Under the pieces are notes generated by a model. That model was not told the DNA's origin, did no database searches, and saw nothing but the letters and a program-made list of their open reading frames with translations. A stretch of DNA of 54,619 bases, taken from NCBI GenBank assembly GCA_023150835.1, contig JAKLKB010000055.1, positions 1 to 54,619 on the forward strand, written 5' to 3'. Below, piece after piece: positions 1 through 54,619 of the stretch; the first letter of the stretch is position 1, and every line of letters starts with the position of its first letter. The DNA comes from Myxococcota bacterium (GTDB lineage Bacteria > Myxococcota_C > UBA6777). The position numbers and the translations under genes are program-made.

Positions 1-192
1 GGGTGGAGGGGGGGGTTCGGCTTCTTCTTTGGCCTTTGCAGGGGCAGGGGCTGCGGGGGGAGGAGTTTTCTCGGGAACGACTTGGGGAGGTTTTGGGGGG
101 GTCGGTGGATGCGCAAAATTCGGTGCGACGAAGGTCACAGAAAGTACACACACCGAGAGGCAAGAGAACAGCACTGTCGCAAGACGCGTCAT
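1..192 (-). CDS. secreted Pro-rich protein, N-terminal part only
   Basis: This minus-strand gene runs off the left edge, so only the first 64 codons are visible. It starts at ATG 192-190, preceded by AAGGAG about six bases upstream. The first 30 or so residues form a signal peptide (MTRLATVLFSCLSVCVLSV, then an alanine-rich cleavage zone near NFAHP). A linker rich in Pro, Ala, Lys and Glu follows, typical of a spacer between an exported N-terminus and a later domain. No catalytic domain is in view, so the function cannot be named. It diverges from queC, with 221 bases between them. Confidence 0.7.
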   Translation of the reverse strand, partial: MTRLATVLFSCLSVCVLSVTFVAPNFAHPPTPPKPPQVVPEKTPPPAAPAPAKAKEEAEPPPPP

Positions 193-413
193 GGAATCGC
201 TCCTTTTTGTGCAGGGATGAGGAACAGCAGAACGGGAAAAGGCCCGACCCAACAAGGTGTGGCAGAGTTTCAGCCTGCTTTTTGGGACGGCGGGTGTTAG
301 CTTAATGTTTCACGCCCTGTTATGCAAGAAAGCGTTGACTTTCGCGCAAACAGCGATAAGGTGAGCGAAGCGATGGATGACCTGCGGGACTAGAACATAA
401 CTAAGGTGGAATT
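193..413. promoter_or_regulatory. divergent intergenic region upstream of queC
   Basis: This 221-base region lies between two divergent genes and must hold both promoters. A possible queC -35 box is TTGACT at 334-339, but no good -10 hexamer lies 16-18 bases downstream. AAGGTGGA just before 414 is a good ribosome binding site. A preQ1 riboswitch was looked for because of the queC context, and no convincing fold was found. Confidence 0.3.
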
Positions 414-1274
414 ATGACGAAAGCGCTCGTGTTGTTTTCAGGCGGACAAGATAGTACCACTTGCTTGTATTGGGCTTTGCAAAACTTCGATGATGTGGCC
501 GCTTTGGGCTTTGATTACGGGCAAAAACATCGTGTCGAACTCGAACAAGCCACCAAGATCGCGGAGATGGCGGGAGTTCCCTTTGAGATCTTAACCCTCG
601 ATCATCTGTTGGGAAACTCTGCTCTCCTCCAACATGACCGCGATATCAACGCGCCTCATCCCCAAGCTGCCGGACTTCCCGGGGCGTTTGTGCCCGGTCG
701 CAACCTGATCTTCCTTTCGATCGCTGCAAGCTACGCTTTCAATCGCGGTATCTTTGATATCGTCGGTGGGATGTGCCAAACCGATTATTCGGGGTATCCA
801 GATTGCCGCCGCGTCTTCATCGAAAGCTTTGAAACCACGATCTCTTTGGCGACCATGCAAGACTTTCGTGTCCACACGCCGCTGATGTACATGAATAAAG
901 CCGATACCTTCAAATTGGCCGAAGATTTAGGCGTTTTGGAGGTGATCTTGGAACACACACACACCGACTACAACGGCGATCGCAGTGAACGCCATCCGTG
1001 GGGATATGGAAAACTCGACAACGAAGCCAGCCGCCTTCGCGCCCGTGGTTACGAAGAATTTCGACGCCGCTATCATCCCGCCGAAGACCTCTCCACAGGA
1101 ACAGATATCCCCACCATTGGTGGCCCCGCAACTATCGAGATGATGGCCTTTGATGTCGGGAGCCTTGCCGCCGCTGCCGCCGCAAGAGAGTCTTCTCCCT
1201 CGGTCTCCCCCGAACTCACGGGTGCCGCAACCGACGAACACGAAGCCGTCCCCGACCCCGATAAAAGCAATTGA
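414..1274 (+). CDS. queC: 7-cyano-7-deazaguanine synthase QueC, variant lacking the zinc cysteines
   Basis: QueC makes preQ0 from 7-carboxy-7-deazaguanine, ammonia and ATP, the last step to the common precursor of queuosine and other deazapurines. The PP-loop SGGQDSTTCL (residues 9-18) binds ATP, and the QueC motifs around GRNLIFLSIAA (95-105) and TDYSGYPDCR (123-132) are present. The protein has 286 residues against about 230 for the family; the excess is a low-complexity acidic, Ala-rich tail from about residue 232. The family normally carries a C-terminal zinc site of the form CY.GD....WGYGCG.CPAC.LR. Here the frame is kept (HTDYNGDRSERHPWGYG, then SRLRARGY), but the four cysteine positions read D185, K200, N203 and S206. 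Either this is a zinc-independent subfamily or the enzyme has changed role. No other queuosine gene is adjacent. Confidence 0.9.
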   Translation: MTKALVLFSGGQDSTTCLYWALQNFDDVAALGFDYGQKHRVELEQATKIAEMAGVPFEILTLDHLLGNSALLQHDRDINAPHPQAAGLPGAFVPGRNLIFLSIAASYAFNRGIFDIVGGMCQTDYSGYPDCRRVFIESFETTISLATMQDFRVHTPLMYMNKADTFKLAEDLGVLEVILEHTHTDYNGDRSERHPWGYGKLDNEASRLRARGYEEFRRRYHPAEDLSTGTDIPTIGGPATIEMMAFDVGSLAAAAAARESSPSVSPELTGAATDEHEAVPDPDKSN

Positions 1275-1333
1275 TATCCTGTTTACAGGTGAGTCCTCGT
1301 TGAAAACCATAAGAGAGTTTTGGGGGAATGGCT

Positions 1334-2596
1334 TTATGCTTTGTCCGCTTTTAGCACCGCATTGAGCAATACGGTCGCTGCGGAAGTACAATGTTCGGGG
1401 GAGGAGTATTCTTGTTCGCAGTGGGACAATCCATCTTTGGATTGTACGAAGATCATCGTGCTGGGCATCATATAGGCAACAAACTGCGCGTCATGCCCGG
1501 CACCAGAGTGGATCATCTGATGGGACACTCCGCTTTCTTCGGCTGCTTTCTTTACATAGCCCACCAATTCGGGATCCCAGTAGACGGTGTCGCGATTCCA
1601 CATCTTCTCGACTTCACAGCGACATCCTGCCCAATCTTTCTTCGCACATTCTTTTACGATAGAAAGAACCTTCTCCAGAACTTCAGCGCTTTCATGCCTC
1701 ACATCGATAGAAAAATCCACGTAATCCGGAACGCAAGTATGGATGCAGGGGTGGCAAACGATCTCGCCAGTGGTGTAGACCAACTCAGGGTGACCCAGTT
1801 TGTCAATCTCTTCATGGAGATAGCAGATCACCTGAGAGGCCGCAAACAGAGCATCTTTTCGTTTGGTCATCGGAAAAGTTCCAGCATGAACCGCTTGACC
1901 ACGAAAACGAAAACGATAATTAAACATCCCCAACACACAGCGCACGACCCCGATGTCCTTGTCGGCATCTTCGAGGATCGGCCCCTGTTCGATGTGGATC
2001 TCAAACATACACTTGTACCGCTCGGGATCGAGGCGGTATGTTCGATCGCCTTGGTAACCAGAACGCTCCAAGGCTTCACCAAAGGTCTCAGAAGGGTTCA
2101 GGCGGCTTTTGGATCTCATCATATCGTCGTATTTGAATTTTTCTTTGACTGTTGCGGGAAGTTTATCCCAACAGACAATCCCAGAAGCCATCATCGCCGG
2201 AGGATAAAGAGAACCTTCTTCGTTTGTCCAGATCATGGCGGTCAGAGGGTGTTTGTGAGGGATCTTCTGAGCGGCGACAGTTTCGAGCACCTCCATCGCA
2301 GAGATAACGCCAAGGATCCCATCGTAGTTTCCGCCATTTTTGACAGAGTCTGTATGGGAACCCATCACGATGCGTTTTGCCTCGGGATTACTGCCGGAAA
2401 GAGTGGCGTACATATTTGCGATATCATCGACTTCAATGATCGCTCCGATGGCTTCCATCCTTTTGGTGAATTCTTTTCGGGCTTGGATATCTTCGGCAGA
2501 GAGGGCATAGCGAGTGACCCCACCGCGACCCGTGTCACCAAACTTGCTAAACGCTTGAATCTTTTCGGTCATACTTTGCAAACTGCACTTGTACAT
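1334..2596 (-). CDS. M20-family amidohydrolase (N-carbamoyl-L-amino-acid hydrolase / allantoate amidohydrolase type)
   Basis: A 420-residue binuclear metal hydrolase of the HyuC/AllC branch of peptidase family M20, which removes carbamoyl or ureido groups from amino-acid-like substrates. Visible motifs are GSHTDSV (metal ligand H81), the bridging Asp in NYDG (D92), NEEG with the general-base Glu (E126/E127), and HIEQGP, which is typical of this branch and not of carboxypeptidases. The length matches the family (about 410-430). ATG 2596 is preceded by AAGGGGAT. The gene converges on queC with a 59-base gap and has no obvious operon partner, so substrate cannot be inferred from context. HyuC, AllC and UAC (ureidoglycolate) types are hard to separate by eye. 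Confidence 0.88.
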   Translation of the reverse strand: MYKCSLQSMTEKIQAFSKFGDTGRGGVTRYALSAEDIQARKEFTKRMEAIGAIIEVDDIANMYATLSGSNPEAKRIVMGSHTDSVKNGGNYDGILGVISAMEVLETVAAQKIPHKHPLTAMIWTNEEGSLYPPAMMASGIVCWDKLPATVKEKFKYDDMMRSKSRLNPSETFGEALERSGYQGDRTYRLDPERYKCMFEIHIEQGPILEDADKDIGVVRCVLGMFNYRFRFRGQAVHAGTFPMTKRKDALFAASQVICYLHEEIDKLGHPELVYTTGEIVCHPCIHTCVPDYVDFSIDVRHESAEVLEKVLSIVKECAKKDWAGCRCEVEKMWNRDTVYWDPELVGYVKKAAEESGVSHQMIHSGAGHDAQFVAYMMPSTMIFVQSKDGLSHCEQEYSSPEHCTSAATVLLNAVLKADKA

Positions 2597-2630
2597 GACG
2601 ATCCCCTTGGCTTTTGAGACAACTTCTATA

Positions 2631-2743
2631 GGACTTACGCAGTTCGATACGAAAAAGGCCCATGTTCGGGCGCGGGCGGTTCGCGAACCGCCCCTACAAC
2701 GGGTTGATTCTTCACGGTTTCCCTCTTCAACTGCGTAACTCCT
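2631..2743. repeat. family C MITE-like element, copy 1
   Basis: About 113 bp bounded by imperfect inverted ends, GGACTTACGCAGTT on the left and AACTGCGTAACTCC on the right. Near the centre is the 16-base palindrome GCGGTTCGCGAACCGC. A second copy in the opposite orientation lies at 19480-19594. There is no coding capacity. The structure is that of a small non-autonomous element mobilised in trans. The ends recall IS5-type termini, but no matching transposase is in the window. Confidence 0.75.
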
Positions 2744-3106
2744 ATTCTATTCCAGAACGCTTGCTGCATCCAAGACACTATACACAACAGAAAACCACTC
2801 GGCTAGATGACCGCAACGCTAAGGGAACTCACCCCGAGGCCCTCTCCACCGCTTCCTGCTTGGAGAATGCAGCAGCATCTCCTTTGTCGAATCACAGGGT
2901 TCATCGGTTGATTTGCCGCTGGTGGGTTACAGTACCCGCCCACATTCTTTTGGGGGCGAGAAAAAAGTTGAAAGATACGCGGCTTCGGGGCACATTGCGT
3001 TTCCAGTACGGAGGGAAAGATCGGAGCCTTGGAGCGGCTTTGATCGTACCTCCGCATCGGTCCCTCTCTTTTGGCATATCAAGTCGGCAACCACGGAGAT
3101 TTGTTC
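2744..3106. other. non-coding leader upstream of the ATP-grasp gene, with a long hairpin
   Basis: No supported gene lies here. At 3009-3054 CGGAGG pairs with CCTCCG, and the inner arms AGATCGGAGCC and GGCTTTGATC pair imperfectly around a loop of about seven bases. This is a hairpin of roughly 46 bases ending about 50 bases before the ATG of the downstream gene. It could be a transcript leader structure or a remnant of another element. No known riboswitch class was recognised. Confidence 0.35.
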
Positions 3107-4324
3107 ATGAATGTGCTGTTTTTGAGTCCATCTTATCCGCGTGAGATGCCCCATTTCACACGAGGGCTTGCAGAAGTCGGAGTCCGTGTGTGGGGGGTGG
3201 GGGATCAGCCTGCCCATGCCTTGCCCGAAGAGGTTCGGCGCTATCTATCGGATTATTTACAGGTTCCGCGTTTGCTAGACGAAGACGATCTTGTGGAGCG
3301 CACGCTGCGTTGGTTGAGAGGTCGTTCTGTCGATCACGTCGAGTCGTTGTGGGAACCCTTGATGGTGGCTGCTGCCCGTATACGCCAGCAGATCCAGCTT
3401 CCCGGGATGACGCCCGAACACGTCACGGATTTTCGCGACAAACAGCGGATGAAAGAACGCGTTGCTTCTGTAGGCATCCGTGTGCCTTATGCATTCCGAG
3501 CCCGTTCCATCAGCGAAATCCGCGAGGCCGTGGAGAAGATCGGGTATCCTCTGATCCTCAAACCCATCGCAGGAGCGGGCAGCGCTGACACCTACCGTAT
3601 CAATTCCCCCCAAGAACTCGAACAGATCTTGCCTCGCTTGCAGCACGTCCCGGAGCTCAGTTGCGAAGAATTTATCGATGGCCGTGAATTCACCTTTGAT
3701 GCTCTCTGCTTGGAAGGCAGGCCGCTCTTTGTCAGCGTCACAGAGTACCTACCACGGCCCTTGATCATGCGAACCAACGAATGGATCAGCCCTGTGCAGA
3801 TCACGATCCGCGACCTTCAACAACCTCACCTCGCACCCGGCCTACAGATGGGGCACGAAGTCCTCGAAGCCATGCAGATGCAAACAGGCTTTGTCCACAT
3901 GGAATGGTATCTTACTTCCAAAGGAGAAGCCGTCTTTGGTGAGATCGCGTGTCGTCCCGGAGGAGCTTATATCGTCGATCAGATGAATTTTTCCAATGAT
4001 ATCGATCTCTTTCGGGAGTGGGCGCGTGTACGCTGCCACCAAACCTTTCATTCTCCAACTGCGCGGCCTTATAACGTCGCGGCGATCTTCAAGCGCGCAC
4101 AAGGACAAGGACATATCCGATCCATCCACGGGCTACAGCACTTTCGTGAACAATGTGGGCGTTGGCTTTGCGCCGAACACCTGCTCCCCATCGGTGCGCT
4201 GCGTCGAGATTGGAAACAAACGTTGCTCAGCGACGGTGTGCTGATCGTTCGCCACCCCGATTGGGACACCACCGTTCAGATGGCTCGGATGGCTGCCACA
4301 CAGATTCAATTGTTCGCCGCCTAA
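3107..4324 (+). CDS. ATP-grasp ligase, paralogue of the enzyme at 49878-51041
   Basis: A 405-residue ATP-grasp enzyme, a fold that activates a carboxylate as acyl phosphate and joins it to an amine or thiol. I chose ATG 3107 (MNVLFLSPSYPREMPHF) because GGAG lies eight bases upstream and the 49878-51041 paralogue starts alike; the frame is open from 3071. Residues 1-110 are a Rossmann-like pre-ATP-grasp domain. ATP-binding features are K152 (YPLILKP), a flexible GAGSA loop (156-160), EEF (187-189), E266 and FGEIACRPGG (277-286) with metal ligands. Substrate is unknown. It is monocistronic here and convergent with the ABC transporter. Carbamoyl-phosphate-synthase-like, D-Ala-D-Ala-ligase-like or peptide-ligase chemistry all remain possible. 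Confidence 0.85.
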   Translation: MNVLFLSPSYPREMPHFTRGLAEVGVRVWGVGDQPAHALPEEVRRYLSDYLQVPRLLDEDDLVERTLRWLRGRSVDHVESLWEPLMVAAARIRQQIQLPGMTPEHVTDFRDKQRMKERVASVGIRVPYAFRARSISEIREAVEKIGYPLILKPIAGAGSADTYRINSPQELEQILPRLQHVPELSCEEFIDGREFTFDALCLEGRPLFVSVTEYLPRPLIMRTNEWISPVQITIRDLQQPHLAPGLQMGHEVLEAMQMQTGFVHMEWYLTSKGEAVFGEIACRPGGAYIVDQMNFSNDIDLFREWARVRCHQTFHSPTARPYNVAAIFKRAQGQGHIRSIHGLQHFREQCGRWLCAEHLLPIGALRRDWKQTLLSDGVLIVRHPDWDTTVQMARMAATQIQLFAA

Positions 4325-4358
4325 CAGAGGTCGATCGACGGATGTCGCCGAAGCCCTC

Positions 4359-6206
4359 TTATTGATAGCCCGCTGCTTGGATCGAGAACAGATGGGCATA
4401 ACGCCCCTGTTTCTCCATCAATTCTTCATGCGTGCCTTGTTCGACGACTTGCCCTTTGTCGAGAACGACGATCTGATCGGCCATTCGGACGGTAGAAAAG
4501 CGATGCGAGATCAAGATCGCCATCTGCGCTTCGGTGACTTCGCGGAAGTGATCAAAGATCCGTGCTTCTGCATCCGCATCCATCGCAGAAGTCGGTTCAT
4601 CAAGCACAAGGATATCCGCATCTCGGCGCATAAACGCCCGTGAAAGGGCGATCTTTTGCCACTGCCCGATCGATAGCTCGCGCCCGTCTTGAAACCATCG
4701 CCCCAACTGCGTATCGTAGCCCGCGTCCATCTCCGCAATAAACGGATGTGCCATGCCTTTTTCTGCAGAAGTCCGCCATAGCTCGCGATCTTCAAAGGCA
4801 TGCACATCACCGATGCCGATATTCTCGCCGACTTTGAACTGATAACGCACAAAGTCTTGAAAGATGACGCCGATACGTTGGCGCAGCGCGTCAAGATCCC
4901 ACGCTTGGATATCCAATCCGTCTAAGGTGATCCGTCCGCTCGTCGGTGTATAAAGCTGTGTCAGCAGCTTGATCAGCGTGGTCTTTCCTGAGCCGTTTTC
5001 CCCGACCAAGGCCAGTTTTTGCCCCGGCTTGAGGTGGAAAGAGACCCCCGACAATGCCGCTTGCTTTGCGCTCGGGTAGCAGAACGAAACCGATTCAAAT
5101 CGCACACCATCCCCGATCATCGGCCCTTTGGTCGCACCGTTGGTCTGCGTCTGGATCGGCGTGTCAAGGTATTCGTACAGATTGAACAGATACAAGTTGT
5201 CTTCGTACATCGCCCCGATCGAGGCCAGACTTGCGGTGATCGCCGACTGGCCTTGTTTGAAGACCAACAGGTACATCGTCATCTCGCCAAGCGTGATCTT
5301 TCCTTTCGCAGCGTCCCAAGCAATCCAACCGTAGGCACCATAAAAGATCACGCTACTAAAGACGCCCAACACAAATCCCCACATCCCACGACGCAAGATC
5401 AGCGACCGATCTTCGGAGAATATCTTGTTGAAGATCGCATCGTAGCGATCCAACAACAACGCACCGCTTTGAAATAACTGGACTTCTTTGACGTAATCTT
5501 CGCGGGCGATCACCATCTCCAAATAACTTTGTTGCCGCGTTTCAGGTACACGCCAGCGATTCAGTCGAAAAGCTTCGCGTGAAAAATAGGTCTCCGCAAA
5601 AAACGCCGGCAGGGCCGCACAGATCAAGACGAGAACCACCCAGCCCGAGAATTGAAACAGCAACCAACCGTACACACACAACGAGATCCCGTGTTGGATC
5701 AATCCGAATACCCGCTGAAATAGACCGATGGGGCGGCTAGAGGCTTCTCGTCTTGCGCGGGTCATCTTGTCGTAGAACTCGGCATCTTCAAAGTGTTTGA
5801 GTTCTAGATGGATCGCTTTTTCAAGGATCAAGTGGTTGATCTTGTGCCCAATCAAGGCTCGTAACAGCGACTGCAAGACGTTGATCGCACGTTGTATGCC
5901 CAATAGAGCCGTCACAAGGGCCACTTCGATACCCAAGTAATACACGGCTTGCCAACGCCCCGTATGATCGGGAGAACGCGAAGCCATCACCACAGCGTCG
6001 ACGATCAGTTTGCCGACATACGCCACGGCCCCCGGCAACAGCCCTGCGATCAATGTACACAGCGCAAACAGCAACGTCAGACGCGGCTGTTCTCGCCAGA
6101 TCTGCGCAACGGTGCGCGGCCCATAGTGAAAGGTTTCCCAAAACCGTTTGAGCTTTTCTTTGAGAAATGCCCCGATCGGTCGCTCTTGTGTCGAAGATTC
6201 AGACAT
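4359..6206 (-). CDS. ABC transporter, fused permease and ATPase (exporter half)
   Basis: A 615-residue half-transporter that would work as a homodimer in the inner membrane. Hydrophobic segments lie at about 42-72, 90-108, 165-205 and 275-298, followed by the nucleotide-binding domain. That domain has Walker A GENGSGKTT (402-410), Q-loop Q450, signature LSIGQ (511-515), Walker B ILVLDEPTS (532-540) and H-loop H568, so it should hydrolyse ATP. The frame is open far upstream into the next gene. I chose ATG 6206 (MSESSTQERP) because GGGGTGA lies seven bases before it; ATG 6263 is the alternative. The family includes lipid, peptide and drug exporters, and the substrate is not visible. It is convergent with the ATP-grasp gene, so a product-export link is only speculative. 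Confidence 0.87.
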   Translation of the reverse strand: MSESSTQERPIGAFLKEKLKRFWETFHYGPRTVAQIWREQPRLTLLFALCTLIAGLLPGAVAYVGKLIVDAVVMASRSPDHTGRWQAVYYLGIEVALVTALLGIQRAINVLQSLLRALIGHKINHLILEKAIHLELKHFEDAEFYDKMTRARREASSRPIGLFQRVFGLIQHGISLCVYGWLLFQFSGWVVLVLICAALPAFFAETYFSREAFRLNRWRVPETRQQSYLEMVIAREDYVKEVQLFQSGALLLDRYDAIFNKIFSEDRSLILRRGMWGFVLGVFSSVIFYGAYGWIAWDAAKGKITLGEMTMYLLVFKQGQSAITASLASIGAMYEDNLYLFNLYEYLDTPIQTQTNGATKGPMIGDGVRFESVSFCYPSAKQAALSGVSFHLKPGQKLALVGENGSGKTTLIKLLTQLYTPTSGRITLDGLDIQAWDLDALRQRIGVIFQDFVRYQFKVGENIGIGDVHAFEDRELWRTSAEKGMAHPFIAEMDAGYDTQLGRWFQDGRELSIGQWQKIALSRAFMRRDADILVLDEPTSAMDADAEARIFDHFREVTEAQMAILISHRFSTVRMADQIVVLDKGQVVEQGTHEELMEKQGRYAHLFSIQAAGYQ

Positions 6207-6265
6207 CGGTGGTTCACCCCAAGACTTTCCACTGCGACTTCCACGATCTGAGAAAAGCCCCATCG

Positions 6266-7321
6266 TTAGATACTTGACGGCGCTTCGGTGAGCGCATGGG
6301 CTTGTTTGGAGGCAAAACAGAACAGCTCTTGGCGATTGTAAACAAGCTGCTCGACAAACAGGTGCGGAAAGCCCGATGCACGGATCTTTTTGAGCATCCA
6401 TTTGAGATCGCCAAGCAGCGAGGGTTGGTTGAGCTTTAAGGTGAAGAATCCCCATTGCAGCGAAGGGATGGCACTCAACAGCGCAGAGAGATGGCCGAGC
6501 ATCAACTTGGGTGAGAGATTCACGTCATACACTACGCCTGATATCCCCGTCGGTAGGGTCTTTGGGTCCACATTCTCCATCACAAGAGGCAGAAGGTGGA
6601 AGCGTTTGTTGGCGAGGATCGAGGGGTGCATCTGTGCGGCATCGACACCGACGACTTGCGCGCCAAAGTCCAATAGGACGCGTGTTCCGCCACCCGGCGC
6701 GCAGCCGATATCGAGCAATATATCTCGTGCGTTGGGCTTGATCTTGGTGCGCCAAAAAGCTTCCGAGACTTTCCCCCACACGCGGCTTGGCGCCTCTTCG
6801 GGGATGGACAAAAACGGCGGACGGCCCGCGACGGAGGAACGATGCGGAGGGGATTGCAGACTGGCTCCGATCGCGATGCGCTCGGGATCGATCTCGATCA
6901 GATGTAGCACCACTTGGCCTTGCAGAGCCTCCCGATTGATCGGCGTAGAGGTCGATTTGGTGATCTCGGCGAGCAGTGAGGCTTCGCGTGCTTGGATCTC
7001 GGGAGGGAGGGCGTCGTTGGCTTCGGACTCTCGCGCCCAAAGGTGGACGATATCAGGGAGCCGTTGTAGGTGGGTTTGCGCAAGATCCCACGCTTGCGCG
7101 ATGTCGGGTTTCCATCCAAAGGAAAGCCCCCATCTTCGGGCAAAAACGCTTGGGCGTGGTACATCCAAACCCAACAGCGTCTCGCTTTTGTAGGTGAGAT
7201 ATCCCGGGCGCGAAAAGGCGAACCGCAGCGCAGGATAGCGCGCTTGGATATCGGCCTTGACGAGCGGTTCTGCCCCGGGCTGGCAGGTCAAAAACAAAAA
7301 AGGGCTTTGTGTATCGAGCAT
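6266..7321 (-). CDS. RlmM-like SAM-dependent methyltransferase
   Basis: A 351-residue methyltransferase. Motif I reads DIGCAPGGGTRVLLDFGAQV followed by GVDAA, the pattern of FtsJ/RlmM-type 2'-O-methyltransferases. A later Lys in FFTLKLNQP and the ending RQELFCFA match RlmM, which methylates C2498 of 23S rRNA. The N-terminal 150 residues would be the RNA-binding part. The start is set at ATG 7321 (MLDTQSPFLFL) because sequence upstream does not look coding, though the ribosome site is weak (AAGGAA is about 15 bases away). The gene is divergent from the thioesterase with 94 bases between them. It differs enough from Escherichia coli RlmM that its target nucleotide is inferred, not shown. Confidence 0.75.
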   Translation of the reverse strand: MLDTQSPFLFLTCQPGAEPLVKADIQARYPALRFAFSRPGYLTYKSETLLGLDVPRPSVFARRWGLSFGWKPDIAQAWDLAQTHLQRLPDIVHLWARESEANDALPPEIQAREASLLAEITKSTSTPINREALQGQVVLHLIEIDPERIAIGASLQSPPHRSSVAGRPPFLSIPEEAPSRVWGKVSEAFWRTKIKPNARDILLDIGCAPGGGTRVLLDFGAQVVGVDAAQMHPSILANKRFHLLPLVMENVDPKTLPTGISGVVYDVNLSPKLMLGHLSALLSAIPSLQWGFFTLKLNQPSLLGDLKWMLKKIRASGFPHLFVEQLVYNRQELFCFASKQAHALTEAPSSI

Positions 7322-7415
7322 GGCCACAGGCGAAGTGTTCCTTGTTGCGGAGGGTTGTGGTAGGGTGCGGTGCTTTTGCCGAAGCGCAGAAGAACACACA
7401 GACAGAGAGGACACA

Positions 7416-7985
7416 ATGTTGGTGTATACCATGCGTTTGGCAAGCCACTTTCTCTGGTATGCCAAAAAGCCCAAGATCCAAGCCTTTGACTCGATATCGC
7501 AAAACTATCGCGCATGGCCTTGGATCTGTGACAACAACCTTCATGTCAACAATGCCCAGTACTTGCGCTTGATGGAGTTTGGGCGCGTTGAATGGATCGC
7601 TCGGATGAAACTTTTGCGACCGATACTCCGAGGAGAAGTCTCTTTTGTGGTGGCGGGGATGTCGATGCTTTTTCGTCGAGAAATTCGGTGGATGCGGCGT
7701 TTTCGGATCGAAACGCGATTGGTCGCTTTTGATCAAAAATGGTTGTTTCTCCAACAAGACTTTGTTTTCGACAACGCGGGATCTTCCGTGATCGCTGCGC
7801 GTGGCTTGTTGCGCATCCAACCCCGAGCCCAAAAAGCCGCCATGCCGGTCGATGATTTTTTCGCGATGGTGGGACTTTCCGAACTGGTGTCCCCGCCTCT
7901 GCCCGAAGAATTCGCCCATTGGCAAGCCTCCAGCGATGCGTCCCTTGCCCAACTGCGCACCAACGCGGAGATCCCGAATCGATAA
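7416..7985 (+). CDS. hotdog-fold acyl-CoA thioesterase-like protein
   Basis: A 189-residue protein with the hotdog-family helix motif NNLHVNNAQYLRLMEFGR, comparable to the D.N.HVNN..Y....E.GR pattern of 4-hydroxybenzoyl-CoA thioesterases and closest by eye to the THEM6-like branch. The usual catalytic Asp before the HVNN motif is Asn here (CDNNLHVNN), so activity is uncertain. ATG 7416 is preceded by GAGAGGA five bases upstream; the open frame back to 7257 is probably not translated. Its end is two bases from the end of the convergent HEAT protein gene, leaving no room for a separate terminator. Likely role is hydrolysis of an acyl-CoA or acyl-carrier thioester. Confidence 0.75.
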   Translation: MLVYTMRLASHFLWYAKKPKIQAFDSISQNYRAWPWICDNNLHVNNAQYLRLMEFGRVEWIARMKLLRPILRGEVSFVVAGMSMLFRREIRWMRRFRIETRLVAFDQKWLFLQQDFVFDNAGSSVIAARGLLRIQPRAQKAAMPVDDFFAMVGLSELVSPPLPEEFAHWQASSDASLAQLRTNAEIPNR

Positions 7986-7987
7986 GT

Positions 7988-10900
7988 CTAGTGTGGTTTG
8001 GTGTAGCGCTGTTGAAGCAGCAAGAGGTCGTCTCGATGATCTGGAGAGGCGGATATGGCTTGTTGGATCGCAGCGGAACGTGCTTTGGGGTTGCGAAGGA
8101 GATCGAGGATCGAAAGCGCATCGCGTCGGACGATCGGGTCAAGCCAACGCACGGCTTCTAAGACCAGCGGAAGCACGAAGGTATCTTGGGGGGCTACCTC
8201 TTGAAGCAGGGTACGCCACGTCAAAATGCGGTCTATCGGGGAGGCAACACTGCACTCGCGGCGTAATAGGCGCAGCGCACGTTTGGTTTCGCCAAGCCGC
8301 GCCATGATCAGGATATCGGCGATCCGCGCAGAGATATCGGTGGTTTGTCGGTAATGAGAAGAGATCAGCCCCCGCAGCGGCGAGGCTTCCTTTTGAAGGG
8401 TCGGGAAAAAATCGGCCAGAGCGAAACGAAGGTAGGATTGTTTCGGCGTGTGGGGGCGCGCAAGCAAACGTCGAAGCACAGGCAGGGCAGGAGCGGCGTG
8501 CGGGCCAAGACGCCCAATCAAGCGCAATAAAAAGAGGTGTGTATGTTTGCGGCGATGATCCAACGTCAGCAACGGCGGATAAAGCGCAGGCAACGCATGG
8601 ATCGCGATCTGAACGGGCGGCCAACCTTTCGGCGAAAACAGTTCCCACAACGTGATTCGTGCCTTGTAATGGGCGAGTACACCTTCTTTTTCAAGAAGCG
8701 CAGCAAGGGCTTGTTCAAAAGCGAGGTGAGTCTGCATTGGCTTGGGAGAAGGGCGGGAGGTGGGCTGTGTCGCACTCCCTCGCAGGGATGCGGGGTGGGA
8801 GGTGGGTTGTGTCGCGCTCGATGGAGAGGGGGGCGGGTGGGAGGTCGGGAGAGAGGCGCTTGGGGCGGGGCGGCGTGCAGACAGGATCTGTTTCAAAAAG
8901 GCCGAATCCAGAGGCTGAGCGGTGTGTGCTGTTGTGGGCGGAGATTGGGACAAAAGCCAAGCGGTGAAAGAGGGCCGTTGTTGGAGACGTTGCTTAAAGG
9001 ACGCCCATCGCTGCGCGGATTCCGCCTCAGACGGTGCGGGAGGTATGGATCTCAACAGCACCGATGGATCAGCATCCACGCATTCGATCGCATCGAGTAC
9101 TGCTTGTTGAAACAGCGGGTGTGGCGTGTGTTGCAGCATACGAAGCAACGGAGACAGCGCTTCTTTGGGAAGAGATGGAAACCTCAGAAGCAGCGGGATC
9201 ACCCACCATGCAGCTTCTCTTTTGGAGCCGTCTGCTAGGGACGCAAGCATCTGCGGGAGAAGCCCCCGAAGATCTTCGGCGCTGAGGCGATAAAGAAACC
9301 GACGCGCCTCTTTTTGGACTTCGGATGAGGCATCTTGTCGCGCTCTCACAAAAAGAGTGTGTAGAAGCTGTGGAGAAGACATCACAAGGGCCTCTGTAAA
9401 AGCCGGATGCAAGGGATGTTTTGTAGAGGCGTTGCATTGCGCATCGCCTGATCGCTGCAAGGCTCGTAATGCCGCCAAACGCAGCGGATCTTCCGAGGAA
9501 AGCAGCAAAGAACGCAACGGTGCAAAAAAGGCAGGCGCAAACAAGCATTGGTCGCGCAAGACAAGCAAGGCGGCGTGCTGTAGGGCGGTGTGATCCCGTT
9601 GTAGAGCGTCGCGTAAAAGCGGAGCAAGTCTCGCGGAAAGAGCACGATCTGGGGGGACAGCGGCCCGTGCGATCGCTGCGAAGAGATACGCAAGCAGCGC
9701 GGGCTTCGGACGCTTCGGTAAGTACAAGGAGATCTGTTCATAAGCTTCTCGTGGAGAAGGCGGCGTTTGCAACGAAAGAGCCTTTTGGGCGGCCTGTACG
9801 ACATCGGAGGATCGGGAAGGATCGAGAAAAAGCGTCCACAAGATCGAAAGATCAGGACGTTGGTGGGGGGGCAAGCACGTGTGAAACAACACCAACAACG
9901 CGATCTGCGTCGCCGTCATCGGCGCATAGCGCGGTGCTTCTTGCGCGAGAGAAGGCTTGACGAAGGGTCTCGGTGTCAGGAACAAGCCCACAAGCCGTCG
10001 TTGCGCTCGGATCGTTCTCTTCGGATCACGTTTGCACAGCGCGAGCATCGGATCGGAGGCGCTGTCTGCAAAGCGAGGCAGCGAGGCCATCAGAATACGG
10101 CTGCTTTCTAAGCTCTGCGGTGTGGAGGATTGAGCAGAAAGGATGCGGATCAAGGTCGCCGAAGCGTCACCATCCAACGTGGGATGAAGCTGTTGGAGTC
10201 CGTGAAAGGTCTTGCTTTGGCTTCTGTGAAGGCTGCGCGGCCACCGATGCAGATCGCGCAGAAAGAGGATTCGAGCCTTGGCGAGCGCGGGGGTTCCTTG
10301 CGTGTCGCGCACATAAGAGAAGACGCGAAGGCTTTGCAGCGCATCCGACGCGAAATACGCAGGAAAAAACAACGCGGAAAACAGCACACCCATACCGAAC
10401 AAGCGAGACACGGACAGCGAATGCGACCCTCCCTTGAGCGGGAGATATCGAGAGAAAACAAAAGGAAAGATCAGAAGAAGAAAAAGCAGATAAGCCCACC
10501 GCAGCATATCCCATAGCGAAGGGGCAAGAACAGAAAATCCTCCCCAAGCCGCCAACACCACAGCCCAAGGCGCAACCCACCTCACAGAAAGAGCGGATAC
10601 ACCGCTAGAAGGGTTGGAAGCGGGAGAAGGAGAGGTGTTGGGCGCGGGAGAAGGAGAGGTGTTGGGCGCGGGAGAAGGAGAGGTGTTGGGCGCGGGAGAA
10701 GGGGAGGTGTTGGGAGCGGGAGAAAGGGAGGCTTGGGCGGGCGTCCACAAAAGCAGCAACGTCCCTGTCGCAAACAAGGCCAACATCGTAGAAGAGTTGA
10801 GTGGAAGCCCCCAAGCCACCCACCCCACAGCGTACAACCCGATGGCTGCGCACTGCCAACCTTCTATGGGCAAGGCGTGCGGTCTTTTCTGCGAAGATAG

Positions 10901-11173
10901 CGAATGCAGCGTGATGATTGCGACGGCCAAGAACACAAGATGCGATGCTTGGCTGTAAAACAAAAGAGGAAGCCAAGCGCCATTATCTGCATCGAGATAT
11001 GGGAAAGACAAGAGGATGCTCGAAGCCACCGCATAAACAAGGAAGAACGTAAAAAGCCACAGCGGGAAAACAGACGGATAAACCCGAAGGGCGGGAGTTT
11101 TGTCGTGTGAGTTGCGTTGGATGGAAGACGTCCGAGTGATGGGAGGTTTGTGGTGTGGTTGTGGGGATCGCAT
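7988..11173 (-). CDS. large membrane protein with HEAT-like helical repeats
   Basis: A 1061-residue protein. The first 270 residues hold about seven hydrophobic segments (for example FPLWLFTFFLVYAVASSIL and YLLFLLLIFPFVF) interrupted by a tandem SPAPNTSP linker. From about residue 300 onward it is a long Leu/Ala/Arg-rich all-helical array with HEAT-like signatures such as DPLRLAALRALQRSGD, DASSEVQKEARRFLYRL and DPIVRRDALSILDLLR. A second Pro/Ser-rich linker lies around residue 775. The array is probably a soluble interaction platform anchored to the inner membrane. ATG 11173 has GGAG ten bases upstream. It is the last gene of the minus-strand block containing the PilT-type ATPases and the kinase, so a structural or signalling role with them is plausible but unproven. 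Confidence 0.72.
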   Translation of the reverse strand: MRSPQPHHKPPITRTSSIQRNSHDKTPALRVYPSVFPLWLFTFFLVYAVASSILLSFPYLDADNGAWLPLLFYSQASHLVFLAVAIITLHSLSSQKRPHALPIEGWQCAAIGLYAVGWVAWGLPLNSSTMLALFATGTLLLLWTPAQASLSPAPNTSPSPAPNTSPSPAPNTSPSPAPNTSPSPASNPSSGVSALSVRWVAPWAVVLAAWGGFSVLAPSLWDMLRWAYLLFLLLIFPFVFSRYLPLKGGSHSLSVSRLFGMGVLFSALFFPAYFASDALQSLRVFSYVRDTQGTPALAKARILFLRDLHRWPRSLHRSQSKTFHGLQQLHPTLDGDASATLIRILSAQSSTPQSLESSRILMASLPRFADSASDPMLALCKRDPKRTIRAQRRLVGLFLTPRPFVKPSLAQEAPRYAPMTATQIALLVLFHTCLPPHQRPDLSILWTLFLDPSRSSDVVQAAQKALSLQTPPSPREAYEQISLYLPKRPKPALLAYLFAAIARAAVPPDRALSARLAPLLRDALQRDHTALQHAALLVLRDQCLFAPAFFAPLRSLLLSSEDPLRLAALRALQRSGDAQCNASTKHPLHPAFTEALVMSSPQLLHTLFVRARQDASSEVQKEARRFLYRLSAEDLRGLLPQMLASLADGSKREAAWWVIPLLLRFPSLPKEALSPLLRMLQHTPHPLFQQAVLDAIECVDADPSVLLRSIPPAPSEAESAQRWASFKQRLQQRPSFTAWLLSQSPPTTAHTAQPLDSAFLKQILSARRPAPSASLPTSHPPPSPSSATQPTSHPASLRGSATQPTSRPSPKPMQTHLAFEQALAALLEKEGVLAHYKARITLWELFSPKGWPPVQIAIHALPALYPPLLTLDHRRKHTHLFLLRLIGRLGPHAAPALPVLRRLLARPHTPKQSYLRFALADFFPTLQKEASPLRGLISSHYRQTTDISARIADILIMARLGETKRALRLLRRECSVASPIDRILTWRTLLQEVAPQDTFVLPLVLEAVRWLDPIVRRDALSILDLLRNPKARSAAIQQAISASPDHRDDLLLLQQRYTKPH
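10618..10737 (-). repeat. 24-bp tandem repeats encoding SPAPNTSP
   Basis: About five tandem 24-base units (core GGAGAAGGAGAGGTGTTGGG on the plus strand) inside the membrane-HEAT gene. They encode an eight-residue Ser/Pro/Asn unit. The units are nearly identical in DNA, so the copy number probably varies between strains by slippage without breaking the frame. Confidence 0.85.
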
Positions 11174-11322
11174 GGGGGAAATACTCCGCTATCTCGATCT
11201 ATCTGTTTTCTTTCCCCTTGCTTCCAAGGCGCAGGAAGGATCAAGGGGGGGAGGATCTGCGCAAGGTTCCGCCCTTACAGCCTATAAAGCCGCCAGCCTT
11301 GGGTGGTTTTGATGGACGGAAC

Positions 11323-11985
11323 CTAGGATGAAAGAAGGATAGAAGCGCCAAGGGTTTGAAGGATGCGCAACGTGAGTCCCCAGATCAGGCGGCTTTGGTA
11401 GCGGATGCAAGGAAAGGGCAGAGAAAGGCCACGCCAAGGATAACGCATCCATCCGCGTGCTGTCGGGTCGTACAGTTGCGCAAGAGGAACCCACAAAGCG
11501 TCGGCGACTTCGCGGTTGGGCCGGAGTTCGGGCTTGTGAGAAAGGCCGAACAGAAAGGGATGAACCCAGAGCAATTTTCGCAGGTTGCCCCCCGCGAAGT
11601 GGGCGGGGAGTGCCGCAAAGGCTTGATGCGGTGCAAGAGATATCCCGATCTCTTCGCCCGTTTCGCGGATTGCGGTGTCGAGTAGGGAGGCATCTTCTGG
11701 GTCGCTACGCCCGCCGGGAAGGCCCATGTGTCCCGACCACGGATCGCCTTTTCGGGCAGCGCGTTGGATGACCAACAACTCGATCGGTGCGTCGTCTTGC
11801 GTTTGCGCAAAGATCAGCGAGACTGCCGCAGAGCGTAGGCGCTTGTGGGCGGGAGGCAGGCGCGGAGGGTTGGGGGCAACGCCTTGAAAAAGGCGGAGGG
11901 TTTCTCGGAAAGAGGAAAGCTGCGGGGCGGAGTGGACGCGCTGCTGAAGTTGCGCCAGAGAGCGCGGCAAGCGGTCAGTAATCAT
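11323..11985 (-). CDS. NUDIX hydrolase, NudL / CoA-pyrophosphatase type
   Basis: A 220-residue NUDIX protein. The segment DPWSGHMGLPGGRSDPED, followed by AIRETGEEIGI, has the GG..DP.D...TA.RE..EE.G arrangement of the NudL/NUDT7 branch, which cleaves coenzyme A and related diphosphates. The general NUDIX Glu residues (RETGEE) are intact. I start it at ATG 11985, inside the end of the kinase gene: the string ATGATTACTGA holds this start and the kinase stop, an 11-base overlap that implies translational coupling. The open frame further upstream belongs to the kinase region and is not used. Its coupling to a Ser/Thr kinase is unusual for a housekeeping NUDIX and could mean a signalling nucleotide is the real substrate. 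Confidence 0.83.
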   Translation of the reverse strand: MITDRLPRSLAQLQQRVHSAPQLSSFRETLRLFQGVAPNPPRLPPAHKRLRSAAVSLIFAQTQDDAPIELLVIQRAARKGDPWSGHMGLPGGRSDPEDASLLDTAIRETGEEIGISLAPHQAFAALPAHFAGGNLRKLLWVHPFLFGLSHKPELRPNREVADALWVPLAQLYDPTARGWMRYPWRGLSLPFPCIRYQSRLIWGLTLRILQTLGASILLSS

Positions 11986-14203
11986 CTCGGAAATTTTTCT
12001 GTACAGGGCCTTGGTGGCGATGGGATGGGATTTTGTGCTGCATCTCCGCAGACCACGCACAACGAAAACCGATATCGACTTGGCGGCTTTGGATGGGTTC
12101 ACCATAACGTCGATACGTGCGGATAGAGTGCAAGGTGCGGAATGAGCCCCCACGGATCACGCGCTCTTTGCAATCCGCTTTTTCCAACACAGGATCTTTG
12201 GTTGGCAACATTGTGTAGGCTTTGGGATCGTAACAATCTTGCACCCACTCAAACACGTTTCCTGCCATATCGTACACCCCATAGGGGCTTTTTCCTGTGA
12301 TGCGCAGACGAGGGCTGACTTCGTAGGGAAGTTCCTCATAGCCATGAAGATCGTTTTGACAGCCCAAAAACTTGGCCTGTTCGCAGAGTTTGGGTTCTTC
12401 TGATCCCCAAGGATAAGAGCGCTTGTCTGTGCCACGTGCTGCCTTTTCCCACTCGGCTTCGGAGGGAAGGCGCTTTCCTGCCCAAATGCAATAATCTACA
12501 GCATCCTTCCATTCGACCCAACGGACGGGTTCTTTGGGGGGGCGGTTACGCAAAAGATCAACGCGGCGGCCTTGGACAAAAAGAAACCCTTGCTTTCGTT
12601 TCTGGAGGCGCTGACAACTTTTTGCTTCGATGCAGTCGTTGTACTGCTGCACCGTCACTTCAAAACGATCGATCCAAAAGTTTCGAATGTCCGATATTCG
12701 TGTAGGGTGATCGTTGTTTGCCCTTTGTTTTTTGCGTTCGGCCTTGTCAAGCGGATGCCCTTGTGTGTAGGGGCCTGCGGGGATCAACACCATCTCTCCG
12801 TGCGCCATTACGGAGGGCGGAGGGGGTGTCTGCTTGGGTTGTGCGAGTGGAGGGATTTGGGCGCGGGCGGTGGGAGGAGTGCGATCCTGCGAAGGGAAGG
12901 GTGGGCCTGTGGGGGGCGGTGGGGGATTGTCGCCGGACGGAAGGGGATTTTCGGGGGGCTGCGTAGGCTGTTGGCGCGTGGCGGGCGTGGTACGTCGCGA
13001 GGGCGCCAACGGAGCGGTCTGGCGGGGTTCTTTGGGGGAGAGGGTGGTTTTGGAGGGGGAGAGGGTTGGGTGTGTTCCGATCGCAAGTGTTGGAGAGAGC
13101 GGTTGTTGCGGTGTATCTTTGGGGCGTTGCAAGAACAAGATCGCAGCGACCAACAACAGCAGCAACGCGGCGATCCCTGCGAACAAAGCCGTTCGTGACG
13201 AAGAAGGGGTGGGAGCATCCGCCGAAAGGGTTTGTTGAGCCTCTAGGGCCGACAGGGGTTTTTGCTTCTTGGGGAGCGGAGGCTCTTGGCGGGACGGTGG
13301 GATCGGCGTGGGCAGAGGCTTGGGTAAGACCGCAGGCAGCATATCGCTGGAGGCGGTGGGCGCAGAAGGAAGAACCGAGAGCAAGATGCGCCGAAGTTCT
13401 TTGCAGTTGGCGGGCCTTTCTTCGGGGGTTTTGGTGAGGCATTGTTGGATGATCAAGTCGAGTGCTTCGGGGATATCGGCCCCCAAGGCGCGCAAAGAGG
13501 GGGGAGGGCTAAACAGGTGATCTTTGAGGATTTGATGGATGGTGCGATCTTCGTCGAGGCTTTCAAAGGGCGTGCGTCCCATGACGCTTTCAAACAGCGC
13601 GGCACCGATGCTGTAGATATCGGAGCGATGGTCGAGCGGCTTGCCGTGGAGTTGTTCGGGCGGGAGATAGGCGGGAGTGCCGATCAAGACACCTGTTTTG
13701 GTGAGCTTTTCTTCATGTTCAGATCGAGCGATGCCAAAGTCGGCCAATTTGACCTTTCCGTCGCGTGTGAGCATGACGTTGGCGGGCTTGATATCGCGGT
13801 GGATGACGCCTTCTTTGTGGGCGTAATAAAGGGCGTCTAAAAGCTGCCCAAAGATCTCGCCGATCTGTTCGAGCGGGAGGCGGGGGAGGGTTTTGGAGTC
13901 GCGGATCAGATGTTCGAGATCGGTTCCATCGACGTACTCCATCACAATGAAGTAGCCGTCTTCGTTCTCAAATACGGCCTTGATTGCGACGATATGTGGA
14001 TGGGTCAGTCTGGCTTGGGTGCGGGCTTCGCGCAAAAAGCGGTCTGCTTTGAGCAGTTGGTTGCCGTCGTCTTGCTTGAGTTGTTTGATCGCCACAGGCA
14101 AACCAAGAAGCAGATCGGTTCCTTTGTAAACGACCGAAGGCCCGCCTTCGCCAAGAAACTGGTCGACACGATAGATCTGATGGAGTACTTTTCCAATCTG
14201 CAT
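11975..14203 (-). CDS. membrane Ser/Thr protein kinase with C-terminal FGE-sulfatase (SUMF1-like) domain
   Basis: A 742-residue fusion. Residues 1-275 are a Hanks-type kinase: Gly loop LGEGGPSVVYKG (17-28), K40, HRDIKPAN (135-142), DFG (155-157) and the GTPAYLPPEQ activation segment. A Pro-rich stretch leads to one transmembrane helix (about 339-359), a long Pro/Thr/Gln-rich periplasmic or surface linker (360-465), and from MVLIPAG (471) an FGE-sulfatase domain ending near GFRCAWSAEM. That domain shows EVTVQQYNDCI, RLPSEAEWEKAARG, MAGNVFEWVQD and RGGSFR. Domains of this fold often serve as ligand-binding modules when fused to kinases and may not make formylglycine. It lies 17 bases after pilT and overlaps the NUDIX gene, so it probably sits in the same transcript. 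Confidence 0.92.
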   Translation of the reverse strand: MQIGKVLHQIYRVDQFLGEGGPSVVYKGTDLLLGLPVAIKQLKQDDGNQLLKADRFLREARTQARLTHPHIVAIKAVFENEDGYFIVMEYVDGTDLEHLIRDSKTLPRLPLEQIGEIFGQLLDALYYAHKEGVIHRDIKPANVMLTRDGKVKLADFGIARSEHEEKLTKTGVLIGTPAYLPPEQLHGKPLDHRSDIYSIGAALFESVMGRTPFESLDEDRTIHQILKDHLFSPPPSLRALGADIPEALDLIIQQCLTKTPEERPANCKELRRILLSVLPSAPTASSDMLPAVLPKPLPTPIPPSRQEPPLPKKQKPLSALEAQQTLSADAPTPSSSRTALFAGIAALLLLLVAAILFLQRPKDTPQQPLSPTLAIGTHPTLSPSKTTLSPKEPRQTAPLAPSRRTTPATRQQPTQPPENPLPSGDNPPPPPTGPPFPSQDRTPPTARAQIPPLAQPKQTPPPPSVMAHGEMVLIPAGPYTQGHPLDKAERKKQRANNDHPTRISDIRNFWIDRFEVTVQQYNDCIEAKSCQRLQKRKQGFLFVQGRRVDLLRNRPPKEPVRWVEWKDAVDYCIWAGKRLPSEAEWEKAARGTDKRSYPWGSEEPKLCEQAKFLGCQNDLHGYEELPYEVSPRLRITGKSPYGVYDMAGNVFEWVQDCYDPKAYTMLPTKDPVLEKADCKERVIRGGSFRTLHSIRTYRRYGEPIQSRQVDIGFRCAWSAEMQHKIPSHRHQGPVQKNFRDDY

Positions 14204-14220
14204 ATCTCGAAATCCCTAAT

Positions 14221-15318
14221 TTAGCCCGCGCTTTGTTCCGAAAACTTGATGCCGACCGCGCTCAGCCATTTGCGCATCTCGTCTTTGTCGATGGCTTTTT
14301 CAAGTGCGGCTTCGGGTGTCACGAGGTCTTTTTCCACAAGGGCTTTGAGGCTATCGTCCATCGCGATCATCCCTTGGGCTTTTCCGGCTTTGATCATTCC
14401 AAGGATCTGGTGAGTTTTGCCTTCTCGGATCTGCGAAGTCAAGGCAGGCGAGCCAAAAAGGATCTCGATGGCAGCGACACGACCGCCTTGTTTGCGGCGC
14501 AAGAGTTGTTGGGACAAGACACCTTTGACGACGCTCGCCAACACGCTGCGCACGCCGTCTTGTTGATCGTTTGGAAAGACGTTGATGATGCGGTCCATCG
14601 TTTTGGCGGCGGAGTTGGTGTGCAAGGTTCCAAAGACCAAAAGGCCGGTCTCTGCGGCGTTGAGGGCCATGCGGATGGTTTCGAGGTCGCGCATCTCGCC
14701 CACGAGGATGCAATCGGGATCTTCGCGAACCGCCGAACGAAGGGCGTTAAAGAAGCTGTGTGAGTGTTGTCCGACTTCGCGCTGGCTGACCAAGGCTTGT
14801 TGGTTTTCGTGGACGAATTCGATCGGATCTTCGATGGTAATAAAGTGCATCTTGCGCGTCATGTTCATCTCGTGGATAAGGGCGGCAAGGGTGGTGGATT
14901 TCCCTGAGCCTGTCGGCCCTGTGACCAGCACAAGGCCCGAACGCAAGCGCGTCAGTTTGTGGACCGCTTTGGGAAGTCCGAGCTGTTCGACGGTCATGAT
15001 CTTGGTGGGGATGATCCGAAAAACGGCCCCATATCCGCGCTCTTGCTTGAAGAAGTTGACCCGAAATCGCGCAACTTCGGGGACTTCGTACGCAAAGTCT
15101 GTATCGCCTGTTTCCACGAATCGCTCCCAAAGGTGAGGCGGAGCGATCGGGCGCATCAGATCCACGTAGTCGTGATTTTCGATCACGCGATAGCGGATGG
15201 GTTCGATCCTTCCGCCATTTCGGAGGATGGGGGGGCGTCCGACAGAAATATGGAGATCCGACGCGCCTCGTTCTCTCATCAAACGAAGAAAGCGGTCAAT
15301 GCGGTTGTTGCTGGCCAT
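14221..15318 (-). CDS. pilT: type IV pilus retraction ATPase PilT
   Basis: A 365-residue secretion-type ATPase that drives pilus retraction in twitching motility. It opens with the PilT signature GASDLHISVGRPP (18-30), then Walker A GPTGSGKST (134-142), an Asp box TIEDPIEFVH (161-170), Walker B region CILVGEMRD (203-211) and the His box TLHTNSA (231-237). ATG 15318 is preceded by CAGGAG seven bases upstream; the open frame to 15450 is upstream non-coding DNA. It follows the HEAT-PilT fusion gene by 76 bases on the same strand. The two would be expected to act together like PilT and PilU, with the fusion as the accessory motor. Confidence 0.92.
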   Translation of the reverse strand: MASNNRIDRFLRLMRERGASDLHISVGRPPILRNGGRIEPIRYRVIENHDYVDLMRPIAPPHLWERFVETGDTDFAYEVPEVARFRVNFFKQERGYGAVFRIIPTKIMTVEQLGLPKAVHKLTRLRSGLVLVTGPTGSGKSTTLAALIHEMNMTRKMHFITIEDPIEFVHENQQALVSQREVGQHSHSFFNALRSAVREDPDCILVGEMRDLETIRMALNAAETGLLVFGTLHTNSAAKTMDRIINVFPNDQQDGVRSVLASVVKGVLSQQLLRRKQGGRVAAIEILFGSPALTSQIREGKTHQILGMIKAGKAQGMIAMDDSLKALVEKDLVTPEAALEKAIDKDEMRKWLSAVGIKFSEQSAG

Positions 15319-15394
15319 AACGGGCTCCTGTGCGAGTGGTCTCAGGCAAAGACAGTGCTTTGTGTTGGATGGGTGCGTTTGACGTTCGGATCGA

Positions 15395-17869
15395 TCATTC
15401 GGCTGTAAGGGATTTTTCGCGCAAGAATTGTGGGCTGCACATCGGCTCAAACGTTTCAGGTTTTTCTGCGCGCAGCCATGCTTCTTCGGGGGCGATCAGA
15501 TCGGATTGAACGAGCGCCATCAAGGCTTGGTCGACGGTTTGCATCCCGGCATTGCGCCCGATCTGCATCATGCTGGGGAGTTGGTAAGTCTTGTCTTCGC
15601 GGATCAAGTTGCTGACGCCCAAGGTGTTTTTTAGGATCTCGAAGACTGCAACGCGGCCCGATCCGTCTTTGCGTGGAAGCAAGGATTGGCAAAGTACATA
15701 CTTCAAGGATTCGGACAGAGACATACGGATCTGGCCTTGCTCTGCGGGGGGAAAGGACCCGATGATCCGATCGACGGTCTGGATGGCGCTGGTGGTATGA
15801 AGGGTTGCGATCACCACGTGGCCGGTTTCTGCGGCTTCAAGGGACATACGGATGGTTTCGGGATCGCGCATCTCGCCGACCATGATCACATCGGGGTCTT
15901 CGCGCAATGCGCCACGCAACGCCCGTCCAAAGGACTCGGTATGTTTGCCGACTTCGCGTTGATTGACGAGGGCGATCTTGGGCGGATGAACGAACTCGAT
16001 CGGATCTTCGAGGGTGATCACGTGCGTGGGCTTGGACTCGTTGATCAGGTTGATGATGGCGGCGAGGGTGGTGGATTTTCCCGAACTGCTCGGGCCGGAC
16101 ACGACAATGATCCCTTGGTGGTAATCCAAAAGCTCGGTGATATGGGCAGGGATCCGCAGATCATCAAAGGTCGGTGGGATGTTGGGGATCGTGCGAAAGG
16201 TGATCGACACACCGCGACGTTGTACATAGGCGTTGGCGCGGTAACGCCCGACCTCGGGGATGGCGTAGCAAAAGTCGATCTCTCCCTTTTCTTCAAAGAT
16301 CTTTTTTTGACGCTCATCAAGGACGGACATCAAGGTGTCGCGGGTGGTTTCGGCGGAATAGACATCTCCATCTTCCATCCGTGCCAATTCACCGCGATGA
16401 CGGGCAAAGGGCGGCTCGTCGATCGTGATGTGCAGATCGGAAGCACCCTTGTTTCGGATCTCTGCAAGCAGTTCGTCGATAGGTTTATCGAACTTTTGGG
16501 TGGTTTGGGCTTGGACATCTTCTTCTTCGACTTTGAGGCGGGCGGCCATATTGCGCGAGACTTCGGTGGCTCGGGTGCGGACCTCGACGGCAGGATCGCG
16601 CTCTCTCACCGAACGCAACAGCGGCAAAAGAGAGGCGTGCGTAAAGCGGTCAAATGCGCTAATGACCTCAAGACGGACTTCTTGGCGGTTGTCGCGCAAC
16701 AGCTGTGCCAGTGGCTTGAGCGCGTTTTGGGAGCCGATCTGTGCAAGCGCGTCAATGGCCGCCCAGCGGGATTCTTCGTCTTGGAGAGCTTGTACAAGAT
16801 AAGGAACTGCACGTTCGTCTTTGAGGCGACCGAGGCTATCGCAGGCGTTGACGCGCAACCACCAATCCGAGTCGTTGAGCATATTGCAGATCGGACCGAG
16901 AATCCGAGGATCTTGGAAGTTTTCGACAAGGATCAACGCTGCTGTTCGGACATCTTCTTTGGGATGTTGCAACAAAGCGACCGCAGGACGAAGCACTTCG
17001 TCGCCAAAGTTGCGCAGCATCTCAAGGATGCGATCGCGCAACCACCCTGCAAGTTCTTGGAGATACAACAACAACTCGGTGAGGATCTCTTGGGTTTCAC
17101 CTGTGCGCATGATGATCTCAAGTGCCTGACGGCGGCTGGCGTCCTCGCCTTGGTTGAGCAGATCGTACATCCGTTTGCGCATCCCCGCAGGATCGGTCTG
17201 TGCGTTTTGTTGGAGGTACTGGCTTGCAAGCTGCCGTCTCGCAGGGTCCGCTCCTGACAAACAACTCAACATCACCTGCATCACTTTTGGCCCACCCACC
17301 GGGCTTTTGGCCAACGCTTCAAGAGCTACCGTTGCGATCCGCGCATCTTTGTCGCTCGCAAGCTCTACAAGAAGCTGCACCATGTGTCGAGGCTGGCGTT
17401 CTTGCAAGAGTTTTTGTAAAGCGATCGAGCGCAATGCGGAGGGGCCCTCCATCACCGCTCGTTCTAAATAGATCAACCCCAATCGCCCCGTGAGGGCAAC
17501 GGCGATCTCCCATCCCATCCGCTGTTTTGCGGGGGCTTTGTCGCTTAACAATGAATCCAACACTCGCTGCACGGTCTCGGGCTGCATCTTGCTAAGCAAC
17601 TGCGCTCCAAAACTGCGCGCTTGGGGAGGGGCGTTTTCCAATGAATCCAACAGCGCCTTGGCTCCGCCGATATCGGGCCGTGCCAAAAAGATCTCTGCAC
17701 TCATCCGACGGACATCGGCGTCCCGATGCAACAACAGCGGAACAACCTCAGCAGACCGAGGATTGGAGTCGCGCAACTTGAGCAACAACTGCTCTTTTTC
17801 TTGAGGGGTTTGCCAACCGCTTTCTTGGATCTGCTGGAGAATACTCTTTTTTCCCGTGAAGATTGCCAT
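15395..17869 (-). CDS. HEAT-repeat / PilT-type ATPase fusion
   Basis: An 824-residue protein. Residues 1 to about 455 form a HEAT array (units such as EDVRTAALILVENFQDPRIL, DWWLRVNACDSLGRLKDERA and ESRWAAIDALAQIGSQ). A PilT/PilU-type ATPase follows from KPIDELLAEIRNKGASDLHI: Walker A GPSSSGKST, TLEDPIEFVH, VIMVGEMRDPETI and His box ATLHTTSA. Walker A has SSS in place of the usual TGS, but the Lys and Ser/Thr are kept. ATG 17869 (MAIFTGKKS) has GGTGG six bases upstream. Known PilU proteins lack a HEAT array of this size. The array could dock the motor to a regulator or the pilus base. It heads the run of minus-strand motility and kinase genes. Confidence 0.88.
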   Translation of the reverse strand: MAIFTGKKSILQQIQESGWQTPQEKEQLLLKLRDSNPRSAEVVPLLLHRDADVRRMSAEIFLARPDIGGAKALLDSLENAPPQARSFGAQLLSKMQPETVQRVLDSLLSDKAPAKQRMGWEIAVALTGRLGLIYLERAVMEGPSALRSIALQKLLQERQPRHMVQLLVELASDKDARIATVALEALAKSPVGGPKVMQVMLSCLSGADPARRQLASQYLQQNAQTDPAGMRKRMYDLLNQGEDASRRQALEIIMRTGETQEILTELLLYLQELAGWLRDRILEMLRNFGDEVLRPAVALLQHPKEDVRTAALILVENFQDPRILGPICNMLNDSDWWLRVNACDSLGRLKDERAVPYLVQALQDEESRWAAIDALAQIGSQNALKPLAQLLRDNRQEVRLEVISAFDRFTHASLLPLLRSVRERDPAVEVRTRATEVSRNMAARLKVEEEDVQAQTTQKFDKPIDELLAEIRNKGASDLHITIDEPPFARHRGELARMEDGDVYSAETTRDTLMSVLDERQKKIFEEKGEIDFCYAIPEVGRYRANAYVQRRGVSITFRTIPNIPPTFDDLRIPAHITELLDYHQGIIVVSGPSSSGKSTTLAAIINLINESKPTHVITLEDPIEFVHPPKIALVNQREVGKHTESFGRALRGALREDPDVIMVGEMRDPETIRMSLEAAETGHVVIATLHTTSAIQTVDRIIGSFPPAEQGQIRMSLSESLKYVLCQSLLPRKDGSGRVAVFEILKNTLGVSNLIREDKTYQLPSMMQIGRNAGMQTVDQALMALVQSDLIAPEEAWLRAEKPETFEPMCSPQFLREKSLTAE

Positions 17870-18113
17870 AATGACCACCGTTCCTGCACTGTCGAAGGGG
17901 GAAAATCGAAGCGATGCTTCTGGCCTCTGTACAACGAAACGTCCCACACAACGCGCCCGTCAAGCGCGTGTTGCCTTCCCACCGCTACCAAGAATCCACC
18001 CTCAGGTCAAGCAGGAGCGCGCACATATTGTCCCCCATTTTGTCCTGTTATCGGCTTTTTTTTGCTGCGCCTCTTCTCCTCGGGATCTTTTTTTAATAAG
18101 AGGATTTACGCAG
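17870..18113. promoter_or_regulatory. upstream region of the motility block
   Basis: This region must carry the promoter for the HEAT-PilT gene, on the minus strand. TTGACG occurs in the reverse complement near 17958, but no properly spaced -10 box was found. The rest shows no open frame or repeat that I can support. Confidence 0.25.
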
Positions 18114-18243
18114 TTGGATGGTTTTTGTGGGGTTTCACCCCACACCCCACAAGGGAGCTTTGCCCCCTTGACCCCGTATTGGCGAACAGATCACTGTTTT
18201 TCACGCAGACGGCTCTGTCGCTTGAATGGGTGTGAACACGGGG
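18114..18243. repeat. family A dispersed repeat, copy 1
   Basis: About 130 bp running from GTTGGATGGTTTTTGTGGGG to GTGAACACGGGG. It contains the hairpins GGGGTTTCACCCC and AAGGGAGCTTTGCCCCCTTG, and a segment CGGCTCTGTCGCTT. Other copies are at 21062-21195, 23634-23758 and 41941-42069, in the reverse orientation. It is preceded by ATTTACGCAGTT, which resembles the end of family C. Confidence 0.75.
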
Positions 18244-18317
18244 GTCTTGGGGCTGACTTCGTCAGTCTCATCTACAATTCACCCTGATACCGTTGTCGAT
18301 GCAGGAGAGTCCGCACG

Positions 18318-19472
18318 ATGCACTCAGAAGATCAGACGCTTCATTCAGCAGACCACGCAGAGACCACAAAGCCTCCGCGCCGTCGGATCGTGATCAAACT
18401 TGGAACCAGCGTTTTGACAGCGGGTAGCCCTCGATTGGATCTGCCGAGAATGGTCGATATCGCCCGACAATGCGCCGCGTTGATGCGTGATGGGTGCGAG
18501 GTGTTGGTGTGTTCGTCGGGAGCTATCGCCGCTGGGCGCGAGCGATTGGGCTTTCCTGCGCCTTCTTCTTCGATCGCGCACAAACAAATGCTGGCTGCCG
18601 TTGGGCAAAGTCGGCTGATGCGTGTGTGGGACAACCTTTTCGAGATCTACAGCGTCCGTGTCGGCCAAGTCCTGTTAACACGGGCAGACGTGGAAAGCCG
18701 CGACCGTTTTCTCAACGCACGCGACACTTTACTGATGCTGCTTCGCGAAGGCATCTTGCCGATCATCAACGAAAACGATGCCGTTGCGACCGAAGAGATC
18801 AAGGTGGGCGACAACGACAATCTCTCGGCCTTGGTGGCGACTCTTTGCGGGGCGGATCTGTTGATCTTGTTGACGGATATCGAAGGGCTGTACACAAGCA
18901 ACCCGCACCGCGATCCCGAGGCGCGCTTTATTCCCGAAGTCCGCGAGATCGACGAAGCGATCAAGCAGATGGCAGGTGGAAGCGTAGGTGGCCTTGGGAC
19001 GGGCGGGATGGCGACCAAGATCCAAGCTGCCGAGATCGCCCAACGCATGGGAACCGAAGTCGTGATCGCAGCAGGCAGATATCCCGATGTGATTCGCCGC
19101 GTTGTGGCGGGAGAATCGATCGGGACGCGGTTTTTGGCGCGGAGCTCTCCGCTTGAACAGCGCAAGCGTTGGTTGCTTGCGGGGCCGCGTCCGCAAGTGG
19201 CGTTGTTGGTGGACGCGGGGGCAGCAGAAGCTTTGCGCACACAAGGTCGGAGCCTGCTGGCTTCGGGCGTTGTGGGTGTCGAGGGCGAGTTTCGGCGCGG
19301 TGATATGGTTCAAATCCGTTGCGCTGAACAAGCGGCTTTTGCGCGTGGGATCGTGCGCTACGATAGCACAACAGCCCGACAGATCGCAGGTTTGCGCTCC
19401 GAAGAGATCGCCGAGCGTTTGGGGTATTCGTGGGGGCCGCTGGTACATCGCAACGATCTGATCTTGGTTTGA
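18318..19472 (+). CDS. proB: glutamate 5-kinase
   Basis: ProB phosphorylates glutamate, the first step of proline synthesis. The 384-residue protein has the amino-acid kinase start RRRIVIKLGTSVLT (about residues 22-35), the SSGAIAAGRERLGF segment, NENDAVATEEIKVGDNDNLS in the active site and GTGGMATKIQAA. The C-terminal 95 residues read as a PUA domain (GEFRRGDMVQI and ending in NDLILV), present in many bacterial ProB proteins. ATG 18318 has AGGAG about ten bases upstream. The next gene is proA on the same strand, as usual, but a family C element fills almost the whole 153-base gap. Confidence 0.95.
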   Translation: MHSEDQTLHSADHAETTKPPRRRIVIKLGTSVLTAGSPRLDLPRMVDIARQCAALMRDGCEVLVCSSGAIAAGRERLGFPAPSSSIAHKQMLAAVGQSRLMRVWDNLFEIYSVRVGQVLLTRADVESRDRFLNARDTLLMLLREGILPIINENDAVATEEIKVGDNDNLSALVATLCGADLLILLTDIEGLYTSNPHRDPEARFIPEVREIDEAIKQMAGGSVGGLGTGGMATKIQAAEIAQRMGTEVVIAAGRYPDVIRRVVAGESIGTRFLARSSPLEQRKRWLLAGPRPQVALLVDAGAAEALRTQGRSLLASGVVGVEGEFRRGDMVQIRCAEQAAFARGIVRYDSTTARQIAGLRSEEIAERLGYSWGPLVHRNDLILV

Positions 19473-19479
19473 ATTTTCA

Positions 19480-19594
19480 TAGGAGTTACGCAGTTGGAGA
19501 GGGAAACCGTGAAGAATCAACCCTTTGCAGGGGCGGTTCGTGAACCGCTCGCGCCCGAACATGGGCCTTTTTCGTATCGAACTGCGTAAGTCCT
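19480..19594. repeat. family C MITE-like element, copy 2, between proB and proA
   Basis: About 115 bp, inverted relative to copy 1 at 2631-2743, with ends AGGAGTTACGCAGTT and AACTGCGTAAGTCC and the palindrome GCGGTTCGTGAACCGC. It occupies nearly all of the proB-proA spacer and leaves the proA ribosome site AAGGAAGG intact downstream. The proBA transcript would therefore carry a structured insert. Confidence 0.8.
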
Positions 19595-19625
19595 CTTTTC
19601 ATCAAAGAGCAAGGAAGGTAGCCAC

Positions 19626-20894
19626 ATGACCCGTTTGGAATCCATCGGACACGCAGCCCGTCAAGCCAGCCGCACATTGGGGATCTTGCCTCGTTTGGCC
19701 AAAGATCGCGCATTATCGGCGATCGCGGAGGCCCTCGAAACGCACACTGACACCTTGCTTGCTGCCAATCAAAGAGATGTAGCTGCGGGTCGCGAAAAAG
19801 GTTTGTCAGCGGCGATGTTGGATCGTTTGTTGTTGACGGAGGCGCGGATCGCGGGGCTTGCGAGGGACACCCGCAGCGTGATGGCGTTGCCTGATCCTGT
19901 GGGGACAGATATCGAAGGGCGGATCTTGCCGAACGGTTTGCGCTTGATGCGCAGGCGCATACCCATCGGGGTTTTGGGCGTGATCTATGAAGCGCGCCCG
20001 AATGTGACGGTGGATGTCGCGGTGTTGGCTGTTAAAACAGGCAATGCTGTGATCTTGCGCGGTGGTAGCGAAACGTTGCATAGCAATCTTGCGCTGGTCT
20101 CTGTGATCCGCGATGCGATCGAGAGCGCAGGCTTGCCGAAGAATGCTGTTCAAGCCATCGAAGATCCCGATCGTTCCCTTGTTTCCGAGCTCTTGCAGCT
20201 AGACCAGTACGTCGACATGATCATCCCACGCGGTGGAGCAGCGCTACACGCTCTTTGTCGAAAACAAAGCACCATCCCCGTTATTACGGGCGGGATCGGC
20301 ATCTGTCATGTCTTTGTGGACGAACACGCAGACCTCGAACGGGCCGTCGATATCGTCGAAAATGCCAAAGTGCAGCGCCCTTCCGTATGCAACGCCCTTG
20401 ACACGTTGCTTGTGCATCGCAACGTCGCGCAGGGCTTCCTACCCGCAGTAGCGGAGCGCCTGCAAAAAAGCGATGTCTTGCTCAAAGTCACGTCCGAAGT
20501 GGAGACCACCCTTCACCGCGCAGGCTCCACCATCCGACGCGATCTCGCTGGTCCCGAAGACTTCGACCAAGAGTGGCTGTCTTTGATCTTAGGCGTTCGT
20601 CTCGTGGACGATATCAACGAAGCCATCGCACACATCCACCAACATAGCTCCGAACACTCCGACGCGATCTTGACCCAACATCTCGGCCACGCCAACCAAT
20701 TCATCAACGAAGTCCATTCTGCTGCTGTGTACGTCAACGCAAGCACCCGCTTCACCGATGGCGGCCAGTTTGGACTGGGAGCCGAGGTCGCCATCAGCAC
20801 GCAAAAGCTCCATGCACGCGGACCGATGGGACTCGAAGAACTCACGACCTACAAGTGGATCGGCATCGGGGACGGACATATCCGAGCCTCTTAA
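19626..20894 (+). CDS. proA: gamma-glutamyl phosphate reductase
   Basis: ProA reduces gamma-glutamyl phosphate to glutamate semialdehyde with NADPH, the second step of proline synthesis. The protein has 422 residues, a normal family length. Recognisable segments are [28 protein letters not shown], the catalytic Cys in [14 protein letters not shown] and [20 protein letters not shown] near the C-terminus. ATG 19626 is preceded by AAGGAAGG. It is the partner of ProB, whose unstable product it uses directly. Confidence 0.96.
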
Positions 20895-21061
20895 ACGCAG
20901 GCGCATCTTTTTTCCGACCGTGGCATCTTTTGAGAGCGTGAGGACTCCTGCTGTTTTTTGACAAAAGGCTTCCGCGATATCGATGCGAGTGGCTTGTTCC
21001 CAAAAGGACGGACAGGAGGGGCTTGTTGACGAAACGATGGATAGGAGTCGCTTGTTGGCAA

Positions 21062-21195
21062 AAACCCGTGTTCGCGCTCCTTTAAGCGACAGAGCCGTTG
21101 GTTTGAAAAAATGCTGATTGTTTCGCCAACACGGGGTCAAGGGGCCATCGGTCCCTTGCGGGGCGTGGTACCTCGCCCCACGAAAACCATCCAAC
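21062..21195. repeat. family A dispersed repeat, copy 2
   Basis: About 134 bp, opposite in orientation to copy 1, from AACCCGTGTTCGCGCTCC to CGAAAACCATCCAACG. It carries CAAGGGGCCATCGGTCCCTTG and GGGGCGTGGTACCTCGCCCC, each able to form a hairpin. It fills most of the 331-base gap between proA and the pseudogene. The rest of that gap holds no supported gene. Confidence 0.75.
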
Positions 21196-21225
21196 GAGTG
21201 ATGATTTTGGAAAGGATTGTGTCGG

Positions 21226-21799
21226 ATGATCGGGCGTGTTGTGTTTTGCTGTTGGCTTTGTGGGATGTTGGTGGTTGGAGGGGTTGCGTGTGGTCCGCCC
21301 GCTCCGCCCGAAGTGAAGGGCTGTGCAAGCACCAAGCTGTATCAAAAAGACTCGGATTATGCCAAAGCAGGGCCTTGGGCGGTGGGGGCGAAGACTTTTT
21401 CGCTAGGCAAATCAAGACGCGATCGTCCCACCCAAGCGCCAACAAGACGGCTACACCAGCAGCCCCAAGACCAAGCGCCTCGTGTTGTTAGAAAAGGCCG
21501 GTCATCTGGCTTTTTCCGACCTTTGCGAAGTCGGAAAAGAGCAGGGTGGATTGATCAAGCTGGCGCGAGAGTACAAGGTCAAGATCCCCGAGGGCTTCGA
21601 TCAACTGATCGAAACACTCGCAACAGACGGATGCAAAGAAGGGCAATTACCCGCAGCGCAAGGATGGCCGATCATTCACTTCGCATCTTCGGCTGTGCTA
21701 GAAGAAACGTTGCACTGCGACTCCAACGCATCCGCCGCCCTACAGGGCCTTCAAACCCGTTATCCGACCGTCAAAGAATACAAGGAAGAACGCCTTTGA
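21226..21799 (+). pseudogene. alpha/beta hydrolase lipoprotein, internally deleted and out of frame
   Basis: ATG 21226 begins a lipoprotein signal (MIGRVVFCCWLCGMLVVGG, then a VAC lipobox). The frame then gives DYAKAGPWAVGAKTF, which resembles the N-terminal strand of PAF-acetylhydrolase / dienelactone-hydrolase-like proteins. Near 21412 the useful frame changes by one base. The second frame reads NQDAIVPPKRQQDGY, LVLLEKAGHLAFSDLC and onward to a TGA at 21797-21799. That is the C-terminal third of the same kind of hydrolase, with the acid (QDAIVPP) and His (AGHLAFS). The middle, including the GxSxG nucleophile, is missing. I read this as a gene that lost an internal segment not a multiple of three. 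A sequencing indel alone would not explain the missing core. Confidence 0.65.
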
Positions 21800-22335
21800 G
21801 TTACCATGATCACAGCCACCGTCTCGATCACAACAAGCCCTTTCATCCTCTCCAGATCGCCGTGTTGACGATCTCAGATACGCGAACCAACGACACCGAT
21901 CGCTCTGGCCCCCGTCTGATCAGCCTTTTGCAACGTGATGGGCATACGCTTGCTGCGTATGTGATCGTCCCTGACGAAAAAGAGCGCATCGAAGCGCAGT
22001 TGCGCGCATGGATCGCCGACCCATCGATCCAGATCGTCCTTGCGACGGGAGGAACAGGTATCACGAAACGCGATGTCACTCCCGAAGCCTTCCATGCCGT
22101 GTATGAAAAAGAGATCCCGGGCTTTGGCGAGCTGTTTCGCTTTTTAAGCTACGAAAAGATCGGCACCTCGACCATCCAATCCCGCGCAACAGCGGGGCTT
22201 GCAAATCGCACCTTGCTATTTGCTTTGCCGGGATCGACGGGCGCTTGTAGCGACGCATGGGAGGGGATCTTGCGTTGGCAACTCGATAGTCGCCACCAGC
22301 CTTGCAACTTTGTGGAGATGTTTGATCGTTTGTGA
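21796..22335 (+). CDS. moaB: molybdenum cofactor biosynthesis protein MoaB, TTG start
   Basis: A 179-residue protein of the MoaB/MogA family, involved in adenylylation of molybdopterin. It shows AVLTISDTRTNDTDRSG, the nucleotide-binding LATGGTGITKRDVTPEA and FALPGSTGACSDAWEGIL, the last pointing to MoaB. No ATG precedes the conserved N-terminus in frame. TTG 21796 gives SYHDHSHRLDH, a His-rich start common in MoaB, with AAGGAAGAA just upstream. The TTG overlaps the preceding TGA in the string TTGA, so translation is probably coupled to the pseudogene frame. The open frame extends back to 21217 by chance. No other molybdopterin gene is in the window. Confidence 0.88.
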   Translation: MSYHDHSHRLDHNKPFHPLQIAVLTISDTRTNDTDRSGPRLISLLQRDGHTLAAYVIVPDEKERIEAQLRAWIADPSIQIVLATGGTGITKRDVTPEAFHAVYEKEIPGFGELFRFLSYEKIGTSTIQSRATAGLANRTLLFALPGSTGACSDAWEGILRWQLDSRHQPCNFVEMFDRL

Positions 22336-22375
22336 GGCGACAAGTCTCCGTTTGGGGGATCGGATATCTCGGAGA

Positions 22376-23422
22376 TTAGGGCGTCGAGAGCGTGAGCGGG
22401 GTGTGTGAGGTGGCGCGTTGGAAGCGTTGTGGGTTGTGGGGATGGCCGATGTATTCGGCGATCTTTTGGAAGCTATCGCGTGAAAAGAAAAAGGTGACGT
22501 GGCCGTGAGACTCTCGAAACAGAGTGGGTTGACCCCATCGATGCCAAAGCTCTTGGACTTTGTGGGGATAGACGACTTGATCGTGCATGGAATTGATCAG
22601 CAAGATGCGGTCGCGCTCAAGGCGTGGGGTGTAGCGGGTGAGGCGAAGCGGATCGAGCAGCGGAAGCAGCGCCTCTTGGGGGATATGCGCGATCATCTGT
22701 CGTCCTGCTTTGATCATGGGCGAGTTCATTAGCGTATATCCGAGATCCACGAGGGGAGCGGCCAAACTCAACGATTCGAGGGAGTCTTCGAGGGAGGCAA
22801 CCAGACCTGCGGTGTATCCGCCAAGACTGATCCCCAACAAGCCGATCCGAGCGTATCCTTCGGCACGCAGACCCGCGATCAGCTTGCGTGTGTCTGCGAC
22901 GCCTTGACGCAAGGCATCCAATAGAATCGAGAGATCCGCATCGATGACGCGAGTTCCAGAGAAGTAACCGCGTGGTGATCGGCGCATGTGGTAGGGCAGT
23001 TCGATCATGTGTGTTGAGATCCCGTAGCGCAGCAGTTCGCGGGCAACCCACATCGATTGTTGGTGGCCGGGGGTAATCCAACCGTGCAAAAGGATGATAT
23101 GCGATCCACGCCGATGGTCGGGATGGAGTAGGCTTACACCGCGCACGCGGTCGTTGGTAAAGTCTCCGCTGGGGCGTCCCGAAAGAAAAGAAAATTCAGC
23201 TTCGATACTCTCGCGGCGACGGGCTTTTTGGGTGAACCAACCTTTTTCGGGAGGCGTGGTGTCGCCGTCTGCAAAAAAGCTTTCGGGGGCGTGAGCAGGG
23301 AATTCATGAAAGTAGCGCTGAAGGGTTTCAAGTTCGATGCGGTGGTTGGCTTGTTTGATCAACACGTTGTTCACAAACCAAGAGGTCACTTGCTCCACAC
23401 TTGTCGCAAAAGGACGCCACAT
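22376..23422 (-). CDS. alpha/beta hydrolase, ABHD18/DUF2048-like by eye
   Basis: A 348-residue hydrolase with a complete triad: oxyanion-hole segment IILLHGWITPG, nucleophile in GISLGGYTAG, acid in SMHDQVVYP and His in ESHGHVTFFFSR. A GHQQSMWVARELLRYGI stretch following the HG motif resembles the ABHD18/DUF2048 group. ATG 23422 has AAGGAGA five bases upstream; the open frame beyond it runs through repeats and is not coding. There is no signal peptide, so it is likely cytosolic. Substrate is unknown, an ester or acyl compound being the usual choice. It is convergent with moaB. Confidence 0.78.
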   Translation of the reverse strand: MWRPFATSVEQVTSWFVNNVLIKQANHRIELETLQRYFHEFPAHAPESFFADGDTTPPEKGWFTQKARRRESIEAEFSFLSGRPSGDFTNDRVRGVSLLHPDHRRGSHIILLHGWITPGHQQSMWVARELLRYGISTHMIELPYHMRRSPRGYFSGTRVIDADLSILLDALRQGVADTRKLIAGLRAEGYARIGLLGISLGGYTAGLVASLEDSLESLSLAAPLVDLGYTLMNSPMIKAGRQMIAHIPQEALLPLLDPLRLTRYTPRLERDRILLINSMHDQVVYPHKVQELWHRWGQPTLFRESHGHVTFFFSRDSFQKIAEYIGHPHNPQRFQRATSHTPLTLSTP

Positions 23423-23633
23423 GTCTCTCTCCTTCACACTGATGCATCTTGTTTGTCTTGTCTGTGCCTGCCTTCGCTTTGGGCGGCGGATGCTTCGTTT
23501 TGGCACCCTTTCCCACAAAAGGCCAAAAAGCAGTACAAACGACCTTTTTTTTGACAAAGCATGATGCGTGCCTCTTTGGGCCTGTGATCGTTTCGTATCA
23601 TTATGGGTGTTTTTCGTGTGACGTATGAAAAAA

Positions 23634-23758
23634 TCCCCGTGTTCGTGGGCTTTCAAGCGACAGAGTCGTCTGTTTGAAAAACGTGTGATCTTTTCGCCCA
23701 ACATGGGGTCAAGGGGACGGAGTTCCCTTGCGGGGTATGGGGTGGAACCCCATAAAAA
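23634..23758. repeat. family A dispersed repeat, copy 3
   Basis: About 125 bp from CCCCGTGTTCGTGGGCTT to GGTGGAACCCCATAAA, with the hairpins CAAGGGGACGGAGTTCCCTTG and TGGGGTGGAACCCCA. It lies in the 445-base gap between the hydrolase and the gamma-glutamyltranspeptidase gene and directly abuts a tandem array. Confidence 0.75.
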
Positions 23759-23760
23759 AA

Positions 23761-23849
23761 CAGAATATGCGGGAGGATGGTGCGCGAAAAAACAGAATAT
23801 GCGGGAGGATGGTGCGCGAAAAAACAGAATATGCGGGAGGATGGTGCGC
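23761..23849. repeat. 32-bp tandem repeat, 2.8 copies
   Basis: Three consecutive copies of a unit beginning CAGAATATGCGGGAGGATGG, at 23761, 23793 and 23825, the last shortened. The copies are identical over their shared length, so the expansion is recent. It lies immediately downstream of the gamma-glutamyltranspeptidase stop and adjoins family A copy 3. Confidence 0.85.
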
Positions 23850-23867
23850 AGATACAGCAGAGAAAGA

Positions 23868-25700
23868 TTAATAAGCGGCGGGTGTTCCGAACTTTCGGGG
23901 ATCGGATGCGGCGATGCGTTGGTGGTGGGCGTTGACAAAGACGGCTTGGACGGCGGTGTAGCCTTGGGGCCAGAGATGGATGGTGTGCTGTCGTGCGCGC
24001 AGCGCGCCGATGAGATCGTCGGAAAAGGATTTTTCCATAAAGAGCAGGGGAGGGAACCATTGGTGGTGGATGCGTGGGGCAGAGACGGCGTAGGCGGGAT
24101 CTTTGCGAGCGAGGAGGATGTGTAGGAGGGCTTGCAGAGTGCCTGTGATGATCGTGGGGCCGCCTGAGGCCCCGATGCTGAGGACGGGTTGGCCGTTTTG
24201 TGCGACAAGAGTGGGGGACATGCTCGATAGTGGGCGTTTGTGGGGGGATACGGCGTTGGCAGCGCCTTGGATCAGGCCGAAGGCATTGGGTTTTCCGGGA
24301 TGTGTCGAAAAGTCATCCATCTGGTTGTTGAGTAAGATACCGGATCGCTCGGTGACGACTTGGGAACCGAAGCTGGTGTTGATGGTGGTGGTGAGAGCGA
24401 CAGCGTTTCCGTGTGCGTCGATGACGCTGATATGGGAGGTTCCGCCGTCACGGTGGGCGGCGGAGGGCGGGAGCTTTGGGCTACCATAATCGCGCCAAGG
24501 CAAGACGGCGTGTTTTTGAATGCGTGCGGCGAGGGACTTGGCGTAGGTGGGGGAGCGGAGGTAGGCCAACGGAACTCGAACGAAGTCTGTATCGCCCAAG
24601 TATCGGGCGCGATCCGCGAATGAATGTTTGAGGGCTTCGGTCAGCGTGTGATAATCACCCGCAGGATCGGCGAGCCATGTTTTGATCGGAAACTGTTGAA
24701 GGATCTGGAGGGTTTGGAGCATGGTGATCCCACCCGAAGAAGGCGGTGGCATCAAGAAGATATCGTAGCCTTGCCAACGGGTGTGGAGGGCGGTGCGTTG
24801 TTTGGGTCGGTAGTTTGCGAGGTCTTGGAGTGTCAAGATCCCGCCGTTGCGACGAACGGTTTCTACGATATCTTGAGCGATCCATCCTCGATAAAACACG
24901 TCGGGTCCGTGTTGTGCGATCGCTTCGAGAGTTTTGGCGAGGCGGGGCCGCCTGAGGCGGGTGCCTTGTTGGAGCGGCTCTCCGCCAGCGGCGTAGATCA
25001 AGTTGAGTCTCGGCCAGCGGCGAAGTTGTGTGCGATGAGCTGCCAGTCCGCGTGCGAGGTGAGGGCCGATCGGAAAGCCCTGTTTGGCGAGGTGGATGGC
25101 GGGCGTCAGGACTTGCGCGAGAGAGAGCTTGCCCCACGATCGGACGGCGTGGGCGCAGCCAGCGACTTCGCCCGGTACTCCGACGGCAAGGCCGCCTTCG
25201 CGACTGGCGTTTTTGGGCAGGCCGACTTGTGTGTACGTCTTGGCATGAGCGGAAGCAGGGGCTGTTTCACGAAAGTCCAAAACATCGGCTTTTTGGCCTT
25301 TTCCGTGTCGGAGGTACATCAAAAATCCCCCGCCGCCGATGCCGGAACCTGCGGGGCTGACGACACCTAACGCAAATGCCGCAGCGCAGGCCGCATCGAT
25401 CGCGTTGCCTCCCGCTTTTAAGATCGCCACTCCCGCACGTGATGCGAGTTCATGATCGGCAGCCACCGCGCCATGTTGCCCTGCGGCTCGGTACACCGCG
25501 TGTCCTTTGTTTTTTTCGTGTGGGAGATTTGCTGTTGGACGGGAAGAACCGACAGGGGAAGGCAACGTCGGGGGGGCTGCGTGAGCAACGGAGGCAAGCC
25601 ATAAGCCCCCCACAAGTCCAACGAACAATTCGCGAAAACGGCGAGTCTTCCGAGAGTATTGTTCTCTTCGCGAGGAGCAAAAGAAAGCGTCCACTAACAT
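23868..25700 (-). CDS. ggt: gamma-glutamyltranspeptidase (exported)
   Basis: A 610-residue Ntn hydrolase precursor that transfers or hydrolyses the gamma-glutamyl group of glutathione and related peptides in the periplasm. An N-terminal hydrophobic stretch (RELFVGLVGGLWLASVAHA) is a probable signal peptide. The large-subunit motifs GAVAADHELAS, GGNAIDAACAAAFALGVVSP and SGIGGGGFLMY are followed by the self-cleavage site at DGGTSHISVID, where the Thr becomes the nucleophile, and PLSSMSPTLV and GASGGPTI near the C-terminus. Length and order fit the family. ATG 25700 has AGGAG seven bases upstream. No glutathione gene is adjacent. Confidence 0.95.
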   Translation of the reverse strand: MLVDAFFCSSRREQYSRKTRRFRELFVGLVGGLWLASVAHAAPPTLPSPVGSSRPTANLPHEKNKGHAVYRAAGQHGAVAADHELASRAGVAILKAGGNAIDAACAAAFALGVVSPAGSGIGGGGFLMYLRHGKGQKADVLDFRETAPASAHAKTYTQVGLPKNASREGGLAVGVPGEVAGCAHAVRSWGKLSLAQVLTPAIHLAKQGFPIGPHLARGLAAHRTQLRRWPRLNLIYAAGGEPLQQGTRLRRPRLAKTLEAIAQHGPDVFYRGWIAQDIVETVRRNGGILTLQDLANYRPKQRTALHTRWQGYDIFLMPPPSSGGITMLQTLQILQQFPIKTWLADPAGDYHTLTEALKHSFADRARYLGDTDFVRVPLAYLRSPTYAKSLAARIQKHAVLPWRDYGSPKLPPSAAHRDGGTSHISVIDAHGNAVALTTTINTSFGSQVVTERSGILLNNQMDDFSTHPGKPNAFGLIQGAANAVSPHKRPLSSMSPTLVAQNGQPVLSIGASGGPTIITGTLQALLHILLARKDPAYAVSAPRIHHQWFPPLLFMEKSFSDDLIGALRARQHTIHLWPQGYTAVQAVFVNAHHQRIAASDPRKFGTPAAY

Positions 25701-25917
25701 CCGCGACTCCTAATCTTTTGTGGTGTGAAAGTCGGTGAGGCGACGTTGTGTACACAAGCGCAAAGTGTGGCTTTTCACAAGAGGGTTGCGCCCGTTTGTG
25801 TGGGGGGTCGTGGACCAGAGCCTCGAATGCTTCGAGTCGGTCGCCGTTGCGCCCGTTTGTGTGGGGGTTCGTGAGATCGCAAAGGATACGGTGCGAAATG
25901 ACCGAACAAAGGGTGTT
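25701..25917. other. non-coding region with a 19-bp direct repeat
   Basis: GCGCCCGTTTGTGTGGGG occurs at about 25789 and again at about 25851. Between the copies lies the small inverted pair CGAATGCTTCG. The region is upstream of ggt and precedes family B copy 1. I see no supported gene. Confidence 0.5.
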
Positions 25918-25918
25918 T

Positions 25919-26033
25919 ATACGAGATCCGCAGGGCGCGTGATCGCAAAACGTAGGGGCAGACAGGTGTGGCTGCCCAACAATCGGGCGTCTACACACTA
26001 TCCTACGGGAACGCTTCACTCGGATATCGTATG
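25919..26033. repeat. family B MITE-like element, copy 1
   Basis: About 115 bp with inverted ends TATACGAGATCCGC and CGGATATCGTATGA and a core GTAGGGGCAGACAGGTGTGG, then CTGCCCAACAATCGGGCGTC. GGGGCAG and CTGCCC form a hairpin. Related copies occur at 32404, 34678, 38384, 41688 and 43949. Confidence 0.78.
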
Positions 26034-26135
26034 ATTGATTCGCATCACGATGAGAGAGTGGATGGTTGGGGTGGAATCAAGCGTGGGTGGGGAGATGGAA
26101 TGAAGAAAAGAAAGAGGAGGGGGGTTTGTTGGAGA

Positions 26136-26741
26136 CTAGCGGGAGGTTGTTTTCCATGTGGTGTGGCACTTGACGTATTGAGCAGGAACTTTCGTGCATT
26201 CGGTGCGGAAAACGGGGCGTTTGTTGCAGACGGTGCTCCACGTGGGTTTGCGCGAGCATTGGGTGTGATTGGTGGGTTTGCGGACGCATTGGGTGTATTG
26301 GGAGGGGACGCGATGGCAATTTTGATAGACTTGCCAGTAGCTACGGCATTGGGGGATATAACGGCACTTGAGCTGGCCGTAGCACTTGGTGTATTCACGT
26401 TCGTTGTTGATGAAACGCACACAACGTTGATAACATTGTTTGTTTTGGCTACAGGTGGTGTTCAAGCGCTTAAACGGTGCGCACTTGGTGGCCCATGTGG
26501 TGTAGGTTTTACACTGGTTGGCCCATGTGGTGTAGGTTTTACATTGGTTGTGCCATTGAAGTTGGCGGCTGCATTTGGTGGTGAGGAAGGACTTGCAGGT
26601 TTGGTGGCAGTGGTTGGAGCATTGGGTGGTGGAGGTGGGCTTGTATTGAAAGCCCAGACCGTAGGTTTCTGCCTTGGCAGAGGTTGTGTAGAGGGACAAG
26701 AAAGGAAGCACGGCGAGCAGGGTCTTGAACATTTTTCTCAT
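26136..26741 (-). CDS. secreted Cys-rich repeat protein, Cys every tenth residue
   Basis: A 201-residue protein I do not recognise. A signal peptide (MRKMFKTLLAVLPFLSLYTT, cleavage likely after SAKA) precedes a mature chain with 19 cysteines. Ten of the intervals between successive Cys are exactly ten residues, for example CKTYTTWANQ, CKTYTTWATK, CHRVPSQYTQ and CSRKPTWSTV. The middle has tighter spacing (CYGQLK, CRYIPQ). The chain is basic and rich in Thr, Tyr, Gln and Trp. ATG 26741 has AAGGAG six bases upstream. A regular ten-residue period suggests a solenoid or a repeated disulfide or metal-binding module outside the cytoplasm. The odd Cys count means one residue is free or pairs with another chain. 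Neighbours give no clue. Confidence 0.8.
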   Translation of the reverse strand: MRKMFKTLLAVLPFLSLYTTSAKAETYGLGFQYKPTSTTQCSNHCHQTCKSFLTTKCSRQLQWHNQCKTYTTWANQCKTYTTWATKCAPFKRLNTTCSQNKQCYQRCVRFINNEREYTKCYGQLKCRYIPQCRSYWQVYQNCHRVPSQYTQCVRKPTNHTQCSRKPTWSTVCNKRPVFRTECTKVPAQYVKCHTTWKTTSR

Positions 26742-27036
26742 CGAAAACTCCTTGGTCGATGATTAGAGGAAAAGAGGTCGGTTCGAGCGCAAAGATCCGT
26801 CTCCTGCGTTGAGGTGGACGAGCACTTGCGATCACAGAACCGACAAAAACAGCGATGCTGTTAAGTGGGGGTAAGACCCGCTTCCGATCGCATTATTCAT
26901 TTTTTTTGAAAAAATTTGATCTTGCGAAGATCACCGCACAGGCCCCTTGCGAAATCGGCTGATTTTGCTACAAACCAAAAAGCCAAAGGGCGCGAGAACA
27001 GCGGGTGAAACGACGACTTAGAAAGAAAGGCCAAGC
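26742..27036. promoter_or_regulatory. divergent AT-rich intergenic region
   Basis: This 295-base region separates the divergent Cys-rich protein and acyl-CoA dehydrogenase genes. It holds an AT-rich tract around 26891-26920 (TTTTTTTTGAAAAAATTT) that may be part of a promoter or a curved segment. No ORF is supported. Confidence 0.3.
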
Positions 27037-28854
27037 ATGACACAGACGCTCCATTATCACAGTAACCTCCGCGATATCTTGTTTAATTTGTTTGAAGTCT
27101 TTCGCGTGCAAGACACCAGTTTGGGGAAGGGTCCATACAGCCATCTCGATGCAGAGACGGTGCAGGAGATATTGACGACTTTTGAAGAGGTGGCGCGCAA
27201 AGAACTGGCGTTGAGCTTCGCAGAGTCCGATCGTGTACCGTTGCGTCTTGATGCGGAAGGCAACGTGTTTCTACCCGAAGGGCTGAAAGGGGCCTTGAAA
27301 ACGTACTACGATGGAGACTGGCACAAGCTGGAATTGCCCGAACATCTAGGTGGATCAGCGGCTCCTCCGTCAGTGGTGTGGGCGGCTTTTGAGATGTTGA
27401 TCGGTGCAAACCCGGGTGTGGCTTTTTATGTGTTTGGCACCTTTATGGCCCGAATCATCGACCGCTTGGCCACCGAAGCTCAAAAGAAGCGGTTTCTTGG
27501 GGGGCTGGTAGAGCGACGCTGGGGCGGAACGATGGTCTTGACCGAACCTGACGCAGGAAGCGATGTGGGCGCAGGAACCACAAAAGCCCGCTGCCTCGAC
27601 GGGGATATCTGGGAGATCGAAGGCGTTAAGCGCTTTATCACCAACGGCGACTACGACGCGACAGAAAATATCATCCACATGGTGCTTGCGCGGCCCGAAG
27701 GTGCTGCCGCAGGAACCAAGGGACTGTCGTTGTTTATCGTCCCGAAGTTTTGGGTCCACGAAGACGGCACGTTGGGCGAACGCAACGGCGTGTACTGTAG
27801 CAACCTCGAAAAGAAGATGGGGATCAAAGGCTCGGCGACGTGCGAGTTGACCTTTGGTGATCGCCATCCTGCGCGGGGTTTGCTGCTTGGCAACGTCCAC
27901 AACGGTATCCGTCAGATGTTTCATATCATCGAACAGGCGCGGATGGCTGTGGGGATGAAGTCGATGTCTACGCTGTCTACGGGCTATCTGAATGCTTTGG
28001 CTTACACCAAAGAGCGCATCCAAGGCCCTGATCTTCTCGCGATCATGGACAAATCTTCGCCACGTGTGCCGATTATCCGGCATCCTGACGTGCGCAGGAT
28101 GTTGATGAGCCAAAAAGCCCATGCCGAGGGCATGCGCGCACTTTGTTTGTATACTTCAACTCTTCAAGATCAAGTCGAGATCGCAGGCGGACACGGAGCC
28201 GAAGCCGCGCAGCGCTTCGATCAACGCAACGACTTGCTCTTGCCATTGGTCAAGGGATACTGCTCTGAAAAAGCCTACGAACAACTGAACTTGTCGTTGC
28301 AATGCTTCGGTGGTTCGGGCTATTTGCAAGATTACCCCATCGAACAATACATCCGCGATCAAAAGATCGACACCCTTTACGAAGGCACCACCCACATCCA
28401 AGCGCTGGATCTGTTCTTTCGCAAAGTCGCACGCGATGGCGGCGAAACCTTGCGGGAACTCTTGGGTGATATCCGCCAAACCCTCCAAGAGACCGCAGGT
28501 ATCGCAGATCTCGCGGTGAGCCACCAACACCTCACGACGGCTCTCGGTCATTTCGAAGCCATCATGATGAATATGCTTGATAAAGTCGGCGAATCTTTCT
28601 ACCACGTCGGACTCCAAGGAAATCGCTTGCTCTTTGGGCTGGCCGAACTGGTGATCGGCTGGCTGCTTTTGCGCCAAGCTGCTGTCGCTCACACCAAACT
28701 CCAACACGCTCCCCATGAGTCAAACTTTTATTCCGCCAAGCTCGCCACCGCACGCTTCTTTTGCTCACAAGTCCTCCCACAAATGGGACTTGTGCGCGAT
28801 CTCATCCGCTCTGGTGATCTCGCCCTCATGGAACTCGACGAGCAATGCTTCTAA
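27037..28854 (+). CDS. acyl-CoA dehydrogenase, long (about 600-residue) type
   Basis: A 605-residue FAD-dependent acyl-CoA dehydrogenase. Residues 1 to about 90 form the extra N-terminal helical domain of the long subfamily that includes DmdC. The FAD/acyl core has GTMVLTEPDAGSDVGAGTTK, WEIEGVKRFITNGD, KMGIKGSATCEL and MAVGMKSMSTLSTGYLNAL. The catalytic Glu is in YEGTTHIQALDLFFRK. A C-terminal helical extension of about 110 residues also fits this branch. It would carry out alpha,beta-desaturation in fatty-acid or methylmercaptopropionyl-CoA breakdown; the sequence does not settle which. ATG 27037 has AAAGGCC nearby, a modest site. It stands alone. Confidence 0.93.
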   Translation: MTQTLHYHSNLRDILFNLFEVFRVQDTSLGKGPYSHLDAETVQEILTTFEEVARKELALSFAESDRVPLRLDAEGNVFLPEGLKGALKTYYDGDWHKLELPEHLGGSAAPPSVVWAAFEMLIGANPGVAFYVFGTFMARIIDRLATEAQKKRFLGGLVERRWGGTMVLTEPDAGSDVGAGTTKARCLDGDIWEIEGVKRFITNGDYDATENIIHMVLARPEGAAAGTKGLSLFIVPKFWVHEDGTLGERNGVYCSNLEKKMGIKGSATCELTFGDRHPARGLLLGNVHNGIRQMFHIIEQARMAVGMKSMSTLSTGYLNALAYTKERIQGPDLLAIMDKSSPRVPIIRHPDVRRMLMSQKAHAEGMRALCLYTSTLQDQVEIAGGHGAEAAQRFDQRNDLLLPLVKGYCSEKAYEQLNLSLQCFGGSGYLQDYPIEQYIRDQKIDTLYEGTTHIQALDLFFRKVARDGGETLRELLGDIRQTLQETAGIADLAVSHQHLTTALGHFEAIMMNMLDKVGESFYHVGLQGNRLLFGLAELVIGWLLLRQAAVAHTKLQHAPHESNFYSAKLATARFFCSQVLPQMGLVRDLIRSGDLALMELDEQCF

Positions 28855-29616
28855 TCTTGATCCTGCCCCCGCCCTCGGCCCTGTTTGCTTCATCGCAACC
28901 CCCAAGCCACCGATGCTTTTCGCTTCTCAAAAATTTTTCTTGCTTTGCGCTTGCCAAGCCAAATGAATTATGATATCCCTCTGCCCTCTCCGAGAATGGA
29001 GGTTTTTGGGCTATCCAAAAAGACAGCCTTTTCAAAAACAACCTGCCCAAGCGACTTCTGCGCCGCACTATACCACACAACTTGAACCTCTTTGCGTGCG
29101 CTCTCGTCTTCTTTGCGTTTTGTTTTTGCTTGCTTCTGTCTCCAACACGGTAAGGCGCACAGTTCAACGTTGAGCAGCCTGCGCTGAGATGGGCCGAACC
29201 TCTCTTCTCTTTCGGGACCATCCTTTTTGCCCAAAAGGATGCAACAAACACCTTGCTCTTTTTCAATCCTATCCTTCCTGACAAGCCTTTGTATCGGTTG
29301 CTTTTTTGTCAGATCTCGCTTTTGCGCGTTCCCATCCACAAAAGCATACGTTCTGCGATGGCTCCTTGTCAGTGTTGATCAACCAAGTTATGATCCGAGG
29401 GCCTTTGTTGGGAGTCGGGTGACCGGCTGCTCTTTGCTTCGTCCCTTACCAAGTCTCTCTTGTTTTTTTTTGCTCTCAGTTTGATGGGGTTATCGCGCAC
29501 AAAATGCACGTCGTGACACATCCATCTCTTTGTCAAACCACACCATCAAACCCCTACAGGCGAGGGAGATATCCCCGCTTCTTCAAAGGCACACAGCTAG
29601 TTAAGGTGATACGGAA
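28855..29616. other. long non-coding region upstream of the sigma factor
   Basis: These 762 bases carry no ORF with coding character on either strand; the minus-strand frames here are low-complexity Lys/Arg strings without ribosome sites. The plus strand is pyrimidine-rich. GAGTCGGGTGACCGGCTGC near 29411 could fold weakly. A long leader or promoter array for the sigma gene, or an unrecognised RNA, is possible. No known RNA class was identified. Confidence 0.4.
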
Positions 29617-31560
29617 ATGGCACAATACATCCTCCGACGCCCAAGCCGCGAATCGAACCCTCTTGCAGCGAGTACACCGACCATGACCGATGAACGTTCA
29701 TCCAAAGTGTCCGCTGCAAAAAAGGAAACGCGCCAAGCAGAGAGGAAGATCCCACAGCACAACGCTCCCGAAAGCACGGAAAGCAAGGCCCCTGAAAAGC
29801 GCCGCAGAATCATCGTTGAGACTCCGATCTCTCAAAGTCTCAAACGGGCCGAAGAGCGCAATGCCGAGCCACGAGCAGAGCGAGACAGTCCGCAATACGC
29901 AGAGAGCAACACCGAAACAAAAACGCGACAGCCCTCCGCCCAAAAAACAGAACCCAAAACGGAGCGCACTCTTGCACAAAAAGTCGAGCAAAAGGCTCCT
30001 GCACAAAAAGTCGAGCAAAAGGCTCCTGCACAAAAAGTCGAGCAAAAAGCTCCTACACAAAAAGTCGAGCAAAAAGCTCCTACACAAAAAGTCGAGCAAA
30101 AAGCTCCTACACAAAAAGTCGAGCAAAAAGCTCCTACACAAAAAGTCGAGCAAAAAGCTCCTACACAAAAAGTAGCCGTGCCCAAGGCCGAGCCAAAGGC
30201 TTCTGCGCAAAAAGTCGTAAAAACCGAGCAAAAAGCAGCCGCGCCCAAGACCGAGCGAAAGGCTTCTGTGCAAAAAGCGGAGCGTAAAACCAAGCACGAA
30301 GACGAAGCCGTACTGGGTTCTTCGGAAGAAGACGAAGAGCTTGAGGGTGTGTTGCTTGGAGAAGACGAAGAAGAACTTGCGTTGGATGAGGACGCACATC
30401 CTTCGGAAAATCTTGATGAACCCGAAGAAGAGTTTGAACCGCCTCTCAGCGACGAGGCGATCTTGATGGGTCGCCCCGGGGCCGATATCGACGAAGAGTT
30501 GGAGCGCGAACTCGAAGAAGAGAAAAATCTACCGAGCGAAAAACTGCTCAAAAATATCTCGGCAACGCGCCAAGATCTGGATATCGTTCGGATGTATCTG
30601 CGCGATATCAGCAAACATCCTCCAATTACCCGCGAGGATGAGATCTCGCTTGGAAAGCGCATCTCCGAAGGGCAAGCCGCTGAGCGCGAGAGGAAGACCT
30701 GCGAAGGAGTCGAGCGTGTTGATTTGGCTCGGCTGATCAACATCGGTGAACTCGCCCGAAAAAAACTTGTCCGCAGCAATCTTCGCCTCGTTGTGAGCGT
30801 CGCCAAGCGTTATCTTGGTCGTGGTCTGAACTTCCTTGACTTGATCCAAGAAGGAAACGTCGGCCTTTTGCGCGCTGTTGAAAAGTTCGATCACGCTTTG
30901 GGCTACCGCTTCAGCACTTACGCGATCTGGTGGATTCGTCAGGCGATCAGTCGTGCATTGGCCGGCCAAACCCGCACGATCCGTCTTCCGATGCACATGG
31001 TCGAAGTGAGCAAAAAGCATCGACGTATCCGCAACGCACTCTTTCAAAAACTCGGACGTGAGCCGAGTTCCGAAGAGTTGGCGATCGAGCTTGGCTTGCT
31101 TGATCCCGTAGATGCCGAGCAGATCGAATCCCATTGGGAATCGGGAACCCCGTTGCCTCGGGTCTTGAGTTTACGGCTCGAACAAGCCGTCCTCAAGGTC
31201 TCCGATATCCAACGCTTGAATCAGGAGCCTTTGAGCCTCGAAGCACCTCTTGCACACGAAGACAGCACGTCGCTTGCGGACTTTATCAAAGACGAAAGTG
31301 TCCCAGCCCCAATGGAACACGCTCGTCAACAATCTCTCAAGGAACAAATGGGTAAATATCTCGAAGAACTCGATGATCGCGAACGACGTGTATTGACCAT
31401 GCGTTTCGGACTCGAAGATGGTATCCCCCATACGCTCGAAGAGATCGGCAAGATCTTGAACGTCACCCGCGAGCGTGTCCGACAGCTTGAAATGAAAGCC
31501 TTGCGGAAACTGCGCCATCCTCGCCGAAGCAGCGAACTCCACAAACATCTCGAATACTAG
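29617..31560 (+). CDS. sigma-70 family RNA polymerase sigma factor (RpoD-like) with repeat extension
   Basis: A 647-residue sigma factor. Residues 1-245 are a low-complexity basic extension containing about eight QKVEQKAPT-type nonapeptides (119-185). An acidic stretch follows (about 250-315). Region 1.2 is DIVRMYLRDISKHPPITRED (about 332-351). Region 2 runs from RKKLVRSNLRLVVSVAKRYL to YRFSTYAIWWIRQAISRAL (391-458) with the DLIQEGNVGLLRAVEKF core. Region 3 is near MVEVSKKHRRIRNAL, and region 4 is RVLTMRFGLEDGIPHTLEEI to RERVRQLEMKALRKLR. The -35-binding helix resembles group 1/2 sigmas. It may be the housekeeping factor or a close paralogue; the long extension is unusual. ATG 29617 has AAGGTG nine bases upstream. 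Confidence 0.9.
   Translation: MAQYILRRPSRESNPLAASTPTMTDERSSKVSAAKKETRQAERKIPQHNAPESTESKAPEKRRRIIVETPISQSLKRAEERNAEPRAERDSPQYAESNTETKTRQPSAQKTEPKTERTLAQKVEQKAPAQKVEQKAPAQKVEQKAPTQKVEQKAPTQKVEQKAPTQKVEQKAPTQKVEQKAPTQKVAVPKAEPKASAQKVVKTEQKAAAPKTERKASVQKAERKTKHEDEAVLGSSEEDEELEGVLLGEDEEELALDEDAHPSENLDEPEEEFEPPLSDEAILMGRPGADIDEELERELEEEKNLPSEKLLKNISATRQDLDIVRMYLRDISKHPPITREDEISLGKRISEGQAAERERKTCEGVERVDLARLINIGELARKKLVRSNLRLVVSVAKRYLGRGLNFLDLIQEGNVGLLRAVEKFDHALGYRFSTYAIWWIRQAISRALAGQTRTIRLPMHMVEVSKKHRRIRNALFQKLGREPSSEELAIELGLLDPVDAEQIESHWESGTPLPRVLSLRLEQAVLKVSDIQRLNQEPLSLEAPLAHEDSTSLADFIKDESVPAPMEHARQQSLKEQMGKYLEELDDRERRVLTMRFGLEDGIPHTLEEIGKILNVTRERVRQLEMKALRKLRHPRRSSELHKHLEY
29974..30173 (+). repeat. 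27-bp tandem repeats in the sigma-factor gene
   Basis: About seven and a half tandem 27-base units (core CACAAAAAGTCGAGCAAAAAG) encoding QKVEQKAPT/A. They are in frame, and the last five are virtually identical at DNA level, a substrate for slippage that would change the length of the N-terminal extension. Confidence 0.9.
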
Positions 31561-31660
31561 CGCCCAACACCTCCGCGAATACCAGCACCCCCACAAAGCC
31601 GAGATCCCGACACCCCCACGAAGCCGAGATCCCAAAATCCCTCTACCACCGAGTTTTCAG

Positions 31661-32356
31661 ATGATGAAATCTTTGCCTTTTCTCCTGTTGTTTGGAGCAC
31701 TTTTGCTTCTTGTTGCTTGTCAACAACAAGACAACGCTGGACCTCGTATCCCCATCCCGATCCCTCCACATGGTATCAGCGATGTTGTTGCAGAAGGCCG
31801 CCAACCCAAACAAAACAACGCACCTGCCCCACAAACAACGATGGGAACGCCATACTCTGCGCCTACCTCAGCCTCACCAAGCGATGCCGAGCTTTTTGCG
31901 ATCGCTGGCATCCAATGGAAAACCCCCAAGGGATGGCGTCTTCAGCGATCACCAAGCCCCATGCGCCTTGCGACTTATTTCTTACCGAACCACGCCGCAG
32001 GGACCGCAACCTGTGCGCTGTTTTATTTTGGTCGTGGTCAAGGCGGAAGCATCCAAGCCAATCTCGACCGATGGGTCGGGCAGTTTGCCAAAGACCCCGC
32101 AACACAACGCACCAAAAAGATCGAAAAGTCCCTTTACAACGGGCTTTCCGTACACATCGTCGAGATCTCAGGGCCTTATTCCGATGGCATGGGGCCGATG
32201 GCGTCCGCTTCGCCTCGCCCAAACCAACGGATGCTCGGGGCGATCGTCGAAGCTCCCGAAGGCCCTGTCTTTTTCAAATGTGTCGGACCAGACGCCTCGA
32301 TCCAACAGGCTCGCGGTGGTTTCTCTGTGCTTCTACAGTCCGTCCAACGCAAGTGA
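31661..32356 (+). CDS. lipoprotein of unknown function
   Basis: A 231-residue protein with a lipoprotein signal: MMKSLPFLLLFGALLLLVAC, lipobox LVAC, acylated Cys at residue 20. A Pro/Gln-rich spacer follows to about residue 75, then a compact domain containing AIAGIQWKTPKGWRLQRSP, CALFYFGRGQGGS, WVGQFAKD and a terminal GGFSVLLQSVQ. The W..P.GW start is often seen in small envelope proteins that judge or bind at the membrane, but no family can be named. It follows the sigma factor by 100 bases on the same strand. The ribosome site is weak, so the second Met is an equal candidate start. Confidence 0.7.
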   Translation: MMKSLPFLLLFGALLLLVACQQQDNAGPRIPIPIPPHGISDVVAEGRQPKQNNAPAPQTTMGTPYSAPTSASPSDAELFAIAGIQWKTPKGWRLQRSPSPMRLATYFLPNHAAGTATCALFYFGRGQGGSIQANLDRWVGQFAKDPATQRTKKIEKSLYNGLSVHIVEISGPYSDGMGPMASASPRPNQRMLGAIVEAPEGPVFFKCVGPDASIQQARGGFSVLLQSVQRK

Positions 32357-32403
32357 TCCATCGCGCACCACTTTCTTCCCCGCCTATCCGCATCCATCCC
32401 GCT

Positions 32404-32586
32404 TATACGATATCCGAGCCACGTGTACACAAAGGAAAGTGCGTAGACGCCCGATTGTTGGGCACGCGGGGCTGCCCCTACATCTTGCGATCACGCCAAA
32501 GGAGAGTGCGTAGACGCCCGATTGTTGGGCATCCACGCGGGGCTGCCCCTACATCTTGCGATCACGCTATGGGCGGATTTCGTATA
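32404..32586. repeat. family B element, copy 2, with an internal duplication
   Basis: Ends are TTATACGATATCCGA and GGGCGGATTTCGTATAA. The inner segment starting GTGCGTAGACGCCCGATTGT is present twice in tandem (about 32437-32494 and 32505-32567), so this copy is about 180 bp instead of about 115. Confidence 0.78.
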
Positions 32587-32658
32587 ACGCCTCTCTCAGC
32601 CCCACTTCGGGCGTTATCGCAAACGCCGCTCTCAGCCCCACTTCGGGCGTTATCGCAA
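32587..32658. repeat. 36-bp direct repeat, two copies
   Basis: The unit CTCTCAGCCCCACTTCGGGC, continuing into GTTATCGCAAACGCC, is present twice back to back immediately after family B copy 2. The rest of this 535-base gap holds no supported gene. Confidence 0.75.
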
Positions 32659-32891
32659 ACGCCGCACTTCTTCTCTCTCGGCCCCGCACATCCTTGTCTT
32701 TTTCTTAGAAAATACGTAGGTTAAAACCCTCTTTCCGCTTGGGGCGAACGCAAACCAACACGGATCTGCACTTTGTTGATCGGCCCGTTGGTTCGGTCGT
32801 TTGGGCGGTACGCTCGTTGCTCACAAGCAAATTTTTTGCCTACACCCACCGTCTTTTGGTGGCTCCCTTGTCCACAAAGGAGACGCATCGT

Positions 32892-33506
32892 ATGTGCCGT
32901 CGTCTGTTTGTTTTTTGCGTCGGTTGGTTGGTCGGATACAGCGCGTTTGCCGCACACGCCAAGCCTTCCTTTTCTTTTCCTTTCCCCACAGCCCTCACGC
33001 TCCACAGCAAAACCGAGATCCCTCGCTTGACGCTCGCTTATCACGGATCTCTCGGCACCGCACAACAAGCGCAGACCGTCCCAACACCTCCTCAAACCCC
33101 CATGCCTGCCTTCGATCAGACTTATCTGTATTTTACCATCGGGTTGTTGGCGGGTTCCCTTGTGGTGGGTATCGGTGAGACCATCACCCGCCAAGTCGGG
33201 GGTGATCCGCTTGGATGGCAGATCGCAGGTGTGCTGTTGAACGGTGCTGGAACCGTATACAACGCCGTGATCATGTCGCAGATGCTTTCGCAGATCCAAG
33301 AACCCATGATCCAAGCGCTGTTTTGGGCCAGCCTGATCGCAAGCGGTATCGGCTTTCTCGTCTCTGTCGTCCAACTCATCATCCAGATCCACCGCCGCAT
33401 GAACAAGCCCAAAGAGATCCCAAAACCTGTGGCTCTCGTCCCTTGGGGAGATATCGACGAACGCGGAAACCCCCGCGCAGGACTCGCACTCGTCGGCCAC
33501 TTCTGA
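32892..33506 (+). CDS. exported or membrane protein, unknown
   Basis: A 204-residue protein starting at ATG 32892 with AAGGAG ten bases upstream; the open frame further upstream is not used. It begins with a hydrophobic signal (CRRLFVFCVGWLVGYSAFA, then AHAKP). Two later hydrophobic helices lie at about 81-103 (LYFTIGLLAGSLVVGIGE) and 143-165 (LFWASLIASGIGFLVSVVQL), separated by VGGDPLGWQIAGVLLNG. A short basic/Pro tail closes the protein. No family was recognised; it is a small integral inner-membrane protein. Its last 36 bases are duplicated just downstream. Confidence 0.65.
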   Translation: MCRRLFVFCVGWLVGYSAFAAHAKPSFSFPFPTALTLHSKTEIPRLTLAYHGSLGTAQQAQTVPTPPQTPMPAFDQTYLYFTIGLLAGSLVVGIGETITRQVGGDPLGWQIAGVLLNGAGTVYNAVIMSQMLSQIQEPMIQALFWASLIASGIGFLVSVVQLIIQIHRRMNKPKEIPKPVALVPWGDIDERGNPRAGLALVGHF

Positions 33507-33584
33507 GCCAACGGCATCGTCTTGCAAGAGCGAGAGGGGGTTGGTCTCGCGCAGGACGCGCACTCGTCGGCCACTTCTGAGCCA
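33474..33584. repeat. direct duplication of the 3' end of the preceding gene
   Basis: A 37-base block (CGCGCAGGACTCGCACTCGT and onward, through the stop) at 33474-33510 recurs with one mismatch at 33548-33584. It includes the TGA of the membrane-protein gene and stops two bases before the end of the convergent gene. It may be a slippage duplication or an insertion footprint. Confidence 0.8.
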
Positions 33585-33586
33585 CT

Positions 33587-34573
33587 TCACTCACGCGGAA
33601 GCTGATCAGGACACATCCGTAACGTCCCATACCCCGCAAAAAGCTCGCCTGTCGTGTGACGCCAACGCTTTGAATAACGGCGGCTCGGTTTTCTTAATTG
33701 ACTCACAAGATACGAATTGAATGTGCGTTGTTTTCCCCCATCCATCCGCTTATAAAGCGATGGCTCGGCGCGGTACATAAAGATCTCGTGAACGGTGGGG
33801 CGTGGGCTGTACCCCGTATGAAGTATCCTTACCCGACCATCCGCATCCAGCCCATCGACGATCCCGACGTGCGTCAGCGGGTCGTCTTCAAGATCGCGAT
33901 TGCGATTGCGATCCACCGTCGCATGCCAGAACACAACATCACCTTGCTTGGGTTCGCCTCGGTGGATGTACCCGTACTTTTGGAAAAAGTGGAACAGTGC
34001 AAACGTACCGCTTGAACCCCGATACCCCGAAGATGCGAACGCATCGATCCCAAACCGCGAAAACACACAACGCAGCCAACCCGCGCAATTGCTCCGATAC
34101 GAGGCGTTCTGTGCTGCGCTTGTGCAGCGCGCCCACAAACGACCTCGATCCCGTCGAGCCATGCGCACGATCCGTTGCCTACATCCTCCTAGCGGCGGAG
34201 AAGACACCACAGGCAACGCTGCTTCCCACATCCGCAAGGGCATCCATGCCCGTATCTGGGGGGGCAATTGGTCTGCGCCCGGCCCATCATACAGGCGCGA
34301 TCGCAACGCTGGTGGAGCCAAGACGGAAGCCGATGCTTCGAGAAAAGGCGGGTGTTCGTCGATATCATCAAGGCTTGGTGGAAGGACGTGGATCGGCGGG
34401 CGGGTGGGAGGAGGGGTGTGTCGTGTGAGGGTGCGCTGTTGTGTACATCCGATCTCCAAGATCGAGGCCACAAGGATCAAACCGAAGAAGCCGACCACAC
34501 CCCACGAAAGAGAAGGGGGCCATGTTCTTTTTGCGTTCGCTTGCTTGTTGTTTGGTTGTTCCCATCGCAGCAT
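33587..34573 (-). CDS. NlpC/P60-like cell-wall hydrolase (putative)
   Basis: A 328-residue protein from ATG 34573, preceded by AAGGAGG. A hydrophobic segment at residues 23-42 (SWGVVGFFGLILVASILEIG) ends in Cys43, so it is either a lipoprotein with an imperfect lipobox or a signal anchor. A Pro-rich spacer follows. The last 190 residues contain a Cys-peptidase-like motif YRSNCAGWLRCVFSRFGI and, downstream, GDVVFWHATVDRNRNRDLED followed by LTHVGIVD. This Cys...GDVVFW...H.GIV order is that of NlpC/P60 and related amidases cleaving peptidoglycan stem peptides. It is convergent with the membrane-protein gene. Assignment is by motif order, and the substrate is unknown. Confidence 0.72.
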   Translation of the reverse strand: MLRWEQPNNKQANAKRTWPPSLSWGVVGFFGLILVASILEIGCTQQRTLTRHTPPPTRPPIHVLPPSLDDIDEHPPFLEASASVLAPPALRSRLYDGPGADQLPPQIRAWMPLRMWEAALPVVSSPPLGGCRQRIVRMARRDRGRLWARCTSAAQNASYRSNCAGWLRCVFSRFGIDAFASSGYRGSSGTFALFHFFQKYGYIHRGEPKQGDVVFWHATVDRNRNRDLEDDPLTHVGIVDGLDADGRVRILHTGYSPRPTVHEIFMYRAEPSLYKRMDGGKQRTFNSYLVSQLRKPSRRYSKRWRHTTGELFAGYGTLRMCPDQLPRE

Positions 34574-34677
34574 CTTGCCTCCTTGCACGTTGTTTCTGCG
34601 GTTTTTTCTGCAAAACCACACCACATACCCACAAAAAGGCTACCACAACCCTCCGCAAAAAACAAAAAGCGATGGCT

Positions 34678-34794
34678 TATACGAAATCCGCCCATCGTGT
34701 GACCCTAACGGTGTAGGGGCAGACAGGTGTGACTGCCCAAGAATCGGGCGTCTACGCGATATCTTACGATCACACTTCACTCGGATATCGCATC
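34678..34794. repeat. family B element, copy 3
   Basis: About 117 bp, ends TATACGAAATCCGCCC and TCGGATATCGCATCA, core GTGTAGGGGCAGACAGGTGT. Its right end touches the argG stop codon (TCA at 34793-34795 on the plus strand), so the element sits exactly at the gene end. Confidence 0.78.
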
Positions 34795-36016
34795 ATTCGC
34801 CGAGGATGACTTTGTGAGCGCGCAAACGCAACGCGTTGAGTTGGATGAAGCCCGCTGCATCCTTCTGATCGTAGCCGCCCTCCACATCCATCGAAGACAA
34901 CTCTTGATTGTACAACGAACTCGGCGAGAAACGGCCTTGGATCATCACGTTTCCTCTGTACAATTCAAGATTCACATAACCATCGATCAAACTTTCCGCT
35001 TGGGTGAATGCCGCTCGCAAAAAGTCCATCTCCGGGCTAAACCAAAAACCGTTGTAGATCAACTCTGCAAACTTGGGGGCCAAGCTGTTTCGCAGGCGCA
35101 TGACTTCGCGATCCATCGCGATGCCTTCGAGGTCGCGCAAGGCGTGGTGCAAGATCGTTCCGCCCGGTGTTTCGTACACACCACGCGACTTGATCCCAAC
35201 AAAGCGGTTCTCCACGATATCGATCCGACCGACACCATGAAGGCTTCCAAGATCGTTGAGGTAAGAAAACAACGCCCAAGGCTCTTCTTTTCGTGTCCCA
35301 TCGTCCAAATTTTCCACCGCGACAGGTAACGCATCTTTGAACTCCACCTTCAAACGGCATCCTTCTTCAGGAGCGTTGCGCGGTGAACGTGTCAGCCGAT
35401 AGATATCTTCGGGCGGCGTCAACAGCGGATCTTCGAGCATCCCAGCCTCATAGCTTTTGTGCATCAAGTTTTCGTCCGTACTATAGGGCTTTTCTGCGGT
35501 GGCTTCGACAGGAATCGCATTCTCTTTGGCATAACGGATCAGATCCTGGCGACCTTTGAAACGCTCCAAAAACGAAGACTCTTTCCAAGGAGCGATCACT
35601 TTCAACTGCGGAGCAAGCGCTGCATACGCCAACTCGAAACGCACTTGATCGTTGCCTTTGCCCGTCGAACCGTGAGAAACATATCTCGCGTTTTCTTTTA
35701 ACGCGATCTCCACTTGGCGACGCGCAATCAACGGGCGCGCCAACGATGTCCCCAACAGATAACGACCTTCATACACCGCATTTCCCGCAATCGCCGGAAA
35801 AATGAAATCCGTCACGAACTCTCTTTGCAAGTCTTCGACGTACACCTTCGATGCACCCGTCTCCAACGCACGCAACTTCAAACTCTCAAAGTTTTCCTTT
35901 TGACCCACATCCGCAACGTAAGCGATCACATCATAGCCACGCTCTTGCAAGATCTTCAAAATACATGAGGTGTCCAATCCACCACTGTAGGCCAATACAA
36001 CTTTTTCTCGACTCAT
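34793..36016 (-). CDS. argG: argininosuccinate synthase
   Basis: ArgG joins citrulline and aspartate with ATP, the penultimate step of arginine synthesis. The 407-residue protein has the PP-loop [16 protein letters not shown] near the N-terminus, the [14 protein letters not shown] motif, the [10 protein letters not shown] segment and EGCRLKVEF. Length fits the family. ATG 36016 has AGGAG nine bases upstream; the open frame before it is not coding. No other arginine gene is adjacent, so it seems to be a lone gene. Confidence 0.96.
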
Positions 36017-36452
36017 CTTTTGTTTCTCCTTCGCGCCTCTTGCGCTCCAATCCTCGCCTTCTCTCTGCGAACATCGCGCACTTCTCGGCAAACGGTCGCG
36101 TGTGCTAACACACCCTACTATCCCCTGTCAACTCCTGATCCTTTTCTCTCCACGTGACTCCGCGCTTCAACCCAAATCCCCCGCACAACCGAAGAAAAAA
36201 CATCACTTCTTTCTCCTCACACATCCCCGCGCTTTTTTTGAGATGAAAAAAATACGAAAAAATCCTTGAAAAAAACAAAACACCCTTTATTATCGTTTCA
36301 CATGATCTGCAATACGTTTTGCGTTTGCTTGCGTCTCTCGTTGTTCCTCTACCTTACTTTGCCGAAAAAGCCTTGTCTTTTCAATCCGTAAAAACACGCC
36401 GCCCCCGTTGACTACTGTTTGATTCGACGAAAAAACATACTTTTGATACTTG
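36017..36452. other. divergent AT-rich gap between argG and the AT-hook gene
   Basis: A 436-base region that must hold both promoters. It includes A-rich runs near 36241-36290 and TTGACT at 36408-36413. No clear -10 box lies at the correct distance. No gene is supported. Confidence 0.35.
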
Positions 36453-38342
36453 ATGACGGACACTCTCATGGATAAAAAACCAAGTTCTACCGACAAAAAA
36501 AACGATCCAAAGAAGATCCTTCGACGACGTGGTAACGAAGAGGTCGTCTTCGATCCTTCCCAAGAATCCCTCAGCCACGAAAAACTCGACGCCGCCCAAA
36601 ATCCCGAATCCTCCGCACCAAACACTTCTTCCAAATTGCGCCTCCCCCGAAGAAAACTCAACAAACGCGCCCGAAAAGTCCGACCTGCTGAACTTCCCGA
36701 AGAGATCCAAAAAAAAATACAAGACGGCGAAAGCCCCTCCATCCCCCTCCATCCACTCCTTGCGAAGGATTCCCCCATGACCACAAAAAAACGCACCCCC
36801 ACCCCCGACCCGGCCCAAACATCAACCACCCCCAAACGACGCGGACGACCACCCAAACCAAAAAGCGCTACCGATATCCGTTCTCTTCTCAATAATCCCG
36901 AAAAGCTCAAACAAGATAGCAATGCCCTCGTCGATCTCGTCCGCAAAATCGATCAAACTCCCTCTCACGCTGGACCTCGAAAGCGCGGACGTCCCTCCAA
37001 ACACGCGACCCATCTTCGCGGTCTTTTTACCAGCGAAACCCCTCTTTCCGAACGCCCCTCTTCTGATCGGTCTCTCCCCCCATCGACAACTTCTTCGGCC
37101 TTCCCATCCAGCGAATCCGCTACCACTCCCACCACTCCTACCGCTCCTACCACCGACGCAAAACTCGCCGCTTCGCTTGCACAAGCCGCCACTCAGCCTC
37201 CCGCTCCCAAAAAACGCGGGCGACCGAAAAAACAAGTGGACTCCCCCCTCCTTTCGACCGCTGTCACTTTCTCTGATGCAACATCTGAACACCCCACCAC
37301 ACCTTCTTCTCCCCAATTACCACAAGCACCGAGTTCTATACTTTCTTCTCCGTCTTTTCCTGAAACTTCAAACGTTGCTCTTCCTTTGCCGTTGCCCGAA
37401 GCTCCGAAAAAACGCGGACGACCGAAAAAGTCAGAATCCATCGCTTTGATCGCTCCTTCTATACCTCTCCAAAAGCGCGGTCGTGGCCGACCTCGCAAGT
37501 CAGAATCCCTCTCCTCTCTCCACTCTGTTTCTGTTGCGCCCATCCAAACACCGCCATCTCCCGTTGAGCATGATATCCTCCAACCTACCGCTCCATCCGT
37601 CGAGCACGATACCCTCCAACCCAACGCGACAACCGAAACAACAACTGAAACGCCGAAAAAACGCGGCCCGGGTCGCCCCAAAAAATCAGAATCCCCCGTA
37701 CAAAGCACCCCCGTCCTCGCTCTCCAAAAGCGTGGACGTGGGCGACCCCGCAAAAGCCAAAGCCTTGTCTCCCTCCCTGCCCTTGCAAATACAACCAACC
37801 CGACGATCTCTTCGGCTGTTGCAGAATCATCCTCTTCGGCCAACCACTCCCCTCGTCCCGATACCTTGGCCCAAACCCACTCAGTCGCAAACAACACGAC
37901 TGCTGTTGTTGCAGACACGCCTCCAAAGCGCGGGCGTGGGCGACCCCGCAAAAATCCAATCCCCCAACCTTCTCAACACACCAGTCCCCCGATCAAACGA
38001 GGCCCCGGGCGACCCCGTAAAATCGAAAACATTGTCGCGGCTGCTTTCAAAGAGCCACCCAAAAAGCGCGGCCCCGGGCGACCCCGAAAAGCCGATATCC
38101 TTCAACGTCAACGCAAAAAATCCTTGCAAGGCGTTGGACCCGGACAAGCCATCACTTTCCGCGCCTTACAAACTCAACTCGAAGCCCTCCAAGCGTGGCG
38201 TAATAAAGACGAAACTGTCCGCCTGCGCGTCCGCAAAGCCCTTGAAGGCAGCGCAAAACGCACCGACGATAGCGATTATCGCGAAGTGATCGAAACCTTG
38301 ATCTTTAAAATGCTCTATCCCGAAGATCACCAAGGCGAATAA
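36453..38342 (+). CDS. basic chromatin-like protein with ten AT-hook motifs
   Basis: A 629-residue, highly basic, low-complexity protein. Ten AT-hook cores (RGRP or RGxGRP with flanking Lys) can be read: KRRGRPPKP, RKRGRPSKH, KKRGRPKKQ, KKRGRPKKSES, QKRGRGRPRKS, KKRGPGRPKKS, QKRGRGRPRKSQ, PKRGRGRPRKN, IKRGPGRPRKI and KKRGPGRPRKAD. They are spread over residues 128-550 and separated by Ser/Thr/Pro-rich spacers. The last 80 residues (VGPGQAITFRALQTQLEALQ and on) form a different, helical-looking domain. The AT-hooks should bind the minor groove of AT-rich DNA. The known Myxococcus example, CarD, has four and a CdnL domain, which is absent here. ATG 36453 and ATG 36468 are both possible starts; the ribosome site is weak. 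Confidence 0.85.
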   Translation: MTDTLMDKKPSSTDKKNDPKKILRRRGNEEVVFDPSQESLSHEKLDAAQNPESSAPNTSSKLRLPRRKLNKRARKVRPAELPEEIQKKIQDGESPSIPLHPLLAKDSPMTTKKRTPTPDPAQTSTTPKRRGRPPKPKSATDIRSLLNNPEKLKQDSNALVDLVRKIDQTPSHAGPRKRGRPSKHATHLRGLFTSETPLSERPSSDRSLPPSTTSSAFPSSESATTPTTPTAPTTDAKLAASLAQAATQPPAPKKRGRPKKQVDSPLLSTAVTFSDATSEHPTTPSSPQLPQAPSSILSSPSFPETSNVALPLPLPEAPKKRGRPKKSESIALIAPSIPLQKRGRGRPRKSESLSSLHSVSVAPIQTPPSPVEHDILQPTAPSVEHDTLQPNATTETTTETPKKRGPGRPKKSESPVQSTPVLALQKRGRGRPRKSQSLVSLPALANTTNPTISSAVAESSSSANHSPRPDTLAQTHSVANNTTAVVADTPPKRGRGRPRKNPIPQPSQHTSPPIKRGPGRPRKIENIVAAAFKEPPKKRGPGRPRKADILQRQRKKSLQGVGPGQAITFRALQTQLEALQAWRNKDETVRLRVRKALEGSAKRTDDSDYREVIETLIFKMLYPEDHQGE

Positions 38343-38383
38343 TCCGAATAATCCGAATCCCACTCATGGTGTGATCGAACAAT

Positions 38384-38516
38384 CATACGAAATCCGCCCG
38401 CTGCGTTATCGTAAAGAGGTCGGGGCACACAGGCGCGGCTGCCCAACCGTAGGGCATCTACGCACGATCCTTCGCTCACACATCTTGCGGATCTCGTATC
38501 ACTCGGATCTCGTATC
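38384..38516. repeat. family B element, copy 4
   Basis: From ATACGAAATCCGCCCG to a right end CGGATCTCGTATCA, which is itself repeated at 38502-38516. The core GGGCACACAGGCGCGGCTGC is degenerate. It is the first unit of a 594-base repeat-filled gap between the AT-hook and Hsp33 genes. Confidence 0.65.
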
Positions 38517-38532
38517 AGAACAGTCCACAGCG

Positions 38533-38813
38533 CACTTGGACCAACTCATTCCATTCGTTTGCGATCATCATTCCTACAATATCCGTCAAAAGCGTATCCA
38601 TAAGCGTCGATGCGGTTTGTTGTAAACGCCCTGTGATTGGGCAGCCACACCTGTCTGCCCCTACTTTTTCACGTACTTCACGGACGGAACAGAAACTGTT
38701 TGCTTTGAAAAAAGCAGCCGTCAAAGCGAACAGTCCGGAGCAGAAACCTCGTTACGCAGGGAAAAAACAGTCGTGTTGTCAGCGAAACGAATCGATTGAG
38801 TTGGTCCAAGTGG
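38533..38813. repeat. inverted-repeat pair enclosing a family B fragment
   Basis: An arm starting CACTTGGACCAACTCATTCC (38533-38563) is the imperfect inverse of GCGAAACGAATCGATTGAGT, continuing TGGTCCAAGTG (38782-38813). Between the arms lies a family B core (GGGCAGCCACACCTGTCTGC near 38640). The arrangement resembles a separate element, or one copy inverted into another. A further degenerate core lies at about 38821-38895. No gene is supported in the gap. Confidence 0.6.
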
Positions 38814-38936
38814 TCCACAGCGGCTGCCCTACAACAGGGCTACGAGAGCGGATCGCATCGACCGTGCGATCGCACTTCTCTCGGGTGTCGTCTCCTCCGC
38901 CGATCTGCGAAGCAAAAAAGTAAGGTCTGTTCGTGG

Positions 38937-39875
38937 TTATGAGTGGAAACTTTCTTCTAATTGCGACGCCAAAGCCTGAAGGGCTTGTCTGTCAAAGTGA
39001 TAAGGTTCGCGGCAAAAATCGCAGGCGATCTCGGCTTGCCCTTGCTCGTCTGCGATCGCTCGCAATTCTTCTGCCCCCAAGCTCAACAGCGCTCGCTCGA
39101 CTCGCCGCAGGCTGCACGTACAACGAAACGACAAGGGCCGTTCTTCGACGATGTGGTAAGTCTCTCCGAGCAATGCGTGCATGATCGTCGCAAGCGGGAC
39201 ACCTGCTTCGATCTGCTTGACCACTGAATCCATCCGTTCGATCTGCGCTTCCAACTTGTCGATCACCGCCTCCTCTGCCCCCGGCATCAATTGCAAGATA
39301 AATCCTCCTGCCGACAAGATGCTCCCATCCTCGCCCAACAACACCCCCACCCCCACCGAAGAAGGCGTTTGCTCAGATTGTAAGAAATAGTATGTAATGT
39401 CGCTTCCGACCTCACCATTGATCAACGGCACCGTCCCACGATACGCCTCGTCTTCTCCTGTGTCGCGTAATACGTGCAAAAATCCCTCTTTCCCTATCGT
39501 TGCGCCCACATCGATCGTTCCCGGCTCGCCGTTGGGATGCCCGACCTGCGGCTCTCCCACGTAGCCGCGCACGCTGCCGTCCGCCCGTGCATCCACCACG
39601 ATCCGTCCGATCGGACCGTCCCCTCGGAATTCCAGAGCCAATTGATGTTGCTCTTCTTTCAACATCCCCGCCATCATCACACCTGCCGAAAGCACCCGAC
39701 CCAACGCAACGCTGGCATTCGGCCACGTCTCATGGCGGCGACACAAACGGCGCACCAGTTTCGTCGTCTGGCACATATACGCACGCACTTGTCCGTTATA
39801 CGCAAGCGCTTTGATCAACACATCTTGATTCGTCACAGCTTTCTCCGCTCTTTGTTCTTTGTGGTTTTTGTGCAT
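38937..39875 (-). CDS. hslO: redox-regulated chaperone Hsp33
   Basis: Hsp33 is a cytosolic holdase activated by oxidation of a zinc-bound cysteine cluster. This 312-residue protein has the family opening ALAYNGQVRAYMCQTTKLVR, the core GDGPIGRIVVDARADGSVRGYV and the four zinc cysteines C252-x-C254 and C285-x-x-C288. Length is about 290-300 in the family, so the first 13 residues may be extra. ATG 39875 has AGGTGAG about six bases upstream; a GTG near VTNQDVLIK is an alternative. It is divergent from the 3D-domain lipoprotein, with 128 bases between. Confidence 0.94.
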   Translation of the reverse strand: MHKNHKEQRAEKAVTNQDVLIKALAYNGQVRAYMCQTTKLVRRLCRRHETWPNASVALGRVLSAGVMMAGMLKEEQHQLALEFRGDGPIGRIVVDARADGSVRGYVGEPQVGHPNGEPGTIDVGATIGKEGFLHVLRDTGEDEAYRGTVPLINGEVGSDITYYFLQSEQTPSSVGVGVLLGEDGSILSAGGFILQLMPGAEEAVIDKLEAQIERMDSVVKQIEAGVPLATIMHALLGETYHIVEERPLSFRCTCSLRRVERALLSLGAEELRAIADEQGQAEIACDFCREPYHFDRQALQALASQLEESFHS

Positions 39876-40003
39876 CGCTCACCTACCCACGCCTCCTTGC
39901 GCTGGCAGAGATTGACGCCACGCTGACTTCGTTCTACAACGTACGCGCAAGGTGACGTGTTTGCATCTTGCGGTACGTTCTTTTTATTTTGTAGGAAAAG
40001 AGA

Positions 40004-40978
40004 ATGTCTGCTCTGCGTTTTGTTTTTCGTCTCCTGCCTCTGGCTTTGTTCGGGGGAGGCTGTCTTACGATCTCCTTTTGGTTTCTGCAAGGGTGCGATC
40101 TGGGGCCTCCATCAGAAGCTGCCATCGAGTCCACACCCCGTTTGGAGATCGTGCAAGGTACTGAAAAAGAAGCGGAGCCTGTTGCTGAGCCTTTCGCCGA
40201 GCCGCTTCCCCTCGAACCTTCGCCCGAAACCAGCGTTCCCGAAGAATTCGCATCCGAAACCCAATCATCCGATGCCACCGAACCTTTCGCACCTGAACTC
40301 GAACCGATACCCGAACCGATACCCGAGCCGATCCCTGAACCCGTTCCTGAACCCGCCACCGAGCCGACTCCTGAGAAAGATCCCGGACAAGGCACTTCGA
40401 TCGGCCCGTATTGGATCACCTACTACTACCTCGCACAAGAACAGCAGTACACAGGCACACCAGACACCGATCTCTATGATGCCAACTGTAAAAAGATCGC
40501 GACGGTTTCAAGCACTTATTCGGATGCTGTTTGCATCGAAGGCAGCGGAAAACTCAAAGATGGTCGTGTGATCAACTACGCAAAAACCTGTAGCTGCGGG
40601 CGTTCCTGTCGTGGCGGGAGCATCATCTGCTACAGCGTCTTGGACCCCGCACGCTTTCCTTGGGGCCTTGGTTCGCGCAGCAACGCCCTTGTTCCGCTGC
40701 GATCTCTTGCGACCGACCCATCCCTGCTGCCTTACGGAACCCTCGTGTATATCCCCCAATGGGACGGCGTTTTGATCCCTGCTCTCGATGGCTTGGGCGG
40801 CTGGACGCATGACGGGTGTTTTCGCGCTGACGACGTCGGCGGAGCCATCAAAGGACAGCACTATGATTTTTTTGCCGGAACATCGGCCATGTGGAAGGCT
40901 CTTGAAAAGATCCATCCCACGCGCACCAACCTCCAACTCTTCAAAAACCCACCGCGCTGTGCGCATCTCAAACCTTAA
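40004..40978 (+). CDS. 3D-domain (MltA C-terminal type) exported protein
   Basis: A 324-residue protein. It opens with MSALRFVFRLLPLALFGGG, a signal, possibly a lipoprotein (Cys20 or Cys31). An acidic/Pro linker with a PEPIPEPIPEPIPEP repeat (about residues 100-121) precedes the domain. The domain shows IGPYWITYYYLAQEQQYTG, SLLPYGTLVYIPQWDG and HDGCFRADDVGGAIKGQHYD, whose conserved Asp residues define the 3D double-psi barrel of MltA-like lytic transglycosylases and resuscitation factors. Expected role is cleavage or binding of peptidoglycan glycan strands. The Pro/Glu spacer would span the wall or periplasm. Catalytic activity of 3D domains without MltA's other half is not certain. Confidence 0.8.
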   Translation: MSALRFVFRLLPLALFGGGCLTISFWFLQGCDLGPPSEAAIESTPRLEIVQGTEKEAEPVAEPFAEPLPLEPSPETSVPEEFASETQSSDATEPFAPELEPIPEPIPEPIPEPVPEPATEPTPEKDPGQGTSIGPYWITYYYLAQEQQYTGTPDTDLYDANCKKIATVSSTYSDAVCIEGSGKLKDGRVINYAKTCSCGRSCRGGSIICYSVLDPARFPWGLGSRSNALVPLRSLATDPSLLPYGTLVYIPQWDGVLIPALDGLGGWTHDGCFRADDVGGAIKGQHYDFFAGTSAMWKALEKIHPTRTNLQLFKNPPRCAHLKP

Positions 40979-41033
40979 AAAAAGAGACCTTTCTCGCTCA
41001 AAACCATGATTCCCTTTGTAGGTCTTCATCGCA

Positions 41034-41684
41034 ATGTCACTCGATACTTCTCGCAAACGCGCCTTGTTGCGCAATCTGCTGTTTAACCTGATCGGTGTCT
41101 TCTTTGGAATCGGGTTGTTTGGATATGGCGTTTGGCAACTCAACGCCATGATCCGCAGCCGTTGGCTTTCTCCCCTAGAACAAGGGTATGCACGCTTGCT
41201 TTCCCAAGAGAGCCTACCCTACGAACGCGAAGATTCGCGCTACAAGCTCTCTTTCTTGCTCACCAACTCGCAGCAAAAAACAAGACCCTTGACGATCTTT
41301 GACCCAGATCTTTTTCATCACATGGAGAAGACGGCAGATGCTCGATCTCGTGAATTCTCTTATGCTTTGGCTGCACATCCTACAAAAACATGGGTGTTTC
41401 TTCGGTTGGGAGCGTATCGCCACAAACCCAAGCCCTTGCCTGCCTCGGCGTGGATCTTGATGATCGGTGTGATCCTTTGCGGTGTGGCCTTGTGGATAGC
41501 GGCCTTTCGCAGCGTCAAAGAACGCAGAAGACAGCTTGTTTTCGAGCAAGTTCTCGCAGACAACGAAGCCCGCAAAAAGACCCGCACAGCCGAGCCGTTG
41601 TCAAAGGTGGCGGCTGTGTCTCCTCTTTATCGAACGGGTGCCGTATGCCCAAACCTCCGTGTTTGCAGCAGGAAACTACGATAG
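41034..41684 (+). CDS. membrane protein with two helices, unknown
   Basis: A 216-residue protein with a hydrophobic helix at about 14-37 (LLFNLIGVFFGIGLFGYGVW) and another at about 140-158 (SAWILMIGVILCGVALWIA) flanking a soluble domain of about 100 residues. No family was recognised. The last 15 residues (GAVCPNLRVCSRKLR) are encoded by a repeat unit that also occurs at 41824 and 41871, so the C-terminus has been replaced or extended by repeat insertion. ATG 41034 has GTAGGT upstream. It follows the 3D-domain gene on the same strand by 55 bases. Confidence 0.6.
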   Translation: MSLDTSRKRALLRNLLFNLIGVFFGIGLFGYGVWQLNAMIRSRWLSPLEQGYARLLSQESLPYEREDSRYKLSFLLTNSQQKTRPLTIFDPDLFHHMEKTADARSREFSYALAAHPTKTWVFLRLGAYRHKPKPLPASAWILMIGVILCGVALWIAAFRSVKERRRQLVFEQVLADNEARKKTRTAEPLSKVAAVSPLYRTGAVCPNLRVCSRKLR

Positions 41685-41911
41685 CTTAGACGAAATCCGA
41701 GTGATCTGTGATCGAAGGATAGCGCCCAGACGTCCTGTGCTCGGGCAGCCACAGGGGGCTGCCCCTACATTTTACGACAACACAACGGACGGATTTCGTC
41801 TTACCCGCTGCGATCACCGGGGGCCGTATGCCCAAACCTCCGTGTTTGAGACGTTCGAGCGGCAGAGTGTATGCCCAAACCTCCGTGTTTGAGACGTTCG
41901 AGCGGCAGAGT
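41641..41911. repeat. repeated family-A head units
   Basis: The 25-base string CCGTATGCCCAAACCTCCGT with TTTG occurs at 41641 (inside the preceding gene) and 41824. A 43-base unit starting GTATGCCCAAACCTCCGTG is tandem at 41826-41868 and 41869-41911. The unit ends like the head of family A (GAGCGGCAGAGT), and a full family A copy follows at 41941. Confidence 0.75.
41688..41803. repeat. family B element, copy 5
   Basis: Ends AGACGAAATCCGA and CGGATTTCGTCTTA, with the core TGCTCGGGCAGCCACAGGGG and GCTGCCCCTAC. It lies between the repeated head units and begins four bases after a gene's stop codon. Confidence 0.75.
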
Positions 41912-41940
41912 GTTTGGTGTGAAAAAAACTCTGTTCAAAA

Positions 41941-42069
41941 CCCCGTGTTCGCGAGGCTCCAAGCGGAGCCGTTGTGGGTGGAAAAAGCTCTGATCTCTCC
42001 GCCAAAACGGGGTCAAGGGGGCTAAGACCCCTTGCGGGGTGTGGGGCCGCGCCCCACAAATACCCATCC
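41941..42069. repeat. family A dispersed repeat, copy 4
   Basis: About 129 bp from CCCCGTGTTCGCGAGGCTCC to CGCGCCCCACAAATACCCATC, with the hairpins CAAGGGGGCTAAGACCCCTTG and GGGGCCGCGCCCC. It ends about 38 bases before the dipeptidase gene. Confidence 0.78.
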
Positions 42070-42106
42070 TACAAACCCGTCTTTTCTTTCAACACAAGAG
42101 GTGGTT

Positions 42107-42913
42107 ATGTTTCGTGCGGTGTTGTGTTTGCTGTCGATCAGACTGTTGCTTTCGGGCCTTGTTTGGGCCCAAAAGCCAGCCACAAAACATTATTCTGCCG
42201 ATCAATGGAGGTTTTCCGAGCCTTCGCCTGATCATCTTCATCCGTTGCGCCGCTTTCTCCGCCGTCCGCCCAAGGGATTTGTCGATCTCAAAGAACGAAT
42301 CCCCGATATCCATCTCCAGATCCGTTATCATACTCCGCACAACTTTACGGGAGCTCCGCTGCTCGGTTATGGAGCGCCCGGGGCGTGGATGCGAGAAAAA
42401 GCCGCCGATGCGCTCGCCCAAGTCCAAGACTCCTTACGCAAACAAGGGCTGAGTTTGCTTGTCTATGATGCTTATCGCCCGATACGCGGGACGCTGGCGA
42501 TGGTCGCTTGGGCCAAACGTACGCAACAAACCCATCTGCTCAAAGGCTACATCGCCACGCGATCAGGCCACAATCGCGGCCACACCATCGATCTGACGAT
42601 CTGTGAGGCCAAAACAGGCAAGGCGCTCGATATGGGCAACGCTTACGATACCCTCAACGAGACCAGCCACACCCGCAACGCTCGGGGTTATGCTCTCCAA
42701 AATCGCTTGTTGCTATTGCGGGTGATGCGCAGCGCAGGATTCCGACCCTACAATAAGGAATGGTGGCACTTTAGCTTTCGTATGCCCGCCAAAGCCCGCG
42801 ATGTCCCGTACGGATGTTATGAACCCAACGAAAAAAGATGGCGGCCCCCCAAAGGGTGGGAACAACCGGGCTTTCAGATGCCCAATGCATGGACACCCCG
42901 GCCTTGTCGCTAA
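42107..42913 (+). CDS. D-alanyl-D-alanine dipeptidase, VanX-type (family M15), exported
   Basis: A 268-residue zinc dipeptidase with an N-terminal signal (MFRAVLCLLSIRLLLSGLVW). Motifs in order are DAYRPIRG (R124, transition-state Arg), SGHNRGHTIDLT (H155 and D162 zinc ligands) and KEWWHFSF (E218 catalytic, H221 ligand), the arrangement of VanX and DdpX. DMGNAYD at 175-181 also matches the family. Such enzymes release D-Ala from D-Ala-D-Ala dipeptide. When exported and without vanH/vanA nearby, a wall-recycling or nutrient role is likelier than vancomycin resistance. ATG 42107 has GAGGTGG just upstream. Confidence 0.92.
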   Translation: MFRAVLCLLSIRLLLSGLVWAQKPATKHYSADQWRFSEPSPDHLHPLRRFLRRPPKGFVDLKERIPDIHLQIRYHTPHNFTGAPLLGYGAPGAWMREKAADALAQVQDSLRKQGLSLLVYDAYRPIRGTLAMVAWAKRTQQTHLLKGYIATRSGHNRGHTIDLTICEAKTGKALDMGNAYDTLNETSHTRNARGYALQNRLLLLRVMRSAGFRPYNKEWWHFSFRMPAKARDVPYGCYEPNEKRWRPPKGWEQPGFQMPNAWTPRPCR

Positions 42914-42920
42914 TATCGCC

Positions 42921-43022
42921 GCTTCGACAGGTACACTGACGCGGTCTTCTTTCGTCTGGAAACTTCGATCTTGCCGATACGCTCGCTGCTTCGACACAAA
43001 CACCGATGCGGTCTTCTTTCGC
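42921..43022. repeat. imperfect tandem duplication
   Basis: GCTTCGACAGGTACACTGAC with GCGGTCTTCTTTCGT (from 42921) recurs as GCTTCGACACAAACACCGAT with GCGGTCTTCTTTCGC (to 43022). It lies between the dipeptidase stop and the thioredoxin-fold gene, leaving the start of that gene uncertain. Confidence 0.65.
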
Positions 43023-43037
43023 GTGCGCGAGCGCAAC

Positions 43038-43892
43038 ATGGAGTACCGAAACATGCAACCTTTTGTTTCTTGGTTTTTGGGCTACGACTTTTTCTCTGTT
43101 AGGAATCCCACACTACGGCTCTTTTTGAACAAGGCATCGATCTCACGGGTTCGATGGTTCGGGTGGATGCTGTTGTTCTTGGCCTCTGCTTCTTTCTTGC
43201 GCGCCGATACACCGAACGTTTCGTGGTTTGTTGGGCCGTTTGAACAAGCCTTGCAGATCGCAAAGCAACAAAAGAAACAAGTGTTTCTCGATATGTACGC
43301 AGACTGGTGTCACCCCTGCAAACGGATGGAACGCGAAGTCTTTCCCAAGCCCGAAGTGCGCACTTTTCTCGATAAGCATTTTGTCTCGCTCAAAAGAGAC
43401 GGTATGCGCGCAGAAGGGGCGTTTTTGGCCAAACGCTACAACTGCGTGACCTACCCTTGTATGTTGGTGATCGACGAACAAGGCCAAGAAGTCGGTCGAT
43501 TGACGCGCTTTACACTTCCCCAACCTTTTGTGCAACAGCTAACCGAACTGCGCGATGGAAAAAATACGCTCCCCGCTCTCTTGACCCAACTCCAGCAACA
43601 GCCACGTGATCCTGTCCTCCATTTTCGCGTCGGTTTTCGTTATGCTTATCGGGGTGACGCACGCTGTATCCAACACCTCCAATTCACCGCGCAAAATCCT
43701 CCACCCCAGTTCCCACACCTCGCAGCCAAGGCCCTTTACACGCTTGGACGGATCTATTACCGCAATACCTTGCGCGATTGCGCCTCGGCCAACCGCACTT
43801 TTCTCGACTACATCAAACGCTTTCCAAACGGTGCCGATATCCAGCGTGTTCGCAACCTCTACAACGGTTGCCTTCGACGCCTTCGCCGCTAA
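43038..43892 (+). CDS. exported thioredoxin-fold protein
   Basis: From ATG 43038, 284 residues. A hydrophobic segment (VRWFGWMLLFLASASFLRA) then a likely cleavage before DTPN suggests export. The thioredoxin motif is DMYADWCHPCKRMEREVF, with an active CHPC pair, and the family cis-Pro region is VTYPCMLVIDEQGQEVG. The second half (about residues 175-284) is all-helical, TPR-like, with ALYTLGRIYYRN. This is the arrangement of DUF255/thioredoxin_7-like redox proteins that reduce or oxidise envelope disulfides. The start is uncertain: no ribosome site is visible at ATG 43038 or 43053, and a TTG near 43128 would place the signal peptide at the N-terminus. Confidence 0.8.
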   Translation: MEYRNMQPFVSWFLGYDFFSVRNPTLRLFLNKASISRVRWFGWMLLFLASASFLRADTPNVSWFVGPFEQALQIAKQQKKQVFLDMYADWCHPCKRMEREVFPKPEVRTFLDKHFVSLKRDGMRAEGAFLAKRYNCVTYPCMLVIDEQGQEVGRLTRFTLPQPFVQQLTELRDGKNTLPALLTQLQQQPRDPVLHFRVGFRYAYRGDARCIQHLQFTAQNPPPQFPHLAAKALYTLGRIYYRNTLRDCASANRTFLDYIKRFPNGADIQRVRNLYNGCLRRLRR

Positions 43893-43948
43893 TCTCACCG
43901 CTCGTCTCACCGTTCAACTCACTGCATCTCAACGGCATCACAAGCGCC

Positions 43949-44075
43949 TTATATGGTATCCGAGAGACGCGCACACGAAGGGAGAGGGCGAACTGTTGTA
44001 GACGCCCTGTTCTTGGGCTGCCACGGGGGGCTGCCCCTACATCTTCCGTGTACACGATGAGCGGATTTCGTATAC
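43949..44075. repeat. family B element, copy 6
   Basis: About 127 bp with ends TTATATGGTATCCGAGA and GCGGATTTCGTATA and the core TTGTAGACGCCCTGTTCTTG then CCACGGGGGGCTGCCCCTAC. It fills most of the 332-base gap before the MopE-like gene. Confidence 0.75.
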
Positions 44076-44224
44076 GGCAGATCCGCACCTTGCCAAGTCG
44101 CTCACCAAATGCCTATAACGATCAATCGCCTAGCGTATTTCTGCGCAGGTTCTGTTTCGTTGGGTCACAACACGGCGGAGCGCGGGGGGAACACGTGGCA
44201 TCGTTTTTTCTCAAAGGAGGTCGT

Positions 44225-47173
44225 ATGCGTCGTCTCGTCAGAGCGGGCTGGTGTGTGGGTTGGTTTGGATGGCTGGTGATGGCTTTGGTGTTTCTGGGGG
44301 CTGATCGCGCAAACGCCCAAACCATCGGCCAATGGTATATGCACGAAGGCAGCGGAATCGCGAACTTTGCTTGTCAAAGCCAACATGGAGCCGTCTTCGC
44401 TTATCAATACGCCTCGATCCCACCGTGGCCTGATGCGGGTTGGAAGTTGGCCCCCGATCCCACGATCATCAATCTAAACCGTCGTTCGTCGCTTTGTGAT
44501 GCAGGAACGCCGTGTCGTTGTGGAGGGGACTTCACCTATTTTCGCAACGAAGTCTCGATCCCTGCCAACTACAGCCTGACCAGCTTTGTGGTCGAACTCA
44601 ACGGCATGGACGACGGCACACGCATCACCCTCTACAATTCCCGCTACCCCAACGGCGTCACACCGCCTAACGGCTATGTCTTCCTCGGGCAAAGCCTTTC
44701 CCAAGACCTCCAATCTTACGCAGCCATCGGCGAAGTCAACGTCATCCTCTTGACGCATATCGACGACTGCTGCCAAGACTCCAACCTCCGCGAAGCCTAC
44801 ATCCGACTCAATGGCCAACGCGTACCCACCTGCCAACCCACCAACGAGATCTGCGACAACCTTGACAACGATTGTGACGGACAGATCGACGAAACCTTCT
44901 TGAACAAAGGCCAACCCTGCAATGTCGGCGTGGGAGAATGCCGACGCAGCGGGACTTTTGTGTGCAACGCCGCCAAGACAGGAACCACTTGTTCCGTCCA
45001 ACCCGGAAGTCCGCAGCCCGAGATCTGCGACGGCAAAGACAACGACTGTAACGGTCTCACAGACGAAACCTTCCCCACCAAAGGAGCCGTCTGTGAAGTC
45101 GGCGTCGGGGCTTGCAAACGCACCGGACAATTGATCTGTGCCGTTGATGGTTCGGGTCTGATATGCTCTGCTCAGCCCGCATCTGCGCAGTCCGAGATCT
45201 GCGACGGCATCGACAACAACTGCAACGGCCAGATCGATGAGAATTTCCCTGATAAAGGGGCTGTATGCGAAGTCGGTGTTGGAGCTTGTAAGAGCAGCGG
45301 AACGTGGGGCTGCAAAGCCGATGGATCGGGCCTTTCTTGCTCGGCCACTCCACGCGCCCCACAATCCGAACGCTGCGATGGCATCGACAACAACTGCAAC
45401 GGTCAGATCGATGAGGACTTTGCGACACTCGGTCAAAGCTGTACCGTCGGCGTGGGTGGATGCCAAAAGACCGCGAAGTTTGTTTGTAAGGCCGATGGTT
45501 CGGGCGTGGAGTGCCCTGTGAGCGCAGATCCTCCCTCTCCCGAGATCTGCGACGGCAAAGACAACGACTGCAACGGCCAGATCGACGATGGTCTTGTGCG
45601 CGCTTGCCAAAGTGCCTGTGGTGCAGGTGTTGAAACGTGCAAGGCCGGTGCATGGGACGCTTGCAGCGCACGTACTCCCAAGCCCGAAGAGTGCAACGGT
45701 CTAGACGATGACTGCGATGGACAAGTCGATAATGCCGTCAATCGGGCTTGTTCGACAACTTGCGGCAACGGCACAGAGACCTGCCTCAATGGCCGTTGGG
45801 GCGTTTGCAGCGCTCAACAACCCAAGCCCGAAGAATGCAACGGCAAAGACGATGATTGCGATGGTTCGGTCGATAACGGACTTGCTCCTCGCGATTGCCA
45901 AGCCGCTTGTGGAAAAGGCACAGCCACTTGTCAAAACGGCCAATGGACGGGATGTTCAGGGCCTCCGCCTGAAACGGAAACCTGCAACGGCAAAGACGAC
46001 GATTGCGACGGAGTGATCGACAACGGAGTCACGCGAAGCTGTCAAAGTGCCTGTGGTCCGGGCCTTGAGACCTGCCGCAACGGTCAGTGGATGGTCTGTA
46101 GCGCTCCGCGCCCACAGCCCGAGATCTGCGATGGCCGTGACGATGATTGCGACGGTCGCATCGACAACAACGCAGCTTGCCCGACAGGACTTCAATGCAA
46201 GGAAGGCCGTTGTGTCGCGGCTTGTCGAGGCGGCGAATGTCCCCAAGGTCAAACCTGCCAAGAGGGCGTCTGTATCGGTTCGGATGCTTGCGCAAATGTC
46301 CGATGCCAAGGGGACCAGCGTTGTTTGGGCGGGCGGTGTGTGGATCTGTGTACGTTGGTGCAATGCCCTGCTGGGGATATCTGCTCGGGTGGAAAGTGTG
46401 TCCCCAACGATTGTTATATGACGGGCTGCCCGTCTGGATCGCGTTGCGTGGGCGGGCAATGCGAAGCCGATCCCTGTCGTGGTGTCCAATGCGCCGCCAA
46501 CGCATTCTGCCGCGATGGCAAGTGCATTTCTTCTTGCGCGGGTGTCACTTGCGCACGAGGCGAGATCTGCATCGACGGTCAATGCAAGCCCGATCCGCGC
46601 CAACAAGGCCCTTGTGCAGGTGTCACTTGCGCGCAAGGTGAGATCTGCATCAACGGCCAGTGCAAAGGTGATCCATGCGCCTCGGTGTCTTGCCCCAAAG
46701 GACGGGCTTGTGTGGATGGTTTGTGCGAACATGATCCATGTCTTTCGATCCAATGCCCCAAAGATCAACGCTGTGTACAAGGCCAATGTATCGAGGACAA
46801 AGCACAAAACGAACCCGGAAACCCCGATGGCAACGTGCCTGATGGCAGTTCCGAGGAGTCTCCGACAACTCCCGACACAAACACCGAAGCTACCGCCGAT
46901 ACAACTGCAACACCTGACATCCCCCAAGGTACGGAAGATCCAACGAATACAACCGAACAAGACAACACCACCGAAAAAAAGATCGGCGGTGCAGGTGCGG
47001 ATGAAACGGGAAGCGAAGGGCGTTATCAATCACCGGGATGTGCTTGTGATGCGGCTGCGCCTGTGGCTTCTTGGTGGCTGGGCTTGTGTCTGCTTGCGTT
47101 TGTGCTGTTGCGTCGCCAACGCATCCGCCTTGTTGCGATGCGGCGATCGCAAGGAGAGGAGCGAGGTTTTTGA
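44225..47173 (+). CDS. MopE-repeat surface protein with MYXO-CTERM-like tail
   Basis: A 982-residue exported protein. The signal peptide is MRRLVRAGWCVGWFGWLVMA onward, cleaved after about NAQ. An N-terminal domain of about 170 residues resembles a lectin or discoidin-like fold. Nine copies of a Ca/Cu-binding motif follow, EICDGKDNDCNGLTDE through EICDGRDDDCDGRIDN, separated by Cys-rich linkers. About ten shorter units of type C..V.C..G..C..G.C come next, then a Thr/Glu/Asp-rich spacer. The end reads GCACDAAAPVASWWLGLCLL, a helix and RRQR, the C-x-C, helix, Arg-cluster form of MYXO-CTERM sorting signals. AAAGGAGG precedes ATG 44225. It is probably displayed on the cell surface and binds metal. 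The next gene overlaps it by one base. Confidence 0.9.
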   Translation: MRRLVRAGWCVGWFGWLVMALVFLGADRANAQTIGQWYMHEGSGIANFACQSQHGAVFAYQYASIPPWPDAGWKLAPDPTIINLNRRSSLCDAGTPCRCGGDFTYFRNEVSIPANYSLTSFVVELNGMDDGTRITLYNSRYPNGVTPPNGYVFLGQSLSQDLQSYAAIGEVNVILLTHIDDCCQDSNLREAYIRLNGQRVPTCQPTNEICDNLDNDCDGQIDETFLNKGQPCNVGVGECRRSGTFVCNAAKTGTTCSVQPGSPQPEICDGKDNDCNGLTDETFPTKGAVCEVGVGACKRTGQLICAVDGSGLICSAQPASAQSEICDGIDNNCNGQIDENFPDKGAVCEVGVGACKSSGTWGCKADGSGLSCSATPRAPQSERCDGIDNNCNGQIDEDFATLGQSCTVGVGGCQKTAKFVCKADGSGVECPVSADPPSPEICDGKDNDCNGQIDDGLVRACQSACGAGVETCKAGAWDACSARTPKPEECNGLDDDCDGQVDNAVNRACSTTCGNGTETCLNGRWGVCSAQQPKPEECNGKDDDCDGSVDNGLAPRDCQAACGKGTATCQNGQWTGCSGPPPETETCNGKDDDCDGVIDNGVTRSCQSACGPGLETCRNGQWMVCSAPRPQPEICDGRDDDCDGRIDNNAACPTGLQCKEGRCVAACRGGECPQGQTCQEGVCIGSDACANVRCQGDQRCLGGRCVDLCTLVQCPAGDICSGGKCVPNDCYMTGCPSGSRCVGGQCEADPCRGVQCAANAFCRDGKCISSCAGVTCARGEICIDGQCKPDPRQQGPCAGVTCAQGEICINGQCKGDPCASVSCPKGRACVDGLCEHDPCLSIQCPKDQRCVQGQCIEDKAQNEPGNPDGNVPDGSSEESPTTPDTNTEATADTTATPDIPQGTEDPTNTTEQDNTTEKKIGGAGADETGSEGRYQSPGCACDAAAPVASWWLGLCLLAFVLLRRQRIRLVAMRRSQGEERGF

Positions 47174-47835
47174 TGTTGGACCTTTATTTGATTCGTCACG
47201 CAGAGAGCGAAGCCAACGTAGAGATCGAACACCGCGTGGGCGGTAGCTGCCCGACATCGCCTTTGACGGCGCGTGGCGAAAAACAAGCGCGCCGTGTTGG
47301 ACATCGCCTTGTCTCCGAAGGGATCGGCTTCGATCAGATCTACTGTTCGTCGGCGGTTCGGGCTGTGGAGACGGCTCGCTTGATCGCGCATGAGTTGGAT
47401 TATCCGTTTGAACAAGTCGGTGTGATCGAGGCATTGGGCGAGATCAAGATGGGAGCGTGGGAAGGCCAGCCCCGCGAACAAGTCTATCAACCCCATATCA
47501 TGGCGCAGATCAAAGAAGATCCATGGGGCTTCACCCCTCCGGGCGGAGAGTCACAACGCGATGTCGAAAAACGGATGCTTTCTTGGGTGGAAGAAACGCT
47601 GATCCCGGGATGGCAAGATGCGGACCGTCGTGTCTTGATTGTGGGGCATGGCTTGGCGATCCGCTGTTTGTTGCGCGGGATACTCGATTTTTCTCCCGCC
47701 CACACTTACAAGGCTGTTCTCGATAACACAGGCATCTGTCAACTCAAATATACGCCACGTGGTTGGCAATTCTTGCGCTTTAACGACAGCGCGCATCTTC
47801 TCGCCCAAGAAAAACTCAGCGTCAAGATCCGTTGA
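47173..47835 (+). CDS. histidine phosphatase superfamily protein (phosphoglycerate-mutase-like)
   Basis: A 220-residue branch-1 histidine phosphatase. LYLIRHAESEAN (residues 4-15) carries the nucleophilic His, SSAVRAVETARLIA gives the conserved Arg, and VLIVGHGLAIRCLL the second His. MGAWEGQ and the acidic region fit the fold. The frame is open from 47071, but ATG 47173 shares its A with the TGA of the surface-protein gene, and GGAGAGGAG lies upstream. Members of this family dephosphorylate sugar phosphates, RNA ends or alpha-ribazole phosphate; the substrate here is not evident. Confidence 0.88.
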   Translation: MLDLYLIRHAESEANVEIEHRVGGSCPTSPLTARGEKQARRVGHRLVSEGIGFDQIYCSSAVRAVETARLIAHELDYPFEQVGVIEALGEIKMGAWEGQPREQVYQPHIMAQIKEDPWGFTPPGGESQRDVEKRMLSWVEETLIPGWQDADRRVLIVGHGLAIRCLLRGILDFSPAHTYKAVLDNTGICQLKYTPRGWQFLRFNDSAHLLAQEKLSVKIR

Positions 47836-47876
47836 TCGAAGGCAATCCCCAACCAGCTACTTCTATGGGAAGACGG

Positions 47877-49076
47877 ATGATCCAAAACAAGCCTTTTTTG
47901 TTTTCGGCTGTGTTTGTCGTCGTGATCGGCTTTTCGTTCGCTCCACGCGGCGAGGTTTGGGCGATATCCCGCAAGCCTTTGTTGTCTTCGCGCCCTTCTT
48001 TTTTGGGGAGCCTGCGCGAGTCGATCCGTGCGATGAGGGCGGGGGATCTTGTGCGGTGGAAGCAAGCCTTGGAACGCGCAGAAGCCTACAAAGATGTTTT
48101 TGTGAACGAATCGCCAATGGACTGGTCCTCTGATCGGGAGATCTGGCTGCGTTTGGTGCGCTATCACTATCATCGCGCCAAAGTCGACTGCCCTGATCCG
48201 ACAAAGCCGCATGAGCCTTCCAAACAACAGCTTCAGCAGATGTATAAAAAGGCTGAACGCTGCCTCAAAGAATTCCAACAAGCTGTTTCCTATTTTCAAC
48301 GTTATTTTCGCGGGCTTTGCGGCCACCGTTGCCTTGCCGAAGACAAAAAACGCGATCTGTACACGCAACAAGGAGTGTTGCGGATGGAAGCCTTGCAGTT
48401 TCAGCTTTATCTGCTTCGTGATTATGAGCGATTTTTGTTCAAAACCTTGTGGTTTCGGCCCCTCTCGATCTGGCGTACAGCAGCGTGGAAAAAGAAGGTC
48501 GAGACATGGCGTTCGATGCTGACTTACGCAGGGATCTTGTCGCCGTGGGTCAAACGAAAGCAACTGCGCAAGCAAAAAGCGGAGTTATTGGCCTCGACCT
48601 TGCGGACTTTCCGACGCCGAACGCTTGGGCTGCGCAAGAGCCACGGCCCGATGATGCAGATGGCGACCATCGGCCTGTTGTTCACACTTTCAGGGGCGAC
48701 TGGGCTTTTGATGTATGTCTCGATCCTCGAACTTCAACAGGCGAATTTTCAAAGCCCCTATGCTGAGGCGGGGCTTGCGGTGATCGCGTCGGTGACGACG
48801 GCGGGGATGATCTTGGGGGTGATCGCGCTGTTTGCCTTGCCTGATCCGCAGCTATTTCGCGAGCTGCAACACGCGCACGCACGATATCTGAGTGGCAATC
48901 CCCCCTTACCTTCGAGGCTTCGGCGGGTAGGGAGCGCGTCTGCTCATCCTCCCTTACCTTCGGCGCTTCCGCGTGTGGGGCGTGCCGCCCGTGTGCGTTT
49001 GAGCCCAAAAGTCTCTGTTCAAAACGCACCGATCCTGATGAATACTCGTGCTGAGATCTTGTGGCGTGCTTGGTGA
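47877..49076 (+). CDS. exported or membrane protein, unknown
   Basis: A 399-residue protein from ATG 47877, with GGAAGACGG upstream; ATG 47865 is close behind, and a TTG at 47832 overlaps the previous TGA as TTGA. It begins with a signal sequence (FLFSAVFVVVIGFSFAPRGEVWA). A basic helical region of about 250 residues carries regular Arg/Lys/Glu content (coiled-coil-like), and two hydrophobic helices lie near residues 275-330 (LLFTLSGATGLLMYVSIL and AGLAVIASVTTAGMILGVIALF). The tail has two copies of PPLPS.L.RVG. No family was recognised. It is on the same strand as the phosphatase and may be cotranscribed. Confidence 0.65.
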   Translation: MIQNKPFLFSAVFVVVIGFSFAPRGEVWAISRKPLLSSRPSFLGSLRESIRAMRAGDLVRWKQALERAEAYKDVFVNESPMDWSSDREIWLRLVRYHYHRAKVDCPDPTKPHEPSKQQLQQMYKKAERCLKEFQQAVSYFQRYFRGLCGHRCLAEDKKRDLYTQQGVLRMEALQFQLYLLRDYERFLFKTLWFRPLSIWRTAAWKKKVETWRSMLTYAGILSPWVKRKQLRKQKAELLASTLRTFRRRTLGLRKSHGPMMQMATIGLLFTLSGATGLLMYVSILELQQANFQSPYAEAGLAVIASVTTAGMILGVIALFALPDPQLFRELQHAHARYLSGNPPLPSRLRRVGSASAHPPLPSALPRVGRAARVRLSPKVSVQNAPILMNTRAEILWRAW

Positions 49077-49117
49077 GGAGAGGAGCGGGGCGGGGGGGCT
49101 TGTGGCGTATCGGGTGA

Positions 49118-49852
49118 TTAGAGGATCTTCTCAAGGAAGTAGGGCATCTGTTGTCGCCACCAAAACCAGTGGTGTTCGACGTCATGGCCCCAATAATCGA
49201 CGATGGCGGGGATGTTTTTTTGTTGGAGGATATCGTGCAACAGGCGGGTGTCGTGGATCATGCGTTCTTCCCATGCACCGAGACCCACGCACAAGACGAT
49301 CTTGGCGTGTCGATAAGGTTCGAGATAGTTGGGGTCGTGGAGACGGGGAAGATAGTCGATCGGGGAGTGAAAGTAGACGTTGCTGTCCATGTAATCGCCC
49401 ACCGAAAAAGCAGCGCGATACACTCCTGAAAGAGCGATGGTTCCGCTGAATAGGCGGGGATAGCGGAAGAAAAAGTTGGCTGCATGAAAAGCCCCAAGGC
49501 TGCATCCTGTGGTCAAGATCGGCTGTGGACCCCGACAATGCGCGTGAATGAAGGGCACGACTTCTTTGGCGATGTACTGATCATACAACTCATGACGCCG
49601 GGCGCGCTCGACGGGGGGAAGTCTGCGATCCAGCCAGCTTTGACGGTCTACGCTATCGACGGCGAAGACCTTGACCCGCCCTTGCTCAATAAAAGGGCGG
49701 ATCGACTCGATCATCCCGAAGTCTTCGTACTCATAATAACGCCCGCCCGAGGTGGGAAAAACCAAGACAGGTCGGCCATAATGACCATAGACGCGCATGG
49801 CCATCTTTTGATCAAGGCGGGGAGACCGCCAGAGGTGTTCTTCGGTGTACAT
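49118..49852 (-). CDS. esterase D-like hydrolase, partner of the ATP-grasp cluster
   Basis: A 244-residue alpha/beta hydrolase of the esterase-D / tannase-like group. The nucleophile is S118 in TTGCSLGAFHAAN, the catalytic His is in GHDVEHHWFWW near the C-terminus, and VFPTSGG (32-38) is the oxyanion region. There is no signal peptide. ATG 49852 is used because the frame beyond it is Pro/Ser low complexity overlapping the upstream ATP-grasp gene. It starts 25 bases after the ATP-grasp stop on the same strand, so the pair is probably one transcript. It would hydrolyse an ester, amide or thioester made or accepted by the neighbouring ligase. Confidence 0.85.
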   Translation of the reverse strand: MYTEEHLWRSPRLDQKMAMRVYGHYGRPVLVFPTSGGRYYEYEDFGMIESIRPFIEQGRVKVFAVDSVDRQSWLDRRLPPVERARRHELYDQYIAKEVVPFIHAHCRGPQPILTTGCSLGAFHAANFFFRYPRLFSGTIALSGVYRAAFSVGDYMDSNVYFHSPIDYLPRLHDPNYLEPYRHAKIVLCVGLGAWEERMIHDTRLLHDILQQKNIPAIVDYWGHDVEHHWFWWRQQMPYFLEKIL

Positions 49853-49877
49853 CTGTGTTGTCTGTCGTCCTTTTGCT

Positions 49878-51041
49878 TCAGGGTTCTGCGTGGACAAAGG
49901 CGATGGCTTCTTGGATCTCTTCGATGTAGGGGGTGGCGACGATGTAGGCATAATTCCCCATGCCGCGAATGAACAGCTTGTGGATCGGGCCTTCGTAGCG
50001 CATGATCATGCGGAACTTCTTCAAGATCTCATCGTGTGTGTGGCGGTATGCGATACGGTTTTTGCGGCTGATGTAAGCGCAATGGTAGGGGCGGCTGTAT
50101 GAAAAATCGGCTTTTCCCGTCAACACCAGATCCGCATAGATATCGTAGATATCGATGTCGTTGGCAAAGTTGAACATATCGAGCGTCATCCCACCGGGAG
50201 GACGGATGTTGATCTCCAACACGATCAGGGCTTGATCGCTGTGGCGTCGAAAGAACTCAAAATGGAAGAAGCGCTCGCGAACTCGGAAGGCTTTGAGCAG
50301 TTTTCGCCCCGCTTCTTCGAGATCTTTGGGGATCTCTCGATAAGAATAATAAGCGACGTGACCGTCGCTATTGACGACCTCCATGACGCCGTGTGTGTAT
50401 TGGTGACCTGTGTAAAAGATCGGCTCCCCCGAAGCGTTGGTCAGGCCATCGAAGGTGCAGATGGTCCCGTCCACAAACTCTTCGATGAAATAAGAAGAGA
50501 TCTCTTCTTCTTCAAGGAAGCGTTCTAGGTGGCTTTCGTTGTCGAGGCGGAAGGTGCCGTTGGCACCGACACCTTGGTCGGGTTTGACCACCACAGGGTA
50601 GCCCACGCGCTCAATAAAGGTGCGGCAATGGGCTTCATCGATCACGCGCTCACCTTGGACAACGTGTAGGCCGGCTTCCATAAACTTTCGCTTCATTCGC
50701 GATTTGAGCTTCATCTCAGGAAGATCGCTGCGATGGGGGCCTTCGACGTTAAAGTCGGTGCGTAGGTTGCTTTCGAGTTCGAGCCAATGTTCGTTGTGTG
50801 ACTCGATGCGGTCGATCTTGCCGTATTGGTGGGTCAAATAGCCGACACCGCGCAATACCTGATCGTAGTCTCCCATGTCGCTCACGGGATAGTACTCGGT
50901 CAGAGCGCTGCGCAGGTCGCTTGGAAGGGTGTTTTGGGCGGTATCACCGATCCCCAAGACTTGCGCGCCTCGGCGGCGTAGCGAACGGCAAAAGAGGCGA
51001 TAGTTGCTCGGAAAATGAGGGGACAAAAACAGGAAGTTCAT
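49878..51041 (-). CDS. ATP-grasp ligase 1 of the cluster, paralogue of the 3107-4324 gene
   Basis: A 387-residue ATP-grasp enzyme. ATG 51041 (MNFLFLSPHFPSNYRLF) has GGAGG eight bases upstream; the open frame to 51323 crosses the intergenic region and the start of the divergent gene. The N-terminal 100 residues are Rossmann-like. The ATP-grasp domain has K153 (YPVVVKPDQGVGANG), EEF (187-189), E262 and EINIRPPGG (276-284), the metal-binding end. DMFNFANDIDIYDI (288-301) matches DQMNFSNDIDLFREW of the paralogue. The 3107-4324 and 49878-51041 enzymes share their opening, the K, EEF and RP.GG positions and length, so they arose by duplication, while diverging elsewhere. Carboxylate-amine ligation is the family rule; the acceptor is unknown. 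Confidence 0.9.
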   Translation of the reverse strand: MNFLFLSPHFPSNYRLFCRSLRRRGAQVLGIGDTAQNTLPSDLRSALTEYYPVSDMGDYDQVLRGVGYLTHQYGKIDRIESHNEHWLELESNLRTDFNVEGPHRSDLPEMKLKSRMKRKFMEAGLHVVQGERVIDEAHCRTFIERVGYPVVVKPDQGVGANGTFRLDNESHLERFLEEEEISSYFIEEFVDGTICTFDGLTNASGEPIFYTGHQYTHGVMEVVNSDGHVAYYSYREIPKDLEEAGRKLLKAFRVRERFFHFEFFRRHSDQALIVLEINIRPPGGMTLDMFNFANDIDIYDIYADLVLTGKADFSYSRPYHCAYISRKNRIAYRHTHDEILKKFRMIMRYEGPIHKLFIRGMGNYAYIVATPYIEEIQEAIAFVHAEP

Positions 51042-51282
51042 CAAAAAAGCCTCCGCAAGGTTGGGTGGTCTGCGGCCTTTTTTTAACCCTGTCTCAGGCT
51101 GGTGGCAAGCCTTTTTTGTGCGCTGCAACAAGGGGGCATACGGATCGCGCAAAGGCAACATGATTTCGTTTGACTTTTTGTGCGTGATCCATACTCTCAC
51201 GCCCTGACAACGCCTTGCGCGATGGGCGTTTTGCTTGTGATTCGAGAAGAAGAGACAGAGAAGAAGCAGAGAGGGAGTCGGC
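51042..51282. promoter_or_regulatory. divergent control region between the two ATP-grasp genes
   Basis: These 241 bases serve two divergent genes. TTGACT at 51170-51175 and CATACT near 51191 could form a weak plus-strand promoter, with spacing shorter than ideal. The minus-strand leader contains GGAGG. Shared control of the two ligases is likely from geometry alone. Confidence 0.35.
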
Positions 51283-52605
51283 ATGAAGCGAGTGGAAGCG
51301 TTGATCGGGATGCTCGATCTCAATAATTATTCGTTTGTTGCGTCGTTGCAGGGGCTGATCAAGCACCTTGGGTTGCAGATCGAGTGGGAAGGGGAACAAG
51401 TGGAAGTGCGCCTTGATCGGATGCACACGCGGCCTTATCGCGTCCAAGACGAAGAATGCCCGTATCGTGTGATCGTCAACCGCAACATCCACTGGAATAC
51501 TTATGCCACAAGCTACTTTGCGAGCTTTGCGCAGCGCGTTTATATGCTCAACGATGTGGCCTCGTTTTTGTCGATGAACAAAAACACCACCTATGGCCAC
51601 ATGTCGCATCTTGGGCTGAATATCCCCAAGACATGGGCGCTTCCGATCCGTTCTTACCAAGGCCTCGTCGATGTGCCGATCCAAGACTTGTTGTATATGG
51701 ATCATGACGCCTTCGATCTGCGTGAGATCGGTCGAGATGTCGGTTATCCCGCCTTTTTGAAACCCCAATCGGGCGGCGGTTGGAAAGGCGTTGTGCGCGT
51801 CAACAACGAGCGCGAACTACTCGAAGGATTCGAGGCTTCGGGCAATGTCCCGCTGAATCTTCAAGCCGCCATCGACTTCCAAGAATTCGTGCGCGTCGTC
51901 GGTATCGGGCCGCAGATGTTGGTGATGCACTTTAACCCCAACGCCAAGTATTCGCACGATCGCTACCTGCGCAACGAGCGCCAAGCCGTCGAATTCAACT
52001 TTATCTCGCCCGAACACCACCTCGAAACCAGCCGCATCACCCGCATGATCAACGGCTTCTACAAGTGGGATCACAACTCTTGTGAGATGCTGATCGACAA
52101 ACAAGGAAAAGTCCATCCCATCGACTTTGCCAACGCTTGCCCCGACAGCAGCTTGGTCTCCTTGCACTTTTATTTCCCGACCTTGGTCAAGTACATGACG
52201 CAATGGTTGATCTATTGCGCCGTCACGCGCCGCGACAAAGGCCCGGGGTACGCGATGGATTGGCAACGCTACTTCGAGATCGCCGAACGCTCCGATCTGT
52301 CGTACACACAGCGTCTCGAAGCCTACAACGCCGTCGCGCACGATTATTTCAACACCCAACACTTCGTCGATTTTTGCGCCAAACATCTTCCTGAATTTGA
52401 TCAGCAAGCCCAAGACTTCTTCTCGTCCGAAGAATTCAACACCATCCTCGAAAAAGAGATCAAATACTACTTTACCCTCCGCCACGAATGGCCGCAAAAG
52501 ATCGCCCATTATCGGGGTATTCACGAATTCTATCTGTCCTGCGAGCGCGAAAAGCTTCAACAAGGTACCGCGCCTGCCACGGTGGTTTCCGCGACTCGTG
52601 TTTGA
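51283..52605 (+). CDS. ATP-grasp ligase 2 of the cluster, distinct subfamily
   Basis: A 440-residue protein not closely similar to the other ATP-grasp enzymes here. The Lys of GYPAFLKP (K160) followed by the loop SGGGWKGV (163-170), EFVRVVGIG (201-209) and MLIDKQGKVHPIDFANACPD (269-288), with E268, D281 and N284 as metal-ligand candidates, give the RimK-like order. The N-terminal 110 residues (YRVIVNRNIHWNTYATSYFA) look like a RimK-type lid domain, and the last 120 residues form a helical tail. ATG 51283 has AGGGAG six bases upstream. Peptide-bond or amide ligation to a small amine or peptide is the expected chemistry; the substrate is unknown. Confidence 0.82.
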   Translation: MKRVEALIGMLDLNNYSFVASLQGLIKHLGLQIEWEGEQVEVRLDRMHTRPYRVQDEECPYRVIVNRNIHWNTYATSYFASFAQRVYMLNDVASFLSMNKNTTYGHMSHLGLNIPKTWALPIRSYQGLVDVPIQDLLYMDHDAFDLREIGRDVGYPAFLKPQSGGGWKGVVRVNNERELLEGFEASGNVPLNLQAAIDFQEFVRVVGIGPQMLVMHFNPNAKYSHDRYLRNERQAVEFNFISPEHHLETSRITRMINGFYKWDHNSCEMLIDKQGKVHPIDFANACPDSSLVSLHFYFPTLVKYMTQWLIYCAVTRRDKGPGYAMDWQRYFEIAERSDLSYTQRLEAYNAVAHDYFNTQHFVDFCAKHLPEFDQQAQDFFSSEEFNTILEKEIKYYFTLRHEWPQKIAHYRGIHEFYLSCEREKLQQGTAPATVVSATRV

Positions 52606-52682
52606 GCAAGGGCTTTTGAAGGTTTGAAGGGCGTGAGTTGTGGTTGTGGGCGGGGGTTTGTGGGCGTGTTGTGTTTGGGGGT

Positions 52683-54119
52683 TTAAGAGAGCGTGTTGTG
52701 CTTGTGGGTGGGGTGAGTGAGCGGGGGGTGGGGAGCGTAGGAGCCAAATAAAAAGGTCAAAGGTCGCCACAAACGGGCAGCCCACGCGCTTTCGGTATGG
52801 TGGGCGTCTGCGTCCAGAAACCAAGCCAGATCTTTGCCGTGTCGATAACCGCTGTGTTCGAGCAGTTCGACCATGCGATGACAACCCGGCATCAACTGGG
52901 TTTCTAGGCCAAGACCGCCGTTGTCGATGTAAAGGCGGATCTCTTTTTTGGGGCCTTTGTAGTGTTCGACCCAAGCGCAAACATCGACATCGAGTTCTTT
53001 TTTGTTGAGAAATACAGGGGAGAGGCATCCCGCTTTGGAAAAGATCTCGGGATGGGACCATGCAAACAAAAAGGAAGCGAGGCCCCCCATCGAAGATCCC
53101 ATCACTGCGGTATCTTCGGGGGTTGGGCGAGTGCGATAACGCGCATCGATCATGGGTTTGATGACCTCGATCACAAAGCGCATATAGGCGTGGCCTTTTG
53201 GCGTGGGTGCGTATTCCTCCAGCCGATCGGGTGTGTTTTTGAGACCGACAACGATCGGAGCATCGATCTTCCCTGATTTGTCGAGGTGTTCGATATTTTC
53301 ATCGACGGACCACTCCACTCCGATATACGAAGTGGCAGGATCGAAGAGATTTTGACCGTCGTGCATATAGAGGACAGGATAGCGGCGTGTCGGATGTTGG
53401 TCGTAAGAAGAAGGCAGCCAAACCAAGACATCGCGTGGGCGCAGGTGCGGGAAAGACATCTTGCGATAGATGTCAAGCCGCCCTTGAATCGAGGGTTTGG
53501 GGCGATAGTCGTGATCCAGCCAGCCCTCAAACGCGATCCCAAAGCTGCCGCTTTTCTTTGAGGCGACATGGACATCGAGAGGGCGTCCGTTGGCATCGAC
53601 GGCAAGCGTCTCGCTATCACCGCGATGGATCTTGAAATGCAGCTTTTCTCCTGCTTTGAGTCGAAGCGTGTTTCTCCAGATCCCATCGGGGTGTCGGTGC
53701 AGGCGCAGTCCATGTTCTGTGTTTTTGAGTTGAGGGTGATCGCCTTGCAAGTAGATCTGATCCAACTCGCTCGGAAGATAGCGCGGTCGGACTTCGATCT
53801 GTAGCGCGATCTCACGTTCTCCCATCGGCCAATCAGCGAGGGTTTGCGGCAAGGGATGTTCTTCGAGCTGTTCTCGCAAATGGACAGGGTGGTGCTTGGT
53901 GTGTTGCGGTGGGAAGGCTGTTTCGGAGGGATGTTCTGAAACCTCGAAACCATCGGTGGGTGCGATGCCTTGCACATCCGAAGCATGGGGCCTGTCTGCG
54001 CGTGCGGTGGTCTTGTCTTTGTGTATCGGCTTCGAGGGAGATCGAAAGGCTGCGTCTGTGCGTGGGGCGGTTTCGTGGGTTGGCGTTTTGGCTGGCGGAC
54101 GTTGCTTGGGGGGTTTCAT
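52683..54119 (-). CDS. esterase with carbohydrate-binding-like N-terminal domain
   Basis: A 478-residue protein from ATG 54119. The frame continues to a TTG at 54227 that would add a signal-like segment (LGVSFALPFAVSSLT), so export is possible. Residues 1 to about 95 are Pro/Thr/Lys-rich. From about 105 to 185 there is a CBM20/E-set-like domain (QIYLQGDHPQLKN, then DGIWRNTLRLKAGEKLHFKI). The esterase domain follows with VLVWLPSSYDQHP, RRYPVLYMHDGQNLFDP, nucleophile S343 in VMGSSMGGLAS and His in DADAHHTESAWAARL. This order is that of enterochelin-esterase / esterase-D relatives. It is convergent with the ATP-grasp-2 gene, 77 bases apart. Together with the smaller esterase it frames the two ligases. 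Confidence 0.85.
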   Translation of the reverse strand: MKPPKQRPPAKTPTHETAPRTDAAFRSPSKPIHKDKTTARADRPHASDVQGIAPTDGFEVSEHPSETAFPPQHTKHHPVHLREQLEEHPLPQTLADWPMGEREIALQIEVRPRYLPSELDQIYLQGDHPQLKNTEHGLRLHRHPDGIWRNTLRLKAGEKLHFKIHRGDSETLAVDANGRPLDVHVASKKSGSFGIAFEGWLDHDYRPKPSIQGRLDIYRKMSFPHLRPRDVLVWLPSSYDQHPTRRYPVLYMHDGQNLFDPATSYIGVEWSVDENIEHLDKSGKIDAPIVVGLKNTPDRLEEYAPTPKGHAYMRFVIEVIKPMIDARYRTRPTPEDTAVMGSSMGGLASFLFAWSHPEIFSKAGCLSPVFLNKKELDVDVCAWVEHYKGPKKEIRLYIDNGGLGLETQLMPGCHRMVELLEHSGYRHGKDLAWFLDADAHHTESAWAARLWRPLTFLFGSYAPHPPLTHPTHKHNTLS

Positions 54120-54480
54120 CGTCAAACTCGATACGGCAAAGGGGAGAGCAAACGAGACACCAAGAGGGCCGAAGGTGCGCTCGGGTGGACGGTTTGCCTT
54201 TTTCGGAGGTTGTGGGGACTTTGTCAAGAGGGGCGGTGTTGAGCGGAGTTTGCTGTTATCCCTAACGAAGTCAACGCGAACATCTTGGGGCTTCTGTCAT
54301 TTTTTTGTCAAAGCGTGTGGGGGGGGGGCTTTGATCTTGACAGGGGTGGGGGAGTTGGCTTCTATTGGCGGGCGTGCAGACGAGATGGCACGTTTTGGGG
54401 GAAAAACGGGTCATGGAGACCCGAAGCACCAGTCGTAGAGTTTGCTGGTATCTGAAACGAAGATGTTGTGAGGAAAAATA
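54120..54480. other. G-rich non-coding region
   Basis: This stretch holds the upstream region of the large esterase gene and G-rich runs such as GTGTGGGGGGGGGGC near 54319. The minus-strand frame here (54271-54543) is a Ser/Arg/Pro string without coding features and is not called. No supported gene. Confidence 0.4.
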
Positions 54481-54619
54481 GGTCAATGACCCACCCCTAA
54501 AGGGGCGGGCTTGTTTCGGCAAGTCCGGTTGACCAGACGACAACAGAGGAAGTGGCGCAAGCCAAGTTGTTAGTAAACGATAGAGAGCATGTAGAGACCC
54601 TCGAATGCCGCCTCAGTTC
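54481..54619 (-). mobile_element. possible right end of an IS200/IS605-type (TnpB) element, truncated by the window edge
   Basis: Read on the minus strand, 54520-54481 gives AAGCCCGCCCCTTTAGGGGT then GGGTCATTGACC, the hairpin plus short tail that ends many IS605-family elements downstream of tnpB. Just upstream in that direction an open frame of 40 codons (54619-54497) ends at TAG inside the hairpin and reads CATSSVVVWSTGLAETSPPL at its C-terminus. This fits a tnpB 3' end overlapping its omega-RNA scaffold, but the RuvC and zinc-finger region lies outside the window, so the call is tentative. If right, the DNA at about 54460-54480 would be the guide-matching flank. Confidence 0.4.

Follow-up and report, generated by a model that had tools for sequence, protein, structure and literature searches.

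ATP-grasp ligases and esterases clustered in a Myxococcota genome: a probable relative of a wider ligase-esterase module

Two ATP-grasp ligases (A and B) and two esterases (EstS and EstL) are encoded side by side in a window of 54,619 nucleotides, the whole stretch of DNA analysed here, from a Myxococcota bacterium (contig JAKLKB010000055.1). The cluster is most likely a rearranged, genus-level version of an ATP-grasp/esterase module that is widespread and looks cytoplasmic, and an earlier sequence-only reading of the window caught one end of this larger gene set. The gene set, the folds of the proteins, the conservation of their catalytic residues, purifying selection and the co-occurrence of the families are established by the comparisons below; the preferred functional reading, in which A, B, EstS and EstL make and turn over one intracellular aminoacyl or peptidyl conjugate, is held with evenly balanced confidence. 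Clusters containing ATP-grasp enzymes have been a repeated source of new metabolites, and the module is directly testable because some of its carriers are in culture (Nannocystis pusilla, Paraliomyxa miuraensis and Boseongicola aestuarii).

The locus and its four proteins

The features considered are as follows.

49118 to 49852, minus strand: EstS, small alpha/beta hydrolase (PF00756, CE1-like), 244 aa
49878 to 51041, minus strand: A, ATP-grasp ligase of the L-amino-acid-ligase type, 387 aa
51042 to 51282, no strand: A/B divergent region, 241 bp, from the sequence
51283 to 52605, plus strand: B, ATP-grasp ligase with a RimK/Ddl-like fold and a helical C-terminal extension, 440 aa, B2 clade
52683 to 54119, minus strand: EstL, E-set/CBM48-like N-terminal domain and CE1/Fes-type esterase domain, 478 aa
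3107 to 4324, plus strand: additional ATP-grasp gene of the A2 type, elsewhere in the window, with 25% identity to A

All four open reading frames of the cluster are intact, and the genes, strands and spacings (25 and 241 bp) given by the sequence-only reading were verified in the sequence. EstS lies 25 bp behind A (49853–49877), B and EstL are convergent across a 77-bp gap, as that reading had described for a larger esterase with a CBM/E-set-like domain, and the strands place the four genes in three transcription units. Alignment with distant homologues backs 51041 as the start of A. A scan for promoters and terminators returned nothing above chance, the terminator-like hairpins of the 241-bp region folding no better than shuffled sequences. 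The further, A2-like ATP-grasp gene (3107–4324) went unmentioned in the earlier reading.

The description of A and B as unrelated ligases holds in the sense of distant relatives, which align in the Lys/glycine-rich segment only. A matches the Pfam ATP-grasp families PF13535/PF02655, and its nearest PDB relative is the L-amino acid ligase 4wd3 (E 5.3e-10 as a single sequence), recovered at 2.3e-40 by profile A3 of A and its relatives, together with 3vot (1.9e-21) and BacD (1.9e-17); this profile similarity extends over the catalytic domain. K153, E276 and R280 are invariant in the alignment and N278 is also conserved, and the Pfam matches, with K153, E276 and N278 as the Lys, Glu/Asp and Asn ATP/Mg ligands, place A in the ATP-grasp superfamily. 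By sequence, A is an L-amino-acid-ligase-like ATP-grasp enzyme, for which dipeptide formation is predicted only; NCBIfam equivalog cut-offs are not reached in the A family, A2 scoring 39 of 850 bits against the BacD model.

B has no Pfam match, and its assignment to the superfamily comes from an AlphaFold2 model (pLDDT 81, pTM 0.85) with an ATP-grasp fold at residues 4–344, for which the structural matches are RimK (5zct; Z 20.4, 263 residues, rmsd 3.0), DdlA (Z 18.6) and ArgX (Z 18.5), together with the residues K160, E268, D281 and N284. B is probably an active ligase, since these four residues and R204 are retained in all 95 gap-free relatives. Against the NCBIfam RimK family model (rimK_fam) it scores 16.3 bits, the cut-off being 143.4, and no relatives of B were found in plasmids or in viral contigs, on which ground viral carriage was rejected.

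Both esterases exceed the PF00756 gathering score of 22 bits and carry the catalytic Ser and His: EstS at 43 bits (E 6e-11), with a likely triad of Ser118 (in GCSLG), Glu195 and His227 conserved in 54/54 relatives, 53/54 relatives and all 51 gap-free relatives, respectively, and EstL at 84.8 bits (E 1.1e-23), with Ser343 and His441 in 59/59 relatives. The EstL model (mean pLDDT 69) has low confidence in residues 1–99; the remainder is matched best by Fes (3c87, Z 27.5) and also by the CBM48-CE1 esterase 7b6b (Z 23.9). EstL scores 18.3 bits against the NCBIfam enterochelin esterase model PRK10439 (cut-off 222) and 55.2 bits against that of the GTNG_0744 family esterase (cut-off 450). Inspection by eye of its annotated start (MKPPKQRPP) revealed no evident signal peptide or hydrophobic leader, which leaves unsupported the suggestion that one of the esterases may be exported.

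A second genome of the same genus (Myxococcota bacterium isolate KLAP109) carries all four genes in identical order, with a well-conserved 241-bp A/B region. All four genes are under purifying selection, with dN/dS of 0.02–0.14 between the two genomes (EstS 0.021, B 0.046, A 0.087, EstL 0.138). The exact set and order were found in these two genomes of one genus only and in none outside it, which counts against the preferred reading. The window's phylum is a poorly sampled lineage represented by five genomes in the library.

Ligase–esterase linkage across genomes

Parts of the cluster recur at much greater distances. EstS directly follows A in plasmids of Peptoclostridium and Pararhizobium, with gaps of 46 and 3 bp, as well as in Sinorhizobium plasmids and in five further sampled genomes (G308, G311, G173, G026 and G123), one of which (G026, locus L164) encodes an EstL-like protein, EstS and A in tandem; EstL, B and EstS occur together at loci L075, L108, L114 and L154. 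Co-occurrence was also examined in genomes selected independently of these matches. Among the 47 genomes of the phylum of G329, EstS is present in 5/5 with B and in 1/42 lacking it (Fisher p 3.9e-6, shared ancestry ignored), B and EstS being adjacent in four of the five. Across a sample of 386 genomes, strong matches to B (E 1.3e-130 or lower) occur in eight genomes outside the window's phylum, seven of which encode EstS (Fisher p 1.2e-8, ancestry ignored), and strong matches to A (E below 1e-129) in ten genomes outside the genus, eight of which encode EstS (Fisher p 3.0e-9, ancestry ignored). The co-travelling of the A+EstS and EstL+B+EstS families across distant genomes thus supports a ligase–hydrolase link as more than accident. 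An ATP-grasp neighbour is missing, however, from about half of the distant EstS homologues sampled; this counts against the preferred reading, and relatives of EstS thus serve elsewhere too.

Of the order conservation across distant genomes that the sequence-only reading named as support, the full arrangement is confined to the genus, and parts of the set recur farther afield. A FastTree phylogeny places the window's B in the B2 clade (support 1.0) with homologues from Planctomycetota, Cloacimonadota and Sericytochromatia. Genes of this clade are mostly solitary, with an esterase neighbour absent at 12/13 other loci and EstL near B at the remaining one (L082), which also counts against the preferred reading. 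The four genes may therefore have been brought together at genus level from an A+EstS pair, a B2 ligase and EstL.

The main rival takes this further, treating the locus as unrelated units lying side by side: a conserved A+EstS pair, a solitary B2 ligase, and EstL as a third independent gene. This is a serious possibility, rated clearly below the preferred reading; it accommodates the three transcription units and the fact that clostridia and rhizobia carry A+EstS as a pair on its own, as well as the solitary B2 genes, but is countered by the tight linkage of other B clades with EstS (p 4e-6 to 1e-8), by the loci that join EstL to EstS and A or to B and EstS, and by the retention of gene order in the same-genus genome.

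The module to which the cluster is compared has the form (glgA)-A1-S51-EstL-B-EstS with further ATP-grasp genes, S51 being a protein of peptidase family PF03575 with a near-invariant WSAGAM motif. In a genome of the same family, A1-A2-S51-EstL-B-EstS all point the same way. The genome of the window itself carries, on another contig (C6), a paralogous six-gene operon A1-A2-S51-EstL-EstS-C that lacks B and that the earlier reading likewise left unmentioned. The distribution of the module was surveyed by scanning a genome collection with the B alignment and taking the best 80 of at least 545 encoding loci, which are nearest matches and not a random sample. Module loci, defined as the 75 loci examined with B from clades other than B2, derive among these nearest matches from Myxococcota, Planctomycetota, Acidobacteriota, Pseudomonadota, Actinomycetota and Chloroflexota; on the strand of B, EstL has a copy at 57 of these 75 loci, EstS at 51 and S51 at 48. 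Flanks of 3.5 kb or more on either side of B are available for 52 of the module loci; of these, both esterases are found at 32, S51 as well at 26, and a further ATP-grasp gene at 33. Among the loci examined, a GCS2-like ligase occurs at 11 and a second GCS2 type at four. The window differs from the linked, single-strand S51-EstL-B-EstS arrangement in that EstS lies behind A, B is divergent, EstL is convergent and S51 is absent, and its B falls within the B2 clade, the one that the definition of module loci leaves aside. Its EstL is only 22–26% identical to that of the module, another point against the preferred reading.

The open literature searched contained no title or abstract describing the ligase–esterase set, the neighbourhood survey of Iyer et al. 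2009 lying outside the scope of that search. The proposal that the system is undescribed is partly supported in this sense, mainly for the wider family: the families are linked and no curated family or paper naming the set was found, while the exact order is restricted to the genus and the window's B belongs to a mostly solitary clade.

Proposed function and the glycogen association

We infer that all four proteins act on one compound, by the following chemistry. A and B would each use ATP to convert a carboxylate into an acyl phosphate, from which the acyl group would pass to an amine or hydroxyl acceptor, yielding an aminoacyl or short-peptidyl conjugate. EstS, probably made together with A because it is encoded 25 bp behind it, would cleave this conjugate at its ester or acyl bonds, as would EstL, with its carbohydrate-binding-type E-set domain.

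A link to glycogen genes has been observed for the module. With E. coli glycogen proteins as probes on 94 loci, and glpD, nfuA, malT, rtcB and asd from the same E. coli region as controls, glycogen genes were found at 28/94 of these loci and, at a stricter score, at 27 of the 75 module loci, against one match in all for the five controls. Of these genes, glgA occurs at 20 loci, in eight of which it lies −4 to +24 bp from A1 on the same strand, and glgC, glgB, glgX and malQ likewise occur at module loci. A module present in several phyla that couples glycogen synthase directly to an amino-acid-ligase-like enzyme would link a storage polysaccharide with amide/ester chemistry, a combination unmatched in the literature searched. 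The B2 loci yielded none (0/14). No glycogen gene lies near the window cluster and the single glgA match of the genome sits on another contig, so the link applies to the module at large and should not be transferred to the window as it stands.

Two readings extend this link to function. In the broader, which we consider unlikely, a widespread and undescribed bacterial pathway would use three or four ATP-grasp ligases, in some cases joined by a GCS2-like ligase, to make an aminoacyl or peptidyl decoration connected with glycogen synthesis, which the S51 peptidase and two esterases would remove, the window carrying an offshoot that keeps the ligase–esterase core. In the other, marginally less probable still, the window set itself would decorate or de-decorate alpha-glucan (glycogen), its ligases attaching aminoacyl or peptidyl groups to the glucan or a precursor and EstL and EstS removing them. 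The glycogen genes at module loci, the glgA genes abutting A1 and the CBM48-CE1 esterases among the structural relatives of EstL favour it; against it stand the lack of glycogen genes at the window cluster and in the B2 clade, the at least equally good fit of Fes to EstL, the occurrence of E-set domains in many non-glucan enzymes, and the identity of the solved CBM48-CE1 enzymes as xylan esterases.

Two further pathways are each regarded as very improbable. A graspetide system, in which ATP-grasp enzymes cross-link a ribosomal peptide that hydrolases trim or release, would agree with the resemblance of the B fold to the macrocyclases MdnC, PsnB and AMdnB, and some graspetide loci contain alpha/beta hydrolases (PMC8939145); however, RimK, Ddl and ArgX fit B as well or better, and an inspection of open reading frames in the gaps showed only short ones of 20–48 aa with no evident core motif. 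A siderophore-type pathway, with EstL as a Fes-like esterase releasing a catechol/amino-acid lactone, draws on Fes as the top structural match but is opposed by the score of EstL far under the enterochelin-esterase cut-off, and a general, rather than siderophore-specific, scan of window proteins noted nothing of this type. A defence system was rejected, with no PADLOC match for any of the four genes, as was a housekeeping or otherwise named enzyme, with none of the NCBIfam models shown reaching its curated cut-off.

Comparison with known systems

The ATP-grasp/GCS2 amidoligase neighbourhoods of Iyer et al. 2009, which reportedly group ATP-grasp enzymes with hydrolases and GCS2 ligases, appear to be of the same general kind as the present set. 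With the L-amino acid ligases (4wd3, BL00235 3vot and BacD 3wnz), A and the module proteins A1, A2 and C share the ATP-grasp core and the ATP- and metal-binding residues; A differs in being 21–47% identical to its own relatives and in having esterases as neighbours in place of known dipeptide-antibiotic loci. B shares its fold over residues 4–344 with RimK, Ddl and LysX-ArgX ligases, whereas its identity to them is 10–16%, its helical C-terminus is additional, and it has no Pfam family. The two-domain architecture of EstL is that of the CBM48-CE1 feruloyl/acetyl xylan esterases and of the Fes enterobactin esterase, from which it is distinguished by the lack of an evident signal peptide, by scores under all curated cut-offs, and by its position adjoining ATP-grasp ligases.

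Paralogous operon and module loci

The window's own genome carries on another contig (C6) an operon paralogous to the window genes, in which B, the RimK/Ddl-like ATP-grasp ligase, is absent; the only B match in this genome is that of the window.

L034 7336-14677 (contig C6): A1-A2-S51-EstL-EstS-C operon, of L-amino-acid-ligase-like ATP-grasp (A1, A2, C), PF03575 peptidase-family (S51) and large and small PF00756 esterase (EstL, EstS) genes

Among relatives, the A1-type ATP-grasp gene of L095 (5135-12045) is overlapped by the glycogen synthase gene glgA or lies ≤24 bp from it, with S51-EstL-B-EstS in the locus, and a similar overlap or spacing, again with S51-EstL-B-EstS present, occurs in L103, L105, L112, L131, L137, L143 and L150.

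B relatives beside GCS2 ligases

In the related gene sets of L184, L078 and L079, a GCS2 carboxylate-amine ligase adjoins a RimK-like relative of B; EstS is also present in L184 and L078, and L184 encodes one further ATP-grasp protein.

Other features of the window

1337-6455: adjoining genes for an M20 peptidase (-), an A2-type ATP-grasp protein (3107-4324, +) and an ABC transporter (-)
43778-47173: a very long ORF, rich in cysteine, in which DNDCDG-type motifs recur
51040-51122 (+): two hairpin-like stretches with T-tracts, between A (L-amino-acid-ligase-like) and B
54482-54619: partial HEARO RNA match, 5' part (Rfam RF02033)

Both hairpin-like stretches are conserved in a same-genus genome, and their stability is no greater than that of shuffled sequences. 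The cysteine-rich ORF likely encodes a surface protein. The HEARO-like match scores 34.7 bits (E 1.6e-4), under the gathering score of 83, and is interrupted where the contig ends; it is possibly the truncated omega-RNA of an IscB/IsrB-type element continuing past the contig.
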